A stretch of 47,017 nucleotides of DNA from Gemmatimonadaceae bacterium (GTDB lineage Bacteria; Gemmatimonadota; Gemmatimonadetes; Gemmatimonadales; Gemmatimonadaceae): NCBI GenBank assembly GCA_013697785.1, contig JACCWE010000050.1, forward strand, positions 1 to 47,017. Direction: 5' to 3'. The translations under genes were made by a program, and so were the position numbers. Positions 1 through 47,017 of this stretch are shown here, piece by piece. Below the pieces are notes generated by a model that was given only the letters and a program-made list of their open reading frames with translations, was not told the DNA's origin and searched no databases. Numbering within the stretch: position 1 is the first letter of the stretch; every line of letters begins with the position of its first letter.

Positions 1-348
1 ACCGCTGTCGGGCGTGCTGCCGGTTGCGCTATCGCTGCCAGACGCTATCGCCCGCGCCACAGCTTGAGTATCGCGCACTCCAGTTGTCGTGACGCATTGG
101 CGGGACCCTGCGCCGCGATCCCGTTCGTCCCGCTGGACGATGGTGGAAAACGTTTGCACGTAGATGCGCCGCGGCATACATCGCGGACTCCCGCGCGTTG
201 GCTCGTCGTCTCGCGATTGCCAGTTGATTTAGATCGGCAGCGCACGGGGCTGTCGTACTCGGAGAGTGATCGACACGCCGCGTGGTTTACGATGCCGCCG
301 TACCCGCCCCAGAAGAATGGCGCAGCTCAGGCTCCGCGTTGAAAGGTT
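1..348. other. gene-free left edge
   Basis: No convincing gene is seen here. Short open frames exist on both strands, but they are Arg/Ser/Pro-rich, lack a ribosome binding site and resemble no family I recognise. The stretch lies downstream of the leftward histidine kinase, so it may hold the operon's 3' untranslated region. No clear intrinsic terminator with a T tract is visible. Confidence 0.4.
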
Positions 349-1941
349 TCAGCTCGCCGTTACAGCCGGAAGCGTCAGTGTGAAGGTACTTCCCATGTTC
401 GGCCTGCTCTCAGCTTTGAGATCCCCTCCCATTGCACGCGCGAGGTCTCGACTGATCGAAAGCCCCAGCCCGGTACCCTCCTGCGTGCGCGTGAGTGTCG
501 AGTCCAACCGCACAAAGGGTTGAAAAACGCGCTCCAATTGTGCGGCCTCAATACCGTGTCCCGTGTCGATCACCCGCACGGCAAGAATGCCGTCGGCGTG
601 GTCGACACAGTCAAGGGTGATCGACCCGCCGGGCTCTGTGAACTTGATGGCGTTACTGAGGAGGTTGAGCACGATCTGCTGCACCTTCTGTGGGTCTGCG
701 CGAGCGATGAATCGAGAGTCGCAGCCCGCAAAAAGCTGATTCAACTGCTTCGCTCGCGCCTGCGGCGCGACCAGGGCTTCGCATGTCGCCAGCACCTCGG
801 TCATGGGTACATCCTCCGCCGCATAGTCCACCGCGCCCGCCTCGACGCGCGAGTAGTTCAGCACGGAGTTGATCAGGCCCAGCAAATGGCGTTGGCTTTG
901 CTGAATTCGCGCAAGTGCTTTGGCCTGAGCGGGAGTGACGGGACCGTGCACCCCGAGCTCGATGAGTTCCGCATACCCACCGATTGCGTTCAGCGGCGTG
1001 CGGAGTTCATGGCTCATCACTGTCAGAAATTCACCTTTCACGCGGGCCGCGTTCTCCGCGTCGGCGCGCGCTGATTCGGCCTCAACCCAGGATGCACGAG
1101 CGGCCGCATACAAGCGTGCGCTCTCCAAGGCTTGGGCGCAGCGTGCCGCAAGGCCTTCTCCAAACAGCACATCTTCCGGCGAAAACGGCGGAGCATTGGG
1201 CCGGCTTACATAGGTCATTGCGCCGAAGAGCACCTCGTGCGCGATGACGGGCAGCACCAGGAGCGATCCTGCGCCGAGCGATCGAACAATGCTAAGCGTC
1301 TCCTCGTCCCGGGCAGCCATAGAGATCGCGGCGAGCGCGTCGTCGATGATAACCACCGGTGCGCGGTCGCGGGCGATCGCTGGAATTCCGATGAGGTCGT
1401 CGACCGATGGCTTCCACCGACCCGCGAGGGGTAGGACCACATCCTGCTTGTCGTCGTCTGGATGGAGTACGGCGATGCGTCGGAAGCCACCGCCTGCTTC
1501 CACTACGTCAACGACGCACCACGCATCGAGTCCCGGTAGTTCAAGCCCGGCGATGGCGGCGTAGGTGAGCTCCTCGTCGAGAGAGGCGCCGAACCGAAGG
1601 CTAGCATCCGCAAGGAACTGCGCACGTTTCCGCGCGAAGTCGGCCGCCAGGGCCGCGTCGCGGGCTCTGAGCGCGCTGAGCAGTACGCGCTCTGTAACGA
1701 CGAGTAATGAGATTTCGGCGTCGGTCTTGGCAGCAGCTCGCCCGGCGGCTGGCTGCGCTGAAGTCTCATCCGGACTTGAGGTATCCATCGACCCCGGCAG
1801 GAAGTTGTTAAAGCCCGAGAGGGCGTGCGACTGCACGGTAGGACGCGCTCGTTCCGCCGCTTCCCGCGATGCGAACCGCGAAGCCAAGCCTGACGAGCCG
1901 CTTCGTATGGCTCGCCGCGTCGTTCTGAGATATACCAACAT
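349..1941 (-). CDS. GAF-domain sensor histidine kinase
   Basis: Probable cytoplasmic sensor kinase that autophosphorylates a histidine and passes the phosphate to a response regulator. From the first ATG it is 530 residues. A helical region at about 70-110 precedes a GAF-like sensor domain (about 113-277), a helical linker, a HisKA domain with the phosphoacceptor in SHELRTPLNA (His311) and a HATPase_c domain with N box (NLLSNAIKF), G1 box (DTGHGI) and G2 box (GTGLGLSIS). No transmembrane segment or receiver domain is seen. It is the last gene of a leftward operon, 73 bases after the KaiC-like gene. The first 51 residues are low-complexity, and Met52 (base 1788) is an equally plausible start. 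A GGAGG lies about 24 bases before the first ATG, too far for normal initiation. No response regulator gene is in the window, so the partner is unknown. Confidence 0.9.
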   Translation of the reverse strand: MLVYLRTTRRAIRSGSSGLASRFASREAAERARPTVQSHALSGFNNFLPGSMDTSSPDETSAQPAAGRAAAKTDAEISLLVVTERVLLSALRARDAALAADFARKRAQFLADASLRFGASLDEELTYAAIAGLELPGLDAWCVVDVVEAGGGFRRIAVLHPDDDKQDVVLPLAGRWKPSVDDLIGIPAIARDRAPVVIIDDALAAISMAARDEETLSIVRSLGAGSLLVLPVIAHEVLFGAMTYVSRPNAPPFSPEDVLFGEGLAARCAQALESARLYAAARASWVEAESARADAENAARVKGEFLTVMSHELRTPLNAIGGYAELIELGVHGPVTPAQAKALARIQQSQRHLLGLINSVLNYSRVEAGAVDYAAEDVPMTEVLATCEALVAPQARAKQLNQLFAGCDSRFIARADPQKVQQIVLNLLSNAIKFTEPGGSITLDCVDHADGILAVRVIDTGHGIEAAQLERVFQPFVRLDSTLTRTQEGTGLGLSISRDLARAMGGDLKAESRPNMGSTFTLTLPAVTAS

Positions 1942-2014
1942 TGACGGCCAAGACGTCGAGACGTACCTCCTCCGATCGGGCTAGCGCGTTGAGCAGCGTG
2001 ACTTCAGAAATCGC

Positions 2015-3598
2015 TCACTCCAGCGATCCGCTCGCGCGCGTGCCTTGCTCCAGCACTGGAGCGCCGGAGAGGATGCCATGGTACCCACGGAGCGATTCGC
2101 CAACCACGGCTCCCGTTCCGGTAATCTTGTATCTCCGAAAATCTCGACTATGCTGGCTGCGCCGCATTTTAACGACTGCAACAACCTTCTCGAGCGCTCC
2201 ATCTATTTCGACGTAGTGCTGTACGATAATGTCGTCGGTGATGAAGGACACTCGCTCGCCCGTGAACCCGAAGCCTGGTGACATCGTTACCGACTCGAGA
2301 ACCATGAACACGGTGACCCCGGTTGCGGTCAGTGCGCCCACGAGGCGGTAGAGCGACTCGCGAAAGTCCTCTCGAAAGGTAGGTGCGAGTGCTACCTCGA
2401 AGCCGGTCAGCGAGTCAATCACCACGCGTGTCGCACCTATCTCGCGCACCGTCATCAGAATTTCGGCGAGTGTCTCGTCCACCGACAAGTCGAGCGGTCG
2501 CAGGTAGGTGATCCGCAGCTTGTTGGACGCGATCATCGCCTCGTCATTCACCTCGAGCGCGCGGAGGTGGGACAGATAGGCCTGTGGGTACTCCTCAAAC
2601 GCGGCAATCACGACTGCCTCTTCGCGCCGCAATCCATCAGCCGCGAACTGCATCCCGAAGGTGGACTTCCCGGTACCAGTCGGGCCTGCGATTATCACGG
2701 CGTCGCCCGCCGGGATACCGCCGCCCATCATCGCGTCGAGCCCCGGAACTCCGGTGGGCAGACGCGCGTCACTGCGCGGAGGTCCTTTGCGTCGGCCCCA
2801 CTGCTGGTCAGGAATGCGCGGGAAGACCTGCACGCCATCGTCGGTTATCCGGAAGGTGTGGAGCCCCGGCATTTGCGCTTGGCCACGGATCTTGACTGCC
2901 TGCAGCTTCCGGACAACTGAGTTTCTGTCAGTCGCTTGTGTGAGCCAGAGGATGCCGTCCGCAATAGTGAAGAGCGGCTGCCGCTGTTCCTCGTCGGTGT
3001 ACTCCCCGATGAGGAGCGAGGTGACCTCCCACGAGGTAAGATGTAAGGCGAGCCGTTGCACGAAGTGCTCGAGCCCCATTGGCTGCCTTCCCAATGCGGG
3101 ACCTGCCTTGACTCCCATGCCTGCAGACGGGTCGGGCCGAACGGTCCGGAATGAATCGACGACGACAATGCCGGGCTTGCGGCGCTCCACCTCGTCCGTC
3201 ATCCGCGCGAGCACGGCGCCGAGATCCCCCGACAACACCTCTTCGCTCAAATTAACATACCGCACTGCATTGCCGACGCGCTCCTGATCAAAAAAGGCGA
3301 ACTGCTGTTGGTAGCGGAGCATCTTCAGCGTCGGCTCGCCAAGTACCGTGAAGTAGAGCGCCGGCCGCTCGCGCGTTGCATTTGTAAAAAGAATTTGCTG
3401 CGCGAGCGTTGTCTTACCCGAGCCCGGGGATCCTGCCACCATATTAAGCGAAAACTCAGGCAGCCCCCCGCCGAGTACGGCGTCGAGGCCGGGAACGCCT
3501 GTCGACAGGTTACGTAGTATGCGGCGTCCATTGCCCGTCGCACGCGCAGGAGCGGCATTGGTCCGAGACGGCGCTTCTGAATTCGTACTATCGGTCAT
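2015..3598 (-). CDS. double-domain KaiC-like RecA-family ATPase
   Basis: A 527-residue protein with two tandem KaiC domains (about 28-265 and 285-515), the size and layout of cyanobacterial KaiC, which forms ATP-driven hexamers. Domain 1 has Walker A GSPGSGKT (56-63) and Walker B IVVVDS (Asp148). Domain 2 has Walker A GPTGTGKS (305-312), the catalytic glutamate pair (Glu335-Glu336) and VVIDS. Domain 1 has Gly-Glu (87-88) where KaiC usually has Glu-Glu. By recall of Synechococcus KaiC, the phosphosites Ser431/Thr432 align with Ser451/Phe452 here, so at most one remains. No kaiA or kaiB is in the window. Its ATG overlaps the stop of the upstream small gene (ATGA), implying translational coupling, and a histidine kinase follows. 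A clock function is not shown; a switch or timer feeding the kinase is inference. Confidence 0.9.
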   Translation of the reverse strand: MTDSTNSEAPSRTNAAPARATGNGRRILRNLSTGVPGLDAVLGGGLPEFSLNMVAGSPGSGKTTLAQQILFTNATRERPALYFTVLGEPTLKMLRYQQQFAFFDQERVGNAVRYVNLSEEVLSGDLGAVLARMTDEVERRKPGIVVVDSFRTVRPDPSAGMGVKAGPALGRQPMGLEHFVQRLALHLTSWEVTSLLIGEYTDEEQRQPLFTIADGILWLTQATDRNSVVRKLQAVKIRGQAQMPGLHTFRITDDGVQVFPRIPDQQWGRRKGPPRSDARLPTGVPGLDAMMGGGIPAGDAVIIAGPTGTGKSTFGMQFAADGLRREEAVVIAAFEEYPQAYLSHLRALEVNDEAMIASNKLRITYLRPLDLSVDETLAEILMTVREIGATRVVIDSLTGFEVALAPTFREDFRESLYRLVGALTATGVTVFMVLESVTMSPGFGFTGERVSFITDDIIVQHYVEIDGALEKVVAVVKMRRSQHSRDFRRYKITGTGAVVGESLRGYHGILSGAPVLEQGTRASGSLE

Positions 3599-4131
3599 GG
3601 CTCACACGCTTCCGATTGTTGGTTGATAGGCCTACCGGCGTCCAAAGCAGACTGGCCGAGCGCAACCGGACTGCCGGACGTCGGAGACTCCGCGACACTC
3701 AGTTCGAGGATATTTATCGCAAGGTGATAACCAACCAACTGGCCCAGTAGGTCGACGAGCGCGGCGAGCATGGCAACGGCGCCTTGGGTGGTAGCCTCCG
3801 CACCGTGCGCACGCGTGACTTCGGCGAGGCCTGAGACCTGTAATGACGGTGCAAGCGTAGCAGTCACGTCTGCGAGTGACGCATAGTCTTCTCGAGCGCG
3901 TGCTAAAGCGCGACTCACAAGGGCGAGCGAGCCATAGGGGCCGAACCAGCTCCCTAAACCGCCCCCAATGCTTGCCCACATACGCTCGACAGCCTCGACC
4001 AGCGCGCTGGAATCAGCAACATCTGTCGCCCGCGCGAGGAGGCGACGGGCGACATGGCTCGCATCAGGGGTTGATGGCAGGAGAGTTGAACTTGGCGCAG
4101 GCATTAGATCCGAGTCGGGGCCAGAAAGCAA
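3595..4131 (-). CDS. hypothetical helical protein, first gene of the KaiC-kinase operon
   Basis: A 178-residue protein (169 if the second Met, base 4104, is the start) with no family I recognise. It is rich in Ala and Leu and looks mostly helical, with a Gly/aromatic stretch around residues 55-65 (GGGLGSWFGPYG) and a hydrophobic helix near 115-140. It has no signal peptide, cysteine cluster or nucleotide-binding motif. Its TGA overlaps the ATG of the KaiC-like gene by four bases, so the two are very probably co-translated. This suggests, but does not prove, that it partners or regulates the ATPase. Codon use looks real: the frame is open throughout and follows the operon direction. Confidence 0.65.
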   Translation of the reverse strand: MLSGPDSDLMPAPSSTLLPSTPDASHVARRLLARATDVADSSALVEAVERMWASIGGGLGSWFGPYGSLALVSRALARAREDYASLADVTATLAPSLQVSGLAEVTRAHGAEATTQGAVAMLAALVDLLGQLVGYHLAINILELSVAESPTSGSPVALGQSALDAGRPINQQSEACEP

Positions 4132-5162
4132 CAGTACGGCAACGCATCCGGTGAGTCAGGGGATGCGTGTGGTCGCAGAACGAGTGCACCCCAGAGGAAC
4201 GCAGGCAACTTACACGGCCAAGCGTTGTGATCGCGCTTCCCGGTGTCTGCTAATATCGTCCGCCGCGTGCGCGGGCGGGAGGGGCAATCCGTTTACAAAC
4301 TCGCGGAGGAGGCAGGCACCACGCAGGAAGCGACATCGCCAGCGTCGTTGGTTCGAACGTTCTCGGCGCGAAAGATGTGCTCATCGTAAACCATCGAATC
4401 GTCCTGCACCCAGCCGAGGTCCAGCCAGCCGTCACGCGTGCCCGCGCTCAGAAGGCCCCACTGCCGCTGGCCACTGTAGTCTCCGGCGCCCACCCAATCT
4501 TGAGTGAGGAAATACACCCTTTCGACAGAAGGCGACGTGAAGTAATTCACGTGAGTGTGTCGTTGGGTGCGCAATTCTTGCCCAACGGACTTCCGGTTGA
4601 GTTGCGCAGCGCAGCTCCAGCGGCGCGAGGGCGCGACATGACGGATAGGGGCGAGCTCGAGACGGACTGACCTCCCATTGCTCGACCGCCTCGGCAGGAG
4701 CGGCCCACATGGCTCCGATACACTGCCGCTTCCATGCGATGCCTCCTCCGGCGCCCTGGTCAAGCGATTCGCGAACAAGAAGCTCGTTCAACCCCGACGT
4801 CGGCGGTGTGGGTGCGACTGAGGCGCTGAACGCCTGCGCTAGTGCTTCGTGTCGGGACTTGTCGGATGCGAGAGCGGGGGCGCGCGCGCGTCATGTCCCA
4901 CTCGCGTGGGCCACAGGATGGGCTACAATGGGTGCTTCTCCATACGTCGATTTGCGATGTTGTGCGCGGCCACAAGGGCGGAAGCGTGTTTCTCCCGGAG
5001 CGGTGGTGGAGGCAGACGGTTCCGAACGGCGAGCGCGTGATCGAGCAGCGGTGGCCGTTCGCGCGACTCGTAGGCCCATGGCTGAGACGCAACGGTACAC
5101 GTGGTGACGGTGGCGGCACGGGGCACGTCCACTGAGGAGTCGGCCCCCTCCGCAAGGAACCC
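4132..5162. other. gene-poor interval between the KaiC operon and the Ig/PQQ lipoprotein
   Basis: About 1 kb with no convincing gene. Open frames here are short, Arg/Ser-rich and in conflicting directions. One leftward frame (4293-4550) has normal-looking composition and is listed separately. The interval probably holds the operon promoter near 4132-4200 and possibly decayed coding sequence. No tRNA, terminator with a T tract or long inverted repeat was found. Confidence 0.4.
4293..4550 (-). CDS. possible small or decayed ORF
   Basis: This 85-codon frame could start at a GTG (base 4550). Its product is rich in Trp, Asp and Tyr (for example VERVYFLTQDWVGAGDYSG) and reads like real protein rather than the Arg/Ser/Pro-rich translations around it. 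The frame extends upstream to a TTG at 4778, but that part looks non-coding. No clear ribosome binding site precedes the GTG. It may be the surviving 3' part of a broken gene or a short independent gene. I do not recognise the family. Confidence 0.25.
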   Translation of the reverse strand: MNYFTSPSVERVYFLTQDWVGAGDYSGQRQWGLLSAGTRDGWLDLGWVQDDSMVYDEHIFRAENVRTNDAGDVASCVVPASSASL

Positions 5163-7340
5163 ATGCTGCCTGTCGATCGCCGCTCGACGAACTCCCCTCG
5201 ATATGCTCCGTTCCTTCGCGCTGTACTCTCGCTCGCCGCGATACTGTCGTGCGGCGGCGATATGTCGGCGCCCGATCCCGTTGCCACACTCAGCATCGCG
5301 CCCGACTCGGGCACAGTCGCGGTGGGAACAACGCTCGCACTCAGCGCCCACGCTGAAGATGCTGCCGGTCGTGTGCTCACGGGACGCGCTGTCACGTATC
5401 TGACTTCGGATGCCGCGAAGGCGACGGTCACCGGCGCCGGGATCGTACGCGGTATCGGCGTCGGAGCTGTAACGATCATCGCGACCAGTGAGAACATTCA
5501 GGCGCAGGCGTCGTTCACCGTGATCGTTGGTGCGCCATCCAATGTCGTGGTCGTTTCTGGCGCAGGGCAGAGCGGTGCAGCGGGAACGGCAGCCGCGAGT
5601 CCTCTCGTCGTCAAGGTTACGGATGCGGGTGGCAATGGAATTGGCGGAGTCACTGTCGCGTGGGCGACGACTGCGGGAGCGCTCGTCGGTACTTCCACGA
5701 CCACCGATGCGAATGGGCTCACGCAGCGAACGCTCACCTTTGGACACGCGGCCGGTGCGGTGACAGTCACCGCGAGCGCGGCAGGCATTTCTCAACCGGC
5801 GACATTCGCGTTGACCGCGGTGCCCGGAGCTCCAGCTGCCATCACGAAGGTCAGTGGCGACGCACAGACTGGGATGGTGTCTGCGGCGCTCGCGAAGCCG
5901 TTCGTGATCAGCGTTGCCGATCAGTACGGCAACGTTATCTCCGGCGCGTCCGTCACGTGGAGCGTCGCGGGCGCGGGTGCGCTTACGACGAGCTCCTCGG
6001 CCACCAACGCGACCGGACAGACACAGACCGCCCTCACCTTCGGCTCACGCGCGGGAACGACGGATGTCACGGCAACTGTCGGCGGCGCTTCGCAGAAAGC
6101 GACGTTCTCGGCAATCGCCGCGTCGCACACGCGCGATGACTGGATCACCTATGCACACGACGAGCGCCGCACGGGTGCGACGCAGGCCTCGGTTCGCGGA
6201 CCGCTCACCGTCGCGTGGCACTACATCCCGGTCGCGCCCACGGCGAGTCGTCCGTTCCGCGCCGCGCACACCGTGCTGCCGACGGTCGACGCGATCTTTT
6301 TGCAGTGGAGCGCCGTCCCGACGCTGGGTCCCGGTTATGTGGGCAGCACCGACGTGGATCGTGTGTCGCCGGCGGGGCAGCGCGTGTGGACCTTCGACGG
6401 CGGCTACGACGCGAACCTCGGAAACTGGGGCTCGCTGTGGGGCACTCACTTCGTGTTCCAGGATGACGGTCTCGGATATCTGAACGCGTCCACCGGTGCT
6501 CGCGAATGGTTCAGTGGCGTTGACTGGTGGGGAGAGACGCTTACCGACGGGACGAGTCTGTGGGTGACACAGGATCTGCACATTGACGGGCCGGGTCCGT
6601 TCATCGCCAAGATGACGGCAACTGGTGTGAGATCATGGGTGCAGAATTCTTACGGTCACGCCCGTGGCGATGCGTACGACAGTGATGCCGGAATGGCGGT
6701 CGCGAACGGCGTGCTGTTTTACGCGGGCGCGTACCATGCGATAGCCACGCTCGCGAATCCTCCGCTGCCCGGAGTCTACGCTTTCGACGCCACCACGGGA
6801 GCGCGCCTCGCCTTCGTTGCGACCAGCCCTACGGGCAAGGTGAGCGCGGACGACACGCGGATCTATCTGATCGAGAACGGAACGACTCTGGTGGCGCGAG
6901 CTCAGTCGGATCTGCACGTCGTCTGGTCGGCCACTGTGGTGCAACCCACGACGCAACCGCCCGTGCTGGCGAATCGGGCCGTGATCATCGCGACGAGGAC
7001 TGGCGTCGTTGCGTACGATGTGGCAACGGGCACACAACTGTGGAGCTCGGCCCCAATCAGCGGATTGATGACGCAATTCAACGCCGTCCCCGCGGCGACT
7101 GCAACGCTCGTTGCCGCGCTCGGGAGCGGCACGCTCGTCGCCTCCTCGAGCATCGATGGCATTCACATCCTGTCGCTCGCCACTGGCGTCGAGCTCTCGA
7201 AATTGGCGCTGTCCCCAACAGCAGCTGTGCGCAACCCCGTCGTAGCGAACGATCCGACGCGTGGTGCGGTGATCTACGGCGTGGATAGCCAGGGGTTGGT
7301 GGCGCTGATGGGAGCTCCATTCGTGTCGTCGACGCCGTAA
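5163..7340 (+). CDS. secreted lipoprotein with Ig-like domains and a PQQ-type beta-propeller
   Basis: A 725-residue exported protein. The N-terminus has a hydrophobic signal (about 17-33) ending in a lipobox-like ILSC, so it is probably lipid-anchored. Residues about 42-125 resemble a Big_2 bacterial Ig-like domain. Two mutually similar Big_1/invasin-like domains follow (about 127-218 and 222-315), each carrying VxDxxGN and the T..G..QT.LTFG pattern. From about 320 to the end are repeats of a PQQ-like propeller, starting at WITYAHDERRTG, with blades such as VYAFDATTGARL and VVAYDVATGTQLW. An AAGGA sits just before the ATG. The family is usually extracytoplasmic and built for binding or scaffolding; no enzyme active site or substrate can be named. 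The gene stands alone. Confidence 0.85.
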   Translation: MLPVDRRSTNSPRYAPFLRAVLSLAAILSCGGDMSAPDPVATLSIAPDSGTVAVGTTLALSAHAEDAAGRVLTGRAVTYLTSDAAKATVTGAGIVRGIGVGAVTIIATSENIQAQASFTVIVGAPSNVVVVSGAGQSGAAGTAAASPLVVKVTDAGGNGIGGVTVAWATTAGALVGTSTTTDANGLTQRTLTFGHAAGAVTVTASAAGISQPATFALTAVPGAPAAITKVSGDAQTGMVSAALAKPFVISVADQYGNVISGASVTWSVAGAGALTTSSSATNATGQTQTALTFGSRAGTTDVTATVGGASQKATFSAIAASHTRDDWITYAHDERRTGATQASVRGPLTVAWHYIPVAPTASRPFRAAHTVLPTVDAIFLQWSAVPTLGPGYVGSTDVDRVSPAGQRVWTFDGGYDANLGNWGSLWGTHFVFQDDGLGYLNASTGAREWFSGVDWWGETLTDGTSLWVTQDLHIDGPGPFIAKMTATGVRSWVQNSYGHARGDAYDSDAGMAVANGVLFYAGAYHAIATLANPPLPGVYAFDATTGARLAFVATSPTGKVSADDTRIYLIENGTTLVARAQSDLHVVWSATVVQPTTQPPVLANRAVIIATRTGVVAYDVATGTQLWSSAPISGLMTQFNAVPAATATLVAALGSGTLVASSSIDGIHILSLATGVELSKLALSPTAAVRNPVVANDPTRGAVIYGVDSQGLVALMGAPFVSSTP

Positions 7341-7475
7341 AAGCATTTCGAGGCGCGAGCCGACTATAGGCACCGATGCTACGGCGCCGCTGACTCCGCC
7401 GATTACACCTCCGGCAACCGAATCGCCGCACCGGCGATATTCGCTCGTGCACGATACACGGGTGAGTCGTACCGA

Positions 7476-7868
7476 ATGAGTGCTGCCGCGTTTGCGAAGG
7501 CGGTTGACAGGAATCCGGCCTTTGCGCGACTTGTTAATCGGCACTCGCTCGCGCTGTTCAATCAGGCCGCGCAGTCCGTCGCGTGCAACCGGCTTCACAC
7601 GCTCGAGTCCCGCTGTGCGCGCTCGCTGCTCATGACGCACGATCGCATACGCATGGAGCCTTTCGTCCTCACGCACGAATTTCTCTCCTACATGCTCGGC
7701 GTGCATCGCCCCGCGGTGACACTTGCTGCAGGTGTGCTGCAGCGCGCGGGACTGATTCGCTGCACCCGCGGCAAGGTCATCGTGATGGACAGGCCCGGTC
7801 TCGAAGCAGCGTCGTGCGCGCGTTACGACACCACGCGCGCGAACTCTGAGCGATTAATCGGCAGCTGA
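7476..7868 (+). pseudogene. Crp/Fnr-family regulator lacking its cyclic-nucleotide-binding domain
   Basis: The 130-residue product matches only the C-terminal half of Crp/Fnr regulators: the dimerisation helix (CNRLHTLESRCARSLLMTHD) and the winged helix-turn-helix (LTHEFLSYMLGVHRPAVT, then AGLIR and a wing). The residues just before the ATG, read in the same frame, continue the family pattern (GESYRMSA), so homology extends a little upstream. No cNMP-binding domain is encoded between 7341 and 7475 in any frame. The reading frame runs back to the stop of the preceding lipoprotein gene. This looks like a 5'-truncated gene. A functional stand-alone DNA-binding protein is possible, since the DNA-binding part is intact. 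Confidence 0.7.
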
Positions 7869-8000
7869 TCGCGAACGGCCGCGCTCGGCTCCGCGTGAGC
7901 TTCATTCTTGCGATGTATGAAGCCGGACGCAGTGGCGCGACGTTGGTCGTGCGCAGTTCGGATGCAGGATTTGGCGTGGCGCGGATGGCGCGGGAACGAA

Positions 8001-8258
8001 ATGGGACAACCGAAGCTCGAAACGGTGGCGCAGCGACTTGTCAGCAGCGAGGATGGCACGCGCTGGCGTGTGCGCGAGGCAAAGGCCCACAACGTCCCGG
8101 GCGCAGAGGCGCCTGCCTGTCTGATCTTTGACGCGGGCCACGTGTGTAGGCGGGTGTGGCACTATCCGGCCGAGTGGATCGAGTTGCCGGAGCTGTCGTT
8201 GCTCGCGATCAAGGAACCGCCTCGCTGGAGCCACTCCACTCGCTCGAGCTATGGGTGA
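8001..8258 (+). CDS. small conserved-looking protein of unknown function
   Basis: An 85-residue protein read from the ATG at 8001; the open frame extends upstream to 7908, but that part is not protein-like. The core (DGTRWRVREAKAHNVPGA, then CLIFDAGHVCRRVWHYPAEW) is rich in Arg and Trp and reads like a compact beta-rich domain. I recall this style of small protein as common in Gemmatimonadota, without an assigned function. Two cysteines occur, but no metal-binding motif. Its stop overlaps the 3' end of the convergent dipeptidase gene by 10 bases. It has no obvious operon partner. Confidence 0.55.
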   Translation: MGQPKLETVAQRLVSSEDGTRWRVREAKAHNVPGAEAPACLIFDAGHVCRRVWHYPAEWIELPELSLLAIKEPPRWSHSTRSSYG

Positions 8259-9532
8259 AGCCTCCCGTCCAGCTCAGTGATCGTGGCGGTGGAAGGCAAG
8301 CGCTCCTTCTGGAGACGCGCGGCGACAGTCTCTGCCTGCGTAAATACGCGAATCAGATTCTGGCCGGCCAGCTTCCGTAAATCCGCATCGGACCAGCCCC
8401 GGCGTGCGAGCTCCGCGAAGAGAGAGGGAAACTTCGACACGTCGCCGAGCCCCTGAATGGTGTCGGTGATGCCGTCGAAGTCACTTCCGATTCCCACATG
8501 ATCGATCCCCGCCACGTCGCGCACGTGCTCGATGTGGTTGGCGACATCCGCGATGGTGGCGGTCTGCGCCGGATGTGACGCGAGCCACTCTGCCATGTGA
8601 TGCGCCACGGCGAGCGAGTCGCTCGGATAGTGCGTCTTCGCCGCCTTGAGCTCGTCGTCGCGCGCGTTTTCCTGATCGTGCACTTTCGCCGACACGAAGC
8701 TCGTCACGAATGGCACCATGACGATCCCGCCGTTCGTCTTGAGCCGCACGAGTATCGAGTCCGGAACGTTGCGGCGATGATCGACCAGCGCGCGCGCTCC
8801 GGAATGCGAGAAGATCACTGGCGCTTCCGCGACATCGAGCGCGGCGCTCATCGTTCCCGGCGAGACGTGTGAAAGATCGACGAGCATGCCCAGCCGATTC
8901 ATCTCGCGCACGACTTCCTTTCCGAACGGCGTGAGCCCTCCGTGCTTCGGCTCGTCGAGCGCCGCGTCGGCCCAGTCGAGGGTGACGTTGTGCGTGAGCG
9001 TCATGTACCGCACGCCAAGGTCGTAGTAGGCGCGCAGCGCGCCAAGCGAGTTTTCGATCGCGTGTCCGCCTTCCATGCCCAGGAAAGACGCGATCTTCCC
9101 CTGCGCGAAGTCTCGGTGGATGTCGCTCGCGCGCGTGGCGAAGGCAAGGCGCTCGGGGTAGAGCGCGATGAAGCGGCGCGCGATGTCGATCTGCTCGAGC
9201 TGCACGCGCGCGTAGCCCGAATCCTTGATCTCGCCGGGGATGTAGACCGACCAGAATTGCGCGCCGATCATCCCCTGCTTCATGCGAGCGAGATCCGTGT
9301 GTCCCGGCGCCTTGCCGCGCAGATCGTACGCGACGACGTTGCGCGGCTTCGCGCTGTCCTCGCGAATTCGCCAGGGCAGATCGTTGTGCCCATCGACCAG
9401 CGGCGTCGAGCTCAGGAGGCGCTTCGCGCGCGCCAGATTGGGGTCGTCGGCCTGCGCGCCGACGCTCGCGGGAACGAAGGCGGCGACGACGAGAAGCAGC
9501 GCAAGCGCGAATCGGATCAGCATGTGGCTCAT
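8249..9532 (-). CDS. membrane dipeptidase, peptidase family M19 (renal dipeptidase-like)
   Basis: A zinc dipeptidase precursor of about 427 residues that hydrolyses dipeptides, probably outside the cytoplasm. The N-terminus has a signal peptide (MLIRFALALLLVVAAF, ending near VGAQA). Expected metal-ligand motifs appear in order: HND (HxD, His49/Asp51), the bridging glutamate in MEGGH, DLSHVS, FSHSG, and the acidic GSDFDG near the C-terminus, all typical of M19. The frame opens at 9571, but the first 13 residues do not look like a signal peptide. I chose the Met of MSHMLIRF (9532); the next Met (9523) is equally possible, and neither has a clear ribosome binding site. It is a single gene, convergent with the small gene on its left. 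Confidence 0.92.
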   Translation of the reverse strand: MSHMLIRFALALLLVVAAFVPASVGAQADDPNLARAKRLLSSTPLVDGHNDLPWRIREDSAKPRNVVAYDLRGKAPGHTDLARMKQGMIGAQFWSVYIPGEIKDSGYARVQLEQIDIARRFIALYPERLAFATRASDIHRDFAQGKIASFLGMEGGHAIENSLGALRAYYDLGVRYMTLTHNVTLDWADAALDEPKHGGLTPFGKEVVREMNRLGMLVDLSHVSPGTMSAALDVAEAPVIFSHSGARALVDHRRNVPDSILVRLKTNGGIVMVPFVTSFVSAKVHDQENARDDELKAAKTHYPSDSLAVAHHMAEWLASHPAQTATIADVANHIEHVRDVAGIDHVGIGSDFDGITDTIQGLGDVSKFPSLFAELARRGWSDADLRKLAGQNLIRVFTQAETVAARLQKERLPSTATITELDGRLHP

Positions 9533-9648
9533 TCGGAAGGATGGAGAGGGATCGTTCGCACAATCTTGCACGGAGCGCGGGTCGAGCGCGAGCGCGCGAA
9601 TTTCCTGCCGAGACTTGCAGCCGCCGCCCGAGCGCGATAGGGTGGGGA

Positions 9649-10194
9649 ATGACTCAGCTAGAGACGGAGCGACTGATCATGCGCACGTTGTGCACCGACG
9701 ACCTGGAATGGCTCGTCACGATGCGCGGCGACGCCGATGTCATGCGCTACATCGGCGGCGAGGGGGCCGTGTCGCGGGAGAGGACCGTGGAGCGCGTGGC
9801 TCGCTACCTCCAGTGCTGGAACGAGCACGGACTAGGCATGTTCGGCGTTCGATTTCGAGGCGAGGATGAGGCGGTAGGGTGGGCGGGGCTGCAGCCGCTC
9901 GAGGAGACCGGGGAGATCGAGGTTGGCTACGCCTTCGGCAGGACGGCGTGGGGTCGCGGGTTGGCGACAGAGACGGCGCGCGCAGCCCTCGAGTGGGGAT
10001 TCCGCGAGCGCGGGCTCGAGCGGATCGTGGCGGTGGCGTCGCCGGAGAACGCGGCCTCGAGGCATGTGATGGACAAGCTGGGGATGAAGTACGAGGGGAT
10101 TCGCTTTCGGTACGGCACCGACTGCGCGTACCACTCGATCACGGCAAAGGCCTTCGCGGAACACAGCGCGCAGGCGGCAGCGAGGGCACGCTAG
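9649..10194 (+). CDS. GNAT-family N-acetyltransferase (RimJ/RimL-like)
   Basis: A 181-residue acetyltransferase using acetyl-CoA; the substrate is unknown. It begins with the subfamily's LETERLIMR and carries GEIEVGYAFGRTAWGRGLATE, in which the last part is the acetyl-CoA pyrophosphate-binding Q/RxxGxG/A loop (RGLATE), followed by VASPENAASRHVMDKLGM, typical of RimJ/RimL and Acetyltransf_3 proteins. The ATG at 9649 is preceded by GGGTGGGGA, a good ribosome binding site. The frame continues further upstream but is not protein-like. Its TAG shares the palindrome CTAG with the stop of the convergent gene. The family includes ribosomal-protein acetyltransferases and resistance enzymes, and the sequence does not distinguish these. 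Confidence 0.88.
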   Translation: MTQLETERLIMRTLCTDDLEWLVTMRGDADVMRYIGGEGAVSRERTVERVARYLQCWNEHGLGMFGVRFRGEDEAVGWAGLQPLEETGEIEVGYAFGRTAWGRGLATETARAALEWGFRERGLERIVAVASPENAASRHVMDKLGMKYEGIRFRYGTDCAYHSITAKAFAEHSAQAAARAR

Positions 10195-10481
10195 CGCTCC
10201 GACACGTCCACGCGCTGGTGCTTGCGAACGACTGCTACGGCAGGACACTCGCGTCCGTGCTCGCAGTACCAGCCATGCTTGTCGTGAAAAACCATGTGCA
10301 CGCGAGGAGCATCCTCGGGCAGGTAGTCGACTCGAAACAGTTGCATGACCGTCGTGCTTTCCCCGCATCGGCTGCGCGGATCGAGCTGCCGAATCCGAAG
10401 AAGCTCGGCGGGCTCTCGCCGCGAAGCCGACTCACGTACGATGCCCCGGATCATGACGGCAAAGTGGTTGAGATAGGGCAT
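10191..10481 (-). CDS. small hypothetical protein with a histidine/cysteine motif
   Basis: A 96-residue protein of no family I recognise. Its C-terminal half reads as real protein: MVFHDKHGWYCEHGRECPAV contains three His and two Cys that could bind a metal, though this is inference. An AAAAAGG lies seven bases before the ATG, supporting this start; Met10 is an alternative. It is convergent with the acetyltransferase gene, and the two stop codons overlap within CTAG. Upstream lies a 216-base intergenic region shared with the lysine operon. Confidence 0.55.
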   Translation of the reverse strand: MPYLNHFAVMIRGIVRESASRREPAELLRIRQLDPRSRCGESTTVMQLFRVDYLPEDAPRVHMVFHDKHGWYCEHGRECPAVAVVRKHQRVDVSER

Positions 10482-10697
10482 GGTATGCCTTTTTGCGTAA
10501 CGGGTAACGAACGAGTTATATCGCGCTGCGCGAGTCGCACTACTGGTGCGATCTTCGGTATATGTTCGGTCTACCCATATTATGCGATTCTACCGTCCCG
10601 AGCAATCCCCGGTCGCAGTCACATCGATCATGACTGCGACGCATGCATTCAGTATCGTGCGCTGTTACGCACTCTCCATCTCTTGTACGTTGTTTCG
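10482..10697. promoter_or_regulatory. divergent promoter region of the lysine/aromatic operon
   Basis: This 216-base non-coding stretch separates a leftward small gene from the rightward dapE-led operon. It is visibly more AT-rich than its surroundings. It contains TATTAT at 10578-10583, a possible -10 element for the rightward operon, but I see no convincing -35 box. Assignment as a promoter region rests mainly on position. Confidence 0.35.
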
Positions 10698-11693
10698 ATG
10701 ACCGACGTCGTCTCCCTCGCCGAAGCGCTGATCGCAGCGCCCTCCCTCACCGGCGCCGAGGCACCTGCGGTAGAGCTCGCCGCCGCCTGGCTTCGTGAGA
10801 GAGACTGGACGGTGACGCTTCAACCAGTGTCGCCCGATCGTGCCAACATCTGGGCATCGCGCGGTCTCGGTTCCGTCACCCTTTCCACGCATCTGGATAC
10901 AGTTCCGCCATACATCGCACCCGCCCGCGTCGGAACTCAGCTCACCGGCCGGGGCGCCTGCGACGCGAAGGGAATCGCCGCCGCCATGATGACCGCCGCC
11001 CAATCCCTCGCCGACGAGGGTGAGGAGCGCGTGGATCTCCTCCTCGTGGTAGGCGAAGAGACGAGCTCCGACGGCGCGCGCGCCGCGAACCTGCTGCCGG
11101 CCACCAGCCGCTACCTCGTCAACGGCGAGCCCACCGAAGGACGCCTCGCCTTGGGCGCGAAAGGATCGATGCACGTCACCGTCCGCACGCATGGGCGCGC
11201 TGCCCACTCGGCCTATCCGGAGCTTGGCGCCTCCGCGATCACGCCAATGCTCGCGCTTCTCGCCACGCTCGAAGAGCTCGAGCTTCCCGCCGATCCTCTT
11301 TTCGGCGCGACCACGATCAACGTCGGCACTCTCCGAGCGGGGCGCGAAGCGAACATCGTCCCCGATGTGGCCGAGGCGCACCTGATGGTCCGACTCGTCG
11401 GCGACCCTGCGATCGTGCGCGAGATCCTCGGGCGCTGGGCGCTCGGGCGCGCGGAGCTCGAATTCGCGCCGCACATTCCCGCGCAGCACTTTCACACGAT
11501 GCCAGGCTTCGACAGCGGCGCGGTCTCCTACACGAGCGACATACCGCTCCTCGAGAAGTGGGGCACGCCGCTGCTCTTTGGTCCCGGCTCCATCCACGTC
11601 GCTCACACCCCGCACGAGTTCATCGACATCGACGAGCTCCGTTCGTCCGTCTCCAGCTACATGCATATCGTGCGTACATTACTCGCCTCATGA
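10698..11693 (+). CDS. M20-family amidohydrolase, probable succinyl-diaminopimelate desuccinylase
   Basis: A 331-residue zinc-dependent deacylase. Metal-site motifs are visible: STHLDTVPP (His/Asp), the aspartate in GRGACDAKG, the catalytic and ligand glutamates in GEETSSDG, NGEPTEG, and a C-terminal His in VAHTPHEF. The middle (GRAAHSAYPELG) is the dimerisation domain typical of DapE, ArgE and LysK. Sequence alone cannot separate these, and the short length and GEETSSDG resemble LysK. Context favours DapE: asd and dapD follow with 4-base and 2-base spacing. The ATG at 10698 is chosen because homology starts there; the frame is open far upstream but antisense-like. First gene of the operon. 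Confidence 0.8.
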   Translation: MTDVVSLAEALIAAPSLTGAEAPAVELAAAWLRERDWTVTLQPVSPDRANIWASRGLGSVTLSTHLDTVPPYIAPARVGTQLTGRGACDAKGIAAAMMTAAQSLADEGEERVDLLLVVGEETSSDGARAANLLPATSRYLVNGEPTEGRLALGAKGSMHVTVRTHGRAAHSAYPELGASAITPMLALLATLEELELPADPLFGATTINVGTLRAGREANIVPDVAEAHLMVRLVGDPAIVREILGRWALGRAELEFAPHIPAQHFHTMPGFDSGAVSYTSDIPLLEKWGTPLLFGPGSIHVAHTPHEFIDIDELRSSVSSYMHIVRTLLAS

Positions 11694-12766
11694 CAGCTAC
11701 CGTCGCTCCCGCACGCAAAATCCCCGTCGGCGTACTCGGTGCCACAGGCGCAGTAGGGCAGATGTTCATCCGCTTGCTCGCGGATCATCCGTGGTTCGAG
11801 GTCACCGCCGTCGCCGCCTCCGAACGCTCGGCCGGCAAACGCTATCGCGATGCAGCGCACTGGCTGAGCGGCGACCTGCCAGCGCGTGTCGGCGATCTCG
11901 TGGTCACCTTGTGCGAGCCATCCGCCGTGGACACGCCCGTCGTATTCTCGGCGCTCGACTCCGATGTCGCGGGAGAGGTCGAGGGTGCGTTCGCGCGCGC
12001 CGGGCGGCTCGTGCTCAGCAACGCGCGCAACCATCGGATGGATGCGGATGTGCCGCTCCTCATCCCCGAGGTCAATCCCGATCATCTCGGCCTTTTGGCG
12101 ATACAGCGCGCGACGCGTGGTTGGGCGGGCGCGATCGTCACCAATTCGAACTGTTCGACGATGGTGATCGCGCTCGCGCTTGCCCCGCTCCAACAGGCCT
12201 TCGGCATCGAGCAGCTCTTCGTCACGACGCTGCAGGCGCTTTCCGGAGCCGGCTATCCCGGAGTTCCGTCGCTCGACATTCTCGGCAACGTCATCCCGTT
12301 CATCGGCGGTGGCGAGGAGGAGAAGATCGAGGTGGAGCCGCTCAAGATTCTCGGAACCTTCGAGAATGGCGCCGTGACGCCGGCATCGATGCGGGTGAGT
12401 GCGCAGGTGAATCGAGTCGCGGTAGAACATGGACACACGGCGTGCATGTCCATCCAGCTCGCAACGCACGCGACTCCCGATGCGGCCATGGATGCGCTGC
12501 GCTCCTGGAAGGGCGCGATCGCCGGGATGGGACTGCCAAGCGCGCCGGCGAATCCCGTGCTCGTCACGATGAAGCGCGATCGTCCGCAGCCGCGGCGGGA
12601 TGTGAACGCCGGGAATGGGATGTCGGTCGTCGTCGGGCGCGTGCGGACGGATCCGATTCTCGATCTGCGACTCGTCGCGATGGGGCACAACACGATCCGC
12701 GGCGCCGCGGGGGCATCGGTGCTGAATGCGGAGCTGATGTTCGCGCGCGGCCTGATTCAGGGCTGA
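11690..12766 (+). CDS. aspartate-semialdehyde dehydrogenase
   Basis: A 358-residue enzyme making aspartate semialdehyde from aspartyl phosphate with NADPH, the branch point to lysine, threonine and methionine. The N-terminus has the Rossmann loop VGVLGATGAVGQ, the catalytic cysteine lies in TNSNCSTMV, and ALSGAGYPGVPSLDILGN with FIGGGEEEKIE marks the archaeal/fungal type of Asd rather than the enterobacterial type. The C-terminal GHNTIRGAAGASVLNAE is also typical. The ATG overlaps the dapE-like stop (ATGA), and dapD begins two bases after its stop, indicating translational coupling in one operon. Confidence 0.95.
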   Translation: MTATVAPARKIPVGVLGATGAVGQMFIRLLADHPWFEVTAVAASERSAGKRYRDAAHWLSGDLPARVGDLVVTLCEPSAVDTPVVFSALDSDVAGEVEGAFARAGRLVLSNARNHRMDADVPLLIPEVNPDHLGLLAIQRATRGWAGAIVTNSNCSTMVIALALAPLQQAFGIEQLFVTTLQALSGAGYPGVPSLDILGNVIPFIGGGEEEKIEVEPLKILGTFENGAVTPASMRVSAQVNRVAVEHGHTACMSIQLATHATPDAAMDALRSWKGAIAGMGLPSAPANPVLVTMKRDRPQPRRDVNAGNGMSVVVGRVRTDPILDLRLVAMGHNTIRGAAGASVLNAELMFARGLIQG

Positions 12767-12768
12767 CG

Positions 12769-13632
12769 ATGCGCGACGGATTCGAAGAGCTTCGCGCGCA
12801 CATCGAGCGTGCGTCTGCAGCCGCAGCCGCGAGCGAGTCGTTCGACCGCGCCGAAGCCCGTCGCGCGGTATCGGAGCTGCTCGACGCGCTCGAGCGCGGC
12901 GATGTGCGCGCGGCGGAGCGCGATGCCGCCGGCAAGTGGAATGCGGTGACGTGGGTGAAGACGGGCATCATGCTCGGCTTTCGCGTGAGCGAGCTCGTCG
13001 AGATGGGCCACGTCGACGGAAGTGCCTTTCGCTTCTTCGACCGGCAGCTTTTCCACGAGCGTGACTTCACCCTCGAGGACGGCATCCGCATCGTGCCCGG
13101 CGGCTCCATCATCCGTCGCGGATGCTTCGTCGCCCGCGGCGTGATCTGCATGCCGCCGATGCTGATCAACATCGGCGCGCACGTGGGCGCGGGCACGACG
13201 ATCGATTCGCACGCGCTCGTAGGCTCGTGCGCGCAGGTCGGCGAGCGCGTGCACGTCAGCGCCGCCGCGCAGCTCGGCGGTGTCCTCGAGCCGGCTAATG
13301 CAGCGCCAGTCGTCATCGAGGACGATGTCTTCATCGGCGGCAACTGCGGCATCTATGAGGGAACGGTGGTACGTCGGCGCGCGGTGATCGCGACGGGAGT
13401 GATTCTCACTCGCGGCACTCCGGTCTACGATCTCGTCACCGAAACGGTGCATCGCGCCGAGGGTGACGCGCCGCTCGAGATCCCCGAGGGAGCCGTCGTG
13501 GTACCGGGCGCGCGACCGTTCGCAGCGGGGTGGGGCAAGTCGCAGCAGCTCTCGCTACAGACGCCGATCATCGTGAAGTACCGGGACGAGCACACCAATG
13601 CGGCAATCGCGCTGGAGCCGCTGCTTCGATGA
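12769..13632 (+). CDS. tetrahydrodipicolinate N-succinyltransferase
   Basis: A 287-residue acyltransferase that adds succinyl from succinyl-CoA to tetrahydrodipicolinate in the succinylase branch of lysine/diaminopimelate synthesis. The N-terminal part is helical. The centre and C-terminus form a left-handed beta-helix of hexapeptide repeats, for example MLINIGAHVGAGTTIDSHAL, GSCAQVG and VFIGGNCGIYEGTVV. The C-terminal tail (QLSLQTPIIVKYRD) fits DapD. Presence of DapD implies the succinylase route and supports calling the M20 gene upstream dapE. It starts two bases after asd and its TGA overlaps the tyrA ATG. Confidence 0.93.
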   Translation: MRDGFEELRAHIERASAAAAASESFDRAEARRAVSELLDALERGDVRAAERDAAGKWNAVTWVKTGIMLGFRVSELVEMGHVDGSAFRFFDRQLFHERDFTLEDGIRIVPGGSIIRRGCFVARGVICMPPMLINIGAHVGAGTTIDSHALVGSCAQVGERVHVSAAAQLGGVLEPANAAPVVIEDDVFIGGNCGIYEGTVVRRRAVIATGVILTRGTPVYDLVTETVHRAEGDAPLEIPEGAVVVPGARPFAAGWGKSQQLSLQTPIIVKYRDEHTNAAIALEPLLR

Positions 13633-14468
13633 AGCTTCCGAGCGTCACCGTGGTCGGCCTCGGATGCATCGGCGGATCACTCGCCACGGCGATTACGCCG
13701 AACGGCGGTGGATTCGTCACCGGCTGGAGCACGTCGCCCGAGGATCGCGCGATGGCGCGCGCGGCCAACATCGACGTACCCGATGTCGAGCTCATTCAAT
13801 CGATGTCCGATGCGCGCCTGGTCATCATCGCGGTGCCCGTGCAGGCCATCGCCGAAGTCGCCGCGGTCGCGATGCGCGCCGCACCGGACGATGCGGCCAT
13901 CATCCACTGCGGCGGTGTGCAGTCGCGTGCCGCGCTCGGACTCGACGAGCCGACGTATGCGCGCGTGATCGGCGCCCACCCGCTCGCGGGCTCGCACGAT
14001 TCCGGCTTCGGCGCATCGCGCGCGGAGCTCTTCGCCGGCAGCACCGTCAGCATCGAGTCGCGCGCATCCGCTCATGTTCGCGGGTGGATGGACTGGCTCT
14101 GGGCGCAAGTCGGCGCCGCGCGACTCGACTATCGCTCGGCCGAGGAGCATGACGCGATGATGGCATGGATCAGTCATCTGCCGCAGCTCGCGTCCACTGC
14201 GCTCGCCGCGACCTTCGCCGCCGAGCACATCGATCCCGGGAGCGTCGGGCCCGGCGCGCGCGACACCACGAGGCTCGCGGCGAGTGCGTTCGAGCAATGG
14301 TCGTCGCTCGTTACGGCGCAGCCGGAGGTGCTCGATGGGGCACTGACAAAGCTCGAGAGAAGCGTCGCCGAGCTGAGAGAGGCGTTGTCGCACGACGACC
14401 AGCGTGCGCTCAGAAAGATCTGGGACGCTGCACGCGAGTGGCGCCGCGGGGCAGAGCCCTCGGCATGA
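13629..14468 (+). CDS. prephenate dehydrogenase
   Basis: A 279-residue NAD(P)-dependent enzyme of tyrosine synthesis, converting prephenate to 4-hydroxyphenylpyruvate (or arogenate to tyrosine; the sequence does not decide). The N-terminal Rossmann loop is VVGLGCIGGSLA. The substrate-site motif GAHPLAGSHDSGF matches the family's HPMAG-x-xxSG pattern. The C-terminal half is helical, with the family motif MMAWISHLPQLAS. No ACT or chorismate mutase domain is attached. The ATG overlaps the dapD stop, and its own stop overlaps the aroA start, so it is embedded in the operon. Confidence 0.9.
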   Translation: MKLPSVTVVGLGCIGGSLATAITPNGGGFVTGWSTSPEDRAMARAANIDVPDVELIQSMSDARLVIIAVPVQAIAEVAAVAMRAAPDDAAIIHCGGVQSRAALGLDEPTYARVIGAHPLAGSHDSGFGASRAELFAGSTVSIESRASAHVRGWMDWLWAQVGAARLDYRSAEEHDAMMAWISHLPQLASTALAATFAAEHIDPGSVGPGARDTTRLAASAFEQWSSLVTAQPEVLDGALTKLERSVAELREALSHDDQRALRKIWDAAREWRRGAEPSA

Positions 14469-15730
14469 GTGCGCCGCTCGAGATCCGCGTTCCCGGCGAC
14501 AAGTCGCTCTCGCACCGCGCACTCATCTTCGCGGCGCTCGCGAGCGGGCGCTCGCGTGTTCGTGACATCCTCGAGTCCGCGGATGTGAACAGCACTGCCG
14601 GCGTCCTTCGCGCGCTCGGGGTTCCCGTGCCGCCGCTCGGCCGTGACATCTCGATCGATGGAAGCGGCGCGCGTGCGTTGACTGCGCCGAGCATCGATCT
14701 GGATTGCGGCAACAGCGGAACGACGACGCGGCTGATGGCAGGCGTGGCCGCGGGGTGCGACTTCCGCTCGCGCTTCATCGGCGACTCGAGCCTGAGCAGG
14801 CGCCCGATGAAGCGCGTCGCGCGGCCGCTCGCCGCGATGGGCGCGCGAGTCGAGCTCCAGTTGGGTGACGGACTGCCGATGGTGATTTCGGGTGGCACGC
14901 TGAAGCCCATCGCGTGGAGCTCCGAGACCGCGAGTGCGCAAATCAAGAGCGCAATCCTGCTCGCGGGAATCGTCGGCGGCGTGGATGTCGAGGTGACGGA
15001 GCCATCGCGCTCGCGCGATCACACCGAGCGCATGCTTCGCGCGCTGGGCGCGAGCGTCGAAGTCGATGGGACGCGGGTGCGCGTCGCGGCATTGCGCGGC
15101 GCGCTCTCGCCGCTCGACATCCGCGTGCCGGCGGATCCATCGTCGGCGGCCTTTCTCATCGCGCTCGCGGTGCTTGCGACGGACTCGCCTGTCTCGGTTC
15201 CGAATGTGTGTCTGAACCCCACGCGCATCGGCTTCTTCGACATGCTGCGAACGATGGGCGGCTTCGTGAGGATCGACGCGGGCCCTGATCAGGGCGGCGA
15301 GCCGACGGGCACGATCATCGGCTCGCACTCGGAGCTCAGCGCAATAACGGTCGGCGAGGCGCAGGTGCCGTCGATGATCGACGAGCTTCCGCTCCTTGCC
15401 TGCATTGCTTCCCGCGCGCGCGGGACTACGGAGATCGGCGGCGCCGAGGAGCTTCGAGTGAAGGAGAGCGATCGTATCGCGACCGTCGTGTCGAATCTCC
15501 GCGCGATCGGGGCTAGCGCCGACGAGCGACCGGATGGGCTGACCGTGGAGGGGTCGCAGAAACCGTTGCGCGGACGCGTGACCACCCACGGCGATCATCG
15601 CATCGCAATGGCTTTCGGCATCCTTGGTGCACTCCCGGGCAACGAGATCGAGATTGATGATCCTGCGTGCGTCGCAGTTTCGTATCCCGCATTCTGGGAT
15701 GACGTCGCGCGCGCGAAGGCGAGACGGTAG
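14465..15730 (+). CDS. 3-phosphoshikimate 1-carboxyvinyltransferase (EPSP synthase)
   Basis: A 421-residue enzyme of the shikimate pathway joining phosphoenolpyruvate and shikimate 3-phosphate. Family motifs are all visible: GDKSLSHRAL at the N-terminus (catalytic Lys and substrate Ser), DCGNSGTTTRL, GDSSLSRRPM, ADPSSAAF, KESDRI and THGDHRIAMAFGI. The ATG at 14465 overlaps the tyrA stop, and the frame upstream is antisense-like. cmk starts directly after its TAG with no gap. The aroA-cmk-rpsA order is widespread in bacteria. Confidence 0.96.
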   Translation: MSAPLEIRVPGDKSLSHRALIFAALASGRSRVRDILESADVNSTAGVLRALGVPVPPLGRDISIDGSGARALTAPSIDLDCGNSGTTTRLMAGVAAGCDFRSRFIGDSSLSRRPMKRVARPLAAMGARVELQLGDGLPMVISGGTLKPIAWSSETASAQIKSAILLAGIVGGVDVEVTEPSRSRDHTERMLRALGASVEVDGTRVRVAALRGALSPLDIRVPADPSSAAFLIALAVLATDSPVSVPNVCLNPTRIGFFDMLRTMGGFVRIDAGPDQGGEPTGTIIGSHSELSAITVGEAQVPSMIDELPLLACIASRARGTTEIGGAEELRVKESDRIATVVSNLRAIGASADERPDGLTVEGSQKPLRGRVTTHGDHRIAMAFGILGALPGNEIEIDDPACVAVSYPAFWDDVARAKARR

Positions 15731-16465
15731 ATGAGCGCTCCAACTCCTCCGTCGTCTCCGCGCATCCGAAGCGCGCGCGGCTCACTCGTCGTCGCGATCG
15801 ACGGGCCCGCAGCCTCCGGCAAGTCATCCACGGCGCAGTGGGTCGCCCAGCGCCTCGGCTTTCGCCACGTCGACTCGGGCGCTCTCTACCGGGCCGCGAC
15901 GGCGGTCGCAATCGCGCGCGCCGGAGAGGAGTTCGACGAAGCAACGGTACTCTCGGGGCTCGATGAGATCTCGCTCCGCCCGGCTCAGCACTCCTTCATG
16001 CCGATCTGGAAGCGCGGCGAGATGGAGGAGCTGATCCGCGCTCCCGAGGTAACGCGCAACGTGTCGCGCGTCGCGCAGATGGAGGGCGTGAGAAAGTGGG
16101 TGAACGTGCACGTGCGCGAGGCTGCACAGGGGAGGGACGTGGTCGTCGACGGGCGCGACATTGGCACCGTCGTCTTTCCCGACGCGGACCTGAAGGTCTT
16201 TCTCATAGCCGACCCGTGGGAGCGAGCCCGGCGCCGGCTCACCCAGCGCCACGGTCGCGGACCCACCGACGCCGAGATCGCGGACGAGACCGAGCGCCTC
16301 GTGCAGCGCGACGCGAAGGACGCCACGCAGACTGTCCAGGCGAAAGACGCGATCCTGATCGACACCACCTATCTGACGCAGGCGGAGCAGGTCGAGCGCA
16401 TCGTTTCGCTGGCCCGCGTTTTCCGCGACGACGCCTCGGCGGACGGGTCAGGCGAGCGCGGTTGA
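15731..16465 (+). CDS. cytidylate kinase
   Basis: A 244-residue nucleoside monophosphate kinase phosphorylating CMP and dCMP with ATP. It shows the P-loop IDGPAASGKSSTA, the CMP-site motif FRHVDSGALYRAAT, VVDGRDIGTVVFPDA and the lid region RARRRLTQRHGRG, followed by RDAKDATQ. It is somewhat longer than the usual 220-230 residues, with short tails at both ends. The ATG abuts the aroA stop, so it is the last metabolic gene of the operon; a possible terminator and the rpsA leader follow. Confidence 0.95.
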   Translation: MSAPTPPSSPRIRSARGSLVVAIDGPAASGKSSTAQWVAQRLGFRHVDSGALYRAATAVAIARAGEEFDEATVLSGLDEISLRPAQHSFMPIWKRGEMEELIRAPEVTRNVSRVAQMEGVRKWVNVHVREAAQGRDVVVDGRDIGTVVFPDADLKVFLIADPWERARRRLTQRHGRGPTDAEIADETERLVQRDAKDATQTVQAKDAILIDTTYLTQAEQVERIVSLARVFRDDASADGSGERG

Positions 16466-16471
16466 GAGGTT

Positions 16472-16500
16472 ACGGGCGGTCAGTTGCCTTAAACGCCCGT
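16472..16500 (+). terminator. possible terminator after cmk
   Basis: The arms ACGGGCG (16472-16478) and CGCCCGT (16494-16500) form a perfect 7-bp stem around a 15-base loop, followed by CGCTTTTAGCTTT. The T tract is broken and the loop large, so it could be a weak terminator between cmk and rpsA or part of a regulatory rpsA leader. Confidence 0.4.
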
Positions 16501-16660
16501 CGCTTTTAGCTTTACCTCTTCGGATATAAAGATTCGAGCCCGGCCACGTTCGCGCACCGCGTTCGGCGTTGCGCGCGTTCGTCGTCGGTATTTTCCATCC
16601 ACATTTTCGACTCGTCGCGGCGAGCCTAAAGATTCCGCGGTTTAGGAGAATCGCAACCGT

Positions 16661-18451
16661 ATGCCTGACCTAGAAGAAGAGACCACCCCAACAGCGACGC
16701 TCTCGCAGCGCGACCAGCAGAAGGGACAGCTGCGCCTTCTCGCCCACGGCGACAACCGGTGGGACGAAGACGAGTACACGCCCGAGCAGGAAGCGGAGAT
16801 GATCGAGCTGTACGCGGGCACGCTCGCGTCGATCGATGAAGGAGAGATCGTCAAGTCGAAGGTCCTGGAGATCCGTGACAACATGGTCATCCTCGACATC
16901 GGCTTCAAGTCGGAGGGCGCCGTTCCGCTCGAAGAGTTCAAGGATCATCCCGACCTCAAGCCAGGTGACGAGGTCGAGGTGCTGCTCGAGCATCTCGAAG
17001 ACGCAGAAGGTTCGGTCGTTCTTTCGAAGAAGAAAGCCGACTTCATGCGCGTGTGGGAACGCATTCGTCAGGCGTACGAAACCGACCAGCCTGTGGAAGG
17101 CACGCTCGTCAAGAAGATCAAGGGTGGCGTGGTCGTCGACCTCATGGGCGTCGACGCATTCCTTCCGGGTTCGCAGATCGCGCTCCGTCGCGTCCCGAAC
17201 ATCGACGAGCTCCTGGGTCAGAAGTACGAGTTCAAGATCATCAAGCTCAACAAGCGCCGTCGGAACATCGTCGTCTCACGGCGCGTGATCCTCGAGGTCG
17301 AGCGGGCGGGCAAGCGCGAGAAGCTGATGAAGGAGCTCCAGAAGGATCAGGTGCGGAAGGGCGTGGTCAAGAACATCACGGACTTCGGCGCATTCATCGA
17401 TCTCGGCGGCGTGGATGGACTCCTCCACATCACCGACATGTCGTGGGGGCGCATCTCGCATCCGTCCGAGCTGGTGCACATCGGTCAGGAGCTCGAGGTC
17501 AAGATTCTCGACATCGATTGGGAGCGCGAGCGCATTTCGCTCGGCCTCAAGCAGCTCCAGAGCTACCCGTGGAAGGACGTGGCCGAGAAGTATCCGGTCG
17601 GCACGCGCGTCCAGGGGAAGGTCGTCTCGATCACGAACTACGGCGCGTTCATCGAGCTCGAGCCGGGCATCGAAGGACTCGTGCACATCAGCGAGATGAG
17701 CTGGACGCGCAACGTCCGTCACCCGTCGAAGCTCGTATCGATCGGCGAAGTGATCGAGGCGGTGGTGCTCAAGGTCGATCCGAACGAGGAGAAGATCTCG
17801 CTCGGCATGAAGCAGACGGAGCAGGATCCGTGGGTCGTGCTGCCGTACAAGTACCCGGTGGGCACTCGCATCAACGGCAAGGTTCGCAACCTCACGAGCT
17901 TCGGTGCATTCGTCGAGATCGAGCCGGGCATCGATGGGCTGATCCACATTTCCGACATGAGCTGGACGAAGCGTGTGCAGCATCCGTCGGAAGTGGTGAA
18001 GAAGGGTGACGCGGTGGATGTCGTCATTCTCAACATCGACGCCGAGAACAAGCGGATCTCGCTTGGACTCAAGCAGGCGATCGAGGATCCGTGGTTGAGC
18101 ATCGGTGAGAGCTATCCGGTGAACACGGATGTCAGCGGCCACGTTGTGCGTCTGATGGACAAGGGCGTCGTCGTCGACATCGGCAACGACATCGAAGGCT
18201 TCGTTCCGATCTCGCAGCTCAATCTCGGCAAGCCGGTCGTCAATCCCGCGGACGATGTGTACGAGGGCATGAAGTTCGACATGCGCGTGCTCGAGGTCGA
18301 TCCGATTCATCGCCGGATCGTGCTGACGGTGACGAACGTGCCGGAAGATCAGCCGCCGCGTCCGGAAACGCCGAGCAAGGTGATTCCGATGGACGAGGAG
18401 AACTCGCCGGCGCCGATCAACATGGACGAGGACGTCGACTCGATGGAGTAG
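16661..18451 (+). CDS. 30S ribosomal protein S1
   Basis: A 596-residue protein that helps the small ribosomal subunit bind mRNA. Six S1 (OB-fold) domains are visible, at about 50-120, 135-205, 220-290, 305-375, 392-462 and 478-550. The central ones carry near-identical cores (TDFGAFIDLGGVDGLLHITD, TNYGAFIELEPGIEGLVHIS, TSFGAFVEIEPGIDGLIHIS). The N-terminal 40 residues and the C-terminal tail are acidic. TTTAGGAGAAT before the ATG is a clear ribosome binding site. A 195-base leader separates it from cmk, so it probably has its own promoter. A strong terminator follows. Confidence 0.97.
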   Translation: MPDLEEETTPTATLSQRDQQKGQLRLLAHGDNRWDEDEYTPEQEAEMIELYAGTLASIDEGEIVKSKVLEIRDNMVILDIGFKSEGAVPLEEFKDHPDLKPGDEVEVLLEHLEDAEGSVVLSKKKADFMRVWERIRQAYETDQPVEGTLVKKIKGGVVVDLMGVDAFLPGSQIALRRVPNIDELLGQKYEFKIIKLNKRRRNIVVSRRVILEVERAGKREKLMKELQKDQVRKGVVKNITDFGAFIDLGGVDGLLHITDMSWGRISHPSELVHIGQELEVKILDIDWERERISLGLKQLQSYPWKDVAEKYPVGTRVQGKVVSITNYGAFIELEPGIEGLVHISEMSWTRNVRHPSKLVSIGEVIEAVVLKVDPNEEKISLGMKQTEQDPWVVLPYKYPVGTRINGKVRNLTSFGAFVEIEPGIDGLIHISDMSWTKRVQHPSEVVKKGDAVDVVILNIDAENKRISLGLKQAIEDPWLSIGESYPVNTDVSGHVVRLMDKGVVVDIGNDIEGFVPISQLNLGKPVVNPADDVYEGMKFDMRVLEVDPIHRRIVLTVTNVPEDQPPRPETPSKVIPMDEENSPAPINMDEDVDSME

Positions 18452-18469
18452 GCGATCTCGAATGAAAAC

Positions 18470-18507
18470 AAAAACGCCCCTCCGAAGAAATTCGGCGGGG
18501 CGTTTTT
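18470..18507. terminator. strong bidirectional intrinsic terminator after rpsA
   Basis: AAAAACGCCCC (18470-18480) pairs with GGGGCGTTTTT (18497-18507), and inside it CCGAA pairs with TTCGG around a GAAA loop. The A-rich left flank and T-rich right flank let it act on both strands, serving rpsA on the plus strand and the convergent gene at 18542 on the minus strand. Confidence 0.92.
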
Positions 18508-18541
18508 GCATCTGGTGGAAGAGTCGGCGCGGTCGGCTGTC

Positions 18542-19021
18542 CTACTTGACGCCAATGTATTTCCAGCTTTTATCGAAGATATATATAGCTTCGTAACCCG
18601 GCGCGAGCATGATGGTGTTCACGACTCCGTACGATGATCCGAGAGTGGCGACATAGAGCGTGTAGCTGTTGCGCTTCTGAAGCTGCTTCGCATCGAATGC
18701 CACTGCTGCCTTCGCGCATATCGATTTGTCGGCGACCAGGGCGACCTGCGACGGACTGACCTCCGCCAGACCCATCGTCGTCTTTTCAATCGTACCACCC
18801 ATGTCCGTCTTGCCGACAAATGCCTTGAGCTTCGCGACGAGGCGATCGCTTCTCGCGTCCCTGGCCGCACAGCTCCCCGTAATGGCTCGCGCACCGGTCA
18901 TACCCGCCGTTGCGGTCGCTGCGTTCATCATGAAAAGGGCCGTCGCGAACAGCATCATCGCCACTCGTCGCGACATCATCTTCGCCGCCGAGGACACGGC
19001 GGTGCTCCCTGCATCTTTCAT
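18542..19021 (-). CDS. secreted hypothetical protein
   Basis: A protein of up to 159 residues with no family I recognise. A signal peptide is evident from the second or third Met (MMSRRVAMMLFATALFMMNA, cleavage near ATAGM), so the start may be 18979 or 18976 rather than 19021. The mature part is about 115 residues, with two cysteines (CAARD and ICAK) that could form a disulfide, and an aromatic C-terminus ending in IYIFDKSWKYIGVK. It is a single gene, convergent with rpsA and sharing its terminator, and divergent from the S41 peptidase across a 209-base gap. Confidence 0.65.
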   Translation of the reverse strand: MKDAGSTAVSSAAKMMSRRVAMMLFATALFMMNAATATAGMTGARAITGSCAARDARSDRLVAKLKAFVGKTDMGGTIEKTTMGLAEVSPSQVALVADKSICAKAAVAFDAKQLQKRNSYTLYVATLGSSYGVVNTIMLAPGYEAIYIFDKSWKYIGVK

Positions 19022-19230
19022 GGGTCCCTCAGGGATCCTGGGTATGACGTTCGGGTCACCGTGTGCGGGAGTATAGCTCGCAGGCGTGGCGGATGCTCGA
19101 GATTGGAGGGTGAAGCCGGTTCAGCGTGGGATCGTGCTGACCGCCACGTACGGGCCGGGGTTCTTGCGTCGCGCATGCACGCTTCCCATCGTGTGCAACG
19201 GAAGGCGAACTTCTTCAGGCAGATTCGCAC

Positions 19231-20580
19231 ATGGGCGTCTTGGCTTCTCGAACTCGAAGTGCGCTGGCCATCGCCGCTGTGCTCGGGGTATCGCTCGTCG
19301 CGCTCCCAGTGCTTGCGAGTGCTCAAGCCGGAAATTTTCCGACTCCAGAGCGCAAGAAAATGCAGGAGATGCTGAGCGGAGTTCGGAGCGAAATCGCCGA
19401 GAACTATTACGATTCGACGTTTGGGGGCGTAAACCTCGCCGCCGCGTATGACTCGGCTTCCGCGCACATCCGCGATGCCGTGGCGCTCAGCGGAGCGCTC
19501 GGCGCCGTCGCGTGGTTTGCGCTGAATCTGAACGGCTCACATACGGTCTTCGCTCCGCCGTCCACGACCGTGCACGTCGACTACGGCTGGAACATGGCCA
19601 TGTTCGGCAACGCGTGCTTCGTGGTCGCCGTGAAGAAGGAGAGCGACGCCGCGAGGCAGGGCGTGCGCGTCGGGGATCAGGTATTGACGGTCGCGGGCTA
19701 TGCTCCTGCGCGCGCAAACCTGTGGCAGATCAACTATCTCCTCCGCGTCCTTCGCCCACAACCCACCCTCCACGCGACTCTTCGCGATCCGGGTGGCGGC
19801 ACGCGGGAGCTCGACCTGCGGGCAAAAGTCAGTCAGCACGGCGTCCTCATTGATATCAGCGGCGCCGACGGCGGTCGCGATATTGGGCAGCTCATACGGG
19901 AGGGTGAGAAGGACGCCGAGAGGACGCGCGGGCTCTCCATCGAATTCGGCGACGACCTGATCCTCTGGAAAATGCCGACCTTCGCGACGGGCTACGACGA
20001 TATCTATGACGTGTTGAAGCGCGCGAGAAGACGAAAGGCGCTCATCATCGACCTTCGCGGCAACGGCGGTGGCTACGTCAAGACAATGCTCGAGCTGGCC
20101 AAGCAGATGCAGCGCGACAGTCTCGTCCTCGGCATGTTGCACGAGCGCAGGAGAACATCACCTCTCGTCGCGAAGGGTAGGGGAAACGATGCCTTCACAG
20201 GCCAGCTGTTCATACTCGTCGACGCCCGCTCCGCGTCGGCTTCGGAGATTTTTGCGCGTGCGATGCAGCTATCCGGGCGTGCAATCGTCATTGGCGACCG
20301 CACCGCCGGCGCAGTGATGGAGGCGATGTATCATCCCAAGTCGATTGGAATAGAAACGAAAATGTTCTACGGAGTTCAGGTGACACAAGCGGACGTGATC
20401 ATGTCGGACGGCGGCCGACTCGAAGGCGTCGGCGTGAAGCCCGACGAGCTGTTGCTGCCGACGGCCGCCGACCTCGCCGCGCATCGCGATCCCGTGCTTG
20501 CGCGAGCGATCGCCCTTGCGGGCGTGCCGATCACCCCGGAGAAGGCGGGCTCGCTGTACCCGGACAAGACGGACCAGTAG
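19231..20580 (+). CDS. secreted S41-family peptidase, Ser/His type
   Basis: A 449-residue exported protease with a signal peptide (about 8-32, ending ASAQA). Residues about 110-180 form a PDZ-like domain ([18 protein letters not shown]). The catalytic domain has [11 protein letters not shown] (271-281) and the nucleophile motif RSASASE (probable Ser336). The lysine of C-terminal processing proteases, expected in GxxTxGK, is Ala361 here. A His in NGSHTVF (His104) fits the Ser/His arrangement of tricorn- and IRBP-like members. It is therefore probably not a classical Tsp/CtpA. The substrate is unknown. It stands alone, 49 bases before the carboxylase cluster. Confidence 0.85.
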
Positions 20581-20629
20581 CAGACGCGCCGCTGGCTACC
20601 TCTCCCGTCCGGCGCTACTTTCCCCCCTC

Positions 20630-22179
<1,550 letters not shown>

Positions 22180-22180
<1 letters not shown>

Positions 22181-22686
22181 TGCCGCGTCCAAGCATCACG
22201 CTCCGACTGGGCGATCGCGTTCCGACATTCCTTCTGCGCGACGCGATCTCCGACAGCACGTTCGATCTCGACTCGCTGCTCGCAGGACATCGCGGGCTGC
22301 TGCTCGTCTTTCATCGGGGGATGTGGTGCCCGAGCTGCCGTCGTCAGCTCACCGAGCTCGAGGAGGCGCTGCCGACGCTCGAGGGCGCGGGGATCCGCGT
22401 CGCCGCGGTGCTCGCGCAGGCGTGGTACCGCGTACGCGTCTCACTCGAGAAGCTCGACAATCCGTACCGCTTTCCAATCCTGTGCGATGGCGATCGGAAG
22501 GTCGTGAAGGCATACGGCGTCTGGCATCCGCTCGGCATCGACGCGTTCAACAGCGCGCATCCGGCGTCGTTCCTCATCGACAGCGCGAGCATCCTGCGCT
22601 ACAGCTTCGTCGGCAGCACGCAGTTCCAGCGAGCGCCGATGGGCGACATCCTCTCCGTCGCCGAACGCGAGCTGCGTGTTCAATAA
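22180..22686 (+). CDS. peroxiredoxin-like (AhpC/TSA) thioredoxin-fold protein
   Basis: A 168-residue thioredoxin-fold protein. It begins LRLGDRVPTFLLRD, as AhpC/TSA proteins do, and has the active-site region VFHRGMWCPSCRRQL with Cys50 and Cys53, a CxxC in the peroxidatic position. These features suggest a thiol peroxidase or redox partner; the substrate is not evident. No signal peptide is seen. It starts inside the stop codon of the carboxyltransferase gene, and its last 11 bases overlap the GTG start of the biotin carboxylase, so it is translationally locked between two carboxylase subunit genes, which is unusual. Confidence 0.85.
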
Positions 22687-24202
22687 GGTCCTCATCGCGA
22701 ATCGCGGTGAGATCGCGCTTCGCATCGTTCGTGCATGCAGAGAGCTCGGTGTCGCCTCGGTCGCGGTCTACAGCGACGCGGATGCGTCGGCGCCGCACGC
22801 GCGCGAGGCCGACGAGGCGGTGAACATCGGGCCGGCGCCATCGCGCGAGAGCTACCTCCGCGCGGACAAGCTGATCGAGGCGGCGAAGCGCACGGGCGCG
22901 CAGGCCATTCATCCAGGCTACGGCTTTCTCTCCGAGCGCGAGCACTTCGCGCGCGCGGTCGTGGAGGCGGGGCTCGTCTTCATCGGGCCGCCGGCATCGG
23001 CGATCGCCGCCGTCGGCAGCAAGACAGCGGCGCGCGCGCTCGCCGCGACTGCCAATGTGCCGGTGGTGCCCGGCACCACCGAGCCGCTGCGCGATGCGAG
23101 CGAGGCCGAGTCGGTAGCGAAGAGTCTCGGCTATCCGGTGCTGCTCAAGGCCTCGGCCGGCGGCGGAGGGAAGGGGATGCGCATCGTCCACTCCGCCGCG
23201 GAGCTCGCGAGCGCGCTCGCGAGCGCGAAGCGCGAGGCGATGACCTCGTTCGGCGACGACGCAGTGTATGTCGAGAAGTACATCGCCGGACCGCGCCACG
23301 TCGAGATCCAGGTGCTGGGCGACATGCACGGCACCATGCACTCGCTCGGCGAGCGGGAGTGCTCCATTCAGCGCCGACACCAGAAGATGATCGAGGAGGC
23401 GCCGAGCGTCGCGGTGACGCCGGAGCTGCGGAAGAAGATGGGCGACACGGCAGTGCGGATGGCGAAAGCTGCCGGCTACGTGAATGCGGGAACGTGCGAG
23501 TTTCTCCTCGCCGCCGATGGGAATTTCTACTTTCTGGAGATGAACACGCGCCTCCAGGTCGAGCATCCTGTGACGGAGCTCGTGAGCGGGCTCGATCTCG
23601 TGCAGTGGCAGCTTCGCATCGCGGCCGGCGAGCGGCTGCCGACCGCGCCGATGATGACCGAGCCGCGCGGCTGGGCGATCGAGTGCCGGATCACGAGCGA
23701 GGATGCGGGGAACGACTTTCTTCCGTCGACGGGAACGATCTCCTTCCTCCGCGTGCCGGGTGGACCCGGTGTACGCTGGGACGGCGGCGTCGGCGCGGGA
23801 AGTGAGATCGGGCTGCACTACGATCCGCTGCTCGGAAAGCTCATCGTGTGGGCGGGGACGCGCGACGAGGCGATAGCGCGCATGCGGCGCGCGCTCCTCG
23901 AGCTCACGATCGTCGGCGTGGAGACGTCGCGCGATTTTCATCTGCGCGTGATGGATGATGTGGAGTTTCAGCGCGGCGCGATCGACATCCAGTGGCTCGA
24001 GCGACGGCTGCCATCGCTCACCGCTGGCGGCTCGACCCCCGACGGGGAGATCGCCGTGGCGATCGCCGCCGCGCTTCTTGCCGAGAGCGAGCGCGCGGGG
24101 CGGCTCGCGGCATCGAACGGCGCGGGCGGAACAGCAAACGGTGCGAGCAGCCACGATGCCTGGCGCGACGCAGGCATCCGCGACGGACTGCGGCGCCGCT
24201 AG
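22676..24202 (+). CDS. biotin carboxylase (alpha) subunit of acyl-CoA carboxylase
   Basis: A 508-residue ATP-grasp enzyme that carboxylates biotin using ATP and bicarbonate. The biotin carboxylase N-domain opens with FNKVLIANRGEIALRI; AIHPGYGFLSE, the ATP-binding glycine loop SAGGGGKGMRI, and EMNTRLQVEHPVTE (catalytic region) follow. There is no biotin-carrier domain, in contrast to fused actinobacterial alpha subunits. After the domain ends (near 450) is a low-complexity Ala/Gly/Ser tail of about 55 residues. Its GTG start overlaps the peroxiredoxin gene by 11 bases, and its stop overlaps the GTG of the methyltransferase gene. The biotin carrier is encoded at 25428. Confidence 0.93.
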   Translation: MFNKVLIANRGEIALRIVRACRELGVASVAVYSDADASAPHAREADEAVNIGPAPSRESYLRADKLIEAAKRTGAQAIHPGYGFLSEREHFARAVVEAGLVFIGPPASAIAAVGSKTAARALAATANVPVVPGTTEPLRDASEAESVAKSLGYPVLLKASAGGGGKGMRIVHSAAELASALASAKREAMTSFGDDAVYVEKYIAGPRHVEIQVLGDMHGTMHSLGERECSIQRRHQKMIEEAPSVAVTPELRKKMGDTAVRMAKAAGYVNAGTCEFLLAADGNFYFLEMNTRLQVEHPVTELVSGLDLVQWQLRIAAGERLPTAPMMTEPRGWAIECRITSEDAGNDFLPSTGTISFLRVPGGPGVRWDGGVGAGSEIGLHYDPLLGKLIVWAGTRDEAIARMRRALLELTIVGVETSRDFHLRVMDDVEFQRGAIDIQWLERRLPSLTAGGSTPDGEIAVAIAAALLAESERAGRLAASNGAGGTANGASSHDAWRDAGIRDGLRRR

Positions 24203-25431
24203 TGGCCTCCATCTCCGTGACCGTCGAGTCGATTGCCGCGGGCGGCGACGGCGTCGCGCGCGCCGAGGGCTTCGTGGTATTCGTCCCTCGCTCGGCACCC
24301 GGCGATGTCGGCACGGTCGACATCGCGATGCGCGGCTCGTTCGCGCGGGCGGAGTTCGTGCGCCTCGAGCACCCCGCGCCGAGCAGGGTGGAGCCGCCCT
24401 GCCCGCACTATACGATGGATCGCTGTGGTGGTTGCCAGCTGCAGCACATGGAGTATGCCGCGCAGCTCGCTGCGAAGAGCGGGATCATCCGCGACTCGAT
24501 CACGCGCATCGGAAAGCGCTCGATCACCGCGCCCGAAGTTCTGCCGAGCGCGAAACAATGGCGCTATCGCCGCAAGCTCACGCTCGCGATGCGGCGAAGC
24601 GGCGCGCGATGGATAGCCGGACTCCATCCCTACGATTCGCCGCACAAGGTCTTCGCGTTGAATGATTGCCCGATCACGGACGAGCGCGTCGTCACGATCT
24701 GGAAGGAGATCATGTCGGCGCAGTCGATGTTTCCGATCGCGTCGGCGCTGCGCGGCGCGGTGCGGATCGACGAGGCCGGCGCGACCTTCGTCCTCGAGGG
24801 CGGCGACGTTTGGCCCGAGGCGCCTCGTTTTTTCGAGTCCGTTTCCTCCCTGAACGCGCTCTGGTGGATTCCGGAGAAGAAGCGTCGTCGTCTCATGCAG
24901 CAGCGCGGCGACTCCAACGCGCTCGGCGCATCGTTCGTGCAGGTCAACGCGCCTGTCGCCGCGCAGATGCACGACTACGTACTCGAACGCGTCCTCGCGC
25001 ACAATCCGGCAAAGGTGATCGATGGCTACTCGGGCGCGGGCGAGCTCGCGCTCGCGCTTGCAGCCACCGGAGTGCGTGTCTCCGCCATCGAGCTCGATTC
25101 CGACGCCTCATCACACGCGACCGTGAAGCTGCCTGGCGGCTCGACATCGGTATCCGCAAAAGTCGAAGCGGTGCTCGGCTCGCTCCTCCCCGCCGACGTC
25201 GTCGTGCTCAACCCGCCGCGCACGGGAGTCGACGGTCGCGTAACCGAACAGCTCGGGCAGAGTGATCCCGCGCCGCGCGCGATCGTCTACGTGAGCTGCA
25301 ATCCGGCGACGCTCGCGCGCGATCTCACTCGCATGCCGGGCTACCGTATCGCCTCGCTCCGCGCATACGACATGTTCCCGCAAACCGCCCATGTCGAAAC
25401 CGTGTGCGAGCTCGTTCCGGCGAACGCGTGA
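24202..25431 (+). CDS. RlmD/TrmA-family RNA (uracil-5-)-methyltransferase
   Basis: A 409-residue SAM-dependent enzyme that methylates C5 of uridine in rRNA or tRNA. A TRAM-like domain begins the protein (VTVESIAAGGDGVAR). Four cysteines with RlmD-like spacing (67, 75, 78 and 156; CPHYTMDRCGGC and NDCP) would hold a 4Fe-4S cluster. SAM-binding DGYSGAGELALALA, NPPRTG, and the catalytic Cys in VSCNPATLARDL (about 366), with the base in HVETV (about Glu399), complete the fold. RlmD is favoured over TrmA by the cluster; the exact uridine is not determined. The GTG start overlaps the accC stop, and its own TGA overlaps the biotin-carrier GTG. Confidence 0.9.
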   Translation: MASISVTVESIAAGGDGVARAEGFVVFVPRSAPGDVGTVDIAMRGSFARAEFVRLEHPAPSRVEPPCPHYTMDRCGGCQLQHMEYAAQLAAKSGIIRDSITRIGKRSITAPEVLPSAKQWRYRRKLTLAMRRSGARWIAGLHPYDSPHKVFALNDCPITDERVVTIWKEIMSAQSMFPIASALRGAVRIDEAGATFVLEGGDVWPEAPRFFESVSSLNALWWIPEKKRRRLMQQRGDSNALGASFVQVNAPVAAQMHDYVLERVLAHNPAKVIDGYSGAGELALALAATGVRVSAIELDSDASSHATVKLPGGSTSVSAKVEAVLGSLLPADVVVLNPPRTGVDGRVTEQLGQSDPAPRAIVYVSCNPATLARDLTRMPGYRIASLRAYDMFPQTAHVETVCELVPANA

Positions 25432-25928
25432 TTTACGTCGTCGAGGTAAACGGCCAGCGGTACAACGTCGACGTGCGAGAGGGAACCGTAATAGTTGACG
25501 GAGTCAACTATCGTGCTTCGCTCCAGCAGGTCGCCGGGACGCCGGTGCGTATCGTGAGCGTGAACGACGCCGTGCACCGCATGGTGATGCGCGAGCGCGT
25601 CGCGCGCGGCCGTTATCGCCTGTGGCTCGACGGACATCGCTACGACGCCGAGGCCCTCGACTCGCGTGCGCGGGCGATCCGCGAGATGCAGGCGTCGGTC
25701 GCGAAGCCCGCCGGGCCGGCGCCGCTTCGCGCGCCCATGCCCGGACTGATCGTGCAGCTGCGTGTGAAAGCGGGCGACATGATCGCGGCCGGCGACGGCC
25801 TCGTCGTCATGGAGGCGATGAAGATGGAGAACGAGCTCCGCGCGCCGGCCGCCGGGAAGGTCAAAGCCGTTCACGTCATCGTTGGCGCGGCTGTGGAGAA
25901 GGGCGCGCTTCTCGTGGAGCTCGAGTAG
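25428..25928 (+). CDS. biotin carboxyl carrier protein
   Basis: A 166-residue biotin carrier. The C-terminal biotinyl domain (about 95-166) has the biotinylation motif EAMKMEN with acceptor Lys122, preceded by RAPMPGLIVQLRVKAGD, and it ends at the domain boundary. The N-terminal 80 residues (YVVEVNGQRYNVDV, RYRLWLDGHRYDAEAL) resemble the beta-rich region before the carrier domain in propionyl-CoA carboxylase alpha chains, rather than the Ala/Pro-rich linker of AccB. This suggests a split alpha subunit with the accC gene. The GTG at 25428 overlaps the methyltransferase stop. It is the last gene of the operon and is convergent with a lipoprotein gene 12 bases away. Confidence 0.9.
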   Translation: MIYVVEVNGQRYNVDVREGTVIVDGVNYRASLQQVAGTPVRIVSVNDAVHRMVMRERVARGRYRLWLDGHRYDAEALDSRARAIREMQASVAKPAGPAPLRAPMPGLIVQLRVKAGDMIAAGDGLVVMEAMKMENELRAPAAGKVKAVHVIVGAAVEKGALLVELE

Positions 25929-25940
25929 CCGTCGCCGCGC

Positions 25941-26441
25941 CTACCGGAGCGCCGTGGTGTCCCGCACGAGCCGCCCCGACCCGATCTGCCCCGCCAGCTT
26001 CGCCAGCGACCAGCGCCCATCCCTGCCGTCCATCGGGAGCGCGAAGTTGAGATTGTTGTCGATCACGCCAGGGTTGAGATCCACCCGCAGCATCTTTCCC
26101 TCGATGTCCCAGCGCATCACCTGCTTCCGCGTCGCGACCGCGGTCGTCAGTGCATCGGGGAGGTAGCCGAGCACTGCGCCTTCGCCGCTGTTGTCCTCGC
26201 AGCGTTTGTGGTTGAGCAGCGTGTGGAGATTGATGGTCACGGGGTAGACCTTCCCCTTGAGCCGCTGGGCGTCCGTCCCGGCTCGCGAGGTCAGTGTGTC
26301 GACTACCAGATACACGTGCTGCACCACCGAATATCCGTTGCACAGGTCGCTGATCCGCTCGCTCACTGGATGGCTGCACCCGGCCACCCCGAGTACAGAC
26401 AGGGATCCCACCAGTACCACGCTGCGCAGATGCGTTGACAA
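25941..26441 (-). CDS. hypothetical lipoprotein
   Basis: A 166-residue protein with a clear lipoprotein signal: a basic N-terminus, hydrophobic VVLVGSLSVLGV and lipobox VAGC with Cys22. I do not recognise the mature domain. It begins with two more cysteines (CNGYSVV and KRCED) and ends with a beta-rich part (MRWDIEGKMLRVDLNPGVID). It is divergent from rplM, whose leader and promoter lie in the 102-base gap, and convergent with the biotin carrier gene. It may be membrane-anchored on the periplasmic side; no function is evident. Confidence 0.7.
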   Translation of the reverse strand: MSTHLRSVVLVGSLSVLGVAGCSHPVSERISDLCNGYSVVQHVYLVVDTLTSRAGTDAQRLKGKVYPVTINLHTLLNHKRCEDNSGEGAVLGYLPDALTTAVATRKQVMRWDIEGKMLRVDLNPGVIDNNLNFALPMDGRDGRWSLAKLAGQIGSGRLVRDTTALR

Positions 26442-26495
26442 CGCCTAACTCCTTTCGTAGCTTAAGAGTCTGCCCCAAACGCCTAGTTGGGCGAT

Positions 26496-26514
26496 GCGCT
26501 CCCTTTCGGAGCGC
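26496..26514 (+). promoter_or_regulatory. hairpin in the rplM-rpsI leader
   Basis: GCGCTCC (26496-26502) and GGAGCGC (26508-26514) form a perfect 7-bp stem with a CTTTC loop, 29 bases before the rplM ATG. A second inverted pair just upstream (GCCCCAA and TTGGGC, about 26472-26492) allows a further stem with one bulge. Position suggests a leader of the ribosomal protein operon, possibly for autoregulation; no T tract follows, so it is not a standard terminator. Confidence 0.45.
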
Positions 26515-26543
26515 AATCGCTCTGCATGCCATTTTCGACGCAC

Positions 26544-26996
26544 ATGAGATCAACTTACACCGCAACACCGAGCGACATCGAGCACAAATGGTTCGTAGTC
26601 GACGCCGAGGGGATGGTGCTCGGACGACTCGCCGCCGAAGTCGCACAGATCATACGCGGCAAGCACAAGCCGATGTTTACGCCGCACATGGATACGGGTG
26701 ACAACGTCATCGTCATCAACGCGTCCAAGGTGAAGGTCACCGGCCGCAAGGCTGAGCAGAAGCGCTACTTCCATCACACCGGTTACATGGGACACGAGCG
26801 CTTCACGCCGTTCGCCACCATGATCGCCAAGCATCCGGATCGTGTGATCGAGAAGGCCGTCTACGGCATGCTTCCGAAGACCGCGCTCGGCCGCCAGGTG
26901 CTGCGTCTCAAGCTGCGTGTCTACGCGGATGCGGATCACCCGCACACCGCGCAGCAGCCAACCGTCCTCAAACTTCGTCAGAGCGAGAGCAAGTAA
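26544..26996 (+). CDS. 50S ribosomal protein L13
   Basis: A 150-residue large-subunit protein. It shows STYTATPSDIEHKWFVVDAE at the N-terminus, LGRLAAEVAQIIRGKHKP, DNVIVINASKVKVTGRKA, KRYFHHTGYMG and the C-terminal LRVYADADHPHTAQQP, all canonical for L13. I chose the ATG at 26544 because family homology starts there; in-frame starts at 26526 and 26487 would add leader-encoded residues. rpsI follows with its ATG inside the TAA stop region, the usual rplM-rpsI pair. Confidence 0.96.
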   Translation: MRSTYTATPSDIEHKWFVVDAEGMVLGRLAAEVAQIIRGKHKPMFTPHMDTGDNVIVINASKVKVTGRKAEQKRYFHHTGYMGHERFTPFATMIAKHPDRVIEKAVYGMLPKTALGRQVLRLKLRVYADADHPHTAQQPTVLKLRQSESK

Positions 26997-27388
26997 TGGC
27001 CGAAGGGATTACGCACACGATCGGGCGCCGGAAAGAAGCGGTTTGCCGTCTCTACATTCGCGCCGGCTCCGGCAAGTGGGATGTCAACGGCCGCACGCTC
27101 GGCGATTACTTCCCGCGTCCGACGCTCGTTTCGGCGATTCAGCAGCCGTTCACGGCGACCGACACGCTCGGCCGCTACGATGTGAAGGCGAAGCTCGAAG
27201 GTGGTGGGCAGAGTGGACAGGCGGGCGCGCTGCGCCTCGCTGTATCCCGCGCCCTCGTCGAGATGGACGAGACGCACCGTCGCAAGCTGCGTGACCTCGG
27301 CCTCATGACGCGCGATTCGCGCTCGGTCGAGCGCAAGAAGCCGGGCCGTCCGAAGGCCCGCAAGCGGTTCCAGTTCTCGAAGCGTTAA
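26996..27388 (+). CDS. 30S ribosomal protein S9
   Basis: A 130-residue small-subunit protein with the family signatures IGRRKEAVCRLYI at the N-terminus, GGGQSGQAGALRLAVSRAL in the middle, and a basic C-terminal tail (KKPGRPKARKRFQFSKR) that reaches the tRNA in the P site; SKR is the conserved terminus. The ATG uses the last base of the rplM stop (TAATG), so translation is coupled. A GC-rich hairpin follows before rpsB. Confidence 0.97.
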   Translation: MAEGITHTIGRRKEAVCRLYIRAGSGKWDVNGRTLGDYFPRPTLVSAIQQPFTATDTLGRYDVKAKLEGGGQSGQAGALRLAVSRALVEMDETHRRKLRDLGLMTRDSRSVERKKPGRPKARKRFQFSKR

Positions 27389-27400
27389 GCAGTTGCCGTC

Positions 27401-27429
27401 TCTCCGCGCGACGCTCGTTCGCGCGGAGA
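27401..27429 (+). terminator. rpsI-rpsB intergenic hairpin
   Basis: TCTCCGCGCG (27401-27410) pairs perfectly with CGCGCGGAGA (27420-27429) across a 9-base loop. The following ATCTTTCACG has only a short T run. It could end rpsI transcription partially, stabilise the mRNA end, or be part of the rpsB leader. Confidence 0.5.
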
Positions 27430-27530
27430 ATCTTTCACGCTCTCCGAGTTGCTTTCGGGTGCCGCTATGAGCGGTCGATTGCAACGATGACGAGAGCGGC
27501 CGACTAAACCCGAAGGGATTGCAAGCACTC

Positions 27531-28445
27531 ATGACTCTGCCGAACCTCGATCAACTGCTCGAAGCCGGTGTCCATTTCGGACACCAGACCCGCCGCTGGA
27601 ATCCGAAGATGCGCAGGTACATCTTCGCCGAGCGCAACGGGATCCACATCATCGATCTGCAGAAGACCCTCCGCCAGCTCGAGCTCGCACAGAAGCTCGT
27701 GCGCGATGCGGTTCTGCGCGGCGAGAACGTCCTCTTCGTCTGCACCAAGCGTCAGCTCAAGGGAATAGTGCAGGCCGAGGCTGAGCGCTGCGGCGCGATG
27801 TACGTCACCGAGCGCTGGCTCGGCGGCATGCTGACGAACTTCCAGACGGTGAAGAAGCAGATCCGCCGCCTGAAGGATCTCGAGGCCGGCAGCGAAGAGG
27901 GCGGCGACTTCCAGAACTACACGAAGAAAGAGCAGCTCATGATGTCCCGTGAGCTCGAGAAGCTGAACAAGTATCTCTCGGGCATCAAGAACATGGGCCG
28001 TCTGCCGGGCTTGCTGTTCATCGTCGATTCGAAGAAGGAAAAGATCGCCGTCACCGAAGCGAACAAGCTCGGTCTGCCGATCGTCGCGATCGTCGATACG
28101 AACGCCGATCCCGATCTCATTTCGGTGCCGATCGCAGGCAACGATGATGCGATTCGCTCGGTCGAGCTGATCACGAAGGCCATCGCCGACACGATCGCCG
28201 AGGCACGCCGCGAGGCGCCGAAGCGCGAGGAGTCGGAAGAGGGCGAGGAAGGTCAGACGACGTACAGCTCCGATCGTGGAACGGAGCCGGCGGATGAAGG
28301 CGAGAAGCGTCGCCGTCGCCGCCCGCGCCGTCGTGCGAAGCCCGAGGCAATCGCAGCACGCCTCAATGTGGGCGGACAGCCCGCGGATGCCGGCGACGCT
28401 CCGGACGCCGGTGCGGTGCCTGCGGACGAGGCAGCGGCGGAGTAG
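27531..28445 (+). CDS. 30S ribosomal protein S2 with a long basic/acidic tail
   Basis: A 304-residue small-subunit protein. The core has LEAGVHFGHQTRRWNPKM at the N-terminus, YIFAERNGIHIIDLQKT, TERWLGGMLTNF, PIVAIVDTNADPDL and VPIAGNDDAIRSVELI, canonical for S2. The core ends near residue 230. A tail of about 75 residues follows: an acidic stretch, then RRRRRPRRRAKP, then an Ala/Asp-rich end. Most S2 proteins stop near 240-260. The ATG at 27531 is chosen over an in-frame TTG at 27519 because GAAGGGA lies about 12 bases upstream. tsf follows after 160 bases. Confidence 0.96.
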   Translation: MTLPNLDQLLEAGVHFGHQTRRWNPKMRRYIFAERNGIHIIDLQKTLRQLELAQKLVRDAVLRGENVLFVCTKRQLKGIVQAEAERCGAMYVTERWLGGMLTNFQTVKKQIRRLKDLEAGSEEGGDFQNYTKKEQLMMSRELEKLNKYLSGIKNMGRLPGLLFIVDSKKEKIAVTEANKLGLPIVAIVDTNADPDLISVPIAGNDDAIRSVELITKAIADTIAEARREAPKREESEEGEEGQTTYSSDRGTEPADEGEKRRRRRPRRRAKPEAIAARLNVGGQPADAGDAPDAGAVPADEAAAE

Positions 28446-28605
28446 GGCTGGTCGGAGTAGTGTCCGGCACGCCTTCGAAGTAAACTGAGTTCGCCGCCGG
28501 CCCCGCCGGGGGCGTTCTCGTGAAAGCGACATGATTCATGCGGCCGCGCGGGGTTCTGCGGCTGCCCGAGACCAGAACACGCTGACAAGCGTGAAGGATT
28601 GAAAA

Positions 28606-29214
28606 ATGGCTACGACTACCGCATTCACAGCAAAGCACGTTCAGGAGCTCCGCCAGAAGAGCGGCGCGGGCATGATGGACGCGAAGCGCGCCCTGGAAGA
28701 GGCGGGGGGCGACATGGAGAAGGCGGGCGAGCTTCTCCGCGCCAAGGGCATTGCAAAGGCCGAGAAGCGCTCGGATCGCACCGCGAGCGAGGGACGCGTG
28801 GGCAGCTACATCCACCACAATGGTAAGGTGGGCGTGCTCGTCGAAGTGAACTCCGAGACGGATTTCGTGTCCGGCACCGATGAGTTCAAGGAGCTCGTGC
28901 GCGAGATCGCGCTGCACATCGCGAGCGCGGCACCGCTCGCCGTCGATCGCGACGGCATTCCTGCAGAGGAAGTCGAGCGCGAGCGTCGGATAGCCGAGCA
29001 GCAGTTCGCCGAGAGCGGCAAGCCCGAGTCGCTGCGCGAGAAGATCGTGCAGGGGAAGGTCGACTCGTACTACAAGCAGCACTCGTTGATGTCGCAGGAG
29101 TACGTTCGCGACAACAAGAAGACGATCGGCGATCTCGTGAAGGAGCTCTCGGCGAAGGTCGGCGAGAACATCGTGGTCAAGCGCTTCGCCCGCTTTCAGC
29201 TGGGGCAGGAGTAA
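28606..29214 (+). CDS. elongation factor Ts
   Basis: A 202-residue guanine-nucleotide exchange factor for EF-Tu. The UBA-like N-terminus ([20 protein letters not shown]) and the signature [23 protein letters not shown] are clear. The protein is the short form with a reduced core: it goes to [21 protein letters not shown] and ends after [22 protein letters not shown] precedes the ATG as ribosome binding site. pyrH follows after 8 bases, and its ribosome binding site lies within the last tsf codons. Confidence 0.96.
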
Positions 29215-29222
29215 TCGCCAGC

Positions 29223-29936
29223 GTGGCGCCGCTCAAGTATTCGAGCGTGCTGCTCAAGCTCTCCGGTGAAGCACTCGCCGGAGAGCGCACTACCGGTTTC
29301 GACTTCGACGTCCTCGATCGCCTTGCCGGGGAGATCAAGGACGTCGTCGCGATGGGGACGCGCGTCGGCGTCGTGATCGGCGGCGGCAACATCGTGCGCG
29401 GCGCGCAGCTCTCGAAGATGGGAATGGATCGCGTTGGCGCGGACTACATGGGCATGCTCGGCACCGTGATCAATGCGCTCGCGATGCAGGACGTCCTCGA
29501 GAAGAAGAACATCGACACGCGTGTCATGACCGCGATCCGCATGGAAGAGATCGCGGAGCCGTACATCCGCCGCCGCGCGCAGCGCCATCTCGACAAGGGG
29601 CGCGTCGTGATCTTCGCAGGGGGCACGGGCAATCCGTACTTCTCCACGGACACCGCGGCGGTCCTTCGGGGTATCCAGATGAAGGCGGACGTCATCATCA
29701 AGGCGACCAGCGTCGACGGTGTGTACTCCGCGGACCCGAAGAAGGACAAGAACGCGACGATGTACGAGACGATCTCGTACAAGGAAGTGATTCGCGACGA
29801 GCTCGCGGTAATGGATCAGACTGCGATCACGCTCTGCCGCGAAAATTCGATGCCGTTGATCGTCCTCAACATTTCACGCCCGGGCTCCGTCGCCAGCGCG
29901 ATACGCGGCGATCGGGTGGGCACACTCGTCCAATGA
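29223..29936 (+). CDS. uridylate kinase
   Basis: A 237-residue bacterial UMP kinase of the amino acid kinase fold, supplying UDP for nucleotide and envelope precursor synthesis. Motifs: VLLKLSGEALAG at the N-terminus, GVVIGGGNIVRG, DYMGMLGTVINALAMQ, VIFAGGTGNPYFSTDTAA and the C-terminal IVLNISRPGSVASAI. The start is GTG, supported by CAGGAG about 10 bases upstream inside tsf. The TGA overlaps the frr ATG (ATGA). Confidence 0.97.
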   Translation: MAPLKYSSVLLKLSGEALAGERTTGFDFDVLDRLAGEIKDVVAMGTRVGVVIGGGNIVRGAQLSKMGMDRVGADYMGMLGTVINALAMQDVLEKKNIDTRVMTAIRMEEIAEPYIRRRAQRHLDKGRVVIFAGGTGNPYFSTDTAAVLRGIQMKADVIIKATSVDGVYSADPKKDKNATMYETISYKEVIRDELAVMDQTAITLCRENSMPLIVLNISRPGSVASAIRGDRVGTLVQ

Positions 29937-30487
29937 GCACGATTCCGCAGTTCGTCAAGGAAGCACGCGCCGGCATGGATAAGGCGCTCGAGAGCTCCCG
30001 CAAGGAGTTTTCCTCGATCAGGAGCGGCAAGGCGTCGACGACGCTGCTCGACACCATTCGCGTTGATGCGTATGGGCAGTCGATGCCGATGTCGCAGGTG
30101 GGCAGCGTCTCCGCACCCGAGGCGCGACTGCTCACGATCACGCCGTGGGACAAGGGGCTCACGCAGGCGATCGAGAAGGCGATCCGCGACTCCGACCTCG
30201 GGCTCAATCCTCAGAGCCAGGGCGGCGTGATTCGCGTGCCGCTGCCATCGCTCAACGAAGAGCGGCGCAAGGAGCTCGTGAAGGTCGTCCACCGTCTTGC
30301 CGAGGAGGGACGGATCGGCGTGCGCCATGCGCGCACGGTTGCGCGCGACGCGATCAAGAAGCTCGACAAGGCGCCGGAAGACGACAAGAAGGCGGCGGAC
30401 AAGGAGCTGCAGAAGGTGCACGACGAGCACATCGCGAAGCTCGAGGAGATGCTGAAGTCGAAGGAAGCCGAAATCATGGAAGTGTAG
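29933..30487 (+). CDS. ribosome recycling factor
   Basis: A 184-residue factor that splits post-termination ribosomes with EF-G. The family pattern is clear: a three-helix bundle with IRSGKASTTLLDTIRVDAYG, PMSQVGSVSAPEARLLTI, AIRDSDLGLNPQSQGGVIRV, PLPSLNEERRKELVK and VRHARTVARDAIKKL. Length is standard. It is coupled to pyrH through an ATGA overlap, and uppS begins 11 bases after its stop. Confidence 0.97.
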   Translation: MSTIPQFVKEARAGMDKALESSRKEFSSIRSGKASTTLLDTIRVDAYGQSMPMSQVGSVSAPEARLLTITPWDKGLTQAIEKAIRDSDLGLNPQSQGGVIRVPLPSLNEERRKELVKVVHRLAEEGRIGVRHARTVARDAIKKLDKAPEDDKKAADKELQKVHDEHIAKLEEMLKSKEAEIMEV

Positions 30488-30497
30488 GACCGCTCGC

Positions 30498-31241
30498 ATG
30501 AGGGCGCCGGAGATGCTCGCACGGATCCGTGAGAACGGCGCGATTCCAAGACACATCGCGATCATCATGGATGGCAACGGCCGCTGGGCGCGCGAGCGCA
30601 ACCTTCCGCGTCCGCTGGGCCATCGCTCGGGGATGAAGTCGGTGCGCGAGGTGGTGGAAGGGGCGATCGAGGCCGGTGTCGAGGTGCTCTCGCTCTTCGC
30701 ATTCTCGCAGGAGAACTGGCAGCGCCCCGTCACCGAGATCCAGGCGCTGATGTCACTGCTCGAGGAGTACATCGCGCGGGAGGCGGAGGAGCTCGCGCAG
30801 CAGGGAGTGCGCGTGCAGGTGCTCGGCGATCTCGCGCGACTGACGCCGGCGGCGGCCGCTGCGGCTGCGAAGCTCATCGCGATCACGGTGCACAACGACA
30901 AGCTCGTGCTCAACCTCTTCATCTCGTACGGCAGCCGCGCCGAAATCGTGCGCGCGGCGCAGCTGCTCGCGGAAGATGTGCGCGCGGGGCGCATGAGCGC
31001 CGCCGATGTCGATGAGGAGGCGATCGCCGAGCGACTCTACACTGTGGGCGTCCCCGATCCGGATCTGCTGATTCGCACATCGGGCGAGCAGCGCCTCTCG
31101 AACTTCATGCTCTGGCAGGTCGCGTACGCCGAGCTGTACATGTCGCCGGTGTTGTGGCCGAACTTCCGGCGCCAGGAGCTGTTCGAGGCGATCCTCGACT
31201 TCCAGAGTCGCGACCGCCGCTTCGGCCGCGTCACCGCGTAG
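30498..31241 (+). CDS. isoprenyl (undecaprenyl) diphosphate synthase
   Basis: A 247-residue cis-prenyltransferase making the C55 lipid carrier for peptidoglycan and polysaccharide. Signature motifs: IAIIMDGNGRWA (catalytic Asp25), RPLGHRSGMKSVR, LSLFAFSQENWQRP and the C-terminal DLLIRTSGEQRLSNFMLWQ with YAELYMSPVLWPNF. It lies between frr and cdsA; its TAG overlaps the cdsA GTG. The product chain length is assumed to be C55 from context. Confidence 0.96.
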   Translation: MRAPEMLARIRENGAIPRHIAIIMDGNGRWARERNLPRPLGHRSGMKSVREVVEGAIEAGVEVLSLFAFSQENWQRPVTEIQALMSLLEEYIAREAEELAQQGVRVQVLGDLARLTPAAAAAAAKLIAITVHNDKLVLNLFISYGSRAEIVRAAQLLAEDVRAGRMSAADVDEEAIAERLYTVGVPDPDLLIRTSGEQRLSNFMLWQVAYAELYMSPVLWPNFRRQELFEAILDFQSRDRRFGRVTA

Positions 31242-32113
31242 TGGCGCTCTCGAATCTCGCGGCGCGAGTGCTCGTCGCCGTCGTCGCGATCCCTCTGGTG
31301 ATCGGCGCTGTCTACGTCGGCGACGTCGTTCTCGCGGTGACGCTCGGAGTCGTAGCGGCGCTCGCAGCGAGAGAGCTCTTCGGGATCGCAAAGGCCGCCG
31401 ACTACGCGCCGCTGTCGCGCACCGGAACGTCGATCGCGTTTCTTCTGCCGATCGGCGTGCACTACTTTCGCGTCGGACGTTTCGTGCCGCCCGAGATCGC
31501 GCTCGGTGCCATGGCGATCATCGCGCTCTTCACGCTCGCGCTCTTCCGCCGATCCAGCGAAGAGCATCCGCTCGGCGCGGCGGCGGTGACGCTGCTCGGG
31601 GTGCTCTACACGGCCGGCTTTCTCTCGTTCGGGTACGCGCTGCGCTACCACAACTACGTCGTGACCGCACGTGCAGGGAGCGCGCTCGTCTTCTATCCGT
31701 TCGTGCTCACCTGGATCTCCGATACCGCCGGCTACTTCGTCGGGCGCGCGTTCGGAAAATCGAAGCTGATGCCCTCGGTGAGTCCGGGGAAAACGCGCGC
31801 CGGTGCGATCGGTGCTCTCGTGTTCTGCATGCTCGCGAGCTGGGCGTACGCGCAGTGGGTGCTGGTTCCCAACGCGAGCCTCGGGCTTCGCTTGGGCGTC
31901 GCGCTCACGCTCGGCGCGATCATCGGCGCAGCAGTCCAGGTTGGCGATCTCGTCGAGTCGCTCCTCAAGCGCGAGGGCGGCGTGAAGGACAGCTCGCATC
32001 TCATCCCCGGCCATGGGGGCGTGCTCGATCGCATCGATGGGTTGCTCTTCGCGCTGCCGGTGACGTATTTCCTGTTCACCTTCCCGCACGTGCTCCTCTT
32101 CGTGAATCGATGA
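31241..32113 (+). CDS. phosphatidate cytidylyltransferase
   Basis: A 290-residue integral membrane enzyme making CDP-diacylglycerol from phosphatidate and CTP, the precursor of all phospholipids. It has about seven to eight hydrophobic segments, for example VLVAVVAIPLVIGAVYVG at the N-terminus. The C-terminal family signature is intact: LLKREGGVKDSSHLIPGHGG followed by VLDRIDG. The GTG start at 31241 overlaps the uppS stop; the longer open frame is a shadow. Its own stop overlaps the dxr ATG. Confidence 0.95.
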   Translation: MALSNLAARVLVAVVAIPLVIGAVYVGDVVLAVTLGVVAALAARELFGIAKAADYAPLSRTGTSIAFLLPIGVHYFRVGRFVPPEIALGAMAIIALFTLALFRRSSEEHPLGAAAVTLLGVLYTAGFLSFGYALRYHNYVVTARAGSALVFYPFVLTWISDTAGYFVGRAFGKSKLMPSVSPGKTRAGAIGALVFCMLASWAYAQWVLVPNASLGLRLGVALTLGAIIGAAVQVGDLVESLLKREGGVKDSSHLIPGHGGVLDRIDGLLFALPVTYFLFTFPHVLLFVNR

Positions 32114-33243
32114 CCGTGCGCGGCGTCGCGGTGCTCGGCTCGACGGGATCGGTCGGCACGACCGCGCTTCGCGTGCTCGCACGCCATCAGGATCGCTTTC
32201 GTGTGGCGGCGATCACCGCCTTCTCGAATACCGAGTTGCTCGAGGCGCAGGCCGCGCAATTCAAGCCGTCATACGTCGGGGTATGCGCGAACGGCACGAG
32301 CCCGCACCCCGGATGGATCGAGGGGTCGAAGTGCCTGGTCGAGGCCGCGACGAGAAGCGATGTCTCGATCGTGATCAACGCGATCGTGGGCGCCGCGGGA
32401 CTCGACGCGACGCTCGCCGCCGTGACGGCAGGGAAGCGTGTTGCGCTCGCGAACAAGGAGACGCTCGTGATGGCGGGCGCGCTCGTGGCCGAGGCGTGCA
32501 GAGTCGGCGGTGGCGAGCTCGTGCCCGTGGACAGCGAGCATAGCGCGATTCTGCAATGTCTCGCGGGGCGCTCGTGCGAGGATGTGCGTCGACTCGTGCT
32601 CACCGCGTCGGGCGGTCCCTTTCGCGAGTGGGATTCCGATCGTCTCGCGAAGGCGACGATCGCCGATGCACTGCAGCATCCAACCTGGAAGATGGGGCGC
32701 AAGATTTCCATCGACAGCGCGACGCTCGCGAACAAGGCGCTCGAGGTCATCGAGGCGCACTTTCTCTTCGGCCTCTCCTACGATCAGATCGAGGTCGTCG
32801 TGCATCCGCAGAGCATCGTGCACTCGTTCGTCGAATTCGTGGATGGAAGCGTGCTCGCGCAGATGGGAGCGCCGAGTATGGAGCTGCCCGTATTGTACGC
32901 GCTGACGCATCCCGATCGCGTGCAGGACGACGCGATGCCGCGCTTCGACCCCGTGGCATGGCCGGCGCTCACCTTCGAGCGCGTGCGAACCGAGAGCTTC
33001 CCTGCGCTGGCGCTGGGCATCGCAGCCGGAAGGCGGGGCGGCGCGGCTCCTGCAGTGTTCAACGCTGCGAACGAGCAGGCGGTGAACCTCTTTCTCGAGA
33101 ACAAGATAAGCTTCATGGATGTCGCGCGGGCCATCGAGAGTGCGCTCTCCTCCTGCGGCGACGACTTGGCCGACACGCGCTTCGCCGTCATGAAAGCCGA
33201 CGCCGCCGCGCGAAGACACGTTCTGGAGATGTTCGCATGCTAG
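32110..33243 (+). CDS. 1-deoxy-D-xylulose 5-phosphate reductoisomerase
   Basis: A 377-residue NADPH-dependent enzyme of the MEP isoprenoid pathway. It has the Rossmann loop VLGSTGSVGTTAL, ANKETLVMAG, the metal-site PVDSEHSAIL, ASGGPFRE, HPTWKMGRKISIDSATLANK and FNAANEQAVNLFL, all canonical. It supplies isoprenoid precursor for the product of uppS in the same operon. The ATG overlaps the cdsA stop, and its stop overlaps the rseP start (ATG at 33237). Confidence 0.96.
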   Translation: MTVRGVAVLGSTGSVGTTALRVLARHQDRFRVAAITAFSNTELLEAQAAQFKPSYVGVCANGTSPHPGWIEGSKCLVEAATRSDVSIVINAIVGAAGLDATLAAVTAGKRVALANKETLVMAGALVAEACRVGGGELVPVDSEHSAILQCLAGRSCEDVRRLVLTASGGPFREWDSDRLAKATIADALQHPTWKMGRKISIDSATLANKALEVIEAHFLFGLSYDQIEVVVHPQSIVHSFVEFVDGSVLAQMGAPSMELPVLYALTHPDRVQDDAMPRFDPVAWPALTFERVRTESFPALALGIAAGRRGGAAPAVFNAANEQAVNLFLENKISFMDVARAIESALSSCGDDLADTRFAVMKADAAARRHVLEMFAC

Positions 33244-34712
33244 AGTGGCTCCGCACTCCCGCCGCAATCGTGTTCGTGTTCGGCATCGTGATCTTCGTTC
33301 ACGAACTCGGACACTTCATCGCGGCCAAGCTGATGGGCGTCTACGCGCCCCGCTTCTCGATCGGCTTCGGGCCCGCTCTGCTGAGTCACAAGTGGGGCGA
33401 GACTGAGTACATCCTCGCAGCACTGCCGCTCGGCGGCTACGTGCGCATGGCGTCGCGCGAGGACGAGTCGATGGCGTTCCTCGAGGGTGGAAGCGAGAAG
33501 CCGGCGCCCGGCGAAGAAGCCGGCGCGAACGGCGCTCCGGCGATCCTCGCACAGCCGCTGCCGCGCTACTACGATCCGAACGGGATGGCGCCGTTCGGTC
33601 CGAAGCCGGTGCCGGAGAATCGCTGGCTCGAGTCGAAGTCGCTCATTGCGCGGCTGTTCATCATGCTGGCCGGCGTAACGATGAACTTTGTACTCGGCTT
33701 CCTCATCATCGCGGGCATTTTCATCACCGCTGGCGAGGTCGTGTATCAGACGCGCGAGATCGGTGACGTCGCCATGTTCTCGTCCACGGACAGCACGTTT
33801 CAGGGACTCGCCGCCGGGGACACGATACTCTCGGTGGATGGGCACGCGGTAGAAACGTGGAACGATATCAGCGAGCGCATCGTCGCCGATGGCGGCGCAT
33901 CGCTCGTGATCACGACCAATCGCGGGACGACCACGATCCCGGTGCAGGATTCCGGCGTGCACTCGCGCGTCGTGATCGCGGGAGGGGTACTGCGCCCCAA
34001 TCTCCCTGCGGTGGTCGGCCAGGTCGTGAGCGGCAAGCCGGGCGAGCGCTCGGGGCTCAAAGTGGATGACAGCGTGACCGCGGTGAACGGCGTCCCCGTG
34101 CGAGGATGGTTCGGCCTCGTTCGGCAGATCGAGTCGTCGCCCGGCAGGGCGCTCACGCTGAGCGTCCGCCGCGGCGGAAACGCGCTGGACGTGAAGGTGA
34201 CGCCGGATTCCACTCCCGACGTCAATCCGATCACACAGCGCGACACGGTGCTCGGCAAGATCGGCGTCGCGATCAAGGATCTCGGCGCTCGACATCCCAT
34301 TCCGTTCGGCGATGCGATCAAGAGCGCGTGGCTCACGACGTGGGGGAACGCTGGCCTCATCGTGCAGACGCTGCACCGGCTGTTGACGGGTCATCAGAGC
34401 GTGAAGGGACTCGCCGGACCGGTTGGTGTGGGCGTTCAGGCTGGGCAGGCCGCGCAGCAGGGATGGCAGTCGCTGCTCTCGCTGCTCGCGCTGCTCAGCA
34501 TCAACCTCGCAGTCGTGAATCTCGTGCCTATTCCGATTCTCGACGGCGGACAGATCCTGATCATGGTGGCGGAAGCGATCAAGGGGCGCGCCCTCGCTGC
34601 ACGCACGCGTGTGCTCCTCTTCTACGGCGGATTCTCGGCGATCGTGCTACTGTTCTCCATCGTGACCTTCAACGACCTGAGCTCGCTCGTCCGGCGGATC
34701 TTCCACCATTGA
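33237..34712 (+). CDS. RseP/SpoIVFB-type site-2 membrane protease (M50)
   Basis: A 491-residue intramembrane zinc protease involved in regulated cleavage of membrane proteins, such as anti-sigma factors. HELGH (His22, Glu23, His26) lies in the first transmembrane helix, and LDGGQIL near the C-terminus supplies the third ligand. Further features are ISFGFGP-like RFSIGFGPALLSHKWG, LPLGGYVRMA, a membrane segment with MLAGVTMNFVLGFLI, two PDZ domains (about 180-260 and 260-325) and a C-terminal helix. It is longer than the usual 420-450 residues, mainly because of an extra Gly/Pro/Glu-rich loop of about 40 residues after LGGYV (about 68-135). It is coupled to dxr by overlap. Confidence 0.94.
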   Translation: MLEWLRTPAAIVFVFGIVIFVHELGHFIAAKLMGVYAPRFSIGFGPALLSHKWGETEYILAALPLGGYVRMASREDESMAFLEGGSEKPAPGEEAGANGAPAILAQPLPRYYDPNGMAPFGPKPVPENRWLESKSLIARLFIMLAGVTMNFVLGFLIIAGIFITAGEVVYQTREIGDVAMFSSTDSTFQGLAAGDTILSVDGHAVETWNDISERIVADGGASLVITTNRGTTTIPVQDSGVHSRVVIAGGVLRPNLPAVVGQVVSGKPGERSGLKVDDSVTAVNGVPVRGWFGLVRQIESSPGRALTLSVRRGGNALDVKVTPDSTPDVNPITQRDTVLGKIGVAIKDLGARHPIPFGDAIKSAWLTTWGNAGLIVQTLHRLLTGHQSVKGLAGPVGVGVQAGQAAQQGWQSLLSLLALLSINLAVVNLVPIPILDGGQILIMVAEAIKGRALAARTRVLLFYGGFSAIVLLFSIVTFNDLSSLVRRIFHH

Positions 34713-34714
34713 GC

Positions 34715-35104
34715 ATGCGCCTCGCATTCGTCGCCGGCTTCGCGGCCCTCGCGCTCGCGCCCTCTCACGCGCGCGCGCAGGAGACCGCCTACCGTTTCGA
34801 GATCGCGAGTGTCGGCGACAGCACCGTCTCGCTGTCGACGGAAAGGCACGAGTGGGTGCGCGCGGGGCAGAAGGGAATCGCCGTCGACCCGATGCGCCAC
34901 GACGCCCTCGTCGCCCGCTTCGTGATTCTCAAGGTCGATCCGGCGAAGAAACGCGCTCTCGCGGTAGTCACCGGGCAGACCACGCAACTCACGACCAATC
35001 ACGTCGCGCTGATCGATCGACCGATGAAGAAGTGGTACGCGCAGCCTACGCTGTGGATCGGCACGGTCGTGGGTGTGGCGATCGGGGCCGTCGTCGCGCA
35101 CTAG
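34715..35104 (+). CDS. small exported protein with a C-terminal membrane segment
   Basis: A 129-residue protein of no family I recognise. It has a signal peptide (MRLAFVAGFAALALAPSHARAQ), a compact beta-rich domain of about 80 residues (RFEIASVGDSTVSL, LVARFVILKVDPAKKRALA) and a C-terminal hydrophobic segment (LWIGTVVGVAIGAVVA). It starts three bases after rseP, so it is probably the last gene of that operon, acting outside the cytoplasm while anchored by its tail. It is convergent with the kinase gene 21 bases on. Confidence 0.7.
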   Translation: MRLAFVAGFAALALAPSHARAQETAYRFEIASVGDSTVSLSTERHEWVRAGQKGIAVDPMRHDALVARFVILKVDPAKKRALAVVTGQTTQLTTNHVALIDRPMKKWYAQPTLWIGTVVGVAIGAVVAH

Positions 35105-35125
35105 CTCTGTGCTGTTGCAGCCGGC

Positions 35126-36766
35126 CTACTGACAGATCAACCGCACCCGCTCCCTCGCCACCGCGTTCGTGCTGATCGTCACCGTTCCCGAATAGTCGGC
35201 GCAGTACTTCGCAGAGACGTGCAGCGCGTACGATCCCTCGGGCACGAGCACCGGCTGCGCGATCGGCACTGCACCCGATGCGATCTCGCGACCGCCGGCG
35301 GACAGCACGAAGCGCCCTCCCGATGGCGCCGCGTCGAGCGCGAAGCTTCCGCATCGCCTCGGCGAGAACTGCACCGTTGTCGTCCCTGCTTCAACCACAC
35401 GCACATCGCGCGCATCCTGCGCCGCTCCGCATGCAGCGGGCGCGTTGAGCGAGACGACGACGTGATGCATTCCGGCGACGATGGACTCCGAATGCCATGT
35501 GCCACGCCCAACCACCGTGCCGTCGACGCTGATCGTCGCATCCGCCGGCCCCGCCACACGCAGTACTCGCCCCGCGGGCTTGACAACGGCTTTGCGCGTC
35601 GCCGCGGTGCGTGCGGCCCGGGGGTTCGCCGCGGCGATCGAATTGCGCGCGGCGCTGTCGGCATCGATGCCTGGAGCAGACGCAGTTGCAACGGGCACCG
35701 TAGCATTCGGCGCGGCAGCGACCGTCGAGTCGCGCGCCTTCTCGCTCTCGCGTGCTGCATCCCGCGCCTTGAGCGCGTTCACACCGAAACCCGTTGCGAT
35801 GAGGATGAGCAATCCGGCGCTCAGGGCGAGCGTGCGCGGCTGAAAGCCGGACTTGCGCTTTGGCTTCGTGATCTCGAGTGCGACGCGACTCGCTGCCGGC
35901 GTCGGCATCACGACCGTCGGATCGCCATCCGGCGTGGTCGCGCGACCGAGCAGCTGCACGAGCTCAGTATGGAGCGCGTCGCCCGTCGGATAGCGGTCGG
36001 CCGGATCCTTCGCGAGACACTTGAGGATGACGTGCTCCATCCCGCGCGAGAGTGCAGGGTTGAACGAGCGCGGACGTGGTGCGGCCTCCTCGATGTGCTG
36101 GCGCGCGATCTCGTACCAGTCATCTCCCTGAAATGGGAGCACGCCCGTCGCCGCCTTGAAGAGCGTGACGCCGAGCGAGTAGATGTCGGCGCGTCCGTCG
36201 AGTGTCTGTCCGCGCGCCTGCTCGGGGGAGAAATACTGCGGTGTGCCGACGACCATGTTCGTGCCCGTCTGCTCCGTGTATCCGGAGAGAGCGCGCGCAA
36301 TGCCGAAGTCGGCGACGATCGCGTTGCCGTGATCGTCGTAGAGCACGTTGTCGGTCTTGATGTCGCGATGGATGACGCCCTCACGATGCGCGAAGGCGAG
36401 CGCGGCGCTCACGTCCATGCCGAGCCGGATGAGCAGCGTCTCCGGCAGTGTCCCCATGATGCGGAGCCGGTCGTCGAGCCCCGTGGGAAGAAAGTCCATC
36501 ACGAAGTAGACGGCCGAGTCTTCGCGTCCGACGGCGAGGATTCGGATGATGTTCGGATGGCGCAGCTTCGCCGCCGTGGCGGCTTCCGTGCGGAAGCGCG
36601 TCTCGAAGGCCTCTTCGCCCGCGTACTGGGGCTTGAGGATCTTGATCGCGACCGGGATGTCGAGCTCGGGGTCGTAGCCCTTGTAAACCCAGGCAAAGCC
36701 CCCGGACCCGACGTTCGAGTCGACACGAAAGCGGCCGAGATGCCGACCGAGATAGCGCTCAGGCAA
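35126..36766 (-). CDS. membrane Ser/Thr protein kinase with an extracytoplasmic PEGA domain
   Basis: A 546-residue Hanks-type kinase. The kinase domain (about 10-275) has a glycine loop (GSGGFAWVYKG), VAIKIL with Lys42, HRDIKTDN with catalytic Asp135, DFG (153-155) and GTPQYFSPEQARG. A juxtamembrane region and one transmembrane helix (about 311-329) follow, then an Ala/Thr-rich linker and a PEGA-like beta domain (about 405-540, for example VDGTVVGRGTWHS and LVPEGSYALHVS). It probably senses an envelope signal and phosphorylates cytoplasmic proteins; targets are unknown. The start is a TTG, with AAAGGCTCC upstream. The gene is divergent from rpsO. Confidence 0.92.
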   Translation of the reverse strand: MPERYLGRHLGRFRVDSNVGSGGFAWVYKGYDPELDIPVAIKILKPQYAGEEAFETRFRTEAATAAKLRHPNIIRILAVGREDSAVYFVMDFLPTGLDDRLRIMGTLPETLLIRLGMDVSAALAFAHREGVIHRDIKTDNVLYDDHGNAIVADFGIARALSGYTEQTGTNMVVGTPQYFSPEQARGQTLDGRADIYSLGVTLFKAATGVLPFQGDDWYEIARQHIEEAAPRPRSFNPALSRGMEHVILKCLAKDPADRYPTGDALHTELVQLLGRATTPDGDPTVVMPTPAASRVALEITKPKRKSGFQPRTLALSAGLLILIATGFGVNALKARDAARESEKARDSTVAAAPNATVPVATASAPGIDADSAARNSIAAANPRAARTAATRKAVVKPAGRVLRVAGPADATISVDGTVVGRGTWHSESIVAGMHHVVVSLNAPAACGAAQDARDVRVVEAGTTTVQFSPRRCGSFALDAAPSGGRFVLSAGGREIASGAVPIAQPVLVPEGSYALHVSAKYCADYSGTVTISTNAVARERVRLICQ

Positions 36767-36828
36767 TAGGAGCCTTTACAGAGGTCAAGACGTCCGTTAA
36801 CTTATGACGACTCAACGCAATAGGCGCA

Positions 36829-36840
36829 CAGTGCGCACTG
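36829..36840. promoter_or_regulatory. 12-bp perfect palindrome upstream of rpsO
   Basis: CAGTGCGCACTG is a perfect palindrome 22 bases before the rpsO ATG, in the 96-base gap shared with the divergent kinase gene. It may be an operator or an mRNA hairpin near the start of rpsO. Function is inferred from position only. Confidence 0.3.
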
Positions 36841-36862
36841 GTACGTTTGGAGAATATACCGC

Positions 36863-37123
36863 ATGGCGTTCGCAAAAGCACCAATCATCGAGAAGTACAA
36901 GGCGCACGAAACGGACACGGGCTCGACGAAGTTGCAGGTCGCCCTGTTGACGGAGCGGATCAACTACCTCACCGATCACTTTCGCGCGCACAAGAAGGAC
37001 AATCATAGTCGTCGGGGACTGCTCAAGATGGTCGGCCAACGCCGCCGTCTTCTCGATTACATGAAGCGCACGGAGCTCGAGGGGTATCGCAAGCTCATTC
37101 AAGAGCTTGGACTCCGCCATTAA
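36863..37123 (+). CDS. 30S ribosomal protein S15
   Basis: An 86-residue small-subunit protein. The fold motifs [41 protein letters not shown] and [10 protein letters not shown] are canonical. It is a few residues shorter than the common 89, ending [19 protein letters not shown] is the ribosome binding site. The rpsO-pnp pairing found here is ancient and widely conserved; a hairpin lies between the two genes. Confidence 0.97.
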
Positions 37124-37142
37124 TCGTCGACCACTCGCAATC

Positions 37143-37177
37143 GCGCGGGTACCCATTCCGGGTTCCCGCGCGCTTTT
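37143..37177 (+). terminator. rpsO-pnp intergenic hairpin
   Basis: GCGCGGGTACCC (37143-37154 region) pairs with GGGTTCCCGCGC across ATTCC with one mismatch, followed by GCTTTTGTG. It resembles a leaky intrinsic terminator. Because pnp leaders carry ribonuclease-processed hairpins in other bacteria, it may instead or also be a control element for pnp. Confidence 0.65.
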
Positions 37178-37195
37178 GTGTTCCAGAGAGAGTAC

Positions 37196-39460
37196 ATGAC
37201 GCAACGCGTAGAAAGAGATTTCGCGGGCCGGAAGCTCATTGTCGAGACCGGACGCATGGCCAAGCAGGCGGCAGGGTCCGCGCTGGTCCAGTACGGTGAA
37301 ACGGTCGTCCTTGCGGCGATCACGGTCAGCGAGAAGGTCAGCACGCTGCCCTTCTTCCCATTGACTGTCGAGTACAAGGAACGTACCTACGCCGCGGGCA
37401 AGATCCCCGGCGGCTTCATCAAGAGAGAAGGCCGTCCGCACGATGATGAGATCCTGTCCGCCCGGATCATCGATCGTTCGATTCGCCCGCTCTTCCCGGA
37501 AGGATTCCAGAATGAAGTGCAGGTTTTCGTCTACGTCATCTCCGCAGATCAGGAGAACGACGCCGACGTTCCCGCGCTCCTCGCGGTCTCCCTCGCGCTC
37601 CAGTCCTCGAAGGTTCCGTGGAATGGTCCGCTCGCCGGCGTTCGCATGGGTCGCCTCCAGGACAAGTGGGTCGTCTGTCCGACCTTCCCGCAGCTCGCCT
37701 ATAGCGATCTCGACATCATCATCACGGGCTCGAAGGACTCGATCGTCATGGTCGAGGGCGGCGCGCTCGAGGTTTCCGAAGACGACATCGTCGCCGGCAT
37801 CACGCTCGGCCACAAGTCGATTCAGGAGCTGATCGCGATCCAGAACGAGATGGTCGCGAAGATGTCCGTCACCAAGATGAAGTGGACGAAGACCGCAATC
37901 GCCGATGACCTCGTCGCCACCGTCAAGAAGCTGGCGGAAGGGAAGATCACCGAGGCGATCAACCAGAAGGACAAGCACGCCCGCATCGAGTCCGTCGAGA
38001 AGGCGAAGAAGGAGATTGCGGAGCAGCTCGCGACGCAGTATCCCGACAATGCGAAGGACATCTCGTCGCTGGTCGATGACGCCGAGTACAACAGTCTGCG
38101 CGGCCAGGTGCTGAACAAGGGCGAACGCGTGGATGGACGCGGCATGAAGGATGTCCGTCCGATCACGATCGACACGTCGCTGCTGCCGCGCGTGCACGGT
38201 TCTGCACTCTTCACGCGAGGACAGACGCAGGCGCTCGTCGCGGTCACGCTCGGCACGTCGAAGGACGCGCAGCGCCTCGACTCGATCGACGAGGTGGGTG
38301 AGCAGTCCAAGACGTTCATGCTCCACTACAACTTCCCGCCGTTCTCCACGGGTGAGGTTCGCCCGCTGCGCGGAACCAGCCGTCGCGAGATCGGTCACGG
38401 CAATCTGGCCGAGCGTGCGCTGCAGGCGGTGCTGCCGGATGCCGCGGCGTTCCCGTACACGATTCGCATCGTTTCCGATGTGCTCGAGTCGAACGGATCG
38501 TCGTCGATGGCATCGGTGTGCGGCGGCTCGCTCGCGCTCTTCGATGCCGGCGTGCCGATTCACGCGGCTGTTGCCGGTGTGGCGATGGGGCTGGTGAAGG
38601 AAGGCGCCAAGTACGCGATCCTCACGGATATCCTGGGCACCGAAGACCACCTCGGCGACATGGACTTCAAGGTTGCGGGCACGGAGCAGGGAATCACCTC
38701 GATCCAAATGGACATCAAGATCGAGGGGCTCGATCTCAACATCATGCGCGAGGCGCTCGCGCAGGCAAAGGAAGGCCGCCTGCACATCCTCGGCGAGATG
38801 AAGAAGGCACTCGGCGAGGCGCGCGCGGATCTGTCGCCGTACGCACCGCGCATCGTGACGCTGCAGATCAGCCCCGAGAAGATCGGCGACCTGATCGGAC
38901 CGAAGGGGAAGACGATCCGCGGCATTCAGGACGAGACGGGCGCAGAGCTCACCGTGGACGACACGGGTCTTGTGACGATCGCGGCGGTTGGCGGCGAAGC
39001 GATGGAGCGTGCACGTCAGATGATCAAGGCGCTCACGGTCGAGCCGGAAATCGGCGCGGAGTACGAGGGCACGGTCAAGAGCACGACCGCCTTCGGAGCG
39101 TTCGTCGAGATCCTGCCGGGCACGGAAGGGCTGGTGCACATTTCCGAGCTCGCGCACGGCCGCACGGACAAAACGGAAGACGTCGTCAAGAAGGGCGAGC
39201 GCGTTCGCGTGAAGCTCATCGATCGTGATGAGCGCGGCCGCCTTCGTCTCTCGATGAAGGCGCTCGTACCGAAGCCGGAAGGAATGCCCGACGATGCGAA
39301 TGGCTCGTCGCGCGGACCGCGTCGAGAGGAAGGCGCTGGTGTGGCGGCGGAAGGTGGAGTCGCACCGGGCGAGAGCACGGATGCGCCGTCGTCCGGCAGC
39401 GAGGATCGCGGCCGTCGTGGTGGTTCCGGTTCGCGCGGCGGAGGTCGTTCGCGCCGGTGA
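37196..39460 (+). CDS. polyribonucleotide nucleotidyltransferase (PNPase)
   Basis: A 754-residue phosphorolytic 3'-5' exoribonuclease of the RNA degradosome. Two RNase PH domains (about 5-220 and 300-540) are separated by a helical domain. The second carries the catalytic FSTGEVRPLRGTSRREIGHG and the metal-site DILGTEDHLGDMDFKVAG. A KH domain (DLIGPKGKTIRGIQDETG) and an S1 domain (TTAFGAFVEILPGTEGLVHI) follow. The last 60 residues are Gly/Ser/Arg-rich. I chose the ATG at 37196; an in-frame GTG at 37178 lies in the hairpin tail. The stop overlaps the GTG of the M16 peptidase. Confidence 0.97.
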   Translation: MTQRVERDFAGRKLIVETGRMAKQAAGSALVQYGETVVLAAITVSEKVSTLPFFPLTVEYKERTYAAGKIPGGFIKREGRPHDDEILSARIIDRSIRPLFPEGFQNEVQVFVYVISADQENDADVPALLAVSLALQSSKVPWNGPLAGVRMGRLQDKWVVCPTFPQLAYSDLDIIITGSKDSIVMVEGGALEVSEDDIVAGITLGHKSIQELIAIQNEMVAKMSVTKMKWTKTAIADDLVATVKKLAEGKITEAINQKDKHARIESVEKAKKEIAEQLATQYPDNAKDISSLVDDAEYNSLRGQVLNKGERVDGRGMKDVRPITIDTSLLPRVHGSALFTRGQTQALVAVTLGTSKDAQRLDSIDEVGEQSKTFMLHYNFPPFSTGEVRPLRGTSRREIGHGNLAERALQAVLPDAAAFPYTIRIVSDVLESNGSSSMASVCGGSLALFDAGVPIHAAVAGVAMGLVKEGAKYAILTDILGTEDHLGDMDFKVAGTEQGITSIQMDIKIEGLDLNIMREALAQAKEGRLHILGEMKKALGEARADLSPYAPRIVTLQISPEKIGDLIGPKGKTIRGIQDETGAELTVDDTGLVTIAAVGGEAMERARQMIKALTVEPEIGAEYEGTVKSTTAFGAFVEILPGTEGLVHISELAHGRTDKTEDVVKKGERVRVKLIDRDERGRLRLSMKALVPKPEGMPDDANGSSRGPRREEGAGVAAEGGVAPGESTDAPSSGSEDRGRRGGSGSRGGGRSRR

Positions 39461-40719
39461 CCGCCGTCTCGTCGCCGCCCGAATCCGGGCTGCGCACTAC
39501 AGAGTTATCGAATGGACTGACCGTACTCTCGGAGCATATGCCGGGAGTGCGGTCGGTTGCTTTCGGCGCCTGGGTGCGGGCCGCTTCGGTCCATGAGTCG
39601 CGCGAGCGGATGGGCGTTTCGCATCTCCTCGAGCACATGGTGTTCAAGGGAACGAAGAACCGTTCCGCACGGGAAATAGCCTTGTCGCTCGAGATTCTGG
39701 GCGGCTCGCTCGACGCGTATACCGCGCGCGAGCATACGTCGTATCAGGCGCGCGTGCTCGACGAGCATCTCATCGAAGCCGTCGACGTCATCGGCGATCT
39801 GATCTTCCGGCCGCTGCTGCGGCGCGAAGATCTGCTGCTCGAGCGGAAGGTCGTGCTCGAAGAAATCGGGATGGTGGATGACACGCCGGATGATCTCGTC
39901 TTCGAGCTGCACAACGAGAAGCTGTGGGGATCGCATCCGTACGGCCACTCGATCCTGGGCACTCGCGAGACGGTGTCGGCGCTCGGCGTGAAGGAGCTCA
40001 AGGAGCTGCACGCTCGTGCGTATCATCCGACGCAGATCGTGGTCGCGTGTTCGGGGAACGTGGTGCACGAGCAGCTCGTGGAGGCGCTCGAGCGCACGGG
40101 GTGGGGCGAGGTCGCGGGTGGCGATTCAGCGCCGCTGGTGATCCCACCTGCGAGCCCGGCCGGGCCGTCGCGCACGCACGTGGAGCGCGAGAGCGCGCAG
40201 ACGCACATCGTGTTCGGCGCGACGACCGTGGCTCACCACGATCCGCGTCGTTACGCGGTCGCATTGGTAGACACGATTTTCGGCGGCGGGATGAGCTCGC
40301 GGCTCTTCCAGCGCATTCGCGAGGAGCTCGGCCTCGCCTATTCGGTTCATACCTTCCAGAGCTTTCATCCGGACACGGGCGTCGCCGGTGTGTACGTCGG
40401 CACCTCGCCGGAGACCGCGACGCAGGCTGCGGAGGCGATCGCCGAGGAGCTGGACAAGCTCGCGGCGCACTCGCTGACGGACGAGGAGATCCGGGCGGGG
40501 AAGAGCCAGCTCAAGGGGCAGGTAACGCTGTCGCTCGAGAGCGTCACCTCGCGGATGTACCGGGCGGCTGGCGTCGCGCTGTACCATGAGCCATATCGGA
40601 CGCTGGAAGACACGCTCGCGCTGATCGACGCGATCGACGCGGAGACCGTCGCGAAGGTGTGCGCCGAATTCTATCCTTCCAGCCGTCAAACCGTTCTGAG
40701 TCTGGGCCCCACAGCGTAA
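39457..40719 (+). CDS. M16-family zinc peptidase (processing-peptidase-like)
   Basis: A 420-residue member of the pitrilysin family, similar to mitochondrial processing peptidase beta and bacterial YmxG. The inverted zinc motif is HLLEH (His56, Glu59, His60), with the third ligand at Glu136 (VVLEEIGMVDD), the expected spacing of 76. The C-terminal half is the second, inactive M16 domain, with GGGMSSRLFQRIREELGLAY. No signal peptide is seen, so it is probably cytoplasmic. It starts with GTG overlapping the pnp stop. The pnp-M16 order is also known in Firmicutes. The substrate is not determined. Confidence 0.94.
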   Translation: MTAVSSPPESGLRTTELSNGLTVLSEHMPGVRSVAFGAWVRAASVHESRERMGVSHLLEHMVFKGTKNRSAREIALSLEILGGSLDAYTAREHTSYQARVLDEHLIEAVDVIGDLIFRPLLRREDLLLERKVVLEEIGMVDDTPDDLVFELHNEKLWGSHPYGHSILGTRETVSALGVKELKELHARAYHPTQIVVACSGNVVHEQLVEALERTGWGEVAGGDSAPLVIPPASPAGPSRTHVERESAQTHIVFGATTVAHHDPRRYAVALVDTIFGGGMSSRLFQRIREELGLAYSVHTFQSFHPDTGVAGVYVGTSPETATQAAEAIAEELDKLAAHSLTDEEIRAGKSQLKGQVTLSLESVTSRMYRAAGVALYHEPYRTLEDTLALIDAIDAETVAKVCAEFYPSSRQTVLSLGPTA

Positions 40720-40764
40720 TCATCGCGCGCGAGCGCGTAACCACTTTATCGTCCGGAGTTTTTC

Positions 40765-41883
40765 ATGCGTATCGGCGTTCCGAAAGAGATCAAGACGAAT
40801 GAGAATCGCGTCGCGCTCGTCCCCGCAGGGTGTGAGGCGCTCGTTGCCGATGGTCATACGGTGTTGATCGAGAAGGGCGCGGGCGAAGGGAGCGGCTTTT
40901 CGGACGAGCTCTATGTGAAGGCGGGCGGCAAGATCGCGCCGACGGCCGACGCGACGTGGGCCGACTCGGACATGATTTTGAAGGTGAAGGAGCCGATCAA
41001 GGTCGAGTGGCCGCGAATGAAGCCTGGGCAGGTGCTCTTCACGTACTTCCACTTCGCGGCGGATGAAGTGCTGACGAAGGCGCATCTCGACAGCGGCGCC
41101 GTGTGCATCGCATACGAGACCGTGCAGCTGCCGAACGGTGAGCTGCCGTTGCTCACTCCAATGTCGGAGGTCGCGGGTCGGATGGCGGTGCAGGAAGGCG
41201 CCAAGTATCTCGAGAAGCTGCACGGCGGACGCGGCGTCCTGCTCGGCGGCGTGCCGGGTGTGCCGCCGGGAAAGGTCGTGATTCTGGGCGGCGGTGTCGT
41301 CGGCACGAATGCAGCGAAGATGGCGGCGGGGCTCGGCGCACACGTGACGATCCTCGATCTGTCGCTCGAGCGGCTGCGCTATCTGTCGGATGTGATGCCG
41401 GCAAACGTGACGTTGATCTACTCGAATCGCTTCTCGATCCTCGAGCAGATCGCGACTGCGGATCTCGTCGTGGGTGCGGTGCTCGTCGCGGGGGCGAAGG
41501 CGCCGCGGCTGGTGCGTCGCGAGGATCTGAAGACGATGCAGCCGGGCGCGGTGATCGTGGATGTCGCGATCGATCAGGGTGGATGCATCGAGACCATTCA
41601 CGCGACGACGCACGACAATCCCGTGTACACCATCGACGGAATCATTCACTACGGTGTGGCGAACATGCCGGGCGGCGTGCCGCGCACGTCGACGCTCGCC
41701 CTCACGAACGCGACTTTCCCGTACGTGATGCAGCTCGCGAAGAAGGGGTGGAAGAAGGCGCTGCGCGAGAATGAGCCGCTGGCGAAGGGGCTCAACGTCG
41801 TCGACAAGAAGGTCGTGTACAAGGCGGTTGCCGACGCGTTCGGAATGCCGTTCGTCGAGCCGGCGACGTATCTCAAGGATTGA
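40765..41883 (+). CDS. alanine dehydrogenase
   Basis: A 372-residue NAD-dependent enzyme interconverting alanine with pyruvate and ammonia. It has MRIGVPKEIKTNENRVAL at the N-terminus, catalytic Lys75 (KVKEP) and His96 (YFHFA), the NAD-binding loop VVILGGGVVGTNAAKMA, and the C-terminal NMPGGVPRTSTLALTNAT, all standard for Ald. CGGAGTTTTT precedes the ATG. It follows the M16 peptidase by 45 bases and precedes a deacetylase by 10 bases, so it may be co-transcribed with both. Confidence 0.97.
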   Translation: MRIGVPKEIKTNENRVALVPAGCEALVADGHTVLIEKGAGEGSGFSDELYVKAGGKIAPTADATWADSDMILKVKEPIKVEWPRMKPGQVLFTYFHFAADEVLTKAHLDSGAVCIAYETVQLPNGELPLLTPMSEVAGRMAVQEGAKYLEKLHGGRGVLLGGVPGVPPGKVVILGGGVVGTNAAKMAAGLGAHVTILDLSLERLRYLSDVMPANVTLIYSNRFSILEQIATADLVVGAVLVAGAKAPRLVRREDLKTMQPGAVIVDVAIDQGGCIETIHATTHDNPVYTIDGIIHYGVANMPGGVPRTSTLALTNATFPYVMQLAKKGWKKALRENEPLAKGLNVVDKKVVYKAVADAFGMPFVEPATYLKD

Positions 41884-41893
41884 TGGAACGCGC

Positions 41894-42649
41894 GTGACGA
41901 TCCCTCCGGTGCTCTGCTATCACAAGGTGGAGCGCCGGCAGGAGCTGGGCGTGACGCGGATCTCGCCAGGGAGATTTGCGCGGCAGATCGAGCGTTTGGC
42001 GAAGGCGGGATGGAAGGCGATAGGGCTGAGCGAAGTGATCGCGTGCGCGAACGGACAGCGGAGAGCTGCGCCGAACGAGCTCGCGATCACTTTTGACGAC
42101 GGGTATCGGGGGCTGCGCGAGCATGCGTTTCCGGTGCTCGAGGCCGCAGGATTTCGCGCGACGTGCTTCGTGATCTCCGACTACGCCGGACGACTGAATC
42201 GGTGGGACGTGGCGTACGGCGGGAGGAGATTCGCGCATCTCGCGTGGCGGGACATGCGCGCGTGGCAGGGCCGAGGGGTGGACTTCGCGTCGCACACGGC
42301 GACGCATCCGCGGCTGACGCGTGTATCGGAGCTCGGCGTGTTCGAGGAGCTCGACCGGTCGCGGCGCGCGATTGCGGGGGCGCTGGGGAGTGAGCCGCTG
42401 GCGGTGAGCTATCCCTTTGGCGCGGCGGGGGAGAGGGAGGAGCGGCTCGCGCGCGAGGCGGGGTATGCGGCGGGGTTCGGCATCGCGCGAGGCTGGAGCG
42501 GGAGCGTGATGAGTATCGCGCGGACGCCGGTGTACCTGTGGGCGCCGATGATGCCGGTGGTGGGAGCGTTGCGCGTGCCGGAGCGAGTGGCGGGGCTGGT
42601 GGCGAATCGATGCGCGATCGGGACGACGCTACTACGGGGGGCGACGTGA
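41894..42649 (+). CDS. polysaccharide deacetylase family protein
   Basis: A 251-residue NodB-fold hydrolase that removes acetyl groups from polysaccharide. Motifs: an N-terminal LCYHKV, the catalytic/metal pair in ITFDDGYRG, the H-x3-H metal motif in SHTATHP, and SYPFG. No signal peptide is visible from the GTG start at 41894, 10 bases after ald, so it could be cytoplasmic or exported by other means. The substrate is not evident. A frame opening with GTG at 42646 overlaps its stop (GTGA). Confidence 0.88.
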   Translation: MTIPPVLCYHKVERRQELGVTRISPGRFARQIERLAKAGWKAIGLSEVIACANGQRRAAPNELAITFDDGYRGLREHAFPVLEAAGFRATCFVISDYAGRLNRWDVAYGGRRFAHLAWRDMRAWQGRGVDFASHTATHPRLTRVSELGVFEELDRSRRAIAGALGSEPLAVSYPFGAAGEREERLAREAGYAAGFGIARGWSGSVMSIARTPVYLWAPMMPVVGALRVPERVAGLVANRCAIGTTLLRGAT

Positions 42650-42921
42650 ACGCGAGCGCGGCGAGTGGGAGACGGCTGTCGGCGCGCTCGGTGTTGTCGT
42701 TCGCAGCGCCCATCCAACTGGCACTGATTGCTGACCTGCCGTTCGACGCCTACCAATCGGCCGAGCTGGCGCGTTTTGCTCTCTCGTCGCTCAACTCATC
42801 GCGACAGTTGCCTGCGCGATCGCGATGCGACGCCAACTTCGCGCGGTTCGCTTGGTTCTCTGCCTCTACAGTGGATATGGGTTGTTCGTCATTCTTCGCA
42901 TGGCTCCCTGGGTGCACCTGA
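42646..42921 (+). pseudogene. possible remnant of a gene coupled to the deacetylase
   Basis: A frame opening with GTG in the deacetylase stop gives 91 residues. The first 23 (about NASAASGRRLSARSVLSFA) look like the N-terminus of a membrane protein, such as a flippase or transporter; the rest is Arg/Ser/Cys-rich and not protein-like. The change near 42710 suggests that only the 5' end of a once-longer co-transcribed gene remains. This rests on composition only, so confidence is low. Confidence 0.3.
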
Positions 42922-43079
42922 GGGATATTCTGCGGGGCGTTGGTGAACCCACGTTGCAGTTCTACTGGCGGGTGATCGTGACACTCCTGATTACCTGCGT
43001 GGTATCGGCGACGGTGCTCACGTGGACGCTTCCCACCGAGAACTCCTCGAAGGCGCCGCCGCGAGCGCTCGCATGCTGA
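42825..43079 (+). CDS. small membrane protein ORF
   Basis: An 84-residue frame with two hydrophobic segments (LVLCLYSGYGLFVILRMAPW and VIVTLLITCVVSATVLTWTL) around a charged loop, and a hydrophilic tail. Family unknown. The frame is open upstream to 42735, where a third hydrophobic segment (LVAQLIATVACAIA) lies without a normal start codon. It overlaps the preceding remnant in another frame, and only one can be coding at that point. No clear ribosome binding site is seen. Confidence 0.4.
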   Translation: MRRQLRAVRLVLCLYSGYGLFVILRMAPWVHLRDILRGVGEPTLQFYWRVIVTLLITCVVSATVLTWTLPTENSSKAPPRALAC

Positions 43080-43171
43080 GTCGACTGGGCCTCATCCTTG
43101 CTCCTTAGTTCGTACGGGATGCCGCTCGACTCGTGCGACGCGACGCGCAGGCTCCATTACGAGTGAACAGG

Positions 43172-43357
43172 ATGGCTGTGGAAGAAATCGAGATTGGGCG
43201 CACTCGCGGCCGCACTATGCTCTTCGGCGTAATCATATTCGTCGTCGTACTCGCCGCGCTGTGGTTCGTAGTCGGCAAGAGCGGCCCAAGCAAGATTCCC
43301 CACGCGGGCTCCGCGGGCGACAATAAGGCGAAGACGGGATCACCCGCGCCTCGGTAG
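43172..43357 (+). CDS. single-pass small membrane protein
   Basis: A 61-residue protein read from the ATG at 43172; an in-frame ATG at 43133 is also possible. It has a charged N-terminus (VEEIEIGRTRGRT), one clear transmembrane helix (MLFGVIIFVVVLAALWFVV) and a hydrophilic Lys/Gly/Pro-rich tail. No family is recognised. It is convergent with the DUF899 gene 11 bases away. Base composition resembles the genome's coding regions more than the stretch before it. Confidence 0.5.
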   Translation: MAVEEIEIGRTRGRTMLFGVIIFVVVLAALWFVVGKSGPSKIPHAGSAGDNKAKTGSPAPR

Positions 43358-43368
43358 CGTGCACAACG

Positions 43369-44094
43369 CTAGCCCAACTGCTCCTGCCAGCTCGACGGCC
43401 TCCCGTGGCGGGTCATGTCGAAGAGGTTCCAGAGCGGCTCGAGCAGCCCGACGTGTCGCGGGTCTTGTCCGGGATCGCCTTGCGCATGGAGCATCTCCGC
43501 GCTCCAGAAATGCCGAATTTCGTCGCCGCTGCGCTCGAAGACGTTGAGCATCGGTAGCTGCGACCCGTCGGGCGCCTCTCCCCCGTAGTCGCGCTTGAAC
43601 GTGTTGCCGGCAGATGACAGCAGACGCAAACGTCGCCAGCCGCGATCCTTCGCGAAGGCGAGCAGGCGGGGCAACGGTGCCTTAGCGATCACAACGAAAT
43701 TCGTCTGCTGATCGACGTAGCCCGCGGCGCCGTCGAGCTGATCGAGCAGAGCAGCGCACGACGGGCACGGACCTTCGAGCACCGGCAGCCGCGCGGTCGA
43801 TCCCTTCGTTGCGGGCGGGCGGGCGTCTGTCGGATGACGAGGAAACATCATGTTGTAGATCACGAGCGAGCGCTTCCCCGGCGCGAAGAGATTGGACAAT
43901 CTGATGCTGTGTGGCGACCCGTCGGGAACTGCGCCGTGGAACACATAGTCCTCCTTCAACAGACCCCCCGGCGGAAGTGCACGCCGCGCGACCGCGACGG
44001 CTTCCGTCGCGCGCCGCAGCTCGATCTCGAGCGTGAGCAACAGGTTACGAGCAGCACGATACTCTGGCGATTCGTTCGGGAAGGTTGGGTTCAT
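43369..44094 (-). CDS. DUF899-type thioredoxin-fold protein
   Basis: A protein of about 241 residues (254 if the first Met at 44133 is used). It opens with ESPEYRAARNLLLTLEIELRR and LPPGGLLKEDYVFHG, the pattern of DUF899 proteins, which have a thioredoxin-like fold. A CxxC lies in GPCPSCAALLDQL, and FFVVIAKAP-like NFVVIAKAPL and ARDRGW-like AKDRGWRRLRLLSS follow, with EIRHFWSAEML near the end. The biochemical role is unknown; redox function is inferred from the fold and CxxC. It is transcribed leftward after the remnant region at 44134-44581. Confidence 0.82.
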   Translation of the reverse strand: MNPTFPNESPEYRAARNLLLTLEIELRRATEAVAVARRALPPGGLLKEDYVFHGAVPDGSPHSIRLSNLFAPGKRSLVIYNMMFPRHPTDARPPATKGSTARLPVLEGPCPSCAALLDQLDGAAGYVDQQTNFVVIAKAPLPRLLAFAKDRGWRRLRLLSSAGNTFKRDYGGEAPDGSQLPMLNVFERSGDEIRHFWSAEMLHAQGDPGQDPRHVGLLEPLWNLFDMTRHGRPSSWQEQLG

Positions 44095-44581
44095 ATCGTT
44101 CTCTGCGCTGTGCGGTTGTTCGCCAAGTGTCACGGAATCGAGAGCACGAGCGATCGGATCCGCTCGGCACCGTCAACGCCGCGAATGCTGTCTTTCACAG
44201 AGTCGACGTGAAGTGCGCGCCCCCTTTTCTCCCGCTCGAATCGACGAAACGGTACAAGTTGAACGGACTCCCATTTTCGTTCCAGAGCCAAACACGAATC
44301 TCGCGCGCAATCGAATGTTCGCGGCTCTGGCGCAGGTCATCGAGCCCAGCAGCATGGGAAATTTTTCTACCAGAGAGGGCAGGAGCGGGCGGAGCAGCAG
44401 GGAGGATGGGGTCAGTGAACGACAGCGGGCTGGACTCCATCGTTGTTCAAATTGACTGCGGGCTCATCAAGCTGAATGAACGTCCTTGTCGGGGAAAATC
44501 CGATGAGAATCGAAGTCAGTGTTACCCCGCGACCACTCAAAGTCTCTGGTGCGCTTTCTCTCCGCAGATTCGCCCTTCGAC
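44095..44581. other. possible gene-remnant interval between DUF899 and reductase genes
   Basis: Nearly 490 bases with no intact gene. The leftward frame at 44195-44440 ends in RVWLWNENGSPFNLYRFVDS, which reads like real protein, then stops; a different leftward frame after it (DSVKDSIRGVDGAERIRSLV, to about 44142) also reads well. This suggests a frameshifted remnant. Another leftward frame nearby (about 44450-44500) has FIQLDEPAVNLNNDGV. I do not recognise the family. No terminator is evident. Confidence 0.3.
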
Positions 44582-45808
44582 TCACACGAAGTACTTCGCG
44601 ACCACCGGCAACAGCGTGGGATGATGCATCAGCGCACTCCCGAAAATCCGCCGGAGCGTGCGCTTCTCATACGCGATGCCATTCACCGTCTTCGCCAGCT
44701 TGTCGAAGAACGAATCGTCGAACTTGCTCAACGCATCCTTGAGCTTATGAAAGCGGATGTGGTCGTCGCCGAGCGACGTCATCCAGGCATCGTGGTAGCG
44801 CTCGAGTCGCGCGGCGCTCACATCGCCTGCGCAAAGCGCCGCCACTCCAACCTCCGCCGCCAGCCGCCCCGCCTTCATCGCGTTCACGATTCCCCCGCCC
44901 GAGAGCGGATTGATCATGTGCGCCGCGTCGCCGACCGTGATGAGCGCGTCGGTCACGGTGCGCCTGATCGTCGGATGCACGATCACACCGCCCACCGTGT
45001 AGCTCACGCGAATTCCCGTTGGGAAATAGCTCTGCACGTAGTCGTCGAGCCACTGCCTCGCGTTCCGTCCGCCCGCGCGCAGCGCCACGGTACCCAGCCC
45101 GATGTTCGCGCTCTCGCCGCCCTTCGGAAATACCCAGGCATAGCCGCCCGGTGCCACATTATCTCCAAAGTGCAAATAAATCGCGTCCTGATCGACGTTG
45201 ACGTTCGTCAACAGGTACTGCGCGCAGCTCTCCATGTCGCGCGATGGCACGCGTGTGTCGAGCCCTGCCCATCGCGCGACCATGCCGTCGACGCCATCCG
45301 CGGCGATCACGAGCCGCGCGCGTATCACGTACTCGCGCCCGCCCCCTCGCACCGCCACGAGCCACCCGTCGCCATCGCGGCGCAGCCCTGTCGCCTCGGT
45401 GCCAATCAGGATCTCGGCGCCCGCCAAACCAGCCTCCGTCGCCAGCGCAGGCTCGAAGCGCGTCCGATCGAGCACGTAGCCCACGTCGCCCTCCGCCACG
45501 CGCACTTCGGTGCCATCCGGCGCCCAGAAAATCACCTTCGTGATCTTCCGCGACACCCACGGCGCACCCTTCGGGTCGATGAACTCCGAGAGCCCGCCGC
45601 TCCCAACACCCTCGCCGCAGCGCACGGGAGCTCCGATCGCACGATCGCGCTCGAGCAGCAGCACCGAGAGTCCCCGGTCGCGCGTCGCCATCTCTCGCGC
45701 GGCGATCAGCCCACCGGGTCCCCCGCCCACCACGAGCACGTCGACGCGACGACTCGCCTCGGGCCACGCTACCTCCGGCTGCAAGCCGCTTTTCTCCACT
45801 CCGCTCAC
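44582..45808 (-). CDS. geranylgeranyl-reductase-family FAD-dependent oxidoreductase
   Basis: A 408-residue flavoprotein of the family that saturates isoprenoid chains (archaeal lipid reductases, ChlP-like enzymes, menaquinone reductases). The N-terminus has the FAD loop DVLVVGGGPGGLIAAREMA; CGEGVG, VIAADGVDGMVARWAG, then the second FAD motif ITVGDAAHMINPLSGGGI and MKAGRLAAE follow, all typical. The open frame extends to 45886, but the GTG at 45808 overlaps the ferredoxin stop (GTGA), so translation is coupled. The adjacent ferredoxin is the likely electron donor. The physiological substrate (quinone tail, carotenoid precursor or lipid) is not evident. Confidence 0.88.
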   Translation of the reverse strand: MSGVEKSGLQPEVAWPEASRRVDVLVVGGGPGGLIAAREMATRDRGLSVLLLERDRAIGAPVRCGEGVGSGGLSEFIDPKGAPWVSRKITKVIFWAPDGTEVRVAEGDVGYVLDRTRFEPALATEAGLAGAEILIGTEATGLRRDGDGWLVAVRGGGREYVIRARLVIAADGVDGMVARWAGLDTRVPSRDMESCAQYLLTNVNVDQDAIYLHFGDNVAPGGYAWVFPKGGESANIGLGTVALRAGGRNARQWLDDYVQSYFPTGIRVSYTVGGVIVHPTIRRTVTDALITVGDAAHMINPLSGGGIVNAMKAGRLAAEVGVAALCAGDVSAARLERYHDAWMTSLGDDHIRFHKLKDALSKFDDSFFDKLAKTVNGIAYEKRTLRRIFGSALMHHPTLLPVVAKYFV

Positions 45809-46089
45809 GACAGAATCGCCGGTCGCGGAATCATCGCCAGCGCGCCAACCGGACACGGCGTCACACACTTCCGACACCCTGTGCAAATTGAATCGTCTAT
45901 GAACAGACCCTCTCGTCTCATCCCGATCGCGCAGGGTGGACAGAGGGGCAAACAGAGCCCGCAGGCATCACATCGATTAAGCTCCACAATTGCGATCTCG
46001 AGCGACTCCCGCATCCGTCCTCGCACGCTGGGATTGTGATGTCCGACACGCCCTAGGTTATGTAACTCCAACGTCTTGCCGCAACTCAC
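45805..46089 (-). CDS. ferredoxin with two 4Fe-4S clusters
   Basis: A protein of up to 94 residues; Met26 (base 46014) is an alternative start giving about 69 residues, closer to the usual size. Two cysteine motifs are complete: CDACGLCLPLCPP and CTGCRKCVTPCPVGA, each CxxCxxCxxxCP, binding two 4Fe-4S clusters. It is a small soluble electron carrier. Its TGA overlaps the GTG of the reductase gene, which marks it as the probable partner of that enzyme. It is divergent from mreB across 86 bases. Confidence 0.9.
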   Translation of the reverse strand: MSCGKTLELHNLGRVGHHNPSVRGRMRESLEIAIVELNRCDACGLCLPLCPPCAIGMRREGLFIDDSICTGCRKCVTPCPVGALAMIPRPAILS

Positions 46090-46141
46090 GTGTGCGGCTA
46101 GCTTAACCCCCGACCGTGCACTTTCCTACCCGCCGCCAACT

Positions 46142-46159
46142 GCGTTCCATCCGGAACGC
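46142..46159 (+). promoter_or_regulatory. hairpin in the mreB leader
   Basis: GCGTTCC (46142-46148) and GGAACGC (46153-46159) form a perfect 7-bp stem with an ATCC loop, 16 bases before the mreB ATG. The ribosome binding region ACCTCCTAG follows without a classical GGAGG. It could control translation or be part of an operator; the role is inferred. Confidence 0.35.
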
Positions 46160-46175
46160 GAGACAGACCTCCTAG

Positions 46176-47017
46176 ATGCGCTGGCCTTTCAAACCGGGAT
46201 CTCTTTTTCCCGCGAACGCGATTGCCGTCGACCTCGGCACCGCGAACACCCTGATCTACGTCAAAGGCGAAGGAATCGTGCTCAATGAGCCGTCCGTCGT
46301 CGCCATCGATCGCGCCACGGGCAAGATCAAGGGCGTTGGTCTCGAAGCCAAGCGCATGCTCGGCCGCACCCCCGAAGGTGTGATCGCGGTTCGACCGATG
46401 AAGGACGGCGTCATCGCCGACTTCGACGTCACCGAGAAGATGCTCCGCTACTTCCTCACGCTGATCATCGACAACCACGTCTTCAAGGTGAAGCCGCGCG
46501 TCATCGTCTGCGTCCCTTCCGGCATCACCGAAGTCGAGAAGCGCGCCGTGCGCGACTCCGCACTCGGCGCCGGCGCGAAGGAAGTCTTCATGGTCGCCGA
46601 GCCGATGGCGGCGGCGATCGGCGTCGGGCTCCCTGTGGACACGCCGACCGGCAACATGGTGATCGACATCGGCGGCGGCACGACGGAGATCGCCGTCATC
46701 GCGCTGTCGGGCATCGTGAGCGACACGTCGATCCGCACGGGCGGCGACGAGCTGGACATCTCCATCGTTCAGTTCATGCGCAAGAACTACAACCTGCTCA
46801 TCGGCGAGCCGACCGCCGAGCAGATCAAGATCCAGATCGGCTCCGCGTACCCCGCCGGCGAGGAGCGTGAGATGGAGGTCAAGGGGCGCGATCTGGTGTC
46901 GGGTATTCCAAAGACCGTGCGCGTGCATTCGAGCGAGATTCGCGAAGCAGTGCAGGAGCCCATCCAGCAGATCGTGGACGCCGTGCGTCGCGCACTCGAG
47001 ATCACGCCGCCGGAGCT
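46176..47017 (+). CDS. rod-shape protein MreB (3' end cut by window)
   Basis: The first 280 codons of a bacterial actin that guides elongation of the cell wall. The start [20 protein letters not shown] leads into the phosphate-1 loop [72 protein letters not shown] and the phosphate-2 loop [14 protein letters not shown] are all canonical. The remaining part (about 65 residues) lies beyond the right edge. The ATG is divergent from the ferredoxin-reductase operon. MreB usually leads mreBCD-mrdA, and those genes would be expected next. Confidence 0.97.

Follow-up and report, generated by a model that had tools for sequence, protein, structure and literature searches.

A Gemmatimonadaceae KaiC homologue with a Ser-Phe site, its conserved upstream partner gene and a linked histidine kinase: a putative signalling module

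The window, meaning the whole 47,017-nucleotide stretch analysed here (contig JACCWE010000050.1 of assembly GCA_013697785.1, from a Gemmatimonadaceae bacterium), carries a reverse-strand cluster of three genes. The central one, P0001 (2015..3598, reverse strand; ATG at 3598, TGA at 2017-2015), encodes a KaiC-like two-domain ATPase of 527 amino acids. Ahead of it lies P0002, here called X (3595..4131, reverse strand), a small, mostly helical protein. The end of its gene and the start of KaiC share 4 nt (ATGA), in which the X TGA and the KaiC ATG overlap; from its TTG start X has 178 residues, although that start codon is uncertain, and its conserved part covers roughly residues 22-147. Directly downstream of KaiC, Pfam identifies a GAF-HisKA-HATPase_c histidine kinase, P0003 (349..1941, reverse strand), which probably begins at the ATG at 1788 and not at 1941. 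That ATG comes 19 bases past the TAA (1810-1808) that closes a 68-codon winged-helix domain (1808..2014, reverse strand), read in the same frame as KaiC directly after its TGA. Scanning the operon for promoters and terminators gave no more than chance.

P0001 has two PF06745 domains (227.7 bits against a cut-off of 26.6), which places it in the KaiC/RecA-like ATPase superfamily. Its predicted structure (mean pLDDT 77) aligns with crystallised KaiC (8zn6_C) over 459 residues, with Z 33.9 and rmsd 3.8. It is a full two-domain KaiC homologue. It scores 147.9 bits with the clock-KaiC equivalog TIGR02655 (cut-off 546.25) and 228.6 bits with PRK09302 (cut-off 408), so that by NCBI's cut-offs it is no clock KaiC. 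Alignment and family conservation locate the CI Walker A motif GSPGSGKT (residues 56-63; 3410..3433), the CI Walker B motif VVVDSF (145-150; 3149..3166) and the CII Walker A motif GPTGTGKS (305-312; 2663..2686), all on the reverse strand. The claim of the original prediction that both domains retain Walker A and B was upheld by alignment, and these motifs are near invariant across the family: the Walker A lysine is present in 90/91 relatives in CI (the remaining one has a gap) and in 91/91 in CII. All 91 also keep K477-M-R479, with the conserved Lys and Arg of the CII KMRG motif (2162..2170, reverse strand). Conservation counts here and below refer to 91 distinct relatives, and gene-order counts to 80 named loci.

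In the phmmer alignment with solved KaiC, 'fgftgervSFitd' stands opposite 'HSVTESHISTITD', pairing Ser451 with Ser431, Phe452 with Thr432 (2243..2248, reverse strand) and Thr446 with Thr426 (2261..2263, reverse strand). MAFFT alignment of P0001 with 29 relatives (30 homologues in all) gave the same site pairing. Both programs thus bear out the Ser-Phe pair that had been placed at the KaiC Ser431/Thr432 position, and the alignment to characterised KaiC run as a check puts Phe, not Thr, at position 432. Going by its alignment to KaiC, the pair would lie at the subunit interface. Residue 452 is Phe in every one of the 91 distinct relatives. Ser451 is kept in 87 of them (the other four have A, A, W and Y) and residue 446 is Ser or Thr in 89, while positions 447 and 449, between these conserved site residues, vary freely. 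The clock-KaiC pattern of phosphorylatable residues at both 431 and 432 is therefore absent from P0001, which has Ser451 and then Phe452. Judged by its residue, position 432 cannot be phosphorylated in P0001 or in any of the 91 relatives. In Synechococcus elongatus KaiC, Thr432 is the first residue to be phosphorylated, and Thr426 contacts phosphorylated Ser431 and is itself phosphorylated in mutants (PMC2777353). The Phe at 432, in P0001 and all relatives, excludes the ordered Thr432/Ser431 two-step cycle, as the original prediction had proposed. Its further statement that the protein has at most one phosphosite is right for position 432, which cannot take a phosphate, but it overlooked Thr446, the equivalent of Thr426. 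Ser451 itself could be kept for structure; Ser is also common here in KaiC homologues with a Ser-Tyr site.

The CI domain has Gly87-Glu88 (3335..3340, reverse strand), in the sequence VLGEP, where KaiC has Glu77-Glu78 in TFEES (phmmer and MAFFT), and the CII domain has the catalytic pair Glu335-Glu336 (2591..2596, reverse strand). This contrast between the domains, already described from the sequence, was recovered by alignment. phmmer opened a one-residue gap at the CI glutamates; the P0001 CI loop thus exceeds that of KaiC by one residue, and Gly87-Glu88 corresponds to Glu77-Glu78 only approximately. Gly87, Glu88, Glu335 and Glu336 are each found in 91/91 relatives. One of the three patterns used to search for relatives contained LGE, which partly biases the LGE tally; 30 loci found by profile, and retrieved without that pattern, confirm LGE in CI. 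Glu77 of KaiC has been named a catalytic glutamate of CI (PMC6549140), and an E77Q/E78Q double mutant of KaiC retains 22% of total ATPase activity (PMC5007536). For a single Gly-Glu, no measured value turned up in the papers searched. The asymmetry of the glutamates is real, but it gives no evidence of a dead CI site, and we rejected that interpretation: one Glu, Walker A, Walker B and K236/R238 are kept in CI in essentially every family member.

The constancy of the site and CI traits across 91 relatives marks them as traits of a conserved family and not an oddity of P0001. Going by their record titles, the relatives belong to Gemmatimonadota, Acidobacteria, Planctomycetes, Verrucomicrobia, Armatimonadetes and Chloroflexi, with several proteobacterial or myxobacterial records; many of these records are metagenome-assembled, and single titles may be wrong. 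Family members are also encoded by named isolates, among them Edaphobacter lichenicola (L102), Acidipila rosea (L128) and Zavarzinella formosa (L103). FastTree support for the family clade is weak (0.49). KaiC homologues that fall into other clades differ from it even within the same phylum, reading SY, SA or ST at the site and LSE, FEE or FED in CI. The genome of P0001 itself encodes, as its third KaiC homologue, a protein of another clade (contig C73, 14867-16258) that has LSEP in CI, FQEN in CII and a Ser-Tyr site; a histidine kinase lies directly behind it, and X is absent.

X matched nothing in Pfam, NCBIfam or PHROGs beyond weak Pfam noise, and a 47-row profile of X found nothing among PDB sequences up to E 1. 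Its predicted structure is mostly helical (pLDDT 84), and assignment to a known fold failed: the best Foldseek match had E 1.6 and the best VIA match Z 5.8, scattered over unrelated helical proteins. KaiA was absent among these fold-search matches, though X may still resemble it. Fusion of X to other domains was also discounted, since the long frames around X at six loci contained only a single Pfam domain, a receiver at one locus.

In 79/80 named loci the gene immediately upstream of KaiC, and on its strand, is X; the one remaining locus begins at a contig end. The KaiC start overlaps the X stop in frame by exactly four bases (ATGA or GTGA) at 56/80 loci, an upper bound because the nearest possible KaiC start was chosen. 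Among 395 Gemmatimonadota genomes the KaiC profile (E 1e-120) matched in 61 and X in 51; on comparison by eye of the two locus tables, 49/53 X loci adjoin a KaiC of this family, and X is beside 47/50 high-scoring KaiC loci versus 0/19 lower-scoring, more distant KaiC homologues. Nine genomes reached through other loci give a similar picture, X adjoining 9/9 family members versus 1/11 other homologues. This linkage of X and KaiC across genomes is the strongest new result of the analysis. The P0001 locus has the full set of features by which we define the X-KaiC-histidine kinase module (X directly upstream on the same strand, Phe at 432, LGE in CI). Variants of the arrangement were also seen. 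In Acidipila rosea two X genes lie about 3 kb apart with one family KaiC between them (G400:C1:958066-961870). The genome of P0001 carries a second X-KaiC-histidine kinase cassette (G000:C24:27843-29506; L050, 5119-7190), whose KaiC has an in-frame loss of about 80 CI residues, starting just past Walker A and ending with the Walker B Asp, which would leave its CI inactive; its CII, winged helix and kinase look intact.

Sequence sufficed to test 69 loci for a kinase, and at 51 of them a histidine kinase gene directly follows KaiC. At the others, about a quarter, no kinase was recognised in that place; some have other PAS/GAF signalling proteins there, and one a phosphoesterase. At one locus of this kind, from an Armatimonadetes record (L091, 5742-7592), the place of the kinase behind X and KaiC is taken by a protein that combines PAS and GAF with a SpoIIE-type phosphatase domain. 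The window has the gene order that defines the kaiC-histidine kinase operons of PMC3164672, with the kinase gene directly after kaiC. A further mark of that operon group is a kinase with a KaiB/SasA-like N-terminal module (RtaNt). Ahead of the P0003 kinase core, a Pfam search, which had no RtaNt profile to draw on, finds only a GAF domain and no KaiB domain.

We interpret X, KaiC and the histidine kinase as a signalling module, in which a KaiC ring with a single-site phosphoswitch is coupled to a sensor kinase and does not run a two-step clock, a reading whose chances we consider about even. X almost always upstream, a kinase usually downstream and one remaining timer residue make a signalling switch likelier than a clock. 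A possible switch had been suggested from the sequence, and the loss of the clock cycle and the conserved partner genes fit that suggestion, with phosphorylation itself putative. KaiC would most likely assemble into a double-ring hexamer whose two ATPase layers both work. The CII layer would autophosphorylate on Ser451 only, though the phosphate might also come to rest on Ser/Thr446; there would then be two main KaiC states versus the four of the clock cycle. Gene order suggests that X is a probable binding partner that sets or reads the KaiC state, in the place held by KaiA and KaiB in the clock, and that this state may be passed to the adjacent sensor kinase; the three genes are presumably co-transcribed. 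In members with a winged helix the state might pass straight to DNA. With neighbours so conserved, X is likely to be a direct partner and the kinase an output.

A more ambitious version gives X a larger role: dedicated to regulating a single-site KaiC phosphoswitch that is widespread, it would be an independently evolved counterpart of KaiA/KaiB, which would set the state of Ser451 and relay it to the linked kinase, in a previously undescribed control system of many phyla. We offer this only tentatively.

The ring might instead signal by its ATP/ADP-dependent shape alone, as a pure nucleotide-state ATPase switch in which Ser451 and Thr446 are never phosphorylated. The invariant Phe452 is aromatic and may fill the phosphosite pocket, four of the 91 members do without Ser451, and the ATPase motifs of both domains hardly vary. 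Against it, Ser451 and Ser/Thr446 are kept amid variable neighbours, and both CII glutamates are invariant while CI has a single one. We regard it as possible but somewhat doubtful; the conserved Ser451 and Ser/Thr446 together with an intact CII active site make a one-phosphate switch the most likely use of the site.

The winged helix raises the prospect that KaiC regulates transcription itself, with the tail binding DNA and the ring gating that binding. A C-terminal winged helix is fused to KaiC in 20/80 relatives, and two of three such tails tested pass the Pfam cut-off as MarR_2 or TrmB. The window still holds the domain in frame behind the TGA, where it matches the profile of the relatives' tails at E 1.5e-12. 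The other 60/80 members lack such a tail, however, and a search past their stop codons revealed none, while in P0001 itself the tail is cut off by the stop; we consider this role improbable. The split tail was seen in this window only, among the relatives examined, and the tail is fused in the nearest relative of the set (L055, 74% identical). An in-frame winged helix past the TGA, fused in relatives, indicates that the P0001 copy is truncated or misassembled, and the stop would be a recent mutation, an assembly error or a site of readthrough. Recoding of TGA was considered unlikely, as TGA also terminates the neighbouring X gene.

It is very improbable that the protein works as a circadian or hourglass timer in the manner of KaiABC or KaiBC, timed by Ser451 alone and drawing on a KaiB from elsewhere in the genome: KaiB occurs somewhere in 13 of 39 genomes with the X-KaiC family but is absent from the other 26, the Thr432 equivalent is lost in all members, and the authors of PMC3164672 consider a cycle unlikely in KaiCs unable to phosphorylate two residues. 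No KaiB (PF07689) was found in the genome of P0001, which is 100% complete by its listing, while the S. elongatus control matched. KaiB was seen near the family in a single case, about 4 kb from an X-KaiC pair (G008:C16:200522-206571).

The signalling module that we favour can be set beside known systems. P0001 resembles S. elongatus KaiC (KaiC1 type) in its two RecA-fold domains, Walker motifs, CII Glu-Glu, Ser431 and Thr426 equivalents, and fold over about 460 residues. It differs in its structure-aligned identity of only about 25-27%, its Phe for Thr432, its CI Gly-Glu with the longer loop, and a genome without KaiB. Non-cyanobacterial KaiC is also known from the KaiC2 and KaiC3 types and from the KaiBC systems of Rhodopseudomonas and Legionella (PMC5520375). 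Unlike P0001, cyanobacterial KaiC2 and KaiC3 retain two phosphorylatable residues, SS or ST, with Tyr in some KaiC3 (PMC5520375). Another likeness is to the systems of a 2011 Ramlibacter tataouinensis paper, which, in the part accessible, reports kaiC-histidine kinase operons without kaiB and lists SF among the site types (PMC3164672); the window likewise has an SF site and a KaiC gene followed by a sensor kinase gene. The site and the kinase linkage are accordingly not new. The upstream X and the winged-helix tail are absent from the description in that part of the paper, and the likeness does not imply that the proteins belong to one family. In a literature search that missed most subscription journals, neither X nor the winged-helix fusion was found described, and nothing relevant emerged on KaiC from Gemmatimonadetes or Verrucomicrobia.

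The abstract of PMC10076222 regards KaiC as predating the clock that rests on it. A KaiC family that is widespread, has lost the Thr432 step but retains the equivalents of Ser431 and Thr426, and has its own small partner and kinase would show a non-clock role of KaiC rings, and X, KaiC and the kinase make a simple three-protein system in which non-clock KaiC function can be tested.
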